Source: Pseudomonas sp. MUP55 (GTDB lineage: Bacteria; Pseudomonadota; Gammaproteobacteria; Pseudomonadales; Pseudomonadaceae). From it: a DNA stretch of 64,000 nucleotides. Positions 1-64,000 of this stretch are shown in pieces. The notes below the pieces were generated by a model. That model saw only the letters and a program-made list of their open reading frames with translations. It was not told the DNA's origin and did not search any database. Numbering within the stretch: the stretch's first letter is position 1; each line of letters opens with the position of its first letter. The stretch spans positions 1,674,001-1,738,000 of the forward strand of contig NZ_CP138214.1 in NCBI RefSeq assembly GCF_034043515.1, given 5' to 3'. A program made the translations under genes and the position numbers.

Positions 1-305
1 ACCACACCCGGCACCAGTTCGGCGACAACCACTTCAGCGCTCTTGCCCAAGTGCTTGAGCGCCGAAGCCAGGGTAAACCCCATGCCCAAACCACCGATCA
101 GCACCCGCGAGTTCGGGCGCCCGGCGACTTTACGGCAGGGAATTTCCGCCAGGGCGTCTTCGGAACCGTGCATGCGCGTGTTCATCAACTGACCACCGTC
201 ACCGCCCTGGATCTTGATGACGAAATCTTCGCCGTATTCGAACAGGCACAAGGCACCGCCGTTATCGGGGATCGGAGTGGTGTCCAGCAGAATGAAACGT
301 TTCAT
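1..305 (-). CDS. Spermidine synthase-like methyltransferase fold protein (3' part outside window)
   Basis: Only the first ~101 codons are present; the gene runs off the left edge of the window. The protein starts MKRFILLDTTPIPDNGG and reaches a glycine-rich GGLGMGF motif near residue 71, which fits the nucleotide-binding motif I of the spermidine synthase / class I methyltransferase fold. Family members of this type in Pseudomonas are annotated as spermidine synthase-like, but the catalytic region that would separate a true aminopropyltransferase from a generic methyltransferase lies outside the window. The start is the ATG read leftward from 305. No strong Shine-Dalgarno is visible. The assignment is from sequence resemblance only. 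Confidence 0.7.
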   Translation of the reverse strand, partial: MKRFILLDTTPIPDNGGALCLFEYGEDFVIKIQGGDGGQLMNTRMHGSEDALAEIPCRKVAGRPNSRVLIGGLGMGFTLASALKHLGKSAEVVVAELVPGV

Positions 306-383
306 GGAAATCTCATTGGGAAGGGCATTCTTGCGCGGTTGGGAGTAGCCTTGTGACATTCCGGTCAGGCCATGGAGCCATCG

Positions 384-662
384 ATGAAGTGCAGCATTCT
401 AACGGTCATTGTGCTTGGCGCGCTCACATTGGGTGCGGCGCAGGCGCAGGAGTTGCAAACCGTGCCGGTCGCACCTGCGCCAACCCCCGGCGCGCCGGGG
501 ACGCCAACGCCCACGTTGTACCCGCAGGTCACGCCGCCCGTGGTGCCTAAAACCAACGGCTCGCCGCCCCTGGCGCCCATCGTGCTGCCGACGCCGCCAA
601 AGGACCAGACCGTCCCAGGCTTGCAGCAGAACGACAACAAGCCGAAGACCCCAGGCGGTTAA
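384..662 (+). CDS. Small proline-rich secreted protein, function unknown
   Basis: A 92-residue protein. It begins with a short positive N-terminus and a hydrophobic stretch (SILTVIVLGALTLG) ending AQA-QE, a good Sec signal peptide with cleavage near residue 21. The mature part is low complexity and rich in Pro and Thr, with repeated PAPTP and PPVVP type segments, so it is probably extended and periplasmic or envelope-exposed. I chose the ATG at 384 over 372 because GGAG at 374-377 is well placed for it. Its TAA stop shares the TTAA at 659-662 with the stop of the convergent downstream gene. No family is recognised. Confidence 0.65.
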   Translation: MKCSILTVIVLGALTLGAAQAQELQTVPVAPAPTPGAPGTPTPTLYPQVTPPVVPKTNGSPPLAPIVLPTPPKDQTVPGLQQNDNKPKTPGG

Positions 663-1132
663 AACTGTTGCGACAGCAGTTGCCCGTCCGCCATGCGCAA
701 GCGCTTGGACAGGGCGATGGCAATCGCACGGATGATCTTGGCCGCCACCCTGGGCGCTTCGTTGAGCATTTTTTCCAGCGCGTCCTTGCCCAGGTTCAGC
801 AGTACACAGTCGGTGGCCGCAACGCAGCTGGCCGAGCGCCGTTCACCGTCGAGCACGGCCATTTCGCCAAAGGCCCTACCGCTGCGCAAGGTGGCGATGG
901 TCAGGCGTTCGCCGGTGTGGTTGGTCTTCTGCACCGCCACCTGGCCGCTGTGGAGGATGCACATGAAGGTGCCCGCATCGCCTTCCAGGAAAATCACCTC
1001 ATCCTGAGCAATGCTGCTGATATTGAAATAGCCAGCGGCGATATGAAAATCTTCCGGCAGCAGCGGGTCGAACAGGCCGCAGTCCATCAGCATGTCGCGG
1101 ATTTCATCGTTAAGCAGAGTGGGTTGTGACAT
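659..1132 (-). CDS. Stand-alone cyclic nucleotide-binding domain protein (Crp-type sensor domain, no DNA-binding domain)
   Basis: A 157-residue protein made of one cNMP-binding beta-roll. Residues ~30-125 follow the Crp/PKA regulatory domain pattern, including the phosphate-binding cassette FGEMAVLDGERRSA around residues 89-102 with the expected Glu and Arg. After the C-helix (KIIRAIAIALSKRLR) the protein ends, so it lacks the helix-turn-helix of Crp/Fnr regulators and is probably not a transcription factor. Pseudomonads are known to carry small cAMP-binding proteins of this kind; a partner is not evident here. It is convergent with the secreted protein gene, sharing a 4-bp overlap of stop codons. 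Confidence 0.75.
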   Translation of the reverse strand: MSQPTLLNDEIRDMLMDCGLFDPLLPEDFHIAAGYFNISSIAQDEVIFLEGDAGTFMCILHSGQVAVQKTNHTGERLTIATLRSGRAFGEMAVLDGERRSASCVAATDCVLLNLGKDALEKMLNEAPRVAAKIIRAIAIALSKRLRMADGQLLSQQF

Positions 1133-1202
1133 AGCGGCAATCTTGATCCATCAATCCGGTAGGCGGTCCTGTGTTCAGACGGGACCGCCTCACACTAAGT
1201 TC

Positions 1203-3245
1203 TCAAATCAGTTCCAGCGCCTTGAACACGAAGGCGTATTCGAGTGCTACGTCACGTAATCCCTGGTAACGACCGCTCATGCCACCGTGCCCGGCACCCA
1301 GTTCGGTCTTGAGCAGCAGCAGGTTGTCGTCCGTCTTGGTGTCACGCAGTTTGGCCACCCACTTGGCCGCTTCCCAGTACTGCACGCGACTGTCGTTGTA
1401 GCCGGCAATCACCAGCATGTGCGGGTAGGCCTGGGCACGCACGTTTTCGTAAGGCGCATACGCCTTGATGCGCGCATAGACCTCGGGCTCCTGCGGGTTG
1501 CCCCATTCGTCGTACTCGGTGACGGTCAGCGGCAGTTCCGGGTCGAGCATTGTGTTGAGCACGTCCACAAACGGCACTTCGGCAATCGCCGCCTGGAACA
1601 GCTCCGGACGCTGGTTGAGCACGGCGCCGATCAACAGGCCGCCGGCGCTGCCGCCGCTGATCGCCAGTTGCCGGGAGGTGGTCAGGCCCTGGTCGATGAG
1701 GTGTTCGGCGCAGGCGATGAAATCGCTGAAGGTGTTCTGTTTGTGTTCCTGCTTGCCGTTGCGATACCAGGCCTCACCCAGTTCGCCGCCGCCGCGTACA
1801 TGGGCGATGGCAAACGCCACGCCACGGTCCAGCAGGCTCAGCCGCGCATGGGAAAACCACGGATCCAGGCTCGAGCCATAGGCGCCGTAGCCGTACAGGT
1901 ACAGCGGCGTCGGCTTGCCCAGTTGGTCACGCCTGACCACCAGGCTGATCGGCACCTGGGTGCCGTCGGCGGACGTGGCCCACAGGCGTTGGCTGACATA
2001 GTCGTCGGCATTGAACACGCCGAGGACCGGGGTTTGCTTGAGCACCTGTTGGGCACCGCTGGCCAGTTCCAGCTGGCGCACCTGGGCCGGGCGGTTCAGG
2101 GCTTCGTAGCGCAGGCGGATCTTGTCGCTGGCAAATTCCAGGCTGTTCTGTACGTAGAGGCTGTAAGCCGCGTCAGGCAATTCCACGCGGTAGGCCGGAA
2201 CGCCCTGGGGGTGCACTTCGATCACCGGCAGGCCGCCAATGCGCAGGCTCAAGGTCATGGCGTTGGCATTGAGGCTGACCCCGTCAAGCATCACCTCGTC
2301 GCTGTGGGGGATCAGGTTCTGCCAGTCGGCTTCGGTGGGCACCGTGCCCGTGTCGGCGGCGACGAACAGCGCGTAGTTGATACCGTCACGGTTGCTGCGG
2401 ATAAACCAGGTCCACTGGCCGTTCAACTGGCCGTGGTCGACATCGTATTCGTGGTCTTCCACCCTTGGCGCCAGGCAGGTGAAGTCCTGGTGCGGCTGGT
2501 CGGCATCCAGCGCCCAGATTTCGCTGGTGGTCTTGCTGCCCAGGGCCAGCAGCAGCTGGCGCTCGGAGCTGGAGCGGTAGCAGTGCAGGAAGAAACGTCC
2601 GTCGGGTTCGTGGAACACTTCCTGCGCCGCTGTGCCGTCCAGGCGGTAGCGATAGAGTTTGTGCGGACGGTGGGTGTCGTCCAGTTCGCCGAAGAACAGC
2701 GTGAGGCTGTCGTTGGCCCAGGTCATGCTGCCGTCGCAGTTGTCGAACACCAGTTCGCTGACCTTGTCCGTCGCCAATTCCTTCACGTACAGGGTGTAGA
2801 TCTCTTCACCGCTGGTGTCGAGGCTGTAGGCCAGGCGCTGATGGTCGGGGCTGATGCTGAACGCGCCGAGGGAAAAAAAGCCGCCATTGGCCAGCACGTT
2901 CGGGTCCAGCAGCAGTTCTTCGCTGCTTTCGTCCACCTGGTTGCTGTCATCGGCCGGGCGGCGGCAGCGGTAGTGGCGCGCGTACTCGTCACCGGCGGTG
3001 GTGCGGGTGTAATACAGATACGGGCCCCAGGGGGAGGGCAGGGACAAGTCGGTTTCCAGGATACGGCCCTTGATCTCGTCGAACAGGCTCTCGCGCAGCG
3101 CCTGCTGGTCGGCGAGTTGCGCTTCTTGCCAGGCGTTTTCGGCCTTGAGGTAATCGAGGACTTCAGTGCTGTCACGTTCCTGCAGCCAGGCGTACGGGTC
3201 TGGGCCTGGGGCCTTGCGGGCAATCGGTGCGGTCGAAATAGGCAT
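1203..3245 (-). CDS. ptrB: Oligopeptidase B (S9 family serine peptidase)
   Basis: A 680-residue cytoplasmic serine peptidase that cleaves short peptides, in the family usually after Arg or Lys. The N-terminal two thirds is a seven-bladed beta-propeller that filters substrate size. The C-terminal alpha/beta hydrolase carries the nucleophile in GGSAGG near residue 532, an Asp in GYNDSRVQ near 617 and a His in GAGHGG near 653. The length matches oligopeptidase B. An in-frame upstream ATG at 3311 would add 22 residues of non-family sequence, so I chose the ATG at 3245, which begins MPISTAPIARK. It is transcribed divergently from the membrane protein gene at 3336. Confidence 0.92.
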   Translation of the reverse strand: MPISTAPIARKAPGPDPYAWLQERDSTEVLDYLKAENAWQEAQLADQQALRESLFDEIKGRILETDLSLPSPWGPYLYYTRTTAGDEYARHYRCRRPADDSNQVDESSEELLLDPNVLANGGFFSLGAFSISPDHQRLAYSLDTSGEEIYTLYVKELATDKVSELVFDNCDGSMTWANDSLTLFFGELDDTHRPHKLYRYRLDGTAAQEVFHEPDGRFFLHCYRSSSERQLLLALGSKTTSEIWALDADQPHQDFTCLAPRVEDHEYDVDHGQLNGQWTWFIRSNRDGINYALFVAADTGTVPTEADWQNLIPHSDEVMLDGVSLNANAMTLSLRIGGLPVIEVHPQGVPAYRVELPDAAYSLYVQNSLEFASDKIRLRYEALNRPAQVRQLELASGAQQVLKQTPVLGVFNADDYVSQRLWATSADGTQVPISLVVRRDQLGKPTPLYLYGYGAYGSSLDPWFSHARLSLLDRGVAFAIAHVRGGGELGEAWYRNGKQEHKQNTFSDFIACAEHLIDQGLTTSRQLAISGGSAGGLLIGAVLNQRPELFQAAIAEVPFVDVLNTMLDPELPLTVTEYDEWGNPQEPEVYARIKAYAPYENVRAQAYPHMLVIAGYNDSRVQYWEAAKWVAKLRDTKTDDNLLLLKTELGAGHGGMSGRYQGLRDVALEYAFVFKALELI

Positions 3246-3335
3246 GGACAATTCTCTATCTGGCGGACGGTGGCCGGCATTGCAGCCGCGACACGCAAAA
3301 GTCGTTATCATAGCCGCCTCTTTGCCAGCCTTGCC

Positions 3336-3797
3336 ATGGACACCATGACCGAGAACGACTATCTGACCGCTTGGGGCCTTTACGCCTTCGCCGCATTGGG
3401 CTGCCTGTTAGTGTGGTGGCGCATGACCCGCTGGATCTGGCGCTGGCTGCGCGAGCCGTTGCAGTTGCTGATGGCGGTGCTGTTGCTCAGCCCCACCATC
3501 GTCGACCCGGTCAAGACCCAGTTCGCGCCGGCCGTGGCGATCACGGCCCTGGACCTGCTGCTCAAGGTCGGCAACAACGCGTGGCGCGCCATCTCCGACC
3601 TGTTCATGTACACGATGATCGTGTTCGGGCTGTACATCGTGTTCGTGCTGATCCGCTGGCCCATCGAGCGCGCCGCCAAGGCCCGCCGCGAGCGCAAGGC
3701 TGCCATGGATGCCGCGTTGGCCGCCGAGCCGGAAGACGACGAACCGTTCCGTCGTCCGGCGCCCACTGGTGGCATGCGGGTCGAACCGCGCCTTTAA
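3336..3797 (+). CDS. Conserved inner-membrane protein of unknown function
   Basis: A 153-residue protein with about three hydrophobic segments: residues ~11-28, ~41-56 and ~90-110. An Arg/Lys-rich stretch follows (RAAKARRERK) and then an acidic, proline-containing cytoplasmic tail. ATGs at 3336 and 3345 are both possible starts; the earlier one is used. It lies 30 nt upstream of the amidotransferase gene and may be co-transcribed with it. I do not recognise a characterised family; the size is far too small for a full transporter. Confidence 0.75.
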   Translation: MDTMTENDYLTAWGLYAFAALGCLLVWWRMTRWIWRWLREPLQLLMAVLLLSPTIVDPVKTQFAPAVAITALDLLLKVGNNAWRAISDLFMYTMIVFGLYIVFVLIRWPIERAAKARRERKAAMDAALAAEPEDDEPFRRPAPTGGMRVEPRL

Positions 3798-3827
3798 CGT
3801 TGTCTGCCCTGCAGCGAGAGCCCTGGC

Positions 3828-4604
3828 ATGTGTGAATTATTGGGCATGAGTGCCAACGTCCCCACCGATATCGTGTTCAGCTTCACCGGGCTGATGCAGC
3901 GCGGTGGGCGCACCGGCCCGCATCGCGACGGCTGGGGCATCGCCTTCTACGAAGGCCGTGGCCTGAGGCTGTTCCAGGACCCGGCCGCGAGCAGCGAGTC
4001 GGAAGTCGCGTTGCTGGTGCAGCGTTATCCCATCAAGAGCGAAGTGGTGATCGGGCACATCCGCCAGGCCAACGTCGGCAAGGTGAGCCTGGCCAATACC
4101 CACCCGTTCGTGCGCGAACTGTGGGGGCGCAACTGGTGTTTTGCGCACAACGGTCAACTGGCGGACTTCAACCCCCGCGCCACCTTCTACCGACCGGTAG
4201 GCGACACCGACAGCGAAGCGGCGTTCTGCGACCTGCTGAACCGCGTGCGCGAAGCCTTCCCGGAGCCGGTGGACATCGAGCAGATGCTGCCTGACCTGAT
4301 CGCCGCCTGTGCCGAATACCGCAGCAAAGGCGTGTTCAACTGCCTGCTCAGCGATGGCGACTGGCTGTTTTGCTACTGTTCGACCAAACTGGCGCAGATT
4401 ACCCGACGCGCTCCGTTTGGTCCGGCCCGCTTGAAAGATGTCGACGTGATCGTCGATTTTCAGGCCGAAACCACCCCCAATGACGTAGTAACGGTGATCG
4501 CCACCGAACCGTTGACCGACAACGAAAACTGGACCCGCTACGAGCCGGGCCAATGGAGCCTGTGGCGGCGCGGCGAATGCGTCAGCCAGGGCGTTACCGA
4601 ATAA
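3828..4604 (+). CDS. Class II glutamine amidotransferase, YafJ family
   Basis: A 258-residue protein with an N-terminal nucleophile glutaminase fold. The catalytic Cys is residue 2 (MCELLGMS), exposed after removal of the initiator Met. The conserved [10 protein letters not shown] and the substrate-loop segment IGHIRQAN are present. Such enzymes release ammonia from glutamine, or hydrolyse a gamma-glutamyl bond, but no synthetase domain is attached and the acceptor for the YafJ family is unknown. It sits between two membrane protein genes in an apparent three-gene unit, 10 nt before the DUF2937 gene. Confidence 0.85.
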
Positions 4605-4614
4605 GGAATCGACC

Positions 4615-5157
4615 ATGTTGCTCAGTTATCTGCGGTTGGTGCTGTTTGCCATTGGCTTGTTGGTCGGCGTGCAAGTGCCGGGGTTTATCAACGATTACGC
4701 CAAGCGCGTCGAAGCTCACCTGATCGAGGCCCAGACCGGCCTGCGCGGGTTTGAGTCCACCGCGCAGCAGTTCTTCAACGGTGACCTGCAAGCCCTGGTG
4801 GCGCATTACCGCGCCAGCGATGATCCGGTGTTCCAGAGCGACGCCAGCAGCCTGGGCGCGATGCTCGATCGCCAGGTGGAGTTGGACAAGCAATTCCAGG
4901 CCATGCAAGGCCCCTGGTACATCCGCGCTCTGCAAGTGGCGGTGGCCGCCGACCCGGATATCCGCCTGGAAACCTGGAATGGCTACAGCTACCAGATCCT
5001 GCTGACCCCCGAAGCCATGGGCTGGGGCCTGGGCGGGGCGATGCTGTTGTCGTTCGGCATCGAATGCCTGTATCGACTGATCGACTGGGTGGTGCTGGGC
5101 GGCCGGCGCCTGCGCCAGAGCCGGCCGATCGAAGAGCGCGACCTGAAGGGCCTCTAA
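4615..5157 (+). CDS. DUF2937 family membrane protein
   Basis: A 180-residue protein with a membrane segment at each end: residues ~5-25 (LRLVLFAIGLLVGVQV) and ~140-165 (GWGLGGAMLLSFGIECLY). The soluble loop of about 110 residues between them is predicted on the periplasmic side. The layout and length match DUF2937. The role is unknown. It starts 10 nt after the amidotransferase stop, with AAGGAA ahead of the ATG, so it is very likely in the same transcript. A REPIN begins 18 nt after its stop. Confidence 0.8.
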   Translation: MLLSYLRLVLFAIGLLVGVQVPGFINDYAKRVEAHLIEAQTGLRGFESTAQQFFNGDLQALVAHYRASDDPVFQSDASSLGAMLDRQVELDKQFQAMQGPWYIRALQVAVAADPDIRLETWNGYSYQILLTPEAMGWGLGGAMLLSFGIECLYRLIDWVVLGGRRLRQSRPIEERDLKGL

Positions 5158-5174
5158 ACCTTCACTCAATCCAA

Positions 5175-5263
5175 TGTAGGAGGGGGCTTGCCCCCGATAG
5201 CAGAGTGTCAGTCAGCCTATTTCCAGCTGACCCACCGCTATCGGGGGCAAGCCCCCTCCCACA
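5175..5263. repeat. REPIN A1 (GGGGGCTTGCCCCC family)
   Basis: Two inverted REP arms (about 25 bp each, running from TGTAGGAGG to CTCCCACA) flank a variable centre. Each arm contains its own small GGGGGCTTGCCCCC hairpin. It lies directly after the DUF2937 stop and before the end of the convergent LysR gene. Confidence 0.9.
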
Positions 5264-5279
5264 TGTGTATCCGGTTTAT

Positions 5280-6194
5280 TCAGTGGCTCAGCACCATCCG
5301 CGCTTCGCCGACTTCCTCGGCGTACCTGGCCACCACCTTCTGGCACAACCCCACAATCTCCTCCACCAGTTCCACCCCGACACGCCACGACACCACCACC
5401 TGCAGGTTCGGCAGTTTCTGCGCCATCGGCAGCATCACCAGCTCTCCACGTTCCAGCTCTTCGCTGACCAGCACCGGCGGCAGCGCGCCAATGCCGAAAC
5501 CATCGCGCAGCAAGCGGGTGATGGCCGATACCGAATTCACGCAGTTCATCCGCGGCGCGGCGACGCCATTGGCCTGCATCAGGCTCAGTACATCCTGGTG
5601 CGGGTGGGAGTTTTTCGAGTAGGTGATGATGCGCTCCTGAGCCAATTCGGCGAGGGACGCGTAATCGCGGTTGTAGATCGAGTGGCTGGCGACAATCCAG
5701 GCCATGGGGTGGCTGGCCAATTCCAGGCTGCGCACGGTTTCGAGGCGCAGCAGGTCGGTTTGCAGGATCAGGTCGAGAAAGCCTTTTTGCAGCTGATCGC
5801 TTAAGTTCAGTGCGGTATCGGCGACCAACTCGATTTCCACCAGCGGGTACAGGTTCATCAACTCGGCGACCAACGGGCTCAGCCACGTGTGGATCACGGT
5901 GTCCATCGCGCCGATCCGAATCCGTCCGACCTTGCTGCTGGTGGTTTCCAGGGACTGCTTCAAGCCCTGCATGGTCACCATCATCTGCTCGGCATAATCG
6001 AGCACCTTCAAGCCTTCCGGGGTCAGGCTCACGCCGCGCGAATCGCGCAGGAACAGCTTCACTCCCAACTCGCTTTCCAGCACAGCAATGCGGCTGGAAA
6101 TCGAAGCCTGAGTGGTGAACAGCTTTTCGGCGGTCAGGCGGAAACTCTTGAGCTTGGCCACCCAGACGAAGGTTTCGAGGAACTTCAAATTCAT
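5280..6194 (-). CDS. LysR family transcriptional regulator, probable regulator of pxpABC
   Basis: A 304-residue LysR protein. The N-terminal winged helix-turn-helix occupies residues ~1-60 (SFRLTAEKLFTTQASISSRI), followed by the linker helix and a two-lobed periplasmic-binding-like effector domain from ~90 to the end. It is divergent from pxpA across a 177-bp intergenic region, the usual LysR arrangement, so control of 5-oxoproline catabolism is a reasonable inference. The effector is unknown. The region holds a 7-bp-arm inverted repeat (6303-6323) that could be an operator. Confidence 0.88.
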   Translation of the reverse strand: MNLKFLETFVWVAKLKSFRLTAEKLFTTQASISSRIAVLESELGVKLFLRDSRGVSLTPEGLKVLDYAEQMMVTMQGLKQSLETTSSKVGRIRIGAMDTVIHTWLSPLVAELMNLYPLVEIELVADTALNLSDQLQKGFLDLILQTDLLRLETVRSLELASHPMAWIVASHSIYNRDYASLAELAQERIITYSKNSHPHQDVLSLMQANGVAAPRMNCVNSVSAITRLLRDGFGIGALPPVLVSEELERGELVMLPMAQKLPNLQVVVSWRVGVELVEEIVGLCQKVVARYAEEVGEARMVLSH

Positions 6195-6302
6195 GGGATC
6201 AACTTTTTCTTATGCTTGGATCGGTTTTTATTAGTTGGACGCCGCACCGGGCCAGCGCCAAAAATCGAAGCGTTCCACGATAAGCGTCGTTGGGTTTGAG
6301 GA

Positions 6303-6323
6303 CAACATCGTTGCGAGATGTTG
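6303..6323. promoter_or_regulatory. Inverted repeat upstream of pxpA, possible LysR operator
   Basis: CAACATC and GATGTTG form perfect 7-bp arms separated by 7 bp, in the LysR-pxpA divergent region and 48 nt ahead of the pxpA GTG. The spacing does not give the classical T-N11-A LysR core, so the assignment to the regulator is tentative. Confidence 0.35.
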
Positions 6324-6371
6324 GTAAAAGATCCCACACTACAAAAAAACAAAGCCTACAGGAGCGACCCC

Positions 6372-7112
6372 GTGAGCCGCCTGCTATTGAATTGCGACAT
6401 CGGCGAGAGTTTTGGCAACTGGACGATGGGTCTGGACGCCGAAGTCATGCCGTTCATCGATTGCGCCAACGTGGCCTGCGGCTTCCATGCCGGCGACCCG
6501 AGCATCATGCGCAAGACCGTCAGCCTGGCGCTCAAGCACGGCGTGAAAATAGGCGCACACCCGGCCTACCAGGACCTTCAGGGGTTCGGCCGGCGCTCCA
6601 TGAATTACACACCCCAGGAAATCCAGGACCTGCTGCACTACCAGATCGGTGCGCTGGACGGGATCTGCCGGGCACAAGGTGGCCGCGTCAGTTACGTGAA
6701 ACCCCACGGTGCGATGTACAACGACATGATGGCCAACCCCGCACAACTGCGCGCGGTGATCCAGGCCGTGGCCGCCTACGGCGATCTGCCCCTGATGGTG
6801 CTGGCCATGCGCGACAACAGCGCGGCCCAGGCCTTGGCTGACGAATTCGGCGTGAGCCTGTGGTTCGAAGCCTTTGCCGACCGCGCCTATGACAGCAGGG
6901 GCCACCTGGTTTCGCGCCAGTTGCCGGGCGCGGTGCACCACGATGCCGAGACCATCGTCAACCAGGCGGTGACCCTCTCACGTGGCGAGGCGCTGACCGC
7001 CAGCGACGGCAGCGCGCTGGTGCTGCAAGCCAACACCTTGTGCGTGCACGGTGATAACGCCAGCTCGGTGGCCGCGGTGCAGCGTATCCACCAGGCGTTG
7101 AAGCCAGCATGA
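6372..7112 (+). CDS. pxpA: 5-oxoprolinase subunit A (LamB/YcsF family)
   Basis: A 246-residue subunit of the ATP-dependent PxpABC 5-oxoprolinase, which opens 5-oxo-L-proline to glutamate. The conserved family start [11 protein letters not shown] and the [11 protein letters not shown] segment are present. The GTG at 6372 was chosen because AGGAG sits 7 nt upstream and the family's conserved sequence begins right there; the ATG at 6318 would add 18 unrelated residues. The end overlaps the next gene by ATGA, typical of translational coupling in this operon. Confidence 0.92.
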
Positions 7113-7813
7113 AGCTACGGATTGAAGTGGTGGCCATCGACTGCCTGATGGTGCGGCTGTTCGATGAGATTGCCGAAGCCAACATGCCGTGGATGCTTGC
7201 CGCCACCCAGCGTCTGCGCAGCGGGTTTGGCAGTGCCTTGGTCGACCTGGTGCCGTCCTACACTACCCTGATGGTGCATTACGACCTCGCCGCGCTCGAC
7301 CCGGCCCAGGCACGGGCACTGATCGACCTGGCCCTGACTGATCTGCAGCCCCAGGCCTCGGGCGCTGGCCGCTGCCATGTACTGCCGGTGTGGTACGACC
7401 TGAGCGTCGGCCCGGAACTGAGCTTGCTCTCACAACGCAGCGGGCTGGCGGTGGCTGAAGTGATTCGTCGACACAGCACCCATACCTATCAAGTGTTCGC
7501 CCTCGGCTTCGCCCCCGGTTTCGCCTTTATGGGGCTGGTGGACGAAAGCCTCGCCACGCCGCGCCTGAGCACGCCGCGTAAGCGCGTCGCGGCCGGCAGC
7601 GTGGGGATTGCCGAGCGGCAAACCGCCGCCTATCCGGTGGTGTCCCCCGGTGGCTGGAACCTGATCGGACGCACCCCAGCCAAACTGTTTGACCGCGAGC
7701 GTGACGGTTACAGCCTGATGCAGCCGGGCGACACGGTGCGCTTCGAGGCGGTTGGCCACGCAGAGTTCGTCAACCTGGGTGGCGATGACACGCCTTTGGA
7801 GGCGCAGGCATGA
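7109..7813 (+). CDS. pxpB: 5-oxoprolinase subunit B (KipI/allophanate hydrolase-1 family)
   Basis: A 234-residue protein with the conserved [10 protein letters not shown] motif near residue 133 and the [13 protein letters not shown] segment that characterises KipI/PxpB. With PxpC it forms the PxpBC component that works with PxpA on 5-oxoproline. ATGA overlaps join it to pxpA upstream and pxpC downstream, so the three subunits are probably made in a coordinated way. Older annotations call such genes allophanate hydrolase subunit 1, but no urea amidolyase context is present here. Confidence 0.92.
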
Positions 7814-8718
7814 GCCGCTTGATGATCGAGGCCAGCACGCCGCTGTGCCTGTTGCAGGATGCCGGGCGTTTCGGCGTGCGCCACCTGGGCGTGACCCAGG
7901 GCGGTGCGTTGGACTGGGTGTCGATGTCGTGGGCCAATTGGCTGTTGGGCAACGCGCTGGATGCGCCGGTGGTGGAAATCACCCTGGGCGGCTTTACCGT
8001 ACAGGCGCAGGAGTACTGCCTGCTGGCCCTGGCCGGTGCCGACCTTGGCGCCTTTATCGACGAACGTGCAATCAGCCCTGGGCGCAGTTTTATCCTGCAA
8101 AGAGGCCAGCGCTTGCGCTTTACCCAGCCGTTCAAGGGCGCGCGGGCTTACCTGGCGGCGCCGGGCGGGTTCGATGCGCCCGATGTGCTGGGCAGTTGCG
8201 CGACGGTGGTGCGCGAAGAACTGGGCGGCGTGGACGGTTTGGGCAAGGCGTTGGCCGAAGGCGGGCGCCTGGCCTATTCCGGCACTGGTGGGGCGATGAA
8301 AGTGCTGACTCACCCGGATCTGCCATCCGCTGCCCCACTGGACGTGATCGTCGGCGCACAGATCGGCCAGTTCAGCGGCCAGAGCCTGTTCGATGCCTTC
8401 AATACCGACTGGGCCCTCGACAGCCGCGCCGACCGCATGGGCATGCGCCTGCTGGGCACGCCGTTGCAGTATCAGGGGCCGTCGTTGATTTCCGAAGGCA
8501 TCCCTCTGGGCGCGGTCCAAGTCCCGCCGGATGGGCAGCCGATTGTGTTGCTCAATGATCGGCAGACCATTGGTGGATACCCAAGGTTGGGGGCGCTGAC
8601 GCCATTGGCGCTGGCAAGGCTGGCGCAGTGCCTGCCGGGGGAGAAGGTGCGCTTGGCACCGGTGGTGCAGGAAACGGCGCATCGACAGCACGTCGAGTAC
8701 TTGCGCCGGTTCAACTAA
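7810..8718 (+). CDS. pxpC: 5-oxoprolinase subunit C (KipA/biotin-dependent carboxyltransferase-like)
   Basis: A 302-residue protein of the KipA/allophanate hydrolase-2 family. Conserved features include the N-terminal LLQDAGRFG, the ALDWVSM region and the C-terminal RQTIGGYPRLG. It completes the pxpABC operon; no permease gene follows, unlike in some bacteria, so uptake must come from elsewhere. A REPIN starts 17 nt after the stop, where the transcript probably ends or is stabilised. Confidence 0.92.
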   Translation: MSRLMIEASTPLCLLQDAGRFGVRHLGVTQGGALDWVSMSWANWLLGNALDAPVVEITLGGFTVQAQEYCLLALAGADLGAFIDERAISPGRSFILQRGQRLRFTQPFKGARAYLAAPGGFDAPDVLGSCATVVREELGGVDGLGKALAEGGRLAYSGTGGAMKVLTHPDLPSAAPLDVIVGAQIGQFSGQSLFDAFNTDWALDSRADRMGMRLLGTPLQYQGPSLISEGIPLGAVQVPPDGQPIVLLNDRQTIGGYPRLGALTPLALARLAQCLPGEKVRLAPVVQETAHRQHVEYLRRFN

Positions 8719-8734
8719 ACACCACAGTCCAAAG

Positions 8735-8823
8735 TGTGGGAGGGGGCTTGCTCCCGATGGCGGTGTGTCAGTCAACTGATCAGTGACTGGACTATGGCTA
8801 TCGGGGGCAAGCCCCCTCCCACA
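8735..8823. repeat. REPIN A2
   Basis: Inverted pair of GTGGGAGGGGGCTTG-type REP arms with a ~35-bp centre. The left arm has CTCCC in place of CCCCC. It lies between the convergent ends of pxpC and the VWA gene and fills most of that 135-bp gap. Confidence 0.9.
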
Positions 8824-8853
8824 GGGGATCTCCTACAGGGCTTGGATTTTCAT

Positions 8854-10032
8854 TCACTTGGACAGAAAGCGCATGCCTTCTTCCAAACCGCGCAACGTCA
8901 GCGGATACATCTGGTCTTCCACCAACTCCCGCACGATTCCCGTCGATGCCGTGTACCCCCAGGTGTCCTTGGGATAGGGGTTTATCCAGATCAGCTTCTT
9001 GTACTTGGCCATGAAGCGCTGCATCCACACGTAACCAGGCTCCTCGTTCCAGTGCTCGACGCTGCCGCCGGCCTGGGTGATCTCGTAGGGCGCCATGGAC
9101 GCGTCGCCAATGAAGATCACCTTGTAGTCAGCGCCGTACTTGTGCAGCAGGTCCTGGGTGGAGGTGCGTTCCGAGGTGCGGCGCTGGTTGTTCTTCCAGA
9201 CCGACTCGTACACGAAGTTATGGAAGTAGAAGTACTCCACGTGCTTGAACTCGGTCTTGCACGCGGAGAACAGCTCTTCGCAGATCTTCACATGGGCGTC
9301 CATCGAGCCGCCGATATCGAACAGCAGCAACAGCTTGATGGTGTTGCGCCGCTCCGGGCGCATCTGGATATTCAGCAGCCCGGCGTCGCGCGCGGTGTGG
9401 TCGATGGTGCCATCGATGTCCAGCTCTTCGGCCGCGCCCTGGCGGGCAAACTTGCGCAGGCGGCGCAGGGCGATCTTGATGTTGCGCGTGCCGAGTTCCA
9501 CCTGATCGTCGAGGTTCTTGTACTCGCGCTGGTCCCATACCTTCACCGCCTTGCCCTGGCGCTTGCCGGCATCGCCGACGCGAATGCCTTCCGGGTTGTA
9601 GCCGCCGGAGCCGAAGGGGCTGGTGCCGCCGGTGCCGATCCACTTGTTGCCGCCGGCGTCGCGTTCCTTCTGTTCTTCCAGGCGTTTCTTGAATTCCTCA
9701 ATCAGTTTGTCGAGGCCGCCGAGGGACTGGATCTGCGCGCGTTCTTCATCGCTCAGCGAACGTTCGAATTCCTTGCGCAGCCACTCTTCGGGGATCAGCG
9801 CCTGCAGGTGATCGTCGAGTTTTTCCAGGCCATTGAAGTAGGCGCCGAAAGCCCGGTCGAACTTGTCGAAATGCCGTTCATCCTTGACCAGGATCGCCCG
9901 CGCCAAGTAGTAGAACTCGTCCATATCGGCGAAGGTTACGCGCTGTTTCAGCGCGTTGATCAGGTCGAGCAGCTCGCGCACCGACACCGGCACCTTGGCG
10001 GCCCGCATTTCGTTGAACAGGTTGAGCAGCAT
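8854..10032 (-). CDS. VWA domain protein (CoxE-like), partner of the MoxR ATPase
   Basis: A 392-residue protein. The N-terminal ~200 residues are helical and charged (EEFKKRLEEQKERD). The C-terminal half is a von Willebrand factor A domain with the metal-binding DIGGSMD (DxGxS) near residue 240. Its start overlaps the stop of the MoxR ATPase by one base, so the two form one unit. In known MoxR-VWA pairs the ATPase and VWA protein together remodel or insert cofactors into a client. No client gene sits next to this pair, so its target is unknown. Confidence 0.85.
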   Translation of the reverse strand: MLLNLFNEMRAAKVPVSVRELLDLINALKQRVTFADMDEFYYLARAILVKDERHFDKFDRAFGAYFNGLEKLDDHLQALIPEEWLRKEFERSLSDEERAQIQSLGGLDKLIEEFKKRLEEQKERDAGGNKWIGTGGTSPFGSGGYNPEGIRVGDAGKRQGKAVKVWDQREYKNLDDQVELGTRNIKIALRRLRKFARQGAAEELDIDGTIDHTARDAGLLNIQMRPERRNTIKLLLLFDIGGSMDAHVKICEELFSACKTEFKHVEYFYFHNFVYESVWKNNQRRTSERTSTQDLLHKYGADYKVIFIGDASMAPYEITQAGGSVEHWNEEPGYVWMQRFMAKYKKLIWINPYPKDTWGYTASTGIVRELVEDQMYPLTLRGLEEGMRFLSK

Positions 10033-10877
10033 CAGCGATTACCGCGACGGCTCATGAACGCCAGACGCTCCAGCAATTGTACGTCCTGCTCGTTCTTCAC
10101 CAGGGCGCCGGCCAGCGGCGGGATGGCTTTGGTCGGGTCGCGTTCGCGCAGCACGGCTTCGCCGATATTGTCGGCCATCAGCAGCTTGAGCCAGTCCACC
10201 AGTTCGGAGGTGGAAGGCTTCTTCTTCAGGCCCGGGACCTTGCGCACATCGAAGAACACGTCCAGCGCTTCGCTGACCAGGTCTTTCTTGATGTCGGGGT
10301 AGTGCACATCGACGATTTTCTGCAGGGTCGTGCGGTCGGGGAAGGCGATGTAGTGGAAGAAGCAGCGACGCAGGAATGCGTCCGGCAGCTCTTTCTCGTT
10401 GTTGGACGTAATGATGATGATCGGGCGTTTTTTGGCCTTGATGGTCTCGTCGATCTCGTAGACGTAGAACTCCATCTTGTCGAGTTCCTGCAACAGGTCG
10501 TTGGGGAATTCGATGTCGGCCTTGTCGATTTCGTCGATCAACAGAATCACCCGCTCATCGGACTCGAAGGCTTCCCAGAGCTTGCCCTTCTTCAGGTAAT
10601 TGCGCACGTCGTGCACTTTGTCCACCCCCAACTGCGAGTCGCGCAGGCGGCTGACCGCGTCATACTCGTAGAGACCCTGATGGGCCTTGGTGGTGGACTT
10701 GATGTGCCAGGTGATCAATTTGGCGCCAAAGGACTCGGCCAGTTGCTCGGCGAGCATGGTCTTGCCGGTACCCGGTTCGCCCTTGACCAACAGCGGCCGC
10801 TCCAGGGTGATGGCGGCGTTGACGGCCAGTTTCAGGTCATCGGTAGCCACATAGGCCTGGGTGCCTTCGAACTTCAT
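10032..10877 (-). CDS. MoxR family AAA+ ATPase
   Basis: A 281-residue AAA+ ATPase with Walker A GEPGTGKT near residue 37, Walker B VILLIDEIDKAD near residue 107, sensor 1 IITSNN and an arginine-finger region FLRRCF. It is the first gene of a two-gene unit with the VWA protein. MoxR enzymes act as chaperones in maturation of metalloenzymes or in envelope stress responses; which applies here cannot be seen. Confidence 0.9.
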   Translation of the reverse strand: MKFEGTQAYVATDDLKLAVNAAITLERPLLVKGEPGTGKTMLAEQLAESFGAKLITWHIKSTTKAHQGLYEYDAVSRLRDSQLGVDKVHDVRNYLKKGKLWEAFESDERVILLIDEIDKADIEFPNDLLQELDKMEFYVYEIDETIKAKKRPIIIITSNNEKELPDAFLRRCFFHYIAFPDRTTLQKIVDVHYPDIKKDLVSEALDVFFDVRKVPGLKKKPSTSELVDWLKLLMADNIGEAVLRERDPTKAIPPLAGALVKNEQDVQLLERLAFMSRRGNR

Positions 10878-10998
10878 CGGTCATTCCTCGAATTCATCAA
10901 TGCCCGACTATACCGCGCAGCCCCGGCGACTGTGAACGCAGACGGGTTATTCAGTCTCTGAATGGCCGGTCACTTCAATCTTCTAGTCAATGGGGAAA

Positions 10999-11086
10999 TG
11001 TGGGAGGGGGCTTGCCCCCGATAGCAGTGTGTCAGGTTTATAGCTGTACCTGATGCACCGCCATCGGGGGCAAGCCCCCTCCCACA
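10999..11086. repeat. REPIN A3
   Basis: Inverted REP pair with perfect GGGGGCTTGCCCCC cores, ending 3 bp before the stop codon of the DUF748 gene and upstream of the MoxR gene. Confidence 0.9.
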
Positions 11087-11089
11087 GTT

Positions 11090-12166
11090 TTAATCGGCGC
11101 TGGGCTTGGGTTGTTCATAGCGCGCATTGAACGCCTGGATAAACCCGTTGCGCAGAATCGCGATCACTGCGGAAAACGCGCTGACATTTTGCTGATGCAC
11201 GCTTCCGCTCAGCTCCACGCGGGTGGCGAACTGGTTTTTGCGCTGGTTCTTCAACACCGTCTCGCTGGCGCCGACCACGGCCTCCCAGATCGAGCGGAAG
11301 ATGTTCTTGTCTTTGTTTTCCACGTCCTGCTGCCAGTCGAATACCTCGACATCACGCAGCAGCGGCTTGATATAGCCGGTCAGTTGGCCTTTTTCCGCCT
11401 GGGCTTCGACCACCACGTCGCCGGTTCCGGCCTTGAAGTCGAATTTGCCATAGGCCGAAGCAAAGTCATTCATGCGCTTGAGTTGCAGGTCGCGGGCGCG
11501 AAAGCGCAGTTCAAACTCTTCGAAATCGCTCAGCGGGTCAAAGGTGGCGTTGGCTTCCAGCGGCGCCTGGCCTTGCAACAATGCCTTGCCTTCAAAGCGC
11601 GCGTCACGCTTGCCTTCCACGTCCACCACGTTGGTCAGGTTGTAGAAGCTGGCGTTGACCCCGGTGGCGTTGATGTTGACCTTGGGTGTGGAGTTGAAAT
11701 TATGAAAGGCGATCTTGCCGTCTTCGATGCGCACCTCGTTGAGGGTGATCGGCAGCAGCTTGCTCAGTTGTTCCTGCCAGTCGGTGCCTTTACCGGTCTG
11801 GGATGCCTGCTTGTTGGCGCCACCGTCGACAAAATTGACCTCTGGCCGCACGAAATGCCCCTCGGCCACCACCGCATGGTCGTACCACAGTGAATGCCAG
11901 CTCACCGCGAACTCGATCAGCGGAGCCTTGACGAACGGCACCGGCACCTTGCCGTCCACCTTGACGATCTGCAGGCCGTTGATCCGGTAGGCGCCGCGCC
12001 ATAAAGCCAGGTCCACGTCGGCAATTTCGCCACGGTAATCGCCCATGTCGGCGAGCTTTTCATTCAGGTAGTTGCGCACCAGGTAAGGCAGCGCGATGTT
12101 CACGGCAACCAGGACCAGCACCAGCCCGGCGACGGTCCAGAGCGGCCAACTGTAGCGACGTTTCAT
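11090..12166 (-). CDS. DUF748 domain (AsmA-like) envelope protein
   Basis: A 358-residue protein with one N-terminal membrane anchor (residues ~7-28, PLWTVAGLVLVLVAVNIALP). A long beta-rich periplasmic region with the DUF748 pattern follows, for example WYDHAVVAEGHFVRPEVNF. These proteins resemble the AsmA/TamB group and are thought to act in the envelope, possibly in lipid or outer-membrane protein traffic. The ATG at 12166 was chosen because AAGGAG lies just upstream; an earlier in-frame ATG at 12280 would add unrelated sequence. It is divergent from cysK. Confidence 0.82.
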   Translation of the reverse strand: MKRRYSWPLWTVAGLVLVLVAVNIALPYLVRNYLNEKLADMGDYRGEIADVDLALWRGAYRINGLQIVKVDGKVPVPFVKAPLIEFAVSWHSLWYDHAVVAEGHFVRPEVNFVDGGANKQASQTGKGTDWQEQLSKLLPITLNEVRIEDGKIAFHNFNSTPKVNINATGVNASFYNLTNVVDVEGKRDARFEGKALLQGQAPLEANATFDPLSDFEEFELRFRARDLQLKRMNDFASAYGKFDFKAGTGDVVVEAQAEKGQLTGYIKPLLRDVEVFDWQQDVENKDKNIFRSIWEAVVGASETVLKNQRKNQFATRVELSGSVHQQNVSAFSAVIAILRNGFIQAFNARYEQPKPSAD

Positions 12167-12291
12167 GGGGCAGTTCTCCTTGCTCGTAGGAGATGGACTG
12201 CTGTAGGAGGCGCAACGTTCCTCCGACTGGACGCCTAGTGGCACGAGGCATACCCTTGGGGCCTTTCCGACATTGCCCAATAGGACCCGTC

Positions 12292-13266
12292 ATGAGCCGC
12301 ATCTTTGCAGACAACGCGCACTCCATCGGTAATACGCCCCTGGTGCAGATCAACCGCATCGCACCGCGCGGGGTCACCATCCTGGCCAAGATCGAGGGGC
12401 GTAATCCAGGCTACTCGGTGAAGTGCCGCATTGGCGCCAACATGATCTGGGACGCGGAAAGCAGCGGCAAACTCAAGCCGGGCATGACCATTGTCGAACC
12501 TACTTCCGGCAATACCGGCATCGGCCTGGCGTTCGTGGCGGCGGCGCGCGGTTACAAGCTGCTGCTGACGATGCCTGCGTCCATGAGCATCGAGCGCCGT
12601 AAGGTGCTCAAGGCCCTGGGTGCCGAGCTGGTGCTGACCGAACCGGCCAAAGGCATGAAAGGCGCGATTGAAAAGGCGGCTGACATTGTCGCCGGCGACC
12701 CCGGCACCTATTTCATGCCGGCGCAGTTTGAAAACCCGGCAAACCCTGTCATCCACGAGAAAACCACCGGCCCGGAAATCTGGAACGACACCGATGGCGC
12801 CGTGGACGTGCTGGTAGCGGGCGTGGGCACCGGCGGCACCATCACCGGGGTGTCGCGTTATATCAAACACACGGCGGGCAAGCCGATCCTGTCGGTGGCG
12901 GTGGAGCCGCTCGTGTCGCCGGTGATCACCCAGGCGCTGGCCGGCGACGAAATCAAGCCCAGCCCGCACAAGATTCAGGGCATTGGCGCCGGTTTCGTGC
13001 CGAAAAACCTCGACCTGTCGATAGTCGATCGCGTGGAACTGGTTACCGACGAAGAATCCAAGGCCATGGCTCGGCGCTTGATGCAGGAAGAAGGCATTTT
13101 GTGCGGCATCTCCTGCGGCGCCGCGATGGCCGTGGCGGTGCGCCTGGCCGAAAAACCGGAAATGCTAGGCAAGACCATCGTGGTGATCCTGCCGGACTCG
13201 GGGGAGCGCTACCTGTCGAGCATGCTGTTCAGCGATTTGTTCACCGAGCAGGAAAACCAGGCTTGA
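12292..13266 (+). CDS. cysK: Cysteine synthase A (O-acetylserine sulfhydrylase)
   Basis: A 324-residue PLP enzyme that makes cysteine from O-acetylserine and sulfide. The PLP lysine lies in YSVKCRIG near residue 42, the substrate loop is PTSGNTGIG near residue 68, and the phosphate-binding glycine loop is [10 protein letters not shown] near 178. The length and the start [17 protein letters not shown] fit CysK rather than the shorter CysM. It stands alone, divergent from the DUF748 gene, with a REPIN 6 nt after the stop. Confidence 0.93.
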
Positions 13267-13271
13267 GCCTC

Positions 13272-13371
13272 TGTAGGCGCGAGCTTGCTCGCGAAGATCG
13301 CCAACGTTAACGCGGGTTTGCTGGCTTAGCGCGGCGCTCTCGGGTTTTTCGCGAGCAAGCTCGCTCCTACA
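13272..13371. repeat. REPIN B1 (GCGAGCTTGCTCGC family)
   Basis: Inverted pair of TGTAGGAGCGAGCTTGCTCG-type arms about 52 bp apart, beginning 6 nt after the cysK stop. The left arm reads TGTAGGCGCG, one base off the family consensus. Confidence 0.9.
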
Positions 13372-13502
13372 GCAGCAGGGCGACGGCGGGTTGATTCAGG
13401 TCAGGCGGTTTGCCGAGGCCTTCTGCATAATGACCCAAATGTTTATCATGACCGGCTGTTACGTCTGCTGTTGGCCAGGCGCTTATTTCCAGGAGTTGCT
13501 GC

Positions 13503-14441
13503 ATGACCTTTTCTTTGGCCGCCAAACTGTCGGTGTTGCTGCTGTTTATCGGCAGCACGCTGTATGTGCACCTGCGCGGCAAGGCCCGTTTGCCGATGTT
13601 GCGCCAGTTCGTCAACCATTCGGCGCTGTTCGCCCCCTATAACGCCTTGATGTACCTGTTTTCCGCGGTGCCGTCCAAGCCCTACCTGGACCGCAGCAAG
13701 TTCCCGGAACTGGATGTGCTCAAGGACAATTGGGAAGTGATCCGCGAAGAGGCCATGCACCTGTTCGACGAGGGCTACATCCGCGCCGCCGAAAAGAACA
13801 ACGATGCCGGTTTCGGCTCGTTCTTCAAGAAGGGCTGGAAGCGCTTCTACCTCAAGTGGTACGACAAACCCCTGCCATCGGCCGAGGCCCTGTGCCCGAA
13901 AACCGTGGCGCTGGTCAGCAGTATCCCCAACGTCAAGGGCGCGATGTTCGCGCTGTTGCCGGGCGGCAGCCACTTGAACCCGCACCGCGACCCGTTCGCC
14001 GGCTCCCTGCGCTATCACCTGGGCCTGTCCACGCCGAACTCCGACGACTGCCGCATCTTCGTCGACGGCCAGGTCTACGCCTGGCGCGACGGTGAAGACG
14101 TGATGTTCGACGAAACCTATGTGCACTGGGTGAAAAACGAAACGGATAAAACCCGCGTGATCCTGTTCTGCGACATCGAACGCCCGCTGAGCAACCGCGT
14201 GATGACCCGCGTCAACCGTTGGGTCAGCAAGCAGCTGGGGCGTGCGACCGCGCCGCAGAACCTGGACGACGAACGCGTGGGTGGGATCAACCAGGCGTAT
14301 GCCTGGAGCAAGACCTTCAGCGACAAGTTCAGCGGCCAGGTCAAACAATGGAAGCGCAAGCACCCCAAGGCCTACCGCATCGCGCGCCCGGTGTTGGCGG
14401 TGGTTGTGCTGGTACTACTGTGGAAGTGGCTGTTCGGCTGA
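13503..14441 (+). CDS. lpxO: LpxO-like aspartyl/asparaginyl beta-hydroxylase family lipid A hydroxylase
   Basis: A 312-residue Fe(II)/2-oxoglutarate dioxygenase. N-terminal (residues 3-20) and C-terminal (RPVLAVVVLVLLWKWLFG) membrane segments place it at the inner membrane. The metal ligands appear as H and D in LNPHRDPFAGSLRYHLGL near residues 160-165, with a distal His in ETYVHWVKN. The layout matches LpxO, which 2-hydroxylates the secondary acyl chain of lipid A. Pseudomonas genomes often hold two LpxO-like genes and I cannot say which this is. It starts with an ATG after CAGGAG. Confidence 0.8.
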   Translation: MTFSLAAKLSVLLLFIGSTLYVHLRGKARLPMLRQFVNHSALFAPYNALMYLFSAVPSKPYLDRSKFPELDVLKDNWEVIREEAMHLFDEGYIRAAEKNNDAGFGSFFKKGWKRFYLKWYDKPLPSAEALCPKTVALVSSIPNVKGAMFALLPGGSHLNPHRDPFAGSLRYHLGLSTPNSDDCRIFVDGQVYAWRDGEDVMFDETYVHWVKNETDKTRVILFCDIERPLSNRVMTRVNRWVSKQLGRATAPQNLDDERVGGINQAYAWSKTFSDKFSGQVKQWKRKHPKAYRIARPVLAVVVLVLLWKWLFG

Positions 14442-14464
14442 TCTGAAATCTGGAATGCCATCAA

Positions 14465-14553
14465 TGTGGGAGGGGGCTTGCCCCCGATAGCGGTGGATCA
14501 GTCAGCTTATCTTCAGCTGACCCACTGCCATCGGGGGCAAGCCCCCTCCCACA
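14465..14553. repeat. REPIN A4
   Basis: Inverted REP pair with perfect GGGGGCTTGCCCCC cores, between the convergent ends of lpxO and acnA. Confidence 0.9.
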
Positions 14554-14571
14554 TTTGATCTCCAGTGTGGC

Positions 14572-17313
<2,742 letters not shown>

Positions 17314-17504
17314 TACACGACTCCTTTTGATCCGCACGGCCACGGACCTGACGGGACGAACAGAGCGTTCAACTTAGCGCGGTTTTGATTAGCAGGCTAA
17401 TAACTGGACTCTATGGTTAAGTCCAAGGTTCCGAACTCGGCTATCATGCGCGCGTTTTCATGACAGGTATTGCGATAGAGCAGTCCAGTTGCCAGGAGAT
17501 TCAA

Positions 17505-18581
17505 TTGAACACCCTTTTTATGCACTGCCGTCCGGGTTTTGAAGGCGAAGTCTGTTCCGAGATCGCGGAACACGCCGCGCGCCTGAACGTTTCCGGCTAC
17601 GCCAAGGCCAAGACCGGCAGCGCTTGCGCCGAATTCGTCTGCACTGAAGAAGACGGTGCGCAACGCCTGATGCACGGCCAGCGCTTCGCCGAGCTGATTT
17701 TTCCTCGGCAGTGGGCGCGCGGGGTGTTCATCGACCTGCCGGAAACCGACCGCATCAGCGTGATCCTCGCCCACCTGAGCCAATTCCCGGTGTGCGGCAG
17801 CTTGTGGCTGGAGATGGTTGACACCAACGACGGCAAGGAACTGTCGAACTTCTGCAAGAAATTCGAAGTGCACCTGCGCAAAGCCTTGCTGAACGCCGGC
17901 AAGCTGGTGGACGATCCGAGCAAGCCGCGCCTGCTGCTGACGTTCAAGAGCGGCCGCGAAGTGTTCATGGGCCTGGCTGAGTCGAACAACTCGGCGATGT
18001 GGCCGATGGGGATCCCGCGGTTGAAGTTCCCGCGTGAGGCGCCAAGCCGTTCGACCCTGAAGCTGGAAGAGGCCTGGCACCATTTCATTCCCCGCGAGCA
18101 ATGGGACGAGCGCCTGCACGGCGACATGACCGGTGTCGACCTGGGGGCCGCACCCGGTGGCTGGACCTGGCAGCTGGTCAACCGTGGCATGCTGGTGACC
18201 GCCATCGACAACGGCCCCATGGCCGAAAGCCTGATGGACACCGGCCTGGTGCAGCACTTGATGGCCGACGGCTTCACCTTCGTGCCCAAGCAGCCGGTGG
18301 ACTGGATGGTGTGCGACATCGTCGAGAAACCCGCGCGCAATGCGGCGTTGCTGGAAACCTGGATCGGTGAGGGCCATTGCCGCGAAGCGGTCGTCAACCT
18401 CAAACTGCCGATGAAGCAGCGTTATGCCGAAGTGAAGCGTTTGCTCGAACGCATCGAAGATGGCTTCAAGGCCCGCGGCATCCGTGTGGAGATCGGCTGC
18501 AAGCAGCTGTATCACGACCGCGAAGAAGTGACGTGCCACCTGCGTCGCCTCGTGGACGTCAAGAAACCCAAGAGACACTGA
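17505..18581 (+). CDS. rlmM: 23S rRNA (cytidine-2498-2'-O) methyltransferase RlmM
   Basis: A 358-residue protein. An N-terminal THUMP-like RNA-binding part (residues ~1-170) precedes a Rossmann methyltransferase with DLGAAPGGWTW near residue 213. The K-D-K-E type residues of 2'-O-methyltransferases fit DWMVCDIVEKP and NLKLPMK. The family start aligns with LNTLFMHCRPGFEGE, so I read a TTG start at 17505 with AGGAG six bases upstream; the ATG at 17460 would add 15 residues and has no clear ribosome site. Confidence 0.9.
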   Translation: MNTLFMHCRPGFEGEVCSEIAEHAARLNVSGYAKAKTGSACAEFVCTEEDGAQRLMHGQRFAELIFPRQWARGVFIDLPETDRISVILAHLSQFPVCGSLWLEMVDTNDGKELSNFCKKFEVHLRKALLNAGKLVDDPSKPRLLLTFKSGREVFMGLAESNNSAMWPMGIPRLKFPREAPSRSTLKLEEAWHHFIPREQWDERLHGDMTGVDLGAAPGGWTWQLVNRGMLVTAIDNGPMAESLMDTGLVQHLMADGFTFVPKQPVDWMVCDIVEKPARNAALLETWIGEGHCREAVVNLKLPMKQRYAEVKRLLERIEDGFKARGIRVEIGCKQLYHDREEVTCHLRRLVDVKKPKRH

Positions 18582-18588
18582 TATCCAA

Positions 18589-18678
18589 TGTGGGAGCTGG
18601 CTTGCCTGCGATAGCGGTATAACTGTCGAAATGTATGTTGAATGTGCCCCCGCCATCGGGGGCAAGCCCCCTCCCACA
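18589..18678. repeat. REPIN A5, chimeric
   Basis: The right arm is the usual CGGGGGCAAGCCCCC type. The left arm is GTGGGAGCTGGCTTGCCTGC, a different REP subtype. The two outer ends still pair (TGTGGGAG with CTCCCACA). It starts 8 nt after the rlmM stop and ends shortly before tusA. Confidence 0.85.
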
Positions 18679-18706
18679 CGGAGTCGGGTTCGTTTAGGAG
18701 TGAAGT

Positions 18707-18952
18707 ATGAGTCTTGAATTGCCCGTCGATGGCACCCTCGACGCCACCGGCCTCAATTGCCCGGAGCCGGTGATGATGCTGCACCAGCACATCCGTGACC
18801 TGCCTGCGGGCGGGCTGCTCAAGGTGATCGCGACCGACCCGTCGACCCGTCGCGATATCCCCAAGTTCTGCGTGTTCCTTGATCACGAACTGGTCGGTCA
18901 ACAGGAAGACGCCGGCACGTACCTTTACTGGATCCGCAAGAAAGCCGACTGA
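18707..18952 (+). CDS. tusA: Sulfur carrier protein TusA
   Basis: An 81-residue protein with the CPEP motif ([11 protein letters not shown]), whose Cys near residue 19 carries the persulfide. It relays sulfur from IscS to the TusBCD/E chain for 2-thiouridine at the tRNA wobble position and to other thiolation pathways. The length is exactly that of TusA. TTTAGGAGTGAAGT precedes the ATG, a strong ribosome site. It is flanked by REPINs on both sides. Confidence 0.92.
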
Positions 18953-18964
18953 CCGCCGACCCCT

Positions 18965-19062
18965 TGTAGGAGCGAGCTTGCTCGCGAAAAACGCTAACGA
19001 TAACGCAGCGCTTCTGGTTTAACGCGGTGCTCTCAGGTTTTTCGCGAGCAAGCTCGCCTACA
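18965..19062. repeat. REPIN B2, overlapping the MATE gene stop codon
   Basis: Inverted TGTAGGAGCGAGCTTGCTCG-type pair. The right arm ends ...CTCGCCTACA, and its CTA at 19058-19060 is the TAG stop of the minus-strand MATE gene. The right arm lacks a TC relative to the consensus CTCGCTCCTACA. Confidence 0.9.
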
Positions 19063-20461
19063 GTGTACGTGTGAGCGCGTTGCCTGCCCGAATGCGCCGG
19101 CGTGCACTGCGCGCCAGGCGCACCAGCAGCATGCCGGCCGCGCAACTCAGGCCGACGATCAGGCCCTGCCACAAGCCGCTTGGGCCGCTGGGTTCGCCCA
19201 GCCAGTTGGTCAGCCCCAGGGCATAGCCCACCGGCAAGCCCACGCCCCAATAGGCGAGCAGGGTCAGCAGCATGGTCACCCGGGTGTCCTGATAGCCGCG
19301 CAGCGCACCGGCAGCGGTCACCTGGATCGAGTCGGAGAACTGGAACAGCGCCGAGAACACAATCAGCGTCGAGGCCAGGTGGATAACCACCGGGTCGGGG
19401 GTGTAGATCGCCGCGATCTGCTCGCGAAACACCAGCATCAGGCTGCAGGACAGGAAGGCATAGGCCAGTGCGGTGCCCATGCCGACCCCGGCGGCGAAGC
19501 GCGCTTCACGCGGTTCGCCACGGCCCAAGGCCTGCCCGACACGCACGGTGATGGCCATGCTCAGGGAATAGGGAATCATGAACACCAATGAGCTGACATT
19601 CAGCGCGATCTGATGACCGGACACCACGGTGGCCCCCAGGCTGCCCAACAGCAGCGCGATCACCGCGAAGATGCTCGACTCGGCGAAGATCGCCACGCCA
19701 ATCGGCAGGCCGACACCCAGTACACGCTTGATCACCGTCCATTGCGGCCAGTCGAAACGCTTGAACAGCTCGCTGCTCTGATAGGCCGGGCCCCAACGGG
19801 TCCAGCCGGCCAGGCCAAGCATCATCACCCACATCGCAATTGCCGTGGCCCAGCCGCAGCCTACGCCGCCCATGGCCGGCAGGCCGAAGTGACCATAGAT
19901 GAAGATGTAGTTCAGCGGAATGTTCAGGGCCAGCCCGCACAAGCCCATGACCATGCTCGGCCGCGTCCGGCCCAGGCCATCACTGAAGCAGCGGAACACG
20001 TAGTACAAGGCAATGGCGGGCATCCCGGCCGCAATGCCCTGCAGGTAGCCCATGGACGGGGCGATCAGGTCGGGCTCGACCTTCATCGCGTGCAGCACCG
20101 GTTCGGCGCACAGCAGCAACAGTGCGCCGCACAAACCGACCACCAGGGCCAGCCACAATGACTGGCGCACCAAGGGACCGATTTCGTTGTACTGGCCGGC
20201 GCCGTAGCGCTGCGCGACTTTAGGGGTGGTGGCCAGCAGCGTGCCGGTCATCAACAGGTAGACCGGAATCCAGATCGAGTTACCCAGGCCAACCGCCGCC
20301 AGGTCCTTGGGGCTGACACGCCCGGCCATCACCGCATCGACAAAGCTCATTGCGGTGGTTGCCAGTTGGCCGATGATGATCGGCAGGGCCAGCGTCAGCA
20401 GGCCGCGCACTTCCCGGCTGATGCGGGCGGGGCGGGTGAGGGTAGCGGTGGCAGTGTTCAC
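19058..20461 (-). CDS. MATE family multidrug efflux protein (PmpM/NorM-like)
   Basis: A 467-residue, 12-helix cation-coupled exporter. The first helix region reads [18 protein letters not shown], and the conserved [13 protein letters not shown] and [10 protein letters not shown] segments match PmpM/NorM. Substrates of the family include fluoroquinolones and cationic dyes. The start is taken as the GTG at 20461 ([13 protein letters not shown]), where family similarity begins. The frame stays open upstream through a REPIN to 20722, but that part is repeat translation and not protein. Its stop codon lies inside REPIN B2. Confidence 0.9.
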
Positions 20462-20582
20462 GTACAGGCATCCGGTCAAGAGGCAGTTCCAGGGACCGCG
20501 GATTCTACGCCCTGACGCAACGGTCAGGAAAAAACCTATGTTGCTGATTTGTAATGCGGTATCGCAGGCACCTTGTAACCCC

Positions 20583-20671
20583 TGTGGGAGGGGGCTTGCC
20601 CCCGATAGCAATGGCTCAGTCACAAATGCATTAACTGACCCACCGCCATCGGGAGCAAGCCCCCTGCCACA
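20583..20671. repeat. REPIN A6 in a divergent promoter region
   Basis: Inverted REP pair whose right arm carries two changes (GGGAGCAAG and CCTGCCACA). Unlike most copies here it sits between two divergent start codons, those of the MATE gene and pdxB. Confidence 0.9.
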
Positions 20672-20720
20672 TTGGATCCCCACAAGGCTGTACACTGCTG
20701 ATCCGCCAAAGGAGCCTGCC

Positions 20721-21863
20721 ATGCTGATTGTTGCCGACGAAAATATCCCGCTGCTCGACGCGTTCTTTCAGGGGTTTGGCGAGATTCGCCGCGTGCCCGG
20801 CCGTTCCATTGACCGCGCCACGGTCGAGCAGGCCGATGTGCTGCTGGTACGCTCGGTGACCAACGTCAACCGGGCCTTGCTCGAGGGCACGAAGGTGGGT
20901 TTTGTCGGCACCTGCACCATCGGCACCGATCATCTGGACCTCGATTATTTCAGGCAGGCCGGCATCCAGTGGTCCAGCGCACCCGGCTGCAACGCCCGAG
21001 GCGTGGTGGATTACGTGCTGGGCAGCTTGCAGACCCTGGCTGAAATCGAAGGTGTCGACCTCACACAGCGCACCTATGGCATTGTTGGCGCCGGTGAAGT
21101 CGGCGGGCGGCTGGTCAAGGTGCTCAAGGGCCTGGGCTGGAATGTGCGCGTATGCGACCCGCCCCGGCAGATTGCCGAAGACGGCGACTACGTGAGCCTG
21201 GAGCAGATCATCGAGCAATGCGATGTCATCAGCCTGCACACGCCGCTGACCAAGTCCGGCAATGGTTCCACCTGGCATCTGTTCGATCGTGAGCGCCTGG
21301 CGCAGCTCAAGCCTGGCACCTGGCTGATCAACGCCAGCCGAGGCGCGGTCGTGGACAACGCCGCCCTGCGCGACGTGTTGCGCGAGCGCGAAGACCTGCA
21401 AGCGGTGTTGGATGTATGGGAGGGCGAGCCGCAAGTGGATGCCGACCTGGCCGACCTGTGCGTGCTGGCCACGCCGCATATCGCCGGGTACAGCCTGGAC
21501 GGCAAGCAGCGCGGCACGGCGCAGATCTACCAGGCGTTCTGTGCGCACCTGGGCCAGGAACCGAGCATTCGGTTGAGCGATTTGTTGCCGGCGCCGTGGC
21601 TGGCCGAGGTGCACTTGAATGCCTCAACCGATCCGGCCTGGGCGCTGGCGACCTTGTGCCGCAGTGTGTACGACCCACGTCGGGATGATGCGGATTTTCG
21701 TCGCAGCCTCGTAGGAACGGTAGACGAGCAGCGCAAGGCGTTCGACCTGCTGCGCAAGCATTACCCGGAGCGTCGCGAGATTGACGGCTTGAAGGTGCGC
21801 ATCAACGGCGAGTCTGCAGTCCTGTCCGGCATCGTCACCGCCCTGGGCGCCGAAGCGATTTAA
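20721..21863 (+). CDS. pdxB: 4-phosphoerythronate dehydrogenase
   Basis: A 380-residue NAD-dependent D-2-hydroxyacid dehydrogenase of pyridoxal phosphate synthesis. The nucleotide-binding [12 protein letters not shown] lies near residue 120. Catalytic residues of the family follow: an Arg in [10 protein letters not shown] near 211, a Glu in VWEGEP and a His in TPHIAGYS near 258. The C-terminal ~90 residues form the PdxB dimerisation domain, which sets it apart from SerA. AAAGGAG precedes the ATG. Confidence 0.93.
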
Positions 21864-21870
21864 CGCGTAT

Positions 21871-21897
21871 AAAAAACCCGGCCACCGGGGCCGGGTT
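21871..21897 (-). terminator. Intrinsic terminator, mainly for the PA1571-like gene
   Basis: AACCCGGCC and GGCCGGGTT form a 9-bp stem with a 5-base loop. The T tract follows the stem on the minus strand (AAAAAA at 21871-21876 on the plus strand). It may also slow pdxB transcripts arriving from the other side. Confidence 0.75.
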
Positions 21898-21915
21898 CGA
21901 AAGAGCGTGGGCGCT

Positions 21916-22092
21916 TCAGCCTTGTTGGGCAGGCTTGACCAGTTTCTCTTCCAGTTCGCTGCACGCTTGCTGGATCATTTCTTCGGTGATCTGCACCTCG
22001 CGGCCCTTGGCGTCGATGTACGAGCACGGTAATAGCTGCTGCTGGCGGATCACGTCAATTTTTTTGGCATCGCTGCTGTTTTGCAAGGTCAT
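21916..22092 (-). CDS. Small PA1571-family protein, function unknown
   Basis: A 58-residue soluble protein (MTLQNSSDAKKIDVI...). It is mostly helical and charged, with a central SYIDAKGREVQITEEMIQQAC segment that I recall as conserved in Pseudomonas small proteins called the PA1571 family. The ATG at 22092 has AGGAG seven bases upstream and is preferred to the one at 22107. It has its own terminator (21871-21897), consistent with a real monocistronic gene. Confidence 0.7.
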   Translation of the reverse strand: MTLQNSSDAKKIDVIRQQQLLPCSYIDAKGREVQITEEMIQQACSELEEKLVKPAQQG

Positions 22093-22352
22093 GGCCTGTC
22101 TCCTCATCAGGTTGTATACCTACTTTAATTCCCCCGCGTGACCGAGCCATTACAACTCCTTTCACGATCATCGGTTCGAACGCCCAGTCCACCAGAAACC
22201 GGTGCGGATTTCCAGACCAGTCTTAGACCGATAGCCTCTAGCGGCATACATCAGTGGGTATAATTAATCTGATGCATTGCTGTTACGAAAGTTGTTATTT
22301 GCCCAAGTTCCCCCAATGTTGATCAATAGATTCCTCTATCGGTGAACCCTAC

Positions 22353-24119
22353 ATGTTCTCAGCCCGTCAACGCCGCGCGATTCGCCTGGCCGGTCGCTTC
22401 ATTGCGCCTTACCGCTGGCAGGCGCTGGGTGCCCTGTTGGCGCTGATCGTCACTGCCGGCATTACCTTGTCCATGGGGCAGGGGATCCGCCTGCTGGTGG
22501 ACCAGGGATTCATGACCCAGTCTCCGCACTTGCTCAACCAGTCCATCGCGCTGTTCATGCTGCTGGTGCTGGGCCTGGCGGTGGGCACGTTCACGCGTTT
22601 CTACCTGGTGTCGTGGATCGGTGAGCGGGTGGTGGCGGACATCCGCCGACAGGTGTTCAACCACCTGATCTACCTGCACCCAGGTTTCTACGAGAACAAC
22701 CGCAGCTCGGAAATCCAGTCACGCCTGACCACCGACACCACCTTGCTGCAATCGGTGATCGGCTCATCGCTGTCGCTGTTTCTGCGCAATGCCTTGATGG
22801 TGATCGGCGGCATCGTGCTGTTGTTCATCACCAACCCCAAGCTCACCAGCATCGTCGTGGTGGCGTTGCCGCTGGTGCTGGCGCCCATCCTGATCTTTGG
22901 CCGGCGTGTGCGCAGCCTGTCGCGGCAGAGTCAGGACCGCATAGCCGATGTCGGCAGCTATGTGTCCGAGACCCTGGGGCAGATCAAGACCGTGCAGGCC
23001 TATAACCATCAGGTCCAGGACGAACAGCGTTTCGCCCTGACCGTGGAAGAGGCATTCACCACGGCCCGCAAACGCATCCTGCAACGGTCGTGGCTGATCA
23101 CTTTGGTGATCATGCTGGTGCTTGGCGCCGTGGGCGTGATGCTGTGGGTTGGCGGGATGGACGTGATCAGCGGGCGCATCTCCGGCGGTGAGCTGGCGGC
23201 GTTTGTGTTCTACAGCCTGATCGTCGGCAGCGCCGTCGGCACCTTGAGTGAAGTGCTTGGCGAGTTGCAGCGGGCCGCCGGTGCGGCAGAGCGCATTGGC
23301 GAACTGTTGCAGTCGAGCAACGAAATCCAGGCACCGGCCAGCGGCGGTGTGCGCTTGCCGGAGCGTGTCAGCGGGGGCATGGAACTGCAGGACGTGCGCT
23401 TTTCCTACCCGTCACGGCCCGACAGCTACGCCATTGACGGCCTCAACCTGACCGTCAACCCCGGCGAAACCCTCGCCTTGGTCGGCCCTTCAGGCGCAGG
23501 CAAATCGACCCTGTTCGATTTGCTGCTGCGCTTCTACGACCCTCAGCACGGCCGCATCCTGCTTGAAGGCCAGCCGCTGCTCGAGCTCGACCCGCTGGAC
23601 CTGCGCCGCCACTTCGCGCTGGTTTCCCAAAGCCCGGCGCTGTTTTTCGGCAGCGTCGAAGACAACATCCGCTACGGTAACCCCACGGCCACCCGCGAGC
23701 AGGTAGAAGCCGCGGCACGCATCGCCCATGCCCACGACTTCATCCTACAAATGCCCGACGGCTACCAGACCCACCTGGGCGAGGGTGGCCTGGGCCTTTC
23801 CGGCGGTCAGCGCCAACGCCTGGCCATCGCCCGCGCGTTGCTGGTGGATGCGCCGATCCTGCTGCTGGACGAAGCCACCAGCGCCCTCGATGCGCAGAGT
23901 GAGCACCTGATCCAGCAAGCCCTGCCGCAATTGATGCAGGGCCGCACCACCCTGGTGATTGCGCATCGCCTGGCCACGGTGAAAAACGCTGATCGGATTG
24001 CGGTGATGGACCAGGGCAAGCTGGTGGCGGTGGGCACGCATCAGCAGCTGATTGCGAGCAATCCGCTGTATGCGCGCTTGGCGGCGCTGCAGTTCAGCGA
24101 TGGGCTGAAAGTGGAATGA
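22353..24119 (+). CDS. ABC exporter, fused permease and ATPase (MsbA/LmrA-like)
   Basis: A 588-residue half-transporter expected to act as a homodimer. Six membrane helices span residues ~20-310, and an ATPase domain follows from ~340. Walker A GPSGAGKS lies near 378, the Q-loop in LVSQSPALF, the signature LSGGQRQR near 482, Walker B ILLLDEATSALD near 503 and the H-loop in VIAHRL. It belongs to the lipid and multidrug exporter group; the substrate cannot be read from sequence. A TATAAT at 22259-22264 lies upstream but lacks a good -35 partner. Confidence 0.88.
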   Translation: MFSARQRRAIRLAGRFIAPYRWQALGALLALIVTAGITLSMGQGIRLLVDQGFMTQSPHLLNQSIALFMLLVLGLAVGTFTRFYLVSWIGERVVADIRRQVFNHLIYLHPGFYENNRSSEIQSRLTTDTTLLQSVIGSSLSLFLRNALMVIGGIVLLFITNPKLTSIVVVALPLVLAPILIFGRRVRSLSRQSQDRIADVGSYVSETLGQIKTVQAYNHQVQDEQRFALTVEEAFTTARKRILQRSWLITLVIMLVLGAVGVMLWVGGMDVISGRISGGELAAFVFYSLIVGSAVGTLSEVLGELQRAAGAAERIGELLQSSNEIQAPASGGVRLPERVSGGMELQDVRFSYPSRPDSYAIDGLNLTVNPGETLALVGPSGAGKSTLFDLLLRFYDPQHGRILLEGQPLLELDPLDLRRHFALVSQSPALFFGSVEDNIRYGNPTATREQVEAAARIAHAHDFILQMPDGYQTHLGEGGLGLSGGQRQRLAIARALLVDAPILLLDEATSALDAQSEHLIQQALPQLMQGRTTLVIAHRLATVKNADRIAVMDQGKLVAVGTHQQLIASNPLYARLAALQFSDGLKVE

Positions 24120-24149
24120 AGCTGCGATGTGCCTGTGCCTTGAGGCATC

Positions 24150-24962
24150 ATGTGGTCTTTCTTTAATGATCTGGATGAGGACATGAGCCGTTATCAACCT
24201 CCGCTAACGCTGACTACAAAGATCCTGGCCCTGGTGGCCGACATCAGTGAGCAGATCGGTCAGCTCTCGGCCGGTGACGATAGCCGTCAGACGCCTCAGT
24301 TAAGGCGTGGTAACAGGATCCGTACCATTCAGGCTTCTCTTGCGATCGAGAACAATACACTCAGCGTCGAGCAGGTCACTGCTGTCTTGGAGGGTAAGCG
24401 AGTACTGGGCCTGCCACGCGAAATCCAGGAAGTGCGCAACGCGTTTGCGGCCTATGAGGCGATGCCGCAATGGACGCCGAGTGATCGTGCTGACCTGCTT
24501 AAGGCCCACGAACTGCTGATGTTCGGATTGATTGACGATGCCGGGCGGTTTCGTCATTCAGGGGTTGGGATTTATCGTGGTGAGCAACTGATTCTTATGG
24601 CGCCGCCTGCGAGTCGCGTGGGCCAACTCATCGATGACTTGCTGCAGTGGCAGTCAGTTTCGGACTGGCACCCCTTGATCGCCAGTTGCGTATTTCATTA
24701 TGAGTTCGAATTCATCCATCCATTTACAGATGGTAATGGACGAATGGGGCGGCTCTGGCAAACCTTGATACTGAGCCAATGGCGTCCGGTGCTGGCTTAC
24801 CTGCCAGTGGAAGCGGTGATTCGGGATCAACAGGATGCTTACTATGCGGCGCTTTCGGCGGCGGATCAGCAGGCAGAAGCGACACCCTTCGTTGAATTCA
24901 TGTTGCACGCCTTGAGCCTGGCATTGGCCGAAGCGTCTGATAGCCAAGGGCCGTCGAGTTAA
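24150..24962 (+). CDS. Fic domain protein with N-terminal inhibitory motif (class II)
   Basis: A 270-residue protein with the Fic active-site motif HPFTDGNGRMGR near residue 190, matching HxFx(D/E)GNGRxxR of AMP-transferring enzymes. An S-x-x-x-E-N motif (SLAIEN) near residues 62-67 sits ahead of the core, as in class II Fic proteins whose N-terminal helix blocks the ATP site, so no separate antitoxin is needed. The C-terminal part resembles the DUF4172/winged-helix type Fic proteins. An alternative ATG at 24183 is also well placed. The target protein is unknown. Codon use looks a little less GC-biased than in neighbouring genes. Confidence 0.85.
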   Translation: MWSFFNDLDEDMSRYQPPLTLTTKILALVADISEQIGQLSAGDDSRQTPQLRRGNRIRTIQASLAIENNTLSVEQVTAVLEGKRVLGLPREIQEVRNAFAAYEAMPQWTPSDRADLLKAHELLMFGLIDDAGRFRHSGVGIYRGEQLILMAPPASRVGQLIDDLLQWQSVSDWHPLIASCVFHYEFEFIHPFTDGNGRMGRLWQTLILSQWRPVLAYLPVEAVIRDQQDAYYAALSAADQQAEATPFVEFMLHALSLALAEASDSQGPSS

Positions 24963-24995
24963 TAAAAAAATGCCCGCATTTCTCAATGCGGGCAT
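24963..24995 (-). terminator. Intrinsic terminator of slt
   Basis: ATGCCCGCATT and AATGCGGGCAT form an 11-bp stem with a four-base loop. On the minus strand it is followed by seven T residues, placing it 41 bp beyond the slt stop. Confidence 0.85.
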
Positions 24996-25035
24996 TGTCT
25001 TGTCGCTTCAAACTTGCCGCTTGAAGCTTCCTGCC

Positions 25036-26964
25036 TTACTGATCGTCAAAATACCGCTCATGCCAATCCACCAACGGCTGCGGTGAGTTGAGCTTCTGCC
25101 CGTAGATTACCGAGTAGGACAGCACGTTCTGCACATACTGGCGGGTTTCGTCGAACGGGATGCTTTCCACCCACACGTCGAAACTCAGGTGGTCCGCACC
25201 GCGCAGCCATTGGCGCACGCGGCCGGGGCCGGCGTTGTAGGCGGCGGAGGCGAGTACGCGATTGCCGTTGAATTGGCTGTGCACCTGGCTCAGGTAGGCT
25301 GCGCCGAGCTGGATGTTTTTGTCCGGGTCCAGTACCTGGGCCGGGGAGGCCAGGGGAATGCTGAACTTGCGCGCTGTCTCCTTGGCGGTGCCGGGCATCA
25401 GTTGCATCAGGCCGCTGGCGCCGACGCCGGAGCGGGCATCGTCCATGAAGGCGCTTTCCTGGCGAGTAATGGCGAACACCCAGCTCGAATGCAAGCCACG
25501 CACCTTGGCTTCGCGCACCAGGGTGTCGCGGTGGGCCATCGGGAAGCGGATGTCCAGGTCGTCCCAGTATTGCGCCTGGCTGATCGTGCGGATCGCCGGG
25601 AAGTACCACTTCATGTCATAGGCCAGCTTGGCCTGGGCGACCATTTCATCGCGGTTGAAATGACGGCTGACGTGGTACCACTCACGGCGACCGTCGACGA
25701 TCTGGCCACGGGCATAGAATTCCAGGGCACGGCGCACGCCTGGGGTATTGCGCACTTTATTGACCAGCGCCTGGCTCATCACCAGCGGCTTGTTGTTCAA
25801 CTGGTAAGGGGTCTTGGAGCGGTCGGCGGCGAGGAAGCCGTAGAAGTCGCGCTCCTTGGCCACGTTTTTATACAGCACCAACGCTTGCGGGTTTTTCGGT
25901 TCGGCCAGTTCCAGGCTGCGTGCCTGCCAATAGCGCCAGCGGTTGGTGGTGGCCAGGTCCTGGGGCAGCTTGCGGGTCAGCTGGTAGGCCTCTTCCCAGC
26001 GCGCCAGGCGCAACAGCAGGCGCAGGCGCCATTCGGAGACGGTGTTGTCACACAGTTCCGGGTCGTATTTGGTCATCACGTCCAGGGCACGAGGATCGTA
26101 GCGACGTGCCAGGGTCAGGCCGATTTCCCGGGCAATCGACACTTTTTCGTCACGGGAGAAGTGCATGCTGGTGGCGTAACCGTCCAGCAGAGCCATGGCT
26201 TTATCCGGGTCCTGGCGTGCCAGCCGACGCAGGCCCAGGCCTACGGCGTCAGACATGGCCTCGGTGGCCGGCAGAAAACGCGACGGGTCGCTGAGCATGT
26301 CGGGCTTTTGCGCCACGTCGATCATCAGGCGGCCCTGGGCGCCGAGCGTGGGCAGGGTTTTCACCAGGCTGTTGGCCAGCGCGTAGTTGCGCGCTTCGGC
26401 GGCGAGCTTGGTGCGGTCCCAGATTTTCTGCTCGGTCAGTTGCCCGTCGGATGCCCACTGGCCAAAGGTCACGTCACAGGCGGCGGGTTGGGATTTGCCG
26501 GTCATCCACAGCTTTTCGGCGGTCTTGTAGCCTTCGGCCTTGAGGTTGTGGGTCAGCTGATACTGGCCATGCAGGCAGTCCAGCTCGACGAAATTGAGCT
26601 TGGTATCGTAGTACTTTTCAAAGGTCTGCCAGTCACCGCGCTCGGCCAGCCAGCGCAACCAGCGCAGCTTCATCCAGTTGGCCTGGGGCAGGTCGCCATT
26701 TTTGGCGAGGAACTGCTCGATTTCCTGATTGCTCGCGCTTTTAAGGCGCGCGGTCAGTTCGTCATAGGCCAGGTAGGGCGTCAGCGGGTAATCGGCCAGG
26801 GCCTGGCTGTATTGCATGTACGGGCCGCTGTCACCCTTGGCCAGCGCCCGCTTGGCTTCATCGTAATATTGACGTTGGGTGGTGAGGTCCACGGCCTGGG
26901 CAGATTGAACGGCGGTGGCAGAAAGAAGCAGGCAGGATAAAAAGTTGAAAAGGCGACTGCGCAT
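25036..26964 (-). CDS. slt: Soluble lytic murein transglycosylase
   Basis: A 642-residue periplasmic enzyme that cleaves peptidoglycan to 1,6-anhydro-MurNAc ends. It has a signal peptide (SRLFNFLSCLLLSATAVQSAQA), then a long alpha-superhelical U and L domain, then a goose-lysozyme-like catalytic domain. The Glu lies in ITRQESAF near residue 503, followed by GLMQLMPGTA and the AYNAGPGRV motif. The ATG at 26964 opens directly with the signal peptide; the upstream ATG at 27012 would spoil it. Confidence 0.93.
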   Translation of the reverse strand: MRSRLFNFLSCLLLSATAVQSAQAVDLTTQRQYYDEAKRALAKGDSGPYMQYSQALADYPLTPYLAYDELTARLKSASNQEIEQFLAKNGDLPQANWMKLRWLRWLAERGDWQTFEKYYDTKLNFVELDCLHGQYQLTHNLKAEGYKTAEKLWMTGKSQPAACDVTFGQWASDGQLTEQKIWDRTKLAAEARNYALANSLVKTLPTLGAQGRLMIDVAQKPDMLSDPSRFLPATEAMSDAVGLGLRRLARQDPDKAMALLDGYATSMHFSRDEKVSIAREIGLTLARRYDPRALDVMTKYDPELCDNTVSEWRLRLLLRLARWEEAYQLTRKLPQDLATTNRWRYWQARSLELAEPKNPQALVLYKNVAKERDFYGFLAADRSKTPYQLNNKPLVMSQALVNKVRNTPGVRRALEFYARGQIVDGRREWYHVSRHFNRDEMVAQAKLAYDMKWYFPAIRTISQAQYWDDLDIRFPMAHRDTLVREAKVRGLHSSWVFAITRQESAFMDDARSGVGASGLMQLMPGTAKETARKFSIPLASPAQVLDPDKNIQLGAAYLSQVHSQFNGNRVLASAAYNAGPGRVRQWLRGADHLSFDVWVESIPFDETRQYVQNVLSYSVIYGQKLNSPQPLVDWHERYFDDQ

Positions 26965-27177
26965 GAGACGTCCGTGCAGAGAAATCACGACTAGCACCGG
27001 CATCGCCGACACTGATTGCCCCTAGCTTAGCCTTTTGCCAGCGACCGGCGAAAGCTTTGCCGGCCGGTTGGTTCAAGTTCGCGGCAAATGTCCTGCGGAA
27101 CGTGTCGGCAGCGAAAATGCTGGCCGCATCCCACCCTCAACTCAGGTAGAATGCGCGCCCAGTTTTTGGAGAAGCGT

Positions 27178-29100
27178 ATGACCCTGCTCAAATTCAGCGA
27201 TGTGTCCCTTGCTTTCGGCGCTATGCCGTTGTTGGACAAGGTGTCCTGGCAGATCGCCCGTGGTGAGCGGGTGTGCATCATCGGCCGCAACGGCACCGGC
27301 AAGTCCAGCATGATGAAGCTGGTCAAGGGCGACCAGAAGCCCGATGAAGGCTCTGTCTGGCGTGCTCCCGGCCTCAAGATCGGCGAATTGCCGCAGGAAT
27401 TGCCGGTAGCCGACGAGCGGACAGTGTTCGACGTGGTTGCCGAAGGCCTGGACGGCGTCGGCGAATTGCTGGCGCAATACCACCACCTGGCACAGAACTG
27501 CGTCACCGAAGAAGACCTGGACAAGTTGATGCACGTCCAGCAAGACCTCGAAGCCCGTGATGGCTGGCGCCTGCAGCAACTGGTGGACAGCACCCTGAGC
27601 CGCCTGCAGCTGCCGGCCGACAAGACCCTCGCCCAGTTGTCCGGCGGCTGGCGTCGTCGCGTGCTGCTGGCCCAGGCGTTGGTGTCCGAGCCGGACCTGC
27701 TGCTGCTCGACGAACCGACCAACCACCTGGACATCGGCGCTATCGCCTGGCTCGAAGAAGCGCTCAAGGATTTCCAGGGCGCGGTGCTGTTCATCACGCA
27801 CGACCGGTCCTTCCTGCAAAACCTGGCCACGCGCATCCTGGAACTGGACCGCGGTGGCCTGATCGACTGGAACGGCGACTACGCCAGCTTCCTGGTGCAC
27901 AAGGAAGCCGCGCTGGCGGCCGAAGAAACCGCCAACGCACTGTTCGACAAAAAGCTGGCCCAGGAAGAAGTCTGGATCCGCCAGGGTATCAAGGCCCGTC
28001 GCACCCGTAATGAAGGTCGCGTGCGTGCGTTGAAAGCCCTGCGGGTTGAGCGCAGCGAACGTCGCGAGCGCACCGGCAAGGCCAATATCCAGCTCGATAC
28101 CGCCGATAAGTCGGGCAAGCAGGTAATGGTGCTGGAAAACGTCAGCTTCCATCACCCGGAGGGTCCGTTCCTGATCAAGGACTTCTCCATGGTCCTGGCG
28201 CGCGGCGACCGTATCGGCCTGCTGGGCGCCAACGGTACCGGCAAGACCACCTTGCTCAAGCTGATGCTCGGCGGTCTGCAGCCGACCAGCGGCACAGTGG
28301 AAGAGGGCACGCGCATCGACGTGGCCTACTTCGATCAGCTGCGCCATCAGTTGGACCTGGAAAAAACCGTGATCGACAACGTCGCTGAAGGTCGCGACTT
28401 TATCGACATCGACGGCCAGAGCCGCCACGTACTCAGCTACCTGGGCGATTTCCTGTTCAGCCCGCAACGTGCGCGGACCCCGGTGAAAGCCTTGTCCGGT
28501 GGCGAGCGCGCGCGCCTGCTGCTGGCCAAGCTGTTCAGCAAACCGGCCAACCTGCTGGTGCTCGACGAACCAACCAACGACCTCGACGTGGAAACCCTCG
28601 AGCTGCTTGAAGAAGTGCTGCTGACGTTTAACGGCACCGTGCTGATGGTCAGTCACGACCGGGCATTCCTCGACAACGTGGTCACCAGCACCCTGGTCTT
28701 CGAAGGCGAAGGCAAGGTACGCGAGTACGTCGGTGGTTATCAGGACTGGCTGCGCCAGGGCGGCTCGCCGCGCCTGCTGGGCGTGACCGAGAGCAAGTCC
28801 GGCAAGGCCGACTTGAACTCGGCGGTAGTGACGCCTGTGGCGGCTGCGGCCCCTGCACCGGAAGCTGCGCCTGCAGCCAACAAGAAAAAGCTCAGCTATA
28901 AGCTGCAGCGCGAACTGGAAGCCTTGCCGGGTGAGATCGACGCCAAGGAACAGCAGATCGCCGCAGTAGAAGCAGAAATGGCTGACGCCGGTTTCTACCA
29001 GCGCCCGGCCGCGGAAACCGCCAAGGTCATCGCCTCCCTGGAAACGTTGAACCAGGAGCTGGAAGCACTGGTTGAGCGTTGGGCTGAGCTGGATGCCTGA
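27178..29100 (+). CDS. uup: ABC-F family ATPase Uup
   Basis: A 640-residue soluble protein with two ATPase domains in tandem. The Walker A motifs are GRNGTGKSS near residue 37 and GANGTGKTT near 350. The signatures are LSGGWRRR and LSGGERAR, and the Walker B segments are LLLLDEPTNHLD and LLVLDEPTNDLD. A charged linker joins the domains, and a C-terminal coiled coil (~565-640, after an Ala/Pro linker) is the Uup DNA-binding region. Uup affects transposon precise excision and ribosome-associated processes. The ATG at 27178 is where family homology begins. Confidence 0.9.
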   Translation: MTLLKFSDVSLAFGAMPLLDKVSWQIARGERVCIIGRNGTGKSSMMKLVKGDQKPDEGSVWRAPGLKIGELPQELPVADERTVFDVVAEGLDGVGELLAQYHHLAQNCVTEEDLDKLMHVQQDLEARDGWRLQQLVDSTLSRLQLPADKTLAQLSGGWRRRVLLAQALVSEPDLLLLDEPTNHLDIGAIAWLEEALKDFQGAVLFITHDRSFLQNLATRILELDRGGLIDWNGDYASFLVHKEAALAAEETANALFDKKLAQEEVWIRQGIKARRTRNEGRVRALKALRVERSERRERTGKANIQLDTADKSGKQVMVLENVSFHHPEGPFLIKDFSMVLARGDRIGLLGANGTGKTTLLKLMLGGLQPTSGTVEEGTRIDVAYFDQLRHQLDLEKTVIDNVAEGRDFIDIDGQSRHVLSYLGDFLFSPQRARTPVKALSGGERARLLLAKLFSKPANLLVLDEPTNDLDVETLELLEEVLLTFNGTVLMVSHDRAFLDNVVTSTLVFEGEGKVREYVGGYQDWLRQGGSPRLLGVTESKSGKADLNSAVVTPVAAAAPAPEAAPAANKKKLSYKLQRELEALPGEIDAKEQQIAAVEAEMADAGFYQRPAAETAKVIASLETLNQELEALVERWAELDA

Positions 29101-29120
29101 GTGATCTTCGCGCAATGAAA

Positions 29121-29155
29121 AGCCCGGCGCTCTTCTATGAGCGCCGGGCTTTTTT
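29121..29155 (+). terminator. Intrinsic terminator of uup
   Basis: AGCCCGGCGCTC and GAGCGCCGGGCT make a 12-bp stem followed by a T tract, 20 nt after the uup stop. Confidence 0.9.
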
Positions 29156-29174
29156 ATATGAAATATGGTCAGAA

Positions 29175-29264
29175 TGTGGGAGGGGGCTTGCCCCCGATAG
29201 CGGTGTATCAGTCACCCGATGCATCAACTGACAGACTGCTATCGGGGGCAAGCCCCCTCCCACA
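29175..29264. repeat. REPIN A7
   Basis: Inverted REP pair with perfect GGGGGCTTGCCCCC cores, between the uup terminator and the convergent end of the universal stress protein gene. Confidence 0.9.
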
Positions 29265-29281
29265 TTGGGTCTACAGCGTTC

Positions 29282-29722
29282 TCAGGTATTTTTTACCAGC
29301 CTGACCGCCAGCACATCGCACGGCGCACCATGCAGCACGTCATTGGCGGTGGAGCCCAGCAGCAACGCCAGGCCGTGTCGGCCATGGCTACCGACCACGA
29401 TCAGGTCGCAGCCTTGCTCCTTGGCGATGTGGTGGATTTCCTGGCGCGGTTGGCCGTAGGTAAGGTGGGAGTTTTCCTTCTTTAACTCGGGATACTTGAT
29501 GATTAACCGCTCCAGGCGCTCCTTGGCCTGGTCGAACTGTTGCTGCTGTAGCTGGGAAAGGTCCATCGGCACGTCGCCACCGAAGGCCATGGCCATGGGT
29601 TCGACGATGTGCACCAGGGACAGTTTGGCGCCATTGGCAACGGCGGACTCCCGTGCACGCTTGATCACTGGATCGCACTCTTCGGTCAGGTCGACAGCGA
29701 CCAGAATATGTTCGTAGGGCAT
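29282..29722 (-). CDS. Universal stress protein (UspA family)
   Basis: A 146-residue single-domain Usp. It begins with the first beta strand YEHILVAVDLT and ends with the ATP-binding pattern G-x2-G-x9-G-S (GSHGRHGLALLLGSTAND) near residue 113, so it is of the nucleotide-binding type. Such proteins accumulate under stress or growth arrest; a specific role is not known here. Its start faces the small membrane protein gene at 29828 across 105 bp. Confidence 0.9.
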   Translation of the reverse strand: MPYEHILVAVDLTEECDPVIKRARESAVANGAKLSLVHIVEPMAMAFGGDVPMDLSQLQQQQFDQAKERLERLIIKYPELKKENSHLTYGQPRQEIHHIAKEQGCDLIVVGSHGRHGLALLLGSTANDVLHGAPCDVLAVRLVKNT

Positions 29723-29827
29723 GGGGCGTTCCTCCAGGGGACTGCAATAAATTCAGTATGGCTGCTTTCAAGCGGATCGGCTTGCGTCAGATCAAGTCCG
29801 CTCATCAGGAAATTCGGGAGTACACAT

Positions 29828-30265
29828 ATGACGGTCTGGATAGTGGTGTCAATCCTTGTGGTGGTTCTGAGCCCTCTGGCATGGTTGCGCCCATCGCGCA
29901 ATCAGAGTGGGCGCATGGCCTTGCGCATGGAGGCGCGCCGCATCGGGCTGGCCATGCAGCTCGCGCCCCAGGAGTGGCCGCACTGGCTCAAGCAGGAGCC
30001 GCCGAGCCCCTGCGCGCAGTATTGCCGGCCACGACGCGGCAGCACGCCGGCCATCTGGAGTTACTGGCAGTTCGAGCCGGGAGTGTGGGTCAACCAGTGG
30101 CGCGAGGTTTGCGTGGATGAGAAGTTGTTGCCGTATTTTTCAACGCTGCCGGCCAACGTCTACAAGGTCGAGGCCGACAGGCAAATGATCGCGCTGTATT
30201 GGGGCGAGAAGGGCGACGCAAGCGTGTTGAAGGATATTGATGCGCTGCTCAAGGCATTGGCCTGA
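29828..30265 (+). CDS. Conserved hypothetical protein with one N-terminal membrane segment
   Basis: A 145-residue protein. Residues 2-19 (TVWIVVSILVVVLSPLAW) form a single membrane anchor, followed by a basic cytoplasmic region rich in Trp, Arg and Pro. Recognisable blocks are MALRMEARRIGLAMQL and WSYWQFEPGVWVNQW. GGGAG seven bases before the ATG supports this start. The position between usp and fadB agrees with my memory of a hypothetical gene in the same place in P. aeruginosa. No function is known to me. Confidence 0.75.
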   Translation: MTVWIVVSILVVVLSPLAWLRPSRNQSGRMALRMEARRIGLAMQLAPQEWPHWLKQEPPSPCAQYCRPRRGSTPAIWSYWQFEPGVWVNQWREVCVDEKLLPYFSTLPANVYKVEADRQMIALYWGEKGDASVLKDIDALLKALA

Positions 30266-30279
30266 CGCCGCGGCTTCCC

Positions 30280-30380
30280 TGTAGGAGCGAGCTTGCTCGC
30301 GAAGATCGTCAACGATGACGCAGGCATTTAAGGGTATCCGGGTCGCCCTCACGTTTTTCGCGAGCAAGCTCGCTCCTACA
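30280..30380. repeat. REPIN B3
   Basis: Inverted GCGAGCTTGCTCGC-type pair, perfect at both outer ends (TGTAGGAGCGAGC and GCTCGCTCCTACA), 15 nt after the stop of the hypothetical gene. Confidence 0.9.
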
Positions 30381-30390
30381 AAAAGCCAGG

Positions 30391-30419
30391 CAATAAAAAG
30401 CCCGACATATCATCGGGCT
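30391..30419 (-). terminator. Orphan minus-strand intrinsic terminator
   Basis: AGCCCGA and TCGGGCT form a 7-bp stem with a 7-base loop, followed on the minus strand by TTTTTATTG. No minus-strand gene lies to the right before fadB, so whatever it ends is unannotated. On the plus strand no T tract follows the stem. Confidence 0.6.
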
Positions 30420-30664
30420 GGAGTTGGCCAGGCAGGCCGGTAAATTCATTCGAAGGCATTTGGGTTGCAGCTAGCCTAGCCGCCTATCCCTTTCTGTGCA
30501 GACTTTTTCCGCGCCTTTTACATTATTGATCCTGTGAATATTTGAATATTGACGGGCGGCGGGCTTATGGTCGGAGTTCTGAAATGACTGGAAAGTCGCG
30601 TTTTTCCTAGCCTTTGGAGCGATTGACAATTGCCCGGAATTGGATGAAGGTGGCGTACCCAAAT

Positions 30665-30691
30665 CAAACGGGCGTATGAAATGAGCGTTTG
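30665..30691. promoter_or_regulatory. Tandem PsrA-like operator upstream of fadBA
   Basis: Two sites of the form (G/C)AAAC-N4-GTTT(G/C) overlap by one base: CAAAC-GGGC-GTATG at 30665-30678 and GAAAT-GAGC-GTTTG at 30678-30691. Each matches 9 of 10 arm positions. The geometry is the same as in the perfect pair upstream of psrA. It lies 149 bp before the fadB ATG. Confidence 0.7.
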
Positions 30692-30840
30692 TCCTACAGG
30701 CGACTCTGACATAACCCCGACTATCGCACCGGCGGGTGTGCCTGGCGTATTGGCGTGAGCATTGATGCAGCTGTCAATGTCAAACCAGAGGCCAGCGTCC
30801 GGTGTGTACTGTTCAGCTTCCATATCGTGGAGATCAGTTG

Positions 30841-34193
<3,353 letters not shown>

Positions 34194-34212
34194 GCGTTGG
34201 GTTGACGGTAGC

Positions 34213-34242
34213 CGGGGCCCAGTGCCCCGGTTTTTGTTTTTT
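34213..34242 (+). terminator. Intrinsic terminator of fadBA
   Basis: CCGGGGC and GCCCCGG pair around a short loop and are followed by TTTTTGTTTTTT, 20 nt after the fadA stop. Confidence 0.88.
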
Positions 34243-34289
34243 GGAATTTTTAAATTTTTTTTCGACAAAATTTGTAGGGAGGTCAGAGC

Positions 34290-34526
34290 ATGAAAGTCGA
34301 ACCCGGGCTCTACCAACATTATAAGGGCCCGCAGTACCGCGTTTTCAGCGTGGCGCGGCACTCCGAAACCGAAGAAGAAGTGGTGTTCTATCAAGCACTG
34401 TATGGTGAATACGGCTTTTGGGTACGTCCCTTGAGCATGTTCCTGGAGTCCGTCGAAGTTGACGGCGAGCAGGTCCCGCGCTTTGCTTTGGTCCAGGCCG
34501 AACCCAGTCTTTTTAAAGGGCAATAA
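34290..34526 (+). CDS. DUF1653 family small protein
   Basis: A 78-residue single-domain protein with the DUF1653 pattern: LYQHYKGPQYRVF, then an acidic stretch (HSETEEEVVFYQALYG), then FWVRPLSMFLE. The fold is SH3-like in family descriptions, but no biochemical role is established. GGGAGGTCAGAGC precedes the ATG. It lies between the fadBA terminator and the topA promoter and so is probably transcribed on its own. Confidence 0.88.
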   Translation: MKVEPGLYQHYKGPQYRVFSVARHSETEEEVVFYQALYGEYGFWVRPLSMFLESVEVDGEQVPRFALVQAEPSLFKGQ

Positions 34527-34551
34527 CGGCAGGTCGCGCAGAATGCTGCGC

Positions 34552-34580
34552 TTGACCTCACCCGGTTGCCACTATATATA
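34552..34580 (+). promoter_or_regulatory. topA: Sigma-70 promoter of topA
   Basis: TTGACC at 34552-34557 and TATATA at 34575-34580 are 17 bp apart, 60 bp before the topA ATG. This is a close match to the housekeeping consensus. Confidence 0.65.
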
Positions 34581-34640
34581 GCGTTGCCGCGTCAGGCGCC
34601 AACTGCCTTTCACTTCTCGAATTCAGGAATTTTCCGATCC

Positions 34641-37262
34641 ATGGGCAAATCGCTGGTCATTGTGGAATCCCCGGCTAAGGCCAAGACCATCAACAAGTAC
34701 TTGGGCAACGAGTACGTGGTGAAGTCGAGTATCGGCCATATCCGAGACCTGCCCACCAGCGGTTCGGCTAGCGCCAGCAAGGAGCCTGCCGCCAAGCGCG
34801 GCAAGGCCGCCGCGGGCGAAGGTCCGGTGCTCACGCCCAAAGAGAAAGCGCGCAAGCAGCTGGTCTCGCGCATGGGTGTGGACCCGGATCATGGCTGGAA
34901 GGCCAAGTACGAAATCCTTCCGGGCAAGGAAAAGGTCATCGAAGAGCTGCGCCGGCTCGCCAAGGATGCTGACACCATCTATCTCGCAACCGACTTGGAC
35001 CGCGAAGGGGAAGCCATTGCCTGGCACCTGCGGGAAGCCATCGGCGGTGACGACAGCCGCTACAAGCGCGTGGTGTTCAACGAAATCACCAAGAAAGCCA
35101 TCCAGGAAGCCTTCTCCAAGCCGGGCGAGCTGGACATCGATCGCGTCAACGCCCAGCAGGCACGGCGTTTCCTCGATCGCGTGGTGGGTTATATGGTTTC
35201 GCCATTGCTGTGGGCCAAGATTGCCCGCGGCCTGTCTGCCGGCCGTGTGCAATCGGTAGCGGTCAAGCTGGTGGTGGAGCGTGAGCGTGAGATTCGTGCG
35301 TTCATCCCTGAAGAATATTGGGAAGTCCACGCCGACCTCGGCACCGCCAAGGGCGCCAATGTGCGCTTTGAAGTGGCCCGCGAAAAAGGCGAAGCCTTCA
35401 AGCCGCTGAACGAAGCCCAGGCCATGGCCGCGCTGGAGAAGCTCAAAGCCTCCAGCTACAGCATCGTCAAGCGCGAAGACAAACCGACCAGCAGCAAGCC
35501 GTCGGCGCCGTTCATCACCTCCACCCTGCAGCAGGCGGCGAGCAACCGCCTGGGTTTCGGTGTGAAGAAAACCATGATGATGGCCCAGCGTCTGTACGAA
35601 GCCGGCTACATCACTTATATGCGTACCGACTCCACCAACCTGTCGCAAGACGCGGTAGCGATGGCGCGCACCTATATTGAAAGCGAATTCGGCAAGAAGT
35701 ACCTGCCGGAGAAGCCTAACGTCTACAGCAGCAAGGAAGGCGCCCAGGAGGCTCACGAAGCGATTCGTCCTTCCGACGCCAACACCACGCCCGCCAAACT
35801 GAGCGGCATGGAACGCGACGCTGAGCGCCTCTACGAGCTGATCTGGCGCCAGTTCCTGGCCTGCCAGATGCTGCCGGCGCAATACCTGTCCACCACCGTG
35901 AGCGTTGCTGCTTCCGACTTCGAGCTGCGTGCCAAAGGTCGTATCCTCAAGTTCGACGGTTACACCCGCGTGATGCCGCAGATCGCCAAGCCGGGCGATG
36001 ATGATGTGCTGCCTGACATGGCCCAGGGCGACACGTTGAAGCTGATCAAGCTTGACCCGTCCCAGCACTTCACCAAGCCACCGGCGCGTTATTCGGAAGC
36101 CAGCCTGGTCAAGGAGATGGAAAAACGCGGTATCGGTCGTCCTTCGACCTACGCGGCGATCATCTCCACCATCCAGGACCGTGGCTACGTGGCGCTGCAC
36201 AACCGTCGTTTCTATTCGGAAAAGATGGGCGATATCGTCACTGAGCGGCTGTCCGAGAGTTTCTCCAACCTGATGGACTACGGCTTCACCGCCGGCATGG
36301 AAGAGAACCTCGATGACGTCGCCCACGGCGAGCGCGACTGGAAAAGTGTGCTGGACGAGTTCTACGGTGATTTCAAGAAAAAACTCGAAGTGGCCGAGAG
36401 CCCTGAGAGCGGCATGCGTGCCAACCAGCCGGTGATGACGGACATTCCCTGCACCACATGCGGCCGGCCGATGCAGATTCGTACGGCGTCTACCGGCGTG
36501 TTCCTGGGTTGCTCCGGTTACAGCCTGCCGCCTAAAGAGCGCTGCAAGGCCACCGTCAACCTGGTACCGGGTGATGAAATCGCCGCCGATGACGAGGGTG
36601 AATCCGAGTCGCTGGTATTGCGTGGCAAGCACCGCTGCCCGATCTGCAGCACGGCGATGGACGCCTACCTGTTGGACGAGAAGCACAAGCTGCATATCTG
36701 CGGTAACAACCCCGATTGCAATGGTTACGAGATCGAAGAGGGCACCTACCGCATCAAGGGCTACGAAGGTCCGAGCCTGGAGTGCGACAAGTGCGGCAGC
36801 GAGATGCAGCTCAAGACCGGCCGTTTCGGCAAGTTCTTTGGTTGCACCAACCCGACCTGCAAGAACACCCGCAAACTGCTCAAAAGCGGTGACGCAGCGC
36901 CGCCGAAGATGGACCCGGTGAAGATGCCCGAGCTCAAGTGCGAGAAGGTCAACGACACCTACATCCTGCGCGACGGTGCTTCGGGCCTGTTCCTGGCCGC
37001 CAGCCAGTTTCCGAAAAACCGCGAGACCCGTGCACCGCTGGTGATGGAGATCGTGCCGCACAAGGACGAGATCGATCCGAAGTACCACTTCCTGTGTGAA
37101 GCGCCGAAGAAGGACCCGGATGGTCGCCCAGCCGTGATCCGCTATAGCCGCAAAACCAAGGAGCAGTACGTGCAGACCGAAGTCGACGGCAAGCCTACCG
37201 GCTGGAAAGCGTTCTACGACGGTGGCAAGTGGAAGGTCGAGGACAAGCGCCAGGGCGCTTGA
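34641..37262 (+). CDS. topA: DNA topoisomerase I
   Basis: An 873-residue type IA topoisomerase that relaxes negative supercoils. It opens with the TOPRIM domain ([14 protein letters not shown]) and has the acidic [12 protein letters not shown] near residue 118. The active Tyr is in [13 protein letters not shown] near residue 326. Three C4 zinc-ribbon modules follow near residues 605-640, 663-690 and 713-740, starting CTTCGRP, CPICST and CDKCGSE. The ATG at 34641 begins [11 protein letters not shown], the family start. A REPIN follows the stop by 26 nt. Confidence 0.96.
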
Positions 37263-37287
37263 TCCGCTACACGCGCTGACGTTCCAG

Positions 37288-37376
37288 TGTGGGAGGGGGC
37301 TTGCTCCCGATAGCGGCGTATCAGTCGGTGATGATATGACTGATACACCGCCATCGGGGGCAAGCCCCCTCCCACA
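37288..37376. repeat. REPIN A8
   Basis: Inverted REP pair between topA and the DUF6586-like gene; the left arm has TTGCTCCC instead of TTGCCCCC. Confidence 0.9.
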
Positions 37377-37470
37377 TTTGGATCTGCCTCATGGCACTTG
37401 CAGTCGGTTCGGCTGATCCGTGACACTGTTCAGCCAGCATCACGCCTAATTCGTTGTGGAGATTGCCGTC

Positions 37471-37992
37471 GTGGCCCACGAGCTCTATACCCGTACCAAC
37501 CAGAAAATCTACTTCGCGGGTTTGTCCCTGGAAGCCCTTGGTCGTGCCGAGGCGGGCAAGGAAATGAATGCCATCGCGCTGGTCCAGGCGGGGCGCGAAG
37601 CTGCTCTGTTCCACCTGTACGGCGCGTTGCTGGGGCTATGCCATGAAATCGCCGGGTTCTACCGCTTGCCCCAGGCCGGTTCGCCCCGCGCCGAAATGAT
37701 CATGACCCGGGAAGTGCTGGAAACCATGGCCATCCCGGAACTGGCCGAACTGGTGGAAATGGCCCAGAGCCCGGACAGTTGGGTAGCCCGCCTGCTCAAG
37801 GCGCATGCCGACATGTTCCAGCCGCCGCGCGTTCCTCATGTACCCAAAGGTGATGTGACACAGCCGCTGATCGTGGCGGTTGCGTTGGATGCGGATGAGC
37901 CCAAGCCTTTGAGCCGGGAAGAGCTGGAAAGCTGGCGCCAGGAGCTAAAAAAGCTGGCACTGCGCTTTCGTGAAGGCTTGAACGAGTGCTGA
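37471..37992 (+). CDS. DUF6586-like conserved hypothetical protein
   Basis: A soluble, mostly alpha-helical protein of 173 residues if the GTG at 37471 is used (VAHELYTRTNQKIYFAG) or 178 from the ATG at 37456. A GTGGAG lies ahead of the GTG, somewhat far. Regions include KEMNAIALVQAGREAALFHLYGAL and a C-terminal charged helix ELESWRQELKKLALRFREG. It lies in the conserved topA-sulA interval of Pseudomonas. Its function is unknown. Confidence 0.78.
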   Translation: MAHELYTRTNQKIYFAGLSLEALGRAEAGKEMNAIALVQAGREAALFHLYGALLGLCHEIAGFYRLPQAGSPRAEMIMTREVLETMAIPELAELVEMAQSPDSWVARLLKAHADMFQPPRVPHVPKGDVTQPLIVAVALDADEPKPLSREELESWRQELKKLALRFREGLNEC

Positions 37993-38018
37993 GCGGGCAA
38001 GCCTGCACGCCACAACAC

Positions 38019-38027
38019 TGATATAAT
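38019..38027 (+). promoter_or_regulatory. Extended -10 promoter for the 77-residue protein gene
   Basis: TGATATAAT is a perfect extended -10 element (TG-n-TATAAT), 28 bp before the ATG at 38056. No good -35 is needed or visible. Confidence 0.55.
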
Positions 38028-38055
38028 CTCGCGCTTTCGTGGAGAACAGACTTTT

Positions 38056-38289
38056 ATGCCAACGTCCTTTCTGGAAATTGTTGAACTGCCTGACGGCCGA
38101 ATCGAGCTGCGCCGGGCTGAGGACGAAGGTTCTCTGGTTATCCTGGACTTTTCCGAAGACGCAAAAGCGTTCCTGCAAGGCCAGCATGTGGAAGTGGCCA
38201 AAGCCATGTTGAGCGTTGGCGTGCAAATGGCAGGTCGCCTGGCTGAAGGCGAGCCTGAGAAGGAAGATGGGCCACGGATTCTTCACTGA
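38056..38289 (+). CDS. Conserved small hypothetical protein between topA and sulA
   Basis: A 77-residue protein, acidic at both ends, reading PTSFLEIVELPDGRIELRRA and ending EKEDGPRILH. It has no signal peptide or membrane segment. TGGAGAACAGACTTTT precedes the ATG and an extended -10 promoter lies upstream. I recall a gene of the same size at this place in other Pseudomonas, next to the SOS genes, but no function. It is convergent with sulA, with 23 bp between the stops. Confidence 0.78.
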   Translation: MPTSFLEIVELPDGRIELRRAEDEGSLVILDFSEDAKAFLQGQHVEVAKAMLSVGVQMAGRLAEGEPEKEDGPRILH

Positions 38290-38312
38290 GCCCTGTGTAA
38301 CCCGCTTATCTT

Positions 38313-38786
38313 TTATCCCAGTCGAATATTCAAGCTTTGTGCATCGCCTGTGTGTGCGGCGCTGATCAACTGCTGCTTGGCCGTTGCATTCAACGGGTTC
38401 AGCCAGCTCACTACCGTATGGCTACGGCCCAGGCGCAAGGCTTCGCAGGTCAATTGCTGGGCACTTTGCGCGCCCCGTGGCTGCAGCAACAGAATACGCT
38501 CACGGTTGAGGCCTGCATCCCGTAACCAGGCCTGTGTCAGGCTGGCGGGCGGGGCGATCAGCGTCAACCAGCGCGCGTCCTGCTCCTCGCTGAGTTCGCG
38601 CAGAATCGGCGCCAACAGGCTCAGGCAGCTCCCGGCAGCCCCACGCAACGACAATTCACTGAATACCTCGGGTTCGCAGCTCCAGGGAGCTTCGACCGTT
38701 TCCTTGAGGATGGGCGCAAGGGGTTGAGCCATGAAGGCCTCGAACAGCGACAGTTGTGTGTGTTGTGGGGTGTGCACGAGCTGCAT
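38313..38786 (-). CDS. sulA: SOS-induced cell division inhibitor SulA
   Basis: A 157-residue protein of the SulA family, which binds FtsZ and blocks septation during DNA damage. The RecA-like core includes LLQPRGAQSAQQLTCEALRLGRSHTVVSWL, typical of SulA/ImuA relatives. The start is the ATG at 38786 after AAAGGAGACATC; an earlier ATG at 38819 lies inside lexA's end. It follows lexA by 10 nt, so the tandem SOS boxes ahead of lexA should drive both. Confidence 0.85.
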   Translation of the reverse strand: MQLVHTPQHTQLSLFEAFMAQPLAPILKETVEAPWSCEPEVFSELSLRGAAGSCLSLLAPILRELSEEQDARWLTLIAPPASLTQAWLRDAGLNRERILLLQPRGAQSAQQLTCEALRLGRSHTVVSWLNPLNATAKQQLISAAHTGDAQSLNIRLG

Positions 38787-38796
38787 GATGTCTCCT

Positions 38797-39405
38797 TTAG
38801 CGGCGAATAACGCCGACACTCAAGCCTTCGATCACCAGGTCCTGGTCTTTCAGGTTCACTTCAATCGGCGCGAACTCCGGGTTTTCCGCCATGAGCCAGA
38901 CCTTGCTGCCTTCACGCTTGAAGCGCTTGACGGTGACTTCATCACCGATCCGTGCCACCACGATCTGGCCGTTACGGGCTTCACGAGTGGTGTGTACGGC
39001 CAGCAGGTCACCGTCGAAGATGCCCACGTCCTTCATGCTCATGCCATGCACCCGCAACAGGTAGTCGGCGCGCGGATGAAAGAAGGTCGGGTTGATGTTG
39101 CAGGACTCTTCGACATGCTGTTGCGCCAGGATCGGCGCACCGGCGGCCACTCGACCGATGATCGGCAGTGTCGATTCGTCGGCCTTGGCTTCGAAGCCAG
39201 GGATACGAATGCCGCGTGAAGCACCGGGGGTCATCTCGATCGCGCCTTTGCGAGCGAGGGCCTTGAGGTGCTCTTCGGCAGCGTTGGGAGACTTGAAACC
39301 CAGTTCCTGCGCAATTTCGGCGCGTGTCGGTGGGTAACCATTGTCATCAAGACAGCGCTTGATAAACCCCAGAATCTCAGCTTGGCGTGGCGTCAGTTTT
39401 AGCAT
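38797..39405 (-). CDS. lexA: LexA repressor
   Basis: A 202-residue SOS repressor and self-cleaving serine protease. The N-terminal winged helix-turn-helix ([22 protein letters not shown]) covers residues ~27-48. The cleavage site Ala-Gly is in RVAAGAPI near residue 84. The catalytic Ser is in HGMSMKD near 120 and the Lys in EVTVKRFK near 157. Two SOS boxes directly upstream indicate autoregulation. Confidence 0.96.
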
Positions 39406-39415
39406 GTTGATCGCT

Positions 39416-39450
39416 CTGGCTTTTTATACAGTGACTGGGATTATATACAG
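39416..39450 (-). promoter_or_regulatory. Two tandem LexA (SOS) boxes for lexA-sulA
   Basis: On the minus strand the boxes read CTGTATATAATCCCAG (39450-39435) and CTGTATAAAAAGCCAG (39431-39416). Both fit CTG-N10-CAG with the AT-rich centre of the LexA consensus, 3 bp apart. The nearer one ends 11 bp before the lexA ATG. Confidence 0.88.
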
Positions 39451-39609
39451 TGAACGGCGCTTGGCAATCATCCTTTTGTGCGGCCCCGCTGGACGGTCAT
39501 TCATCACCTGTACTACAAGGCACGGATAGCGCTGCCTACAGACCGAGCCGGATGTGATTAAATAGCGACGAAATAGATGACTGACCGGCCGGAAAACGAA
39601 CCCGCAGGC

Positions 39610-39638
39610 TTGACAAGACATACCCTGAAACGTATGTT
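39610..39638 (+). promoter_or_regulatory. psrA: Sigma-70 promoter of psrA
   Basis: TTGACA at 39610-39615 and TATGTT at 39633-39638, 17 bp apart. The -10 element lies inside the first PsrA palindrome, so repressor binding would block polymerase directly. Confidence 0.7.
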
Positions 39639-39653
39639 TCAAACAAGTGTTTG
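39627..39653. promoter_or_regulatory. Tandem PsrA operator at psrA
   Basis: Two perfect sites, GAAAC-GTAT-GTTTC at 39627-39640 and CAAAC-AAGT-GTTTG at 39640-39653, share base 39640. Both match the known PsrA motif (G/C)AAAC-N2-4-GTTT(G/C). The pair ends 15 bp before the psrA ATG. Confidence 0.88.
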
Positions 39654-39668
39654 TCAGGCGGAGTAGCC

Positions 39669-40376
39669 ATGGCCCAGTCGGAAACCGTTGAACGCATTCT
39701 CGATGCTGCCGAGCAATTGTTCGCGGAAAAAGGATTTGCTGAAACTTCATTGCGGCTGATCACCAGCAAGGCCGGGGTCAACCTCGCCGCCGTGAACTAC
39801 CATTTCGGCTCGAAAAAAGCCCTGATCCAGGCGGTGTTCTCGCGCTTCCTGGGACCGTTCTGTGCCAGCCTCGATCGCGAGCTGGAGCGTCGCCAGGCCA
39901 AGGCCGACAACAAGCCAAGCCTGGAAGAGCTGCTGGAAATCCTGGTTGAGCAAGCCCTGGTGGTGCAGCCACGCAGCGGCAACGACCTGTCTATCTTCAT
40001 GCGCCTTTTGGGCTTGGCGTTCAGCCAGAGCCAGGGCCACCTGCGCCGCTACCTGGAAGACATGTACGGCAAGGTGTTTCGTCGCTATATGCTGCTGGTC
40101 AATGAAGCCGCCCCGCGTATCCCGCCGATCGAACTGTTCTGGCGCGTGCACTTCATGCTCGGCGCTGCGGCTTTCAGCATGTCCGGGATCAAGGCGCTGC
40201 GTGCAATTGCCGAGACCGATTTCGGCGTCAACACCTCCATCGAGCAGGTGATGCGCCTGATGGTGCCGTTCCTCGCCGCGGGCATGCGCGCCGAAACCGG
40301 CGTGACCGACCAGGCCATGGCCGTCGCCCAATTGCGCCCGCGCAGCAAATCCACACCCGCCCTCGCCAAGGTTTGA
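39669..40376 (+). CDS. psrA: TetR family fatty-acid-responsive regulator PsrA
   Basis: A 235-residue TetR-type regulator. The DNA-binding domain is residues ~1-55 (ETVERILDAAEQLFAEKGF ... NYHFGSKKAL), followed by an all-helical ligand domain. In Pseudomonas PsrA represses fadBA and itself, activates rpoS and is released by long-chain fatty acyl ligands. The identification rests on the N-terminal sequence, its place between lexA and nagZ, and the perfect PsrA operators in its own promoter. The ATG at 39669 has GGAG five bases upstream. Confidence 0.93.
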   Translation: MAQSETVERILDAAEQLFAEKGFAETSLRLITSKAGVNLAAVNYHFGSKKALIQAVFSRFLGPFCASLDRELERRQAKADNKPSLEELLEILVEQALVVQPRSGNDLSIFMRLLGLAFSQSQGHLRRYLEDMYGKVFRRYMLLVNEAAPRIPPIELFWRVHFMLGAAAFSMSGIKALRAIAETDFGVNTSIEQVMRLMVPFLAAGMRAETGVTDQAMAVAQLRPRSKSTPALAKV

Positions 40377-40442
40377 CCGCAGCGGGTGTGCGCGGCCGCT
40401 TGCATCCGCTAAGCTAGCCGCCATGTCGATTTCAGCTATTTA

Positions 40443-40492
40443 CGTGCAACCCCTCCTGCTTACCGGAACCGGTAGGGGTGATGGGTTGCGCG
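40443..40492 (+). promoter_or_regulatory. Long stem-loop in the nagZ leader
   Basis: CGTGCAACCC (40443-40452) and GGGTTGCGCG (40483-40492) can form a 10-bp stem including one G-T pair, enclosing a second hairpin around TACCGGAACCGGTA. No T run follows, so it is not a standard terminator. It ends 19 bp before the nagZ ATG. Confidence 0.45.
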
Positions 40493-40511
40493 CGTTATTT
40501 AAGGAAGGTTT

Positions 40512-41522
40512 ATGACTGCTGCCCTGCAAGGTTCTTTGATGGTCGACGTGGCGGGTACCTGGCTGACGGCCGAGGATCGCCATCTGTTGCGCCAACCGGA
40601 AGTGGGCGGCTTGATCATTTTCGCGCGCAATATCGAGCATCCGCGCCAGGTCCGCGAGTTGAGCGCGGCGATTCGCGCGGTGCGCCCGGACCTGCTGCTG
40701 GCGGTCGACCAGGAAGGCGGCCGCGTGCAGCGCCTGCGCCAAGGCTTCGTGCGCTTGCCGGCCATGCGCGCGCTGGCCGATAACCCCAATGCCGAATACC
40801 TGGCCGAACAATGTGGCTGGGTCATGGCCACTGAAGTGTTGGCCGTGGGCCTGGACCTCAGCTTCGCCCCAGTGCTGGACCTGGATTACCAGCGCAGCGC
40901 CGTGGTCGGCACCCGTTCGTTCGAAGGCGACCCCGAGCGCGCTGCCGTGCTTGCCGGTGCCTTTATTCGCGGCATGAACAGCGCCGGCATGGCCGCCACC
41001 GGCAAGCACTTCCCTGGTCACGGTTGGGCTGAAGCCGACTCCCATGTCGCAATTCCCAACGACGAGCGCAGCCTGGAACAGATTCGCGCCAACGACCTCG
41101 TACCCTTCGCTCGCCTGAGCAAGCAATTGGCCGCCGTGATGCCGGCCCATGTCATCTATCCGCAAGTCGATGCCCAGCCGGCAGGCTTCTCACGCCGCTG
41201 GTTGCAGGACATCCTGCGCGGCGAATTGCAGTTCGACGGGGTGATTTTCAGTGATGACCTGTCCATGGCCGGTGCCCACGTGGTGGGTGATGCCGCCAGC
41301 CGTATCGAAGCTGCGCTGACGGCGGGCTGCGACATGGGGCTGGTATGCAACGATCGTGCGGCTGCCGAGCTGGCCCTGAGTGCGGCGCAGCGGATGAAGG
41401 TCAAGCCTTCGGCGCGGATTGCGCGCATGCGCGGGCAGGCTATTGCCTCGACGGAATACAAACAGGATCCACGTTGGCTGACAGCGCTTGGAGCGTTGCG
41501 GGATGCTCAACTGATCGAATAA
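40512..41522 (+). CDS. nagZ: Beta-N-acetylglucosaminidase NagZ
   Basis: A 336-residue cytoplasmic glycoside hydrolase family 3 enzyme of peptidoglycan recycling. It removes GlcNAc from 1,6-anhydro-muropeptides and so feeds the AmpR signal for beta-lactamase. The family motif KHFPGHG with its general-acid His loop lies near residue 163, and the nucleophile Asp is in VIFSDDLSMAGAH near residue 245. The ATG follows AAGGAAGGTTT. In P. aeruginosa the next gene is a nucleoside phosphorylase; here an SNF2 helicase follows. Confidence 0.93.
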   Translation: MTAALQGSLMVDVAGTWLTAEDRHLLRQPEVGGLIIFARNIEHPRQVRELSAAIRAVRPDLLLAVDQEGGRVQRLRQGFVRLPAMRALADNPNAEYLAEQCGWVMATEVLAVGLDLSFAPVLDLDYQRSAVVGTRSFEGDPERAAVLAGAFIRGMNSAGMAATGKHFPGHGWAEADSHVAIPNDERSLEQIRANDLVPFARLSKQLAAVMPAHVIYPQVDAQPAGFSRRWLQDILRGELQFDGVIFSDDLSMAGAHVVGDAASRIEAALTAGCDMGLVCNDRAAAELALSAAQRMKVKPSARIARMRGQAIASTEYKQDPRWLTALGALRDAQLIE

Positions 41523-41638
41523 GTATTGTTGAACGCTTGGTGTAGGAAACATCCGAATAAGGCTGTAGCTATCTCTTGCGGTAGTGTCAGAGTTGTCCTG
41601 CTTAAGTCCCATTGCTGGTGGCTGTAGAGTTCAGTTTC

Positions 41639-44600
41639 ATGAATGACCTGATTGCCCGTATCGTCGAGTTGGATTGGCAAGCGTACTTTGAACTTCGCTC
41701 GCTGGAGCGCGGCTTTGAGTATGCCGGCCAAAATCGCATTGAGATAAAGGAATTCGGGCCTCACAGGTTGATCGCACGTTGCAAGGGCTCGGGCCGCAAT
41801 GTCTATAGCCTGTCGATTGCCTTGGAGGATGCACCATCCCGTTTGACGGGCATCAGGTGTGTGTGTTCTTGCCCGGTGGCGACCAATTGCAAGCACGCGG
41901 CTGCGGTCTTGTTTACGTTGACTGTGCTGTACGAAGAGCTGAACGAGCCGAAAAAGCCGGTGGCTGATCGCCTGAGTCCGCAGCTCGAAAACTGGCTTGA
42001 AAGTATCCCCAAGCCCACCCCGCCAGGTGAGGCTGCGCCCAAGAACACCGGTACTTGTTTGCTGTACCAAGTCACTCCCGAGGTTTATTCCAGTGGCTGG
42101 ACATTCGAGGTGTACCGGGCGCGCGTGACCAAAAAAGGTGAGTACAGCGATATCAAGCCCTTGTACTCGATGGATGAGACATTACGGCGTGCACCAAGCT
42201 ACATGCATGAGCTGGATACGCGCATTGGTCGATTATTGTTGTTGGGCCGATCTTATGGCAGCTACGGCAGCAGTTTTCAGTTGGCCGGCGAAACGGGGGC
42301 CGAAATTCTCCAATTGGCGTTAAAAACCCAACGCCTGTTTCTTGAGCTGGGCCCAAGACTAGCGCTTAATCCCGGTCCGGCTCGCGCCGGTCGTTTCGAT
42401 TGGGCGGTGACACCCGATGGCGATTACATCCCCCGCTGGACCAGCGATGGCCGTGAGTTGGATGATATGTTTCCGCTCAAACCGCTTCACTATCTTGACC
42501 TCGACAACATGGAAGTCGGGGTGCTCGAGCATGGTCTGGATGAGAATCTGGCCATGCATCTTTGCGGCTTGCCGCTCATTCCAGCTGATCAAGCCGCGTT
42601 ATTCAGTCAACGCATCAGTGCGGTGTCCAAGGTGATTCCTCCACCGCTGGAGCTGACCGAGCGCGTCGTGGATACGTTAGAACCCCAAGGATGTCTTACC
42701 TTGGGAAGCGACGAAGCCTACGGTTACGGCCGGTTCCATTGGGAGCATCGCGCTGCGTTGGCTTTCCGCTATGACACCAGCCTGACCAGCGGCAAGGGCA
42801 CTGAGGATATCCAGCTTCTCAAGGGCACCGAAACCCAGCGTATCCAACGCAAGCCGGCGGCTGAAAAAGCGCTGCGCAAGGCGCTCACCAAGATCGGATT
42901 CAAAGCGATCAATCGCCAAACTCGCGCGCTGCCTGAAAGCGCTGGGGAAATGTTCGATCTCCCCACCGATGAAGCCTGGCTGGGTTTCGTTGAAAACGAT
43001 CTGGCGGCTTTGCGTGAAGCAGGGTGGGACATTGTCGTCCAACCGGGCTTTTACTACGACGTGGACGCGGTGGACCATTGGTATGCGGACATCGAAGAAG
43101 CGTCGGATAATGAATGGTTCGATCTTGAGCTGGGCATTGAGGTCAATGGCGAGCGGCATAGCCTGTTGCCAATCATGCTCGACTTGATGCGACGTCAGCC
43201 CAAGCTGCTCGATGCCGCCCACTTGGCCGAACGTAACGACGATGAGCGCGTGTTGGTGAGTTTGGGCGCCCGCACTCAAACAAAGGTTGCGTTGCCTTAC
43301 GGGCGACTCAAGCCCCTGATGGCAACCCTCGGCGAACTCTACCTGGGCGCAACCGAAGGTGATGCATTACGGCTGAGTGCGCCCGATGCGGCTCGGCTCA
43401 GTCATCTGGAGACAATGCCCTTGGTGTGGCGGGGTGGCGAGCGACTGCGTGATTTCGCCAGGCGCCTCAAGGACTCCACCCATGCCCAGGTATCTGCTCC
43501 GGAGGGCCTGAACGCCGAACTTCGTGGCTATCAGCTCGAAGGCCTGAACTGGATGCAGACTTTGCGCGAGCTGGAAGTCGGCGGGATTCTAGGGGATGAC
43601 ATGGGCCTGGGCAAAACTCTGCAAGCTCTTGCGCACCTGCTCCTGGAAAAACAGGCAGGTCGATTGCAAACGCCCGCATTGGCCGTAATGCCTACCAGCC
43701 TGATCCCGAACTGGATCGACGAAGCCGCACGGTTCACGCCACAGCTCAGAGTCCTGGCGCTGCACGGTGCACAGCGTCAGGCTGACTTCGCACGCTTGAC
43801 CGATTACGACCTGGTACTCACCACCTACGCGCTGCTGCCACGAGACCTTGAAGTCTTGCAGCCTCAGCGCTGGAGCGTGCTGATCCTCGACGAAGCGCAA
43901 AATATCAAAAATCCCAACAGCAAGGCGGCCCAGGCCGCTCGCCAACTGGATGCCGGCCAGCGGCTGTGCCTGAGCGGGACGCCGTTGGAAAACCATTTGG
44001 GCGAACTCTGGTCGCTGTTTCATTTCCTGTTGCCGGGGTGGCTGGGTGACAGCAAAACCTTCAATCGCAATTACCGCACACCGATTGAAAAGCACGGTAA
44101 TGCGCAACGCATGCAGCACCTGACGGCGAAGATCAAACCCTTCCTGTTGCGCCGTAAAAAAGAACAGGTCGCCACCGAGTTGCCGCCCAAGACCGAGATC
44201 GTGCATTGGGTGGACTTGAGCGACGCCCAGCGTGACGTGTATGAAACCGTGCGCGTGGCGATGGACAAGAAGGTTCGCGACGAGATTGCCCGGCAAGGTG
44301 TCGCCCGCAGCCAAATCGTCATTCTCGAAGCGCTGCTCAAGTTGCGCCAGGTCTGCTGCGACTTGCGCCTGGTCAAGACTGCACCAGCGTCCAAACTGGC
44401 GCGAGCGGGTACCGGCAAACTTGGCAGTTTGATGGAAATGCTCGAAGAATTGCTCAGCGAAGGGCGGCGCGTCCTGCTGTTCTCGCAGTTCACCTCGATG
44501 CTGGCGTTAATCGAAGAGGAACTGAAGCTGCGTGAGGTCGACTATTCAATCCTGACCGGTGAAACCCTGGACCGGCGCACCCCCGTGAAAGACTTTCAGG

Positions 44601-44923
44601 ACGGCAAGACGCCGTTGTTCCTGATCAGTCTGAAAGCGGGCGGAACGGGCTTGAACCTGACGGCGGCGGATACGGTGATTCATTACGACCCGTGGTGGAA
44701 CCCGGCTGTGGAAAACCAGGCCACGGACCGGGCTTACCGGATCGGGCAGGATAAGCCGGTGTTTGTTTACAAGATGATTGCCAGGGGCACGGTGGAAGAA
44801 AAGATTCAGGCGCTGCAATTGGAAAAGGCAGCGCTGGCCGACGGCGTGCTTGAAGGGGGCTCCAGTGCTGGCTGGAAGCTGGAGCAGCGAGATATTGAGG
44901 CGCTGTTCGCGCCGTTGCCTTAA
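41639..44923 (+). CDS. SNF2-family helicase with SWIM zinc finger, long form
   Basis: A 1094-residue protein. A SWIM zinc finger (CxCx5CxH: Cys 76, 78, 84 and His 86) is near the N-terminus. An extra region (~125-330) has no counterpart in the neighbouring paralogue. The SNF2 motor occupies the C-terminal half: DDMGLGKT near 655, DEAQNIKN near 750, SGTPLENHLGELWSLF, and motif VI ATDRAYRIGQ near 1030. Such proteins are DNA translocases; the role of bacterial SWIM-SNF2 proteins is largely open. The ATG at 41639 is used; a TTG at 41612 is possible. The first half looks less GC-rich than neighbouring genes. Confidence 0.85.
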   Translation: MNDLIARIVELDWQAYFELRSLERGFEYAGQNRIEIKEFGPHRLIARCKGSGRNVYSLSIALEDAPSRLTGIRCVCSCPVATNCKHAAAVLFTLTVLYEELNEPKKPVADRLSPQLENWLESIPKPTPPGEAAPKNTGTCLLYQVTPEVYSSGWTFEVYRARVTKKGEYSDIKPLYSMDETLRRAPSYMHELDTRIGRLLLLGRSYGSYGSSFQLAGETGAEILQLALKTQRLFLELGPRLALNPGPARAGRFDWAVTPDGDYIPRWTSDGRELDDMFPLKPLHYLDLDNMEVGVLEHGLDENLAMHLCGLPLIPADQAALFSQRISAVSKVIPPPLELTERVVDTLEPQGCLTLGSDEAYGYGRFHWEHRAALAFRYDTSLTSGKGTEDIQLLKGTETQRIQRKPAAEKALRKALTKIGFKAINRQTRALPESAGEMFDLPTDEAWLGFVENDLAALREAGWDIVVQPGFYYDVDAVDHWYADIEEASDNEWFDLELGIEVNGERHSLLPIMLDLMRRQPKLLDAAHLAERNDDERVLVSLGARTQTKVALPYGRLKPLMATLGELYLGATEGDALRLSAPDAARLSHLETMPLVWRGGERLRDFARRLKDSTHAQVSAPEGLNAELRGYQLEGLNWMQTLRELEVGGILGDDMGLGKTLQALAHLLLEKQAGRLQTPALAVMPTSLIPNWIDEAARFTPQLRVLALHGAQRQADFARLTDYDLVLTTYALLPRDLEVLQPQRWSVLILDEAQNIKNPNSKAAQAARQLDAGQRLCLSGTPLENHLGELWSLFHFLLPGWLGDSKTFNRNYRTPIEKHGNAQRMQHLTAKIKPFLLRRKKEQVATELPPKTEIVHWVDLSDAQRDVYETVRVAMDKKVRDEIARQGVARSQIVILEALLKLRQVCCDLRLVKTAPASKLARAGTGKLGSLMEMLEELLSEGRRVLLFSQFTSMLALIEEELKLREVDYSILTGETLDRRTPVKDFQDGKTPLFLISLKAGGTGLNLTAADTVIHYDPWWNPAVENQATDRAYRIGQDKPVFVYKMIARGTVEEKIQALQLEKAALADGVLEGGSSAGWKLEQRDIEALFAPLP

Positions 44924-44946
44924 GCCATAATGCCAGTAACGCTTTT

Positions 44947-45045
44947 TGTAGGAGCGAGCTTGCTCGCGAAGAACTCAGGGCCACCGCGTTTATCCAAAAT
45001 GAACGCGTTGCCTGGATTTTTTTCGCGAGCAAGCTCGCTCCTACA
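44947..45045. repeat. REPIN B4 between the two helicase genes
   Basis: Inverted GCGAGCTTGCTCGC-type pair, perfect at both ends, filling most of the 146-bp gap between the two tail-to-tail SNF2 genes. Confidence 0.9.
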
Positions 45046-45069
45046 GAAAACCACTTTCGCTTAACTGGC

Positions 45070-47760
45070 TCAGCGCTTCTCTTGCTTGTTGGGCAGCGGT
45101 GCAAACAGCGCCTCGATATCCTCATTGCCCAACTGCCAGTCCCCAGTCGTTCGTCCATCCAGCACGCCCGCAGCCAGATCGGATTTTTCCTTCTGCAGGT
45201 GCTGAATTTTCTCCTCCACCGTGCCTCTGGCAATCATCTTGTAGACGAACACCGGCTTCTCTTGCCCGATGCGGTACGCACGGTCGGTGGCCTGATTTTC
45301 GGTTGCCGGGTTCCACCAGGGGTCGTAGTGGATCACGGTGTCGGCTTCGGTCAGGTTCAGACCGACGCCGCCCGCTTTCAAGCTGATCAGGAAAATCTGC
45401 AGCGTGCCGCTCTGGAACTCCTTGACGGGGGTGCGCCGGTCACGGGTCTGGCCGGTCAGCAGCGCGTAGGCGATCTGGCGTTTCTTCAGTTCAGCCTCGA
45501 TCAGGCTCAGCATCGAGGTGAACTGCGAGAACAACAGAATGCGCCGCCCCTCGGCGAACAACTCGTCGAGCATCTCCATCAAGCTGTCGAGCTTGCCCGA
45601 GCTGCTGCCACGGGCGGGCAGGGTGGCGTCGTTGACCAGGCGCAAATCGCAGCACACCTGGCGCAGCTTGAGCAGCGCCTCAAGGATGATGATCTGGCTG
45701 CGCGCCACGCCCTTGCGGGTAATCTCGTCGCGCACCTTTTTATCCATGGCCAGGCGCATGGTTTCGTACACGTCGCGCTGGGCTTCGTTAAGGTCGACCC
45801 AGTGGATAATCTCGGTCTTGGGCGGCAGTTCGGTTGCCACCTGTTCCTTGGTGCGGCGCAGCAGGAACGGCTTGATCCGACCGTTGAGGTGCTGCAATCG
45901 CACCTCGCTGGCGCGTTTTTCGATGGGGACGCGGTAATCACGGTTGAAGCTTTTCACATCGCCGAGCCAGCCTGGCAGCAGGAAGTGGAACAACGACCAT
46001 AGCTCACCCAGGTGGTTTTCCAGCGGCGTACCGCTCAGGCACAGGCGCTGGCGCGCATCCAACTCGCGCGCTGCTTGAGCCGCCTTGCTGGTCGGGTTCT
46101 TGATGTACTGGGCCTCATCGAGAATCAGCACATGCAAAGGCTGGGCGGCGAGGGTGTCGATGTCTTTGGGCAATAGCGCGTAGGTGGTCAACAGCAGGTC
46201 AAAGTCCTGCAGATTGGCGAAGTGTTTCTTACGCCCTGCGCCGTACAGGGCCTGCACTCGCAGTTGCGGGGTGAAATGCGCGGCTTCATCCAGCCAATTG
46301 GGAATCAGGCTGGTGGGCATGACCACCATGCACGGCCGATCCAGGCGTCCGGCATTCTTCTCCGTAAGAATATGCGCAAGGGTCTGCAAGGTTTTACCCA
46401 GGCCCATGTCGTCCGCGAGAATCCCGCCCACGTCCAGCTGGCGCAGCGACTGCATCCAGCTCAAGCCTTCCAGTTGGTAGGGGCGTAAGGTTGCATTCAG
46501 CCCTTCAGGCGCAGCACAGGTGAAATCCTGGATATCGCGCAGGCGCTGGGCGAAATGGCGAATTTTCTCGCCGCCTTCCCATTGCAGCGGCAGGTCTTCC
46601 AACGGGTTCAAGCGGATTGCATCGGCCTTGGCCAGGCGCAAGGCCGTGGTGCCCGGTTCCTGCAGGTAGAACTCGCCCAAGGTGGCCAGTACCGGCTTCA
46701 AGCGTCCGTAGGGCAGCGCCACTTGCAGCGGGCCGTGGCCGTTGGGCAGGCCGGGAATATTCACCAGGATCAACTCATCATCGCGGCGCCGTGCGAGCTT
46801 TTCCGGGTTGAGGATTTCGGTGTGGGAGCGCATCAGGTTCAGCAGGATCGGCAGCAGGCTCAGCCGCTCGCCGTTGACGATAATACCCAGCTCCAGGTCG
46901 AACCAGTCGCGCTCGGGGGCTTCATCGACGCTGGCGTACCAGTCGTCCACGGGGCTGAGGTCGAAGCCGAAGTCTTCATCGATTTGCAGCTCCCAACCTT
47001 CGGCCCGCAGCGTAGGCGATGAGTTGAGGGTGAAATTCAGCCAGGCGCTGTCATTGACCATCTCGAACAGCTCGCCGGCACTTTCCGGCAAGGCCTTGCT
47101 CTGGCGCGTGGCGATCTTGAAGCCGAGCAGGCGCAGTTGCTCGCGATAACGCTGTTCCAGTTCGGGGTGGCGCTTGATCCGCAGGCTCTGGGTTTCCTGG
47201 CGCACGATGATATCGGCGTTCTTTTGCCCGCTGACATAATTGCCCAGGTAGTTGAACGACAGCGCCGCACGATGCTGGATGTAACGCTGCATCTTGCCGT
47301 TGCGCGGCTCGAACGCGCTGAACTCCACGCTGGCCAGCCACAGGCGCGGCACCGGGTGCACGTCCTCCATGACCACCTGCGGCAGTACCTCGCGCTTATC
47401 CAGTACGGCCTGGAGTTTGCCCAGCAGCTCGGCATCCTGGGCCGCCGCCGGGTAGGCGAGGGTTTCCTGGACCTTGAGCAGCACCGCGGCGATATGTTTG
47501 CAATTGATGTGCACCGGACAGGTACAGCGGCTGTCGACCAGAATCAGCATGCCCTTGGCCGATTCGCGCAACGAAATGGTCTGCCGGTAAACGTTGCCAC
47601 CCGAACCTTCGCAGTAGGCCGTGATGGTGCTGTCGCCGGACTCGACGATGCGCACCCGGTTCTCCAGCGCATAACGCCGCCCACGCTCCAGGCTTTGCTC
47701 TTTGAAGCGATTGGCCCAGGAAGGCGCCAGGGGTTTGGTCAGTGGCGATGTCAGGGGCAT
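45070..47760 (-). CDS. SNF2-family helicase with SWIM zinc finger, short form
   Basis: An 896-residue paralogue of the gene at 41639. It shares the SWIM finger (Cys 79, 81, 87, His 89), the central LPESAGELFEM and WFDLELGIIVNGE segments, and the SNF2 motor: DDMGLGKT near 448, DEAQYIKN near 548, ATDRAYRIGQ near 835. It lacks the ~200 residues between SWIM finger and core found in the long form. It starts 9 nt after the csiV stop, so it is probably the last gene of an mfd-csiV-helicase operon. Confidence 0.88.
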   Translation of the reverse strand: MPLTSPLTKPLAPSWANRFKEQSLERGRRYALENRVRIVESGDSTITAYCEGSGGNVYRQTISLRESAKGMLILVDSRCTCPVHINCKHIAAVLLKVQETLAYPAAAQDAELLGKLQAVLDKREVLPQVVMEDVHPVPRLWLASVEFSAFEPRNGKMQRYIQHRAALSFNYLGNYVSGQKNADIIVRQETQSLRIKRHPELEQRYREQLRLLGFKIATRQSKALPESAGELFEMVNDSAWLNFTLNSSPTLRAEGWELQIDEDFGFDLSPVDDWYASVDEAPERDWFDLELGIIVNGERLSLLPILLNLMRSHTEILNPEKLARRRDDELILVNIPGLPNGHGPLQVALPYGRLKPVLATLGEFYLQEPGTTALRLAKADAIRLNPLEDLPLQWEGGEKIRHFAQRLRDIQDFTCAAPEGLNATLRPYQLEGLSWMQSLRQLDVGGILADDMGLGKTLQTLAHILTEKNAGRLDRPCMVVMPTSLIPNWLDEAAHFTPQLRVQALYGAGRKKHFANLQDFDLLLTTYALLPKDIDTLAAQPLHVLILDEAQYIKNPTSKAAQAARELDARQRLCLSGTPLENHLGELWSLFHFLLPGWLGDVKSFNRDYRVPIEKRASEVRLQHLNGRIKPFLLRRTKEQVATELPPKTEIIHWVDLNEAQRDVYETMRLAMDKKVRDEITRKGVARSQIIILEALLKLRQVCCDLRLVNDATLPARGSSSGKLDSLMEMLDELFAEGRRILLFSQFTSMLSLIEAELKKRQIAYALLTGQTRDRRTPVKEFQSGTLQIFLISLKAGGVGLNLTEADTVIHYDPWWNPATENQATDRAYRIGQEKPVFVYKMIARGTVEEKIQHLQKEKSDLAAGVLDGRTTGDWQLGNEDIEALFAPLPNKQEKR

Positions 47761-47769
47761 GGCGCTGGA

Positions 47770-48336
47770 TCAGTCCTGCATGTCGGGCGGTGGTGCGCTG
47801 GGAGGCTTGGCGGTCAGCGAGGTGATCTTGATCAACAGCGCCAGGTGGCCGCCGTCCAGGTAATTGAGCTGGTTGTTCTTGGTGCGCACGTCCTTTTGGC
47901 TCAAATGTTCGCTGGCGATCACGCTGCCGTTGCCGTCGAACTGGTTGATCCAGAAATCGGCGTCGATGTCAGTGAAGCGGCCCAGTTGCAGGTTCAAGAC
48001 GCCTTCGATGGGGAACTGACCGAATTGCTCCTGGCCGTCGGTGATCGCGATTTTCACTGGCTGCTCGCCCAGGCTCTGTTCCCAGGCTTTGTGCGCGAGC
48101 ACGGTGTAGTTGGCGTCGGAGCGCAGTTTGTCGACGATGTTGCCCAGGCGTGGCGGGCTCATCCGCTCGCCCAGGCGCTGCGCGCCGCCATCCCAGTCTT
48201 CCGGGGCGGCGCGGCTGTTGATCACCGGCTCTGCATTCTGGCGCACCAGGATCATTTCCACCTGGTAAGGGCTGTCGGCAAATGCCGAAGGCGCAATGAC
48301 CACCAACATCAGGCTCAGAATGCGGAACATGCGCAT
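47770..48336 (-). CDS. CsiV family periplasmic protein
   Basis: A 188-residue protein with a signal peptide (FRILSLMLVVIAPSAFA) and the conserved start of the mature part, SPYQVEMILVRQN, as in CsiV, a peptidoglycan-binding protein first described in Vibrio. The C-terminal DVRTKNNQLNYLDGGHLALLIKI segment also fits the family. It lies 10 nt after mfd and 9 nt before the short SNF2 gene. The name is by resemblance only; its role in Pseudomonas is not established. Confidence 0.75.
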   Translation of the reverse strand: MRMFRILSLMLVVIAPSAFADSPYQVEMILVRQNAEPVINSRAAPEDWDGGAQRLGERMSPPRLGNIVDKLRSDANYTVLAHKAWEQSLGEQPVKIAITDGQEQFGQFPIEGVLNLQLGRFTDIDADFWINQFDGNGSVIASEHLSQKDVRTKNNQLNYLDGGHLALLIKITSLTAKPPSAPPPDMQD

Positions 48337-48346
48337 GGGGCGTCCT

Positions 48347-51300
48347 TCAAGCAGATTTCGGAATGAGGCGCTCGAACAGCGCCTCCAGGGTGTTGAAGCG
48401 TTCTTCGGCGCGTTCCATCGGCACCATGAACTTGAACAGCGTAGCCCCTTCGAACTTGTAACGGTTGGGCTGGCCCTGGATCAATTTGATCAGCACCAAC
48501 GGGTCCACCGGGGTCTGCGCTTCGAATTCGATACGCCCGCCTTGCGGCCCGGCGTCGACTTTCTTGATGCCCAACTGCTCGGCCTGCAGTTTAAGCAGGG
48601 TCAGGCGCACCAGGTTCTTGGTCGGTTCCGGCAGCAGGCCGAAGCGGTCGATCATTTCCACCTGCAAGTCCTTGAGGCCTTCTTCGTCGGTGGCCGACGC
48701 GATGCGCTTGTACAGGATCAGTCGTGCGTGCACATCCGGCAGGTAGTTCTCGGGGATCAATGCAGGCAAGCGCAGGTTGATCTCCGGGCCACCGCCCAGC
48801 GGTTGATCGAGGTTCGGCTGTTCGCCCTTGCGAATGGCTTTCACCGCGCGCTCGAGCATTTCCATATACAAAGTGAAACCCACCGCCTGGATCTGGCCGC
48901 TCTGGCCGTCGCCGAGCAGTTCGCCGGCGCCACGGATTTCCAGGTCGTTGGTGGCCAGCACAAAGCCGGCGCCGAGGTCCTGGGTGTTGGCGATCGCTTC
49001 CAGGCGTTTTTCCGCGTCGGAGGTGATCTGCTGGCGCGGTGGCGTCAGCAGGTAGGCATAGGCCTGGTGGTGACTGCGTCCGACCCGGCCGCGCAGTTGA
49101 TGCAGTTGGGCCAGGCCGAACTTGTCGGCGCGCTCGATGATGATGGTGTTGGCGCTGGGCACGTCGATGCCGGTCTCGATGATGGTCGAGGCGATCAGGA
49201 CGTTGAAGCGCTTGTGGTAGAAGTCGCTCATCACCTGTTCGAGTTCGCGCTCGCGCATCTGCCCATGGCCGATGGCGATACGCGCTTCGGGCACCAGTTC
49301 GGCGAGGTCGGCGGCGCACTTTTCGATGGTCTTCACGTCGTTGTGCAGGTAATACACTTGGCCGCCGCGCAGCAGTTCACGCAGCAGCGCTTCCTTGACC
49401 GTGCTTTTGTTCTGCTCCATCACGAAGGTGCGCACCGACAGACGGCGCGCCGGTGGCGTGGCAATGATCGACAAGTCGCGCATGCCCGATACCGCCATGT
49501 TCAGCGTGCGCGGAATCGGCGTAGCGGTAAGGGTAAGAATGTCGACTTCGCTGCGCAGGGCCTTGAGCTGTTCTTTCTGGCGCACGCCGAAACGGTGTTC
49601 TTCGTCGATGATGACCAGGCCCAGGTTCTTGATCTTCACGTCGTCCGACAGCAGCTTGTGCGTGCCGATCACGATGTCGATCTTGCCTTCGGCCAGATCA
49701 GCGACCGCCGCGTTCACCTCCTTGGCGGACTTGAAGCGGCTCATCACTTCCACGGTCACCGGCCAGTCGGCAAAGCGGTCGCGGAAGCTGTTGTAGTGCT
49801 GCTGGGCGAGCAGGGTGGTCGGCACCAGGATCGCCACCTGCCGGCCACCGTGCACCGCAATGAAAGCGGCACGCATCGCCACTTCGGTCTTGCCGAAGCC
49901 GACGTCGCCACACACCAGGCGGTCCATCGGCTTGGGCGCGAGCATGTCGGCACGCACTGCTTCGATGGTGGTTTGCTGGTCGGGAGTCTCTTCGAAGGCG
50001 AAGCCGGCGCTGAATGTGGCGTAGTCGGCTTTCGGGTCGGCGAACGCATAACCTTCCCGCGCCGCACGACGCGCATAAATGTCGAGCAATTCGGCGGCGA
50101 CGTCGCGCACCTGTTCGGCGGCCTTGCGCTTGGCTTTCTGCCAGGTCTCGGAGCCCAGGCGGTGCAGGGGGGCCAATGCGTCATCGCTGCCGGTGTAGCG
50201 CGCGATCAGGTGCAGGCTGGCCACCGGCACGTAGAGTTTGGCGCCCTCGGCGTATTCCATGGTGAGGAATTCGGCGGCCTGGTTGTCGATCTCCAGGGTC
50301 TGCAGGCCGAGGTAGCGGCCCACGCCGTGGTCGATGTGCACCACCGGCGCGCCCTCACGCAACTCGGTGAGGTTCTTGATCACCGCGTCGTTGTTGGCGT
50401 CGGCGCGTTTTTCGCGACGGCGGCGCTGCATCACGCGCTGGCCGAACAACGGGCTCTCGGCGATCAGCGCCAGGGCCGGGTCGTCCAGCAACAAGCCCTC
50501 ATCCAATGGCGCGATGGTGATCGCCAGGCGCTCTTTGCTGCTGACAAAGTCCGGCCAGCTATCGACCGTTTTCGGGCGCAGCTTGAGACGTTCCAGCAGC
50601 TCCAGCAGCACTTCGCGGCGCCCGGCGGATTCGGCGGTAAACAGCACGCGGCCGGGGAAATCGCCGAGGAAGTTGGACAATGCTTCCAGCGGTTGCGTGG
50701 CTTTGGCCTGGATCGCCAGGTCCGGCAACGTGCCGGCCGGGAAGCGCTCGCGGCCACTGCCGGCGTCTACATCCTGCTGGCTGGCGACCACGCGTGGCCA
50801 GTTTTTCAGGCGGGCGAAGCAGTCTTCCACCGGCAGGAACAATTCGGCGGGTGGCAATAGAGGCCGAGACGGGTCGACGCGGCGCTCTTCATAGCGGTTG
50901 CGCACGTCGTTCCAGAAGTTTTCCGCGGCCTGCTCGATACCCGGCAGCGAGAACACCTGGGTGTCCTGGGGCAAGTAATCGAAAAGGGTCGAGGTTTCAT
51001 CGAAGAACAGCGGCAGGTAGTACTCGATACCGGCCGGTGTAATCCCGCTGCTCAGGTCCTGGAAGATCGGGCAGCGACGGAAGTCCACATCGAAGCGTTC
51101 ACGAAAGCGTGCCTTGAAGCGGGTGACCGCATCTTTTTGCAGCGGGAATTCACGCGCCGGCAGCAGCTTGATCGAGTCGACCTTGTCGATGGAGCGCTGG
51201 TTTTCCGGATCGAAGGTGCGCAGGGTCTCGATTTCATCATCGAACAGGTCGATGCGGTACGGCAGTTTGCTGCCCATCGGGAACAGGTCGATCAACGCAC

Positions 51301-51796
51301 CGCGTACGGTGAATTCGCCGTGCTCGTACACCGTGTCGACATAGCGGTAGCCGGTGGCTTCCAGGCGCGTGCGCATCTGCTCCACGTCGAGTTTCTGGCC
51401 GACATCCAGCACCAGGCTGCTGCCCAGCAGGAACTTGGTCGGCGCCAGGCGGTGCAGCGCCGTGGTGATCGGCACCACCAGCACGCCGTGGGCCAGTTCC
51501 GGCAGGCGGTACAGGCTGGCGATGCGCTGGGAAATGATGTCCTGATGCGGCGAAAACAGGTCGTAGGGCAGGGTTTCCCAGTCGGGAAAGTGCAGCACCG
51601 GCAAATCCGGGGCGAAGAAGCTCAGCTCCTGCTCCAGCCGTTCGGCGCTTTGGCTGTCGGCGGTGAGCAGCAGGGTAAAGCGCTTGGCTGCGCTGGCAGC
51701 CTCGGCAATGGCCAGGCTCAGGGCGGCACCGGGCAGGTTGCCCCAGTGCTGTTTACCTGCCGCGGCAGGGAGTAGCGGTAGACGCAGAACGGGCAC
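48347..51796 (-). CDS. mfd: Transcription-repair coupling factor
   Basis: A 1149-residue SF2 translocase that removes stalled RNA polymerase and recruits UvrA. An N-terminal UvrB-like region is followed by the RNA polymerase interaction domain (DHGVGRYLGLQTLEI near 470) and the RecG-like motor with Walker A GDVGFGKTEVAM near 630 and DEEHRFG near 730. A C-terminal TRCF domain completes it. The start is a GTG at 51796, preceded at some distance by TTGGAGC. A CTGACA/TACAAT promoter lies just upstream. Confidence 0.95.
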   Translation of the reverse strand: MPVLRLPLLPAAAGKQHWGNLPGAALSLAIAEAASAAKRFTLLLTADSQSAERLEQELSFFAPDLPVLHFPDWETLPYDLFSPHQDIISQRIASLYRLPELAHGVLVVPITTALHRLAPTKFLLGSSLVLDVGQKLDVEQMRTRLEATGYRYVDTVYEHGEFTVRGALIDLFPMGSKLPYRIDLFDDEIETLRTFDPENQRSIDKVDSIKLLPAREFPLQKDAVTRFKARFRERFDVDFRRCPIFQDLSSGITPAGIEYYLPLFFDETSTLFDYLPQDTQVFSLPGIEQAAENFWNDVRNRYEERRVDPSRPLLPPAELFLPVEDCFARLKNWPRVVASQQDVDAGSGRERFPAGTLPDLAIQAKATQPLEALSNFLGDFPGRVLFTAESAGRREVLLELLERLKLRPKTVDSWPDFVSSKERLAITIAPLDEGLLLDDPALALIAESPLFGQRVMQRRRREKRADANNDAVIKNLTELREGAPVVHIDHGVGRYLGLQTLEIDNQAAEFLTMEYAEGAKLYVPVASLHLIARYTGSDDALAPLHRLGSETWQKAKRKAAEQVRDVAAELLDIYARRAAREGYAFADPKADYATFSAGFAFEETPDQQTTIEAVRADMLAPKPMDRLVCGDVGFGKTEVAMRAAFIAVHGGRQVAILVPTTLLAQQHYNSFRDRFADWPVTVEVMSRFKSAKEVNAAVADLAEGKIDIVIGTHKLLSDDVKIKNLGLVIIDEEHRFGVRQKEQLKALRSEVDILTLTATPIPRTLNMAVSGMRDLSIIATPPARRLSVRTFVMEQNKSTVKEALLRELLRGGQVYYLHNDVKTIEKCAADLAELVPEARIAIGHGQMRERELEQVMSDFYHKRFNVLIASTIIETGIDVPSANTIIIERADKFGLAQLHQLRGRVGRSHHQAYAYLLTPPRQQITSDAEKRLEAIANTQDLGAGFVLATNDLEIRGAGELLGDGQSGQIQAVGFTLYMEMLERAVKAIRKGEQPNLDQPLGGGPEINLRLPALIPENYLPDVHARLILYKRIASATDEEGLKDLQVEMIDRFGLLPEPTKNLVRLTLLKLQAEQLGIKKVDAGPQGGRIEFEAQTPVDPLVLIKLIQGQPNRYKFEGATLFKFMVPMERAEERFNTLEALFERLIPKSA

Positions 51797-51833
51797 GGAA
51801 GGTTGAGCTCCAAGCGTTGCGACAAAGTCGGTA

Positions 51834-51863
51834 ATTGTAACGGCCAGAGGTGCCGCCTGTCAG
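51834..51863 (-). promoter_or_regulatory. mfd: Sigma-70 promoter of mfd
   Basis: On the minus strand CTGACA (51863-51858) and TACAAT (51839-51834) are 18 bp apart, 37 bp ahead of the mfd GTG. Confidence 0.55.
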
Positions 51864-52083
51864 TTGCTGACTGTGCCTATTACGGTTTGTAGGAAATGTA
51901 GTGGCTAAGACAAACAATCGTTGGTTTTGACTCAATATGTAGTGCCAAAACGCGCGAATGTTTAGGAGGGTTACGGACAAGTTGGCCGCCTCGCCAAACT
52001 AGTGGCCTTCTGGAACCCGCGTGTTTCCTGGGCTGTAGCGTGGTGGTATTTTTTTGCAAGGGCTTTTTGTTGCCTGACGCGCA

Positions 52084-52112
52084 TTGCTCAACCGGCACTC
52101 GGGCGACATAAT
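52084..52112 (+). promoter_or_regulatory. Candidate promoter of the GapB-like gene
   Basis: TTGCTC at 52084-52089 and CATAAT at 52107-52112 are 17 bp apart, about 40 bp before the start codon. The -35 match is weak. Confidence 0.35.
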
Positions 52113-52151
52113 GTAGCCCCTTTTTTCTGCCCCTACATGTGGAAGGTTCCC

Positions 52152-53600
52152 GTGACTCAGAAGCCCGACCAGTGTCTTGGTGAATGGATCGACCGTGAAG
52201 CACTCGCAGAAGCGATGATTCCGCTTATCGGCCAGCTGTACCGCAATAACAATGTGGTGAGCTCGATCTATGGCCGCAGCCTGATCAACCAGTCCGTCAT
52301 CGCGATTCTCAAGGCTCACCGCTTTGCGCGCCATCGCTCTGCCGACGACAGCGAACTCTCCGTCCACGAAACATTCCCACTGCTTAAAGCCATGAGCGAG
52401 CTCAAGCTCGGCGCGGCTTCGGTAGACCTGGGCAAGTTGGCGTACAAATTCCGCAAAGAAGGCGCTGGCCGCAGCGCCGAGCAGTTCGTGCGTGAAGAAA
52501 TGGCCGATGTGGTCGGCCAGCAGAACGCCGCTGCCCGAAAAGGCACTGACGTGGTGCTGTACGGCTTCGGTCGTATCGGCCGTCTGCTGGCTCGCATCCT
52601 GATCGAAAAAACCGGCGGCGGCGACGGCCTGCGCCTGCGGGCCATCGTGGTGCGCAAAGGCGCCGAGAACGACCTGACCAAGCGTGCCAGCCTGCTGCGT
52701 CGCGACTCGGTACACGGTCCGTTCAACGGCACCATCGTCATCGACGAAGAAAACAACACCATCACCGCCAACGGTAACCTGATCCAGGTGATCTACGCGA
52801 AGAACCCGTCCGAGGTGGACTACACCCAGTACGGCATCAAGGACGCCCTGCTGGTGGACAACACCGGCGTATGGCGTGATGCCGAGGGCCTGGGCCAGCA
52901 CCTGGCCTGCCCGGGTGTCGACCGCGTCGTGCTGACCGCGCCTGGCAAGGGCAAGCTCAAGAACATCGTGCACGGTATCAACCACGCCGAAATCACCGCT
53001 GACGACAAGATCGTGTCCGCCGCTTCCTGCACCACCAACGCCATCGTGCCGGTGCTCAAAGCCGTGAATGATAAGTTCGGTATCGTCAATGGCCACGTCG
53101 AAACCGTTCACTCGTACACCAACGACCAGAACCTGATCGACAACTTCCACAAGGGCGACCGCCGTGGTCGCAGTGCCGCGCTGAACATGGTGATCACCGA
53201 GACCGGTGCCGCCACTGCTGCCGCCAAGGCGCTGCCTGAGCTGGCCGGCAAGCTGACCGGTAACGCGATCCGTGTGCCGACGCCAAACGTGTCGATGGCC
53301 ATTCTCAACCTGAACCTTGAAAAAGCCGCCACCCGTGAAGAGATGAACGAGTACCTGCGCTACATGGCGCTGCACTCCGATCTGCACAAGCAGATCGACT
53401 TCGTCAATTCGCAGGAAGTGGTGTCCACCGACTTCGTCGGCTCGCGCCACGCCGGTGTGGTGGACGCCGAAGCGACCATCAGCCAGGACAACCGCGTTGT
53501 GCTGTACGTGTGGTACGACAACGAGTTCGGCTACAGCTGCCAGGTGGTTCGCGTGATGGAAGACATGGCTGGGGTCAACCCGCCGGCGTTTCCGCGCTAA
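52152..53600 (+). CDS. Glyceraldehyde-3-phosphate dehydrogenase-like protein with N-terminal extension
   Basis: A 482-residue protein. The last ~340 residues are a GAPDH: the NAD-binding GFGRIGRLLARIL begins near residue 138, the catalytic Cys is in SAASCTTNA near residue 296, and WYDNEFGYS is near the end. The first ~130 residues form an extra helical domain not found in ordinary GapA. Pseudomonas and relatives have such a long enzyme next to mfd; it is thought to favour the gluconeogenic direction. The GTG at 52152 follows GGAAGGTTCCC; an ATG at 52137 would add five residues. Confidence 0.9.
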   Translation: MTQKPDQCLGEWIDREALAEAMIPLIGQLYRNNNVVSSIYGRSLINQSVIAILKAHRFARHRSADDSELSVHETFPLLKAMSELKLGAASVDLGKLAYKFRKEGAGRSAEQFVREEMADVVGQQNAAARKGTDVVLYGFGRIGRLLARILIEKTGGGDGLRLRAIVVRKGAENDLTKRASLLRRDSVHGPFNGTIVIDEENNTITANGNLIQVIYAKNPSEVDYTQYGIKDALLVDNTGVWRDAEGLGQHLACPGVDRVVLTAPGKGKLKNIVHGINHAEITADDKIVSAASCTTNAIVPVLKAVNDKFGIVNGHVETVHSYTNDQNLIDNFHKGDRRGRSAALNMVITETGAATAAAKALPELAGKLTGNAIRVPTPNVSMAILNLNLEKAATREEMNEYLRYMALHSDLHKQIDFVNSQEVVSTDFVGSRHAGVVDAEATISQDNRVVLYVWYDNEFGYSCQVVRVMEDMAGVNPPAFPR

Positions 53601-53616
53601 GCATCAGCAGTAAATG

Positions 53617-53646
53617 AAAAAGCCCCGACTGGTTCGGGGCTTTTTT
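53617..53646 (+). terminator. Intrinsic terminator of the GapB-like gene
   Basis: AAAAAGCCCCGA and TCGGGGCTTTTT pair perfectly over 12 bp around CTGGT. T and A tracts on the two sides make it potentially bidirectional. Confidence 0.9.
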
Positions 53647-53677
53647 ATGCTTGGGGTTTGTGCTGTGGCTGAAGGCC

Positions 53678-53754
53678 CTATCGGGGGCAAGCCCCCTCCC
53701 ACCTTTGAATGTGTTCACAGATCAAAATGTGGGAGGGGGCTTGCCCCCGATGAG
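53678..53754. repeat. Outward-facing REP pair A9
   Basis: The arm order is reversed compared with the other copies: ATCGGGGGCAAGCCCCCTCC comes first and GGAGGGGGCTTGCCCCCGAT second, separated by about 25 bp. It lies between the dehydrogenase terminator and the end of the chalcone isomerase-like gene. Confidence 0.88.
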
Positions 53755-53769
53755 GGTGGTGCAGTCGAC

Positions 53770-54303
53770 TCACTTCAGCAGCTTGCCACGCAACTCATCC
53801 GACAACCCCTTGGGCCCCAACCAGATACCCAGATAAGCACGCGCCAGTGCGTCGTTGCGACTGCTGAACACCACCTGCCCATTGATCTGCAAATTCAAGC
53901 CCCGGCCCGGCCGAAAATCCAGCGCATAGCGATCGCCACTGCGGATGTTGCGAAAGCTGGCGTGCAGCTGCTCCAGTTCCTGCTTCAATTCGGCGCTGGC
54001 CTGCTGGCGCTCCAGGGTGGTGTTGGCGGCCTTGATCACGTCATTACGGTCTATGTCGCGAAAGTAATACAGCTCAAGTCGCAGCGCCTGCTGCTGGTCC
54101 CAGGCCTGCTTCGCTGGGGTGGCGGCTGGCGCATACAGCGCAGCGGCGTACACATCCGCCCAAAGATAAGTGAGCACTGCCTGATTTTTCAGGGTCAATT
54201 CCTGAGACTGTCTGGGGAAGTTGGCCTGCTTGAGTCGGTCCGCATCGCTGGCGTGCGCGGTGATCGACAGCAACAGCATCAAACAGATAAAGAGTTGTCG
54301 CAT
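53770..54303 (-). CDS. Chalcone isomerase-like fold secreted protein
   Basis: A 177-residue protein with a signal peptide (LFICLMLLLSITAHA) and a mature part matching the chalcone isomerase-like family of bacteria. Typical segments are LTYLWADVYAAALYAP, LELYYFRDIDRNDVIKAA and a final ARAYLGIWLGPKGLSDELR. Bacterial members are not flavonoid enzymes as far as is known and may bind fatty acids or other lipids. It is divergent from sthA. Confidence 0.82.
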   Translation of the reverse strand: MRQLFICLMLLLSITAHASDADRLKQANFPRQSQELTLKNQAVLTYLWADVYAAALYAPAATPAKQAWDQQQALRLELYYFRDIDRNDVIKAANTTLERQQASAELKQELEQLHASFRNIRSGDRYALDFRPGRGLNLQINGQVVFSSRNDALARAYLGIWLGPKGLSDELRGKLLK

Positions 54304-54518
54304 AATGGCTCATCCTGAAATCGGCGCTGATTTGCGTGCTGTTAGTATGGCAAGACTGGCCTGCGACGCGACCAAGGGTTAATGTGCGCGGCGTTGAGGC
54401 TTATATAGACTGTGCCCCGGTTCACACACTTGAGCCAAATTGTCCTTCATGCCCGCTGGCCGCGGCATGATTTAGCCCGGCGTCCAACCGTACGCCTGGC
54501 CTGTTCTGAGGAGTACGC

Positions 54519-55913
54519 ATGGCTGTCTACAACTATGACGTGGTGGTACTGGGTTCCGGCCCGGCTGGAGAAGGCGCGGCGATGAACGCTGCAAAGGCAG
54601 GGCGCAAGGTGGCGATGGTCGATAGCCGTCGCCAGGTCGGCGGTAACTGCACCCACCTGGGTACCATCCCGTCCAAGGCGTTGCGTCACTCCGTGCGCCA
54701 GATCATGCAATTCAACACCAACCCGATGTTTCGGGCCATTGGCGAGCCGCGCTGGTTCTCGTTTCCGGACGTGTTGAAGAGTGCTGAAAAGGTCATCTCC
54801 AAGCAAGTCGCTTCGCGTACCGGCTACTACGCCCGTAACCGCGTCGACCTGTTCTTCGGCACCGGCAGCTTCGCCGACGAGCAAACCGTCGAAGTGGTCT
54901 GCGCCAACGGCGTGGTCGAGAAACTGGTGGCCAAGCACATCATCATCGCCACCGGTTCGCGCCCGTATCGCCCGGCGGATATCGATTTCCACCACCCGCG
55001 TATCTACGATAGCGACACCATCCTGAGCCTGGGCCACACCCCGCGCAAACTGATCATCTACGGCGCCGGCGTGATCGGTTGCGAATACGCGTCGATCTTC
55101 AGTGGCCTGGGTGTACTGGTGGAGCTGGTGGACAACCGTGACCAGTTGCTGAGCTTCCTCGACTCGGAAATCTCCCAGGCGTTGAGCTACCACTTCAGCA
55201 ATAACAACATCACCGTGCGCCACAACGAAGAGTATGAGCGCGTCGAAGGCTTGGACAATGGTGTGATCCTGCACCTCAAATCCGGCAAGAAGATCAAGGC
55301 CGACGCCTTGCTGTGGTGCAACGGGCGCACCGGCAACACCGACAAGCTGGGCATGGAAAACATCGGGGTCAAGGTCAACAGCCGTGGCCAGATCGAAGTG
55401 GACGAGAACTACCGCACCTGCGTGCCGAACATCTACGGCGCCGGTGACGTGATCGGCTGGCCAAGCCTGGCCAGCGCCGCCCATGACCAGGGCCGCTCAG
55501 CCGCCGGCAGCATTGTCGACAACGGCAGCTGGCGCTACGTGAACGACGTGCCGACCGGGATCTACACCATTCCCGAGATCAGCTCGATCGGCAAGAACGA
55601 GCATGAACTGACCAAGGCCAAGGTGCCTTACGAAGTGGGCAAGGCGTTCTTCAAGAGCATGGCGCGTGCGCAGATCGCCGGTGAGCCGCAAGGCATGCTG
55701 AAGATCCTGTTCCACCGCGAAACCCTGGAAGTGCTCGGTGTGCATTGCTTCGGCTATCAGGCTTCGGAAATCGTGCACATCGGCCAGGCGATCATGAATC
55801 AGCCGGGTGAGCAAAATACCCTGAAGTATTTCGTGAACACCACGTTCAACTACCCGACCATGGCGGAAGCCTATCGGGTAGCGGCCTACGACGGCCTCAA
55901 CCGGCTTTTTTGA
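54519..55913 (+). CDS. sthA: Soluble pyridine nucleotide transhydrogenase
   Basis: A 464-residue FAD enzyme that passes hydride between NADPH and NAD. It has the FAD motif [13 protein letters not shown] near residue 8 and the NAD(P) motif [13 protein letters not shown] near 180. At the place of the redox disulfide of lipoamide dehydrogenase it reads [15 protein letters not shown], so the second Cys is replaced by Thr, a known mark of SthA. GAGGAGTACGC precedes the ATG. Its end is convergent with the phosphodiesterase gene. Confidence 0.95.
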
Positions 55914-55919
55914 GCGGCT

Positions 55920-55944
55920 CCGGCCGGTGGCCTGAGCCGGCCGG
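55920..55944. other. GC-rich hairpin between sthA and the phosphodiesterase gene
   Basis: CCGGCCGG occurs twice, 9 bases apart, and is self-complementary, giving an 8-bp stem between convergent stops. No T run follows on either strand, so it is not a textbook terminator but could protect 3' ends. Confidence 0.4.
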
Positions 55945-55955
55945 GGAGACCGATT

Positions 55956-56678
55956 TCAGTAATTCCCGAGGGTGGCAGTGGCCAAACCGGGAAAGTCTGT
56001 AATCAGGCTATCTACGCCGAAGTCGGCGAGCCTGCGCATCAGCGCGGGTTCGTTGACCGTCCACACCGACACGTGCAGGCCCTGGCGCTGGGCTTTCTCC
56101 AGACGCTCAGGGGTGCACAGCGTCCAGTTCAAGGCCAGGAATTCACAGCCGTAGTTCTGCGCGACCTTCAACGGGTCGAGCCAGGCGTACTCGGCCACCA
56201 GCCCGCGTGACAGGTCTGGCGTGAGTTCAACCGCCGCTTTCAGGACTTCCCGCGAACTTGAGGTCACCGTGACCTTGTCCATCAGGCCATAACGCACGGC
56301 CATCTCGCGGATCGCCAGCACCGTTGTGGCGGCGCGGGTGCGCGAAGCACTTTTGACTTCCAGCTGCCAGTGATCAAAGTCGCATTTTTCGAACAGCTCT
56401 TCCAGGCGCGGGATCGGGCAGGGGCTGACCCAGCCTGGGCCGCCTTTGCGCGCGTCCATCTTCACCAGGTCCGCCGCCGAGTACTCGACGACCTTGCCGC
56501 GCCGGTCAGTGGTGCGCTTGAGGGTAGGGTCATGAATGACCATCAGCTCGCCGTCCATGGACAGGTGCAGGTCCAGTTCGCAACGGCGCACGCCGTGTTT
56601 GAGGCATTCCTGAAAGCTGGTCAGGGTATTTTCCGGTGCTTCGCCTTTGGCACCGCGATGGCCGTAAATCAGGGTCAC
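55956..56678 (-). CDS. Glycerophosphodiester phosphodiesterase
   Basis: A 240-residue cytoplasmic TIM-barrel enzyme that splits glycerophosphodiesters to glycerol-3-phosphate and an alcohol. The family residues are in YGHRGAKGEAPENT (His-Arg and Glu-Asn), CELDLHLSMDG and VIHDPTLKRTT near residues 6-55. It lacks a signal peptide, so it is closer to UgpQ than to periplasmic GlpQ. It follows the PilZ gene by 44 nt on the same strand. Confidence 0.9.
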   Translation of the reverse strand: MTLIYGHRGAKGEAPENTLTSFQECLKHGVRRCELDLHLSMDGELMVIHDPTLKRTTDRRGKVVEYSAADLVKMDARKGGPGWVSPCPIPRLEELFEKCDFDHWQLEVKSASRTRAATTVLAIREMAVRYGLMDKVTVTSSSREVLKAAVELTPDLSRGLVAEYAWLDPLKVAQNYGCEFLALNWTLCTPERLEKAQRQGLHVSVWTVNEPALMRRLADFGVDSLITDFPGLATATLGNY

Positions 56679-56722
56679 AGTTGCTCCTTTGCGCCAGGAT
56701 GGCTGGCGTCGTGAATACGCAT

Positions 56723-57301
56723 TCAGAGATCGTCGCTTTGTTCTCGTGCCAGGCGGCGTTCCTGGGCCTGTTTCTGCAGGATGTAGCGCGCCAGCAGCTG
56801 GCGTTGGGCATCGGTCATGAATTCGAATTCGGTGCCCACGTCAAAGCCGTCGCCCTCGGGGTCGCAATGGGTGACCCGCGCCCGCAGCAGCAGGCCGAGT
56901 GCCTGGGGCATCAGCACCAGTTTGACCGCCAGGTGCGTGTCGGGGGCCAGCGGCGCAGGGTGGTGGAAGTCGATGCCGCCTTCGGACAGGATCACCGGCT
57001 GCGGCGCGCCGACTTCGCTGAGCAGCCCGCGCGCCATGACCTGGCTGAGCAGGTCCAGGCGTTTGTTCTGCACTTTGAGGAACGCTGCCAGGCTGCGGTC
57101 TTTTTCGTTGATCTGGCGCAGCAGGTGCTGGGCTTCGAATTCGCTCAGGTGCAATTCACTGAGCAGATTGAACAGCGGCGAATCATCCAGCAACACTTCC
57201 TTGCTCGCCGCATCGGGGGCCGAGAGGCTTTTGATTTGGAGTGCGATCATGTCGTCGATACGGTAGTATTCGCGGCGCTCTTCTTCATCTAATGTCGACA
57301 T
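56723..57301 (-). CDS. PilZ domain protein
   Basis: A 192-residue protein. The N-terminal part has EERREYYRIDDMIAL, the short RxxxR-like opening seen in PilZ proteins, then a helical middle. The C-terminal ~90 residues resemble a PilZ barrel with HLAVKLVLMPQALGLLLRARVTHCD and a final FMTDAQRQLLARYIL. Whether it binds cyclic di-GMP depends on the RxxxR and D/NxSxxG motifs, and the second is not clear here. The ATG at 57301 is used instead of the upstream ATG at 57427, which overlaps the start of lolC. Confidence 0.78.
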   Translation of the reverse strand: MSTLDEEERREYYRIDDMIALQIKSLSAPDAASKEVLLDDSPLFNLLSELHLSEFEAQHLLRQINEKDRSLAAFLKVQNKRLDLLSQVMARGLLSEVGAPQPVILSEGGIDFHHPAPLAPDTHLAVKLVLMPQALGLLLRARVTHCDPEGDGFDVGTEFEFMTDAQRQLLARYILQKQAQERRLAREQSDDL

Positions 57302-57395
57302 GGCGAACCCCAGGTAACGGTAATGGTCTGAGTGTAAAGCTGCTGACCAGACCCCGCCACCGGGACGTCTTCTTTTCCTCCGAACAAGCCCCGAC

Positions 57396-58646
57396 ATGTT
57401 CAGACCTCTCTTCGTATTTATCGGCACGCGTTATACCCGTGCAAAGCGTCGCAATCATTTTGTGTCGTTCATTTCCCTGACCTCGATGATCGGTCTCGCC
57501 CTGGGCGTGGTCGTGATGATTGTGGTGCTGTCGGTGATGAACGGCTTCGATCATGAGATGCGCACCCGCGTGCTGGGCATGGTGCCCCACGCGACCATCG
57601 AGGGCGATGCGCCCATCAGCGACTGGCAAAGCCTGGCCGACAAGGTCAGGCAGAACCCCAAGGTGGTGGCCGTTGCGCCGTTTACCCAGATGCAGGGGTT
57701 GCTGACCAACGACGGCAAGGTGCAGAAAATCCTGCTCAATGCGGTCGACCCGGCCCAGGAGCGCAACGTCTCGATCATCGACAAGTTCATGCTGCAGGGC
57801 AAACTCGACGCGTTGGCGCCCGGGAGTTTCGGCATCATCATCGGCGACAAGGCCGCGGCCAAGCTCGGTGTGAGTGTCGGCGACAAGCTGACCTTCGTCG
57901 CGCCGGAGGTCACCGTGACCCCGGCCGGCATGTTCCCGCGCATGAAGCGGTTTACCGTGGTCGGCACCTTCCATGTCGGCGCCGGCGAGATCGACGGCTA
58001 CCTCGGCTTGACCAACCTCACTGACCTGGCGCGCCTGCATCGCTGGCAGCCGGACCAGGTGCAGGGCCTGCGCCTGAAGTTCAACGACCTGTTCGACGCC
58101 CCGCGCGGCGCCTGGGAAATCGCCCAGCACCTGGGCGAATCGCAGTATTACGCCCGCGACTGGACCCGAACCCACGGCAACCTGTACCAGGCCATTCGCA
58201 TGGAAAAAGCCATGATCGGCCTGCTGTTGCTGCTGATCGTCGCCGTAGCCGCCTTCAACATCATTTCCACCCTGGTGATGGTGGTGAACGACAAGAAGGG
58301 CGACATCGCCATCCTGCGCACCCTTGGCGCCACGCCGGGGCAGATCATGGCGATCTTCATGGTGCAGGGCACGGTGATCGGCGTGGTTGGCACCCTGATC
58401 GGCACCGCCGTGGGGATCCTGGCCGCACTGAATGTCAGCGCCGCCATCGCCGCGCTGGAAAACGTGCTCGGCCACAAATTCCTCAACGCCGACGTCTACT
58501 TCATCGACTACTTGCCGTCCCAGGTTCAGGCCCAGGACGTGCTGATGGTGGGCGGCGCCGCGTTGGTCCTGAGTTTCCTTGCCACCCTGTATCCAGCCTG
58601 GCGCGCGGCACGCACCCAGCCAGCACAGGCATTACGTTATGAGTGA
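57396..58646 (+). CDS. lolC: Lipoprotein-releasing ABC transporter permease LolC
   Basis: A 416-residue inner membrane permease of the LolCDE complex, which extracts outer-membrane lipoproteins and passes them to LolA. One helix (~25-45) precedes a large periplasmic domain, then three helices lie from ~270 to the end. The family start [27 protein letters not shown] and the end [18 protein letters not shown] are present. It overlaps lolD by 8 bp. Confidence 0.93.
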
Positions 58647-59337
58647 ATCGGGCATGAGTGAAAAAGCAATCCTGAGCTGCCGCAACCTGGGCAAATCCTA
58701 TGAGGAAGGCCCGGAATCCGTGGTGGTGCTGGCCAACCTGCAACTTGAGCTGCACCCCGGCGAGCGCGTGGCGATCGTCGGCAGTTCCGGTTCCGGCAAA
58801 AGTACCTTGCTCAACCTGTTGGGCGGCCTCGATACGCCGTCCCAGGGCAGTGTGTGGTTGGCCGGTGAAGAACTGTCGGCCTTGAATGAAAAGGCCCGCG
58901 GCCAGTTGCGCAACCGTTCGCTGGGTTTTGTGTACCAATTCCACCACCTGTTGCCGGAATTCACCGCCCTGGAGAACGTGTGCATGCCGCTGTTGATCGG
59001 CAAGACCGCCATTGCAGAAGCGCGCCAGCGGGCCACGGCCTTGCTGGAACGCGTCGGCCTGGGCCATCGCCTGGAGCACAAACCGGCCGAGCTGTCCGGT
59101 GGCGAGCGTCAGCGCGTGGCAATCGCCCGTGCCTTGGTGAACAACCCGGGCCTGGTGATGCTCGATGAGCCCACCGGCAACCTGGACTCGCACACGGCCC
59201 AGGGCATCAAGGACTTGATGCTGGAGCTGAGCACCCAGATGCGCACCGCGTTCCTGGTGGTGACCCATGACATGAGCATGGCCCGTCAGATGGACCGTGT
59301 ACTGCATCTGCAGGAAGGTCATCTGGTCGCTATCTGA
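58639..59337 (+). CDS. lolD: Lipoprotein-releasing ABC transporter ATPase LolD
   Basis: A 232-residue ATPase with Walker A GSSGSGKS near residue 49, the LolD motif in [10 protein letters not shown], the signature LSGGERQR near 153 and Walker [13 protein letters not shown] near 172. The start overlaps the lolC stop by 8 bp; an alternative ATG at 58654 is close by. A terminator-like hairpin separates it from lolE. Confidence 0.93.
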
Positions 59338-59345
59338 CCTGTTGC

Positions 59346-59381
59346 AAGCCCGTGTTCTGAAACCGGGCTTTTTCATTTTTT
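59346..59381 (+). terminator. Terminator-like hairpin between lolD and lolE
   Basis: AAGCCCG and CGGGCTT form a 7-bp stem with an 11-base loop, followed by TTTTTCATTTTTT. It is inside the lol operon, 17 bp before the lolE ATG. Confidence 0.65.
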
Positions 59382-59397
59382 CAGGCGGTGCAAGCGA

Positions 59398-60642
59398 ATG
59401 TTCAGACCGTTATCGATTTTCATCGGCACGCGCTATACCCGCGCCAAGCGCCGCAACCGTTTTGTCTCGTTTATTTCGATGACCTCGATGATCGGCCTCG
59501 CCCTGGGCGTGTTGGCGATGATCGTGGTGCTCTCGGTGATGAACGGCTTTCAGCGTGAAATGAGCTCGCGCATCCTGGGCATGGTGCCCCACGCCACCAT
59601 CGTGGGCGTGAACCCGATTGACGACTGGCAACCGGTGGCCGCCGCTGCACTGAAGAACCCGCAAGTCACCGCGGCGGTGCCCTTCACACAGATGGACGGT
59701 ATGTTCTCCTACAAGGGCGCGATGCAGCCGATCGAGATCAGCGGCGTCGACCCGGCCCAGGAAGGCAAGGTGTCGATCGTCGCCCAGCATATCGTGCGCG
59801 GCAAACTGGAAGACTTGAAAGCCGGCGAATTCGGCGTGGTGATCGGCGACATCACCGCGCGTCGTTTCCGCCTGAACGTGGGCGACAAACTGACGTTGAT
59901 CGTGCCGGAAGTCAGCACCGCGCCGGGGGGCATCACCCCGCGCATGCAGCGCTTGAACGTGGTGGGTATCTTCAAGGTGGGCGCCGAGCTGGACGGCTCC
60001 ATGGCGTTGATCAACAGAGCTGACGCGGCTGAGATACAGCACTGGCAACCGAACCAGGTACAAAGCGTGCGCCTGGCGGTAACGGATCTGTACGCGGCGC
60101 CCAAGGTTTCGGCGGACGTCGCTGCCAGCCTCGGCGCCGGGTATAAGGCGGATGACTGGACCCACACCCAGGGCAGCCTGTTCAGCGCCATGAAGATGGA
60201 AAAGACCATGATCGGCCTGTTGCTGCTGATGATCGTCGCCGTGGCCGCGTTCAACATCATCGCCACCCTGATCATGGTGGTGAACGACAAGGGCGCGGAC
60301 ATCGCGATCCTGCGCACCATCGGCGCCACGCCGCGCCAGATCATGGCGATCTTCATGGTGCAGGGCACGGTGATCGGCGTGGTCGGCACCTTGATCGGCG
60401 GCGTGCTGGGCGTGATTGCGGCGCTGAACGTGAGTGAACTGGTGGGCTGGCTGGAGCGGGTGAGCGGGCAGCATATCTTCAGTTCGGATGTGTACTTTGT
60501 CAGCAACCTGCCTTCGGAATTGCAAGGCGGTGACGTGCTGCTGATTTGCTCGGCGGGGTTTGTGTTGAGCTTTCTGGCGACGATTTACCCGGCGTATCGG
60601 GCGGCGAAGATTGAGCCGGCGCATGCGTTGAGATATTCGTAA
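59398..60642 (+). CDS. lolE: Lipoprotein-releasing ABC transporter permease LolE
   Basis: A 414-residue paralogue of LolC with the same arrangement: one helix, a periplasmic domain of ~220 residues and three C-terminal helices. It begins [25 protein letters not shown] and ends YPAYRAAKIEPAHALRYS. The order lolC-lolD-lolE is the usual one. The permeases share long matching segments near both ends, for example the [17 protein letters not shown] region, and differ most in the periplasmic part that handles lipoprotein or LolA. It is assigned LolE by order. Confidence 0.92.
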   Translation: MFRPLSIFIGTRYTRAKRRNRFVSFISMTSMIGLALGVLAMIVVLSVMNGFQREMSSRILGMVPHATIVGVNPIDDWQPVAAAALKNPQVTAAVPFTQMDGMFSYKGAMQPIEISGVDPAQEGKVSIVAQHIVRGKLEDLKAGEFGVVIGDITARRFRLNVGDKLTLIVPEVSTAPGGITPRMQRLNVVGIFKVGAELDGSMALINRADAAEIQHWQPNQVQSVRLAVTDLYAAPKVSADVAASLGAGYKADDWTHTQGSLFSAMKMEKTMIGLLLLMIVAVAAFNIIATLIMVVNDKGADIAILRTIGATPRQIMAIFMVQGTVIGVVGTLIGGVLGVIAALNVSELVGWLERVSGQHIFSSDVYFVSNLPSELQGGDVLLICSAGFVLSFLATIYPAYRAAKIEPAHALRYS

Positions 60643-60653
60643 TAGTTGAGACC

Positions 60654-60740
60654 GCTATCGGGGGCAAGCCCCCTCCCACAGTGGCCCTCATTTACAGGAA
60701 GAATGAGGTCAATATGTGGGAGGGGGCTTGCCCCCGATAG
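60654..60740. repeat. Outward-facing REP pair A10
   Basis: The CTATCGGGGGCAAGCCCCCT arm comes first and the GTGGGAGGGGGCTTGCCCCC arm second, as in A9, about 35 bp apart. It begins 12 nt after the lolE stop. Confidence 0.88.
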
Positions 60741-60757
60741 GGCCGGCCCAGCCAGCA

Positions 60758-62113
60758 TCAATCCCCCTTGGGCAACTCGATCACAAACCGCGCCCAGCCC
60801 ACCTCGGATTCACAAAAAATCCGCCCCCCATGTGCCCGCACAATCGACTGGGTAATCGCCAACCCCAGCCCCGCATGCTCGCTGCTGCCTTCGCGACGCG
60901 CCGGATCGGCCCGGTAAAAGCGATCAAACAACTTCGGCAGCACCTCTGCCGGGATGCCTTTCCCGCTGTTCTCCACCGTCAGCCTCACACCCCGTTCATC
61001 CTCTGCCAGGCGCACCCGTACTTCACCGCCCGCCGGGGTAAACCTGAGGGCGTTTTCCAGCAGGTTGGACAAGGCCCGGCGCAACATGCCGCGATCACCC
61101 GTTGTGTGGGCCTGGCCTTCGCACCCCAGTGACACCTGCGCGTCTTCGGCCAGCAACGCAAAAAACTCCAGCACTGCCTCAACCTCATCGGCCAACGCCA
61201 ACGGCTCACTCTTGGGCGTGAGCAAACCGTGATCGGCTTTGGCCAGGTACAGCATGTCGTTCACTAACTGCGCCATCCACTGCAACTCCTCCAGGTTGCT
61301 GTGCAGCGCTTCGCGGTAATCCTCCAAGGGGCGCGGCTGGGTGAGGATGACCTGGGTCTGGGTCAGCAGGTTCGACAGCGGTGTGCGCAGTTCGTGGGCG
61401 ATGTCGGCGGAGAACGCCGAGAGGCGCTGGAACGCGTCGTCCAGCCGGCCCAGCATGGCATTGAAGGTCTGCGCCAGCTCCGCCAGTTCCGCCGGCATTT
61501 GCTGCTGCGGCAAGCGCTGCGTCAGGGAGTGCGCGGACACCCCGGCGGCGACTTCGCCCATGCGCCGCAAGGGCCGCAACCCGCTGCGCGCCGCCCAGGC
61601 GCCGAGCAGTGCGGTGGCCAGGGCCGAGAGGCCGACGGTCAGCCAGATCAGGCGCTGCATGCGTTGCAGGAAATGCTGGTGGTGGGTGATGTCGAGTATC
61701 AGGGTCAATTGCGCTGAGCCGGGTTGCTCAGGGTTCAATGGAGCGTTATACACGCGATAGGCAGTGCCTGCGTTTTGCAGGCTGTGCAGGCCGGGGGCAT
61801 CGGGCAGCGCCATGCCCGGCGCATCGTCGAGCCAACGCTGGCCGGCCGCGGTGATGCGTAAGGTAAGGTCGGGTTGATGGCTGAGGTCGGCGCGCAGCTG
61901 GGGTTCGCGTTGGGCGAAGGCCTGCGGCGAGTCGACGCCCTGCAAGGTACTGCGCAGCGCCACCAGCTTGCTGTCCAGTTGCTGCTGGTCCAGCTCGATG
62001 AAGTGCGCCTCACTGGCGTGGTTGAACAGCACGCCGGCCAGCAGCGAGACCACGGCGGTGCAGCCGGCAAACAGCAGCGCCAGGCGGCTGGCGAGGGACA
62101 GGCGCTGGATCAC
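60758..62113 (-). CDS. copS: Heavy-metal sensor histidine kinase (CopS/CusS-like)
   Basis: A 451-residue membrane kinase. Two helices (~10-30 and ~155-175) bracket a periplasmic sensor domain and are followed by HAMP. The phosphoaccepting His is in [10 protein letters not shown] near residue 240, the N box is [11 protein letters not shown], and the G boxes are [13 protein letters not shown] and [11 protein letters not shown]. It starts with a GTG that overlaps the TGA of copR (GTGA), which couples the two. Copper is the likely signal given the cupredoxin gene next door. Confidence 0.85.
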
Positions 62114-62790
62114 GTGAAACGCTCCTCCAGTACGTAGCCCATGCCGCGTACGGTGTGGATCAGCTTGTTGGGATAAGCATCGTCGACTTTCAGGCGCAGG
62201 CGGCGAATCGCGACTTCGATGATGTTGGTGTCGCTGTCGAAATTCATGTCCCAGACCTGCGAGGCGATCAGCGACTTGGGCAGCACTTCACCCTGACGGC
62301 GCAGCAGCAGCTCCAGCAGGGAGAACTCCTTGGCGGTGAGATCGATACGCTGACCGCTGCGTTCGACACGGCGGCGGATCAGGTCCAGGCGCAGGTCGGC
62401 CAGTTGCAGGTGGGTTTCCTGCGGCGCACTGCTGCCACGCCGTAACAGGCTACGCACGCGGGCGAGCAGTTCGGAAAAGGCGAACGGTTTGACCAGGTAA
62501 TCGTCGGCCCCCAGTTCCAGGCCATGCACGCGGTCCTCCACTGCGTCGCGCGCGGTCAGGAACAATACCGGAATGTCCAGGCCGGCACTGCGCACCGCCT
62601 GCAGGATTTGCCAGCCATCGCGACCGGGCAGCATCACATCGAGGATCAACAGGTCATAGTCGCCGGTCAGCGCCAGGTGCTGACCGGTGGTGCCGTCGGC
62701 CACCAGTTCCGTGGTAAACCCCGCTTCGGCCAGGCCCTGGCGCAGATAATGGCCGGTCTTCGGTTGGTCTTCGACAATCAGCAGTTTCAT
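62110..62790 (-). CDS. copR: Heavy-metal response regulator (CopR/CusR-like)
   Basis: A 226-residue OmpR-type regulator. The receiver domain has the acidic pair in IVEDQPKTG and the phosphoacceptor Asp in [10 protein letters not shown] near residue 51, with Lys in YLVKPFAF near 101. A C-terminal winged helix (~130-226, ending [14 protein letters not shown]) binds DNA. It heads the copRS unit and faces the cupredoxin gene across a region with a CusR/CopR-like box. Confidence 0.88.
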
Positions 62791-62821
62791 TCAAGGCTCT
62801 TGGTAGTCGGGTACAGGACTA

Positions 62822-62921
62822 TGTAGGAGCGAGCTTGCTCGCGAAAAACGCCAACGATAACGTGGGCTGTCTGACTTAACGTGTCGTGCTTAAGCCCTTC
62901 GCGAGCAAGCTCGCTCCTACA
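62822..62921. repeat. REPIN B5 in the copR-cupredoxin divergent region
   Basis: Inverted GCGAGCTTGCTCGC-type pair, perfect outer ends, lying 31 bp upstream of the copR ATG. Confidence 0.9.
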
Positions 62922-62968
62922 AAAAACATCGGGCTTTATACCGTGGGTTTCAGGGTATGGGCGCAACC

Positions 62969-62982
62969 TGACAAAGTTGTAA
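62969..62982. promoter_or_regulatory. CusR/CopR-like operator upstream of the cupredoxin gene
   Basis: TGACAAAGTTGTAA is a near-perfect palindrome (TGACAA-AG-TTGTaA), close to the CusR box core TGACAA-N2-TTGTCA. It is 77 bp before the cupredoxin ATG and lies on that side of REPIN B5. Confidence 0.6.
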
Positions 62983-63059
62983 TCTAGCAGTCAGTTGGCT
63001 GGCAGCGAGGCCATCTTAAAGTGCCATTCAAACGAGTCACCCATTTTGGAGCGTGAAAG

Positions 63060-63572
63060 ATGGCGTTGCGTACACCTCTGTTCCTGGCCGGCTGCCTGTT
63101 GGCGCTGAGCTTCGATGCCATGGCCGATGCGGCTCACGCTTATGCATTCGGCCAGCCAGCGGCGGCTGATAAAGCCACGCGCACGGTGGAAGTGGTGCTG
63201 CAGGACATTTCTTTTTCGCCCACGTCTCTCGACGTCAAGGCCGGTGAGACGGTGCGTTTTGTGCTGATCAATAAAGGTCGGTTGCTGCACGAGTTCAACC
63301 TCGGCGACGCGGCCATGCACGCCGCACACCAGAAGGAAATGTTACAGATGCAGGCCAGCGGCATGCTCACGGCCACCGGTATGGGCGAAATGGACCACAG
63401 CAAGATGGACCATGGCGCCATGAAACACGATGACCCGAACAGTGTGCTGGTCGAGCCCGGCAAAACCGCCGAGCTGACCTGGACGTTCTCCAAGGCTACC
63501 GGCCTTGAGTTCGCCTGCAACCTCCCTGGGCATTACCAGGCGGGCATGGTCGGCAAACTGACCGTTGAGTAA
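63060..63572 (+). CDS. Periplasmic cupredoxin-like copper protein
   Basis: A 170-residue protein with a signal peptide (residues 1-22, ending DAMA). The cupredoxin fold shows a type-1 copper site: His in LLHEFNLG near residue 80, then Cys, His and Met spaced C-x4-H-x4-M in FACNLPGHYQAGM near residues 153-163. A Met/His-rich insertion (MGEMDHSKMDHGAMKHDD) sits between them and could hold extra copper. It faces copR and has a CopR-like box upstream, so induction by copper is likely. Confidence 0.88.
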   Translation: MALRTPLFLAGCLLALSFDAMADAAHAYAFGQPAAADKATRTVEVVLQDISFSPTSLDVKAGETVRFVLINKGRLLHEFNLGDAAMHAAHQKEMLQMQASGMLTATGMGEMDHSKMDHGAMKHDDPNSVLVEPGKTAELTWTFSKATGLEFACNLPGHYQAGMVGKLTVE

Positions 63573-63638
63573 GGCGTTCCTTAAGGGCGGGAGCAAAGGC
63601 TGGTAGACTGGCGCGGTTTATTTAGCCAGGTTTCCGCC

Positions 63639-64000
63639 ATGCATCCCGCAGCCGAACATTCGCCGCTGGGCAAGTCCAGTGAATACATCTCCACTTACAC
63701 CCCTTCGTTGCTGTTCCCGATCCCTCGCGCCGCCAAGTGGGCTGAGCTGGGCCTGAGCGCCGAGACCTTGCCTTACAAGGGCGTGGACTTCTGGAACTGC
63801 TTCGAACTGTCCTGGTTGCTGCCGTCCGGTAAGCCGGTGGTGGCCATCGGTGAATTCAGCATCCCGGCCGACTCGCCGAACATCATCGAGTCCAAGTCGT
63901 TCAAGCTGTACCTCAACTCGTTGAACCAGACCGCCTTTGCCGATACGCAGCGCCTGGAAGCGACCTTGCGCGAGGACCTCAGTGCTGCCGCGGGCAAGCC
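63639..64000 (+). CDS. queF: NADPH-dependent 7-cyano-7-deazaguanine reductase QueF (3' end outside window)
   Basis: The first ~120 residues of QueF, which reduces preQ0 to preQ1 in queuosine synthesis. The N-terminal half of the two-domain (YqcD/QueF type II) enzyme is present, with [28 protein letters not shown] and the [15 protein letters not shown] motif near residues 87-101, known as the QueF signature. The catalytic Cys lies in the second half, outside the window. No preQ1 riboswitch was recognised in the 66-nt gap upstream. Confidence 0.92.

Follow-up and report, generated by a model that had tools for sequence, protein, structure and literature searches.

Is the DNA just upstream of fadB a specific double-site operator for the TetR-family regulator PsrA, built like the one at psrA, or two weak PsrA-like boxes that happen to adjoin? 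In other strains, PsrA is reported to bind and repress fadBA5 and PA0506, with long-chain fatty acids relieving the repression (PMC5722320; PMC11890623), and to repress psrA. The element examined here lies upstream of a gene under published PsrA control (fadBA5 in P. aeruginosa), with psrA 9 kb downstream, and both loci fall within the window (the whole stretch of 64,000 nucleotides analysed). We used C/GAAACN4GTTTG/C (SAAACN4GTTTS) as the strict PsrA motif, SAAAYNNNNRTTTS as a relaxed motif for single boxes, and SAAAYNNNNRTTTSAAAYNNNNRTTTS as the 27-bp composite search pattern. The fadB locus comprises the following features:

30657..30664, forward strand: conserved 8-mer ACCCAAAT abutting box 1, identical in 54 of 59 genomes
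30665..30691, forward strand: putative 27-bp paired PsrA-type operator 5' of fadB, CAAACGGGCGTATGAAATGAGCGTTTG, one mismatch to the composite
30665..30678, no strand assigned: box 1 of the fadB element, CAAACGGGCGTATG, one mismatch to the strict motif SAAACN4GTTTS
30678..30691, no strand assigned: box 2 of the fadB element, GAAATGAGCGTTTG, one mismatch to the strict motif SAAACN4GTTTS
30841..32988, forward strand: fadB, fatty acid oxidation complex subunit alpha (TIGR02437, 1326 bits, cut-off 933.55)
33018..34193, forward strand: fadA, acetyl-CoA C-acyltransferase (TIGR02445, 775 bits, cut-off 591)

The corresponding features at psrA are:

39610..39638, forward strand: psrA promoter, TTGACA-17-TATGTT, with the -10 element within box 1
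39627..39653, forward strand: 27-bp paired PsrA operator 5' of psrA, no mismatches to the composite
39627..39640 and 39640..39653: boxes of the psrA pair, GAAACGTATGTTTC and CAAACAAGTGTTTG, no mismatches in either
39669..40376, forward strand: psrA, TetR-family regulator (TetR_N and TetR_C_30 domains)

The PsrA-box palindrome C/GAAACN2-4GTTTG/C is thus present upstream of fadB in two approximate copies, neither of them perfect, and base 30678 is common to both. The bases are as the preliminary description gave them: two boxes with one mismatch each that overlap by one base, as at psrA. The psrA product scores 234.7 bits against the NF053516 'PsrA' model, under its cut-off of 300. Its best PDB match, over residues 1-231, is 2fbq_A (420 bits), an entry titled only 'probable transcriptional regulator' that we take to be P. 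aeruginosa PsrA.

The relaxed motif with at most one mismatch occurs 10 times in the window, compared with 16.8 ± 4.2 in shuffled sequence, so there is no enrichment, and the 'handful' of single 9-of-10 sites that had been expected by chance understates the background. The composite behaves differently: with at most three mismatches it is found at two places in the window against 0.20 expected (one of 100 shuffles gave two), and both places are better than the threshold, with no mismatches at psrA and one at fadB. Pairs of boxes with at most two mismatches in total occur twice at an offset of 13 bp, and five further offsets in the range 4-100 have one pair each.

We extended the count to the whole genome, a single contig of 5,948,019 bp (G000), using the composite pattern read backwards as the control. 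At up to three mismatches the excess is weak (13 places against 8), and at up to two it is six against none; summed over 59 Pseudomonas genomes, the latter threshold gives 285 places against 21. With at most one mismatch only three places remain in the genome, before psrA (no mismatches), fadB (one) and the following third gene:

G000:C1:5388966-5388992 (L003 1501-1527): third full composite, one mismatch, before the fadE1/PA0506 orthologue

The gene at this third place encodes an acyl-CoA dehydrogenase with a close match in all 59 genomes; it lies beside bioD (TIGR00347), and two more fadE-like genes come after it. It is taken here as the orthologue of PA0506/fadE1, an assignment that draws on the PAO1 gene order. 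At this threshold, comparison of the genome scan with the PsrA regulon, which the preliminary description had proposed as a check, returns psrA, fadB and fadE1, all of them published targets. Perfect single boxes are about as frequent as in the control (44 against 39), and the only two that adjoin are the psrA pair. Composites with two or three mismatches do occur scattered elsewhere in the genome, and the other candidates of this kind (L004, L005 and L007-L013) were not accepted as targets.

Conservation was examined in 177 regions upstream of fadB, psrA and fadE from 59 Pseudomonas genomes, our own included (G051, with 9% contamination, was kept). A composite with at most three mismatches precedes each of the three genes in 59/59 genomes. 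At psrA it has no mismatches in 54 genomes, one in three and two in two; at fadE none in three and one in 56; and at fadB one in three, two in 53 and three in three. When the regions were shuffled (20 mononucleotide shuffles each, 1180 per gene), a composite with three mismatches arose four times for fadB, never for psrA and once for fadE, and one with fewer never arose. In G014, the free search of the fadB region chose another place, and the orthologous site is one base off the fadB consensus. The genomes are related, so that these counts are not independent events, and we put more weight on the comparison with flanking sequence: column conservation over the 59 genomes is 0.97-0.99 within the 27-mer and 0.62-0.81 in the 30-bp flanks.

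The register is also constrained. In the 29 of the 59 fadB-to-psrA stretches that were fetched by place (274,828 bp), an offset of 13 accounts for 56 pairs of boxes with at most two mismatches between them, and no other offset between 4 and 80 for more than six; psrA has 30 of the 56 in its upstream region and fadB the other 26. The specific double-site reading had been staked on the composite not being equally common inside unrelated coding sequence, and none of the 65 composites with at most three mismatches in these 29 stretches lies elsewhere. Rarity across the genome, conservation at three genes in 59/59 genomes and a fixed 13-bp register together back a specific double-site element. In one genome (G015, L076), a third, weaker box, AAATTACCGGTTTG, is found one register step 5' of the psrA pair, and the upper composite that it forms has two mismatches.

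The degenerate fadB form was found in at least 119 stretches from named genomes. Among the 80 loci listed, which belong to Pseudomonas, Stutzerimonas and two records named only Gammaproteobacteria, the fadB start lies 126-154 bp downstream in 78, and the remaining two end too soon to tell. A class-wide search for PsrA gave matches at E ≤ 1e-40 in seven of 185 genomes, our own among them. One genome of the same family (L177, PsrA 87% identical) has a pair without mismatches before psrA. At five PsrA homologues of 41-42% identity, the best composite has at least five mismatches in four cases and three in one (L181), and the best single boxes have one or two. Support for the pair is thus confined here to the family and comes, outside the genus, from few genomes.

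The way in which the fadB element departs from the pattern is itself conserved. The free search returned an identical core, CAAACGGGCGTATGAATTGAGCGTTTG, in 47 of the 59 genomes. Both inner half-sites deviate uniformly, with A at position 12 in 59/59 genomes and T at position 17 in 56/59, and it is the latter that usually brings the element to two mismatches (53/59). The window's A at position 17 is shared by three of the 59 genomes (G000, G056 and G027), and the second inner half-site of the relatives is mostly GAATT or GAATC rather than the window's GAAAT. The outer half-sites deviate in only three cells of the alignment, with positions 24, 26 and 27 each changed in a single genome. Taken singly, box 1 has one mismatch in 59/59 genomes, and box 2, under the relaxed motif, has none in three, one in 53 and two in three. 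Mismatches are fewer at psrA than at fadB in 55 of the 59 genomes and equal in four, and they increase or stay level from psrA through fadE to fadB in 57, the exceptions being G022 and G042 (2, 1 and 2). This order may be read as graded affinity, from a perfect operator at psrA to a weaker one at fadB. Two things go beyond the preliminary description: fadE1 is a third full member, and the deviations at fadB are themselves conserved.

At psrA, all 59 genomes have TATGTT at offset 6 within the 27-mer, with TTGACA at a spacer of 17 in 39 and 18 in 20; at fadE, the spacer to TTGACA is 17 in 56/59 and 18 in 2/59, and the -10 element is TATGTT in 54 and TAAGTT in five. Our own genome has TTGACA-17-TATGTT at fadE1, the arrangement it also has at psrA. 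Since the -10 element falls inside box 1 at both genes, PsrA on box 1 would cover it. For fadB, a search of conserved hexamers in the 59 genomes gave no convincing conserved -35/-10 pair: among candidates for an in-register -10 element, TATGAA (offset 10) is the best, but it lacks a conserved -35 (7.0 matches out of 12 on average). The sequence TTGACAAtt is conserved further 5' of the fadB element, and the window has TTGACA at 30623-30628. The fixed imperfection at fadB would suit an operator tuned to lower strength, or one whose sequence has to accommodate a -10 element lying across it, and the invariance of the site could be due in part to an overlapping promoter or to another factor.

The leader between the operator and the fadB start codon (30692-30840) is long and conserved; it measures 149 bp here and 57 bp in one genome. 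It has no match in Rfam. Its consensus fold scores -16.2, and 30 column shuffles, which make a lenient control, score -0.5 ± 0.6.

We favour the reading, with a probability of about 0.75, that 30665-30691 is a tandem PsrA operator at which two dimers would keep fadBA repressed until long-chain fatty acids release PsrA. The element is real and conserved, and very probably functional. The two dimers would sit side by side, one on each 14-bp palindrome, with the palindrome centres 13 bp apart, which by B-DNA arithmetic is about 44 Å along the helix and about 86 degrees around it. Binding of the dimers may be co-operative and may overlap the fadB promoter. With the same paired operator at psrA, where it would serve autorepression, and at fadE1/PA0506, the three sites would form one co-ordinated switch for beta-oxidation. 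Given its conserved imperfect inner half-sites, the fadB operator is probably the weakest of the three, so that fadBA would be released first; the predicted order of release is fadBA, then fadE1, then psrA, and the spacing of the boxes is predicted to matter.

An alternative arrangement would place one PsrA dimer at fadB, on a single real box; the other stretch would be box-like on account of the promoter (TATGAATT as the -10 element) or of some further factor, and the resemblance to psrA would be partly accidental. The fixed way in which the inner half-sites deviate would suit such an arrangement, as would TATGAA being the best in-register -10 candidate, and single boxes suffice in published accounts of rpoS and phlA. 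The rpoS gene of our own genome (n = 1) likewise has a lone box, CAAACGGCAGTTTG, with four mismatches at both neighbouring 13-bp positions, which indicates that the 14-mer is an independent unit. However, the second fadB box stands in the 13-bp register also seen at psrA and fadE, genes whose boxes are both close to perfect, and its outer half-site GTTTG is kept in most genomes (positions 24, 26 and 27 each changed once in 59). We give a single dimer a small but appreciable probability.

It is also conceivable, but very unlikely, that the fadB element is occupied chiefly by a different fatty-acid regulator of the TetR family, for example PvrA, and only secondarily by PsrA. The fad genes are described as under both PsrA and PvrA control (PMC11890623), and the preservation of ACCCAAAT beside box 1 in 54/59 genomes suggests that a further factor or a sigma element may touch the block; against this, the layout is nearly identical to that of the psrA operator, and PsrA has been published as a repressor of fadBA5. 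A chance meeting of two weak boxes of a common kind would agree with single boxes being no commoner than in shuffles (10 against 16.8), yet it is scarcely credible in view of the register, the conservation and the set of targets, and the 59/59 genomes exclude it as the sole cause. The expectation that two sites at such a spacing would hardly arise by chance thus holds for the composite, which is enriched in the window, rare in the genome and kept throughout the sample.

How does a tandem PsrA operator compare with what has been described? The published PsrA box (at psrA, rpoS, fadBA5 and PA0506) shares its motif, its regulator and three of its target genes with the present elements, but in the portions of these sources consulted it is given as one per promoter, save for psrA of P. 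fluorescens 2P24, whose promoter, studied by EMSA, is assigned two putative boxes (PMC3510223); here the boxes form pairs in a 13-bp register. Single boxes are reported for P. aeruginosa fadE1 (-136 to -123) and for PAO1 psrA (GAAACN4GTTTC). A text search with five of the 14-mers matched only PMC3510223, at its two psrA boxes. The literature searched, in the portions consulted and with the 2008 fadBA5 paper outside its scope, contains no mention of a shared 13-bp paired register or of a pair at fadB or fadE1. A 2026 review, in the part consulted, places the P. putida PsrA region of psrA at -18 to +20 and that of rpoS at -59 to -35, and the difference in length, near one 13-bp step, fits two dimers at the pair. 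The promoter of Smlt2053, the PsrA orthologue of Stenotrophomonas maltophilia, has two PsrA-box-like inverted repeats, as here, and forms a second complex in EMSA at higher protein (PMC10304680), which fits two dimers at the pair by analogy.

In other TetR-family proteins (QacR, CgmR, SlmA, Ms6564 and CprB), crystal structures place two dimers on one operator of 22-32 bp (PMC4150764), whereas here we infer the two dimers from sequence. The CprB dimers occupy opposite sides of one 22-bp site; in the present elements, two complete 14-bp palindromes adjoin with their centres 13 bp apart. EthR, with several dimers per operator, 'seems to bind as an octamer' (PMC9736018), a larger assembly than the one proposed here. 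The regulator, the box and the targets were known. What the analysis adds is that each of the three beta-oxidation promoters carries the pair in one fixed register, with a grading that is itself conserved; this refines an established switch and does not introduce a new one. A loose 14-bp motif found at shuffle-level frequency is replaced by a 27-bp composite that, at one mismatch or fewer, picks out three published PsrA targets alone in a 6-Mb genome.

A broader proposal is that the number, register and place of the boxes form a code, in which a pair 13 bp apart at the promoter (psrA, fadE1, fadB) would give graded, fatty-acid-released repression, and activation would come from a lone box, as at rpoS, or from a pair that lies just 5' of the -35 element, as beside sohB. 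One TetR-family protein would then act as repressor or activator according to operator layout. We consider this doubtful, a long shot in its strict form, because phlA is reported to be repressed by PsrA from a single GAAACN5GTTTC and lasR from a shortened box, and because activation of rpoS by PsrA is disputed, having been found in some studies and absent in others, with lowering at high PsrA.

Two further composite-like elements were noted. An A+T-rich one (L006 1501-1527, L332-L341) lies between a FadL-family gene and a gene for an E. coli-type FadE; it has two mismatches in eight of the ten closest orthologous gaps and four or five in the other two, and was rejected as a further target as too A+T-rich. 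The other, a candidate element, lies between sohB and a histidine-phosphatase/APH-kinase operon (L106, L107 and L109 at 2001-2027; L302-L331). It has two to five mismatches in 25 of the 30 loci examined (two in 19 loci, four in our own genome, L320), and in those 25 it stands exactly 8 bp 5' of a conserved TTGACA-17-TAACCT, an activator-like position. In G003 (L108), a composite of this type stands next to the phosphatase gene, away from sohB.
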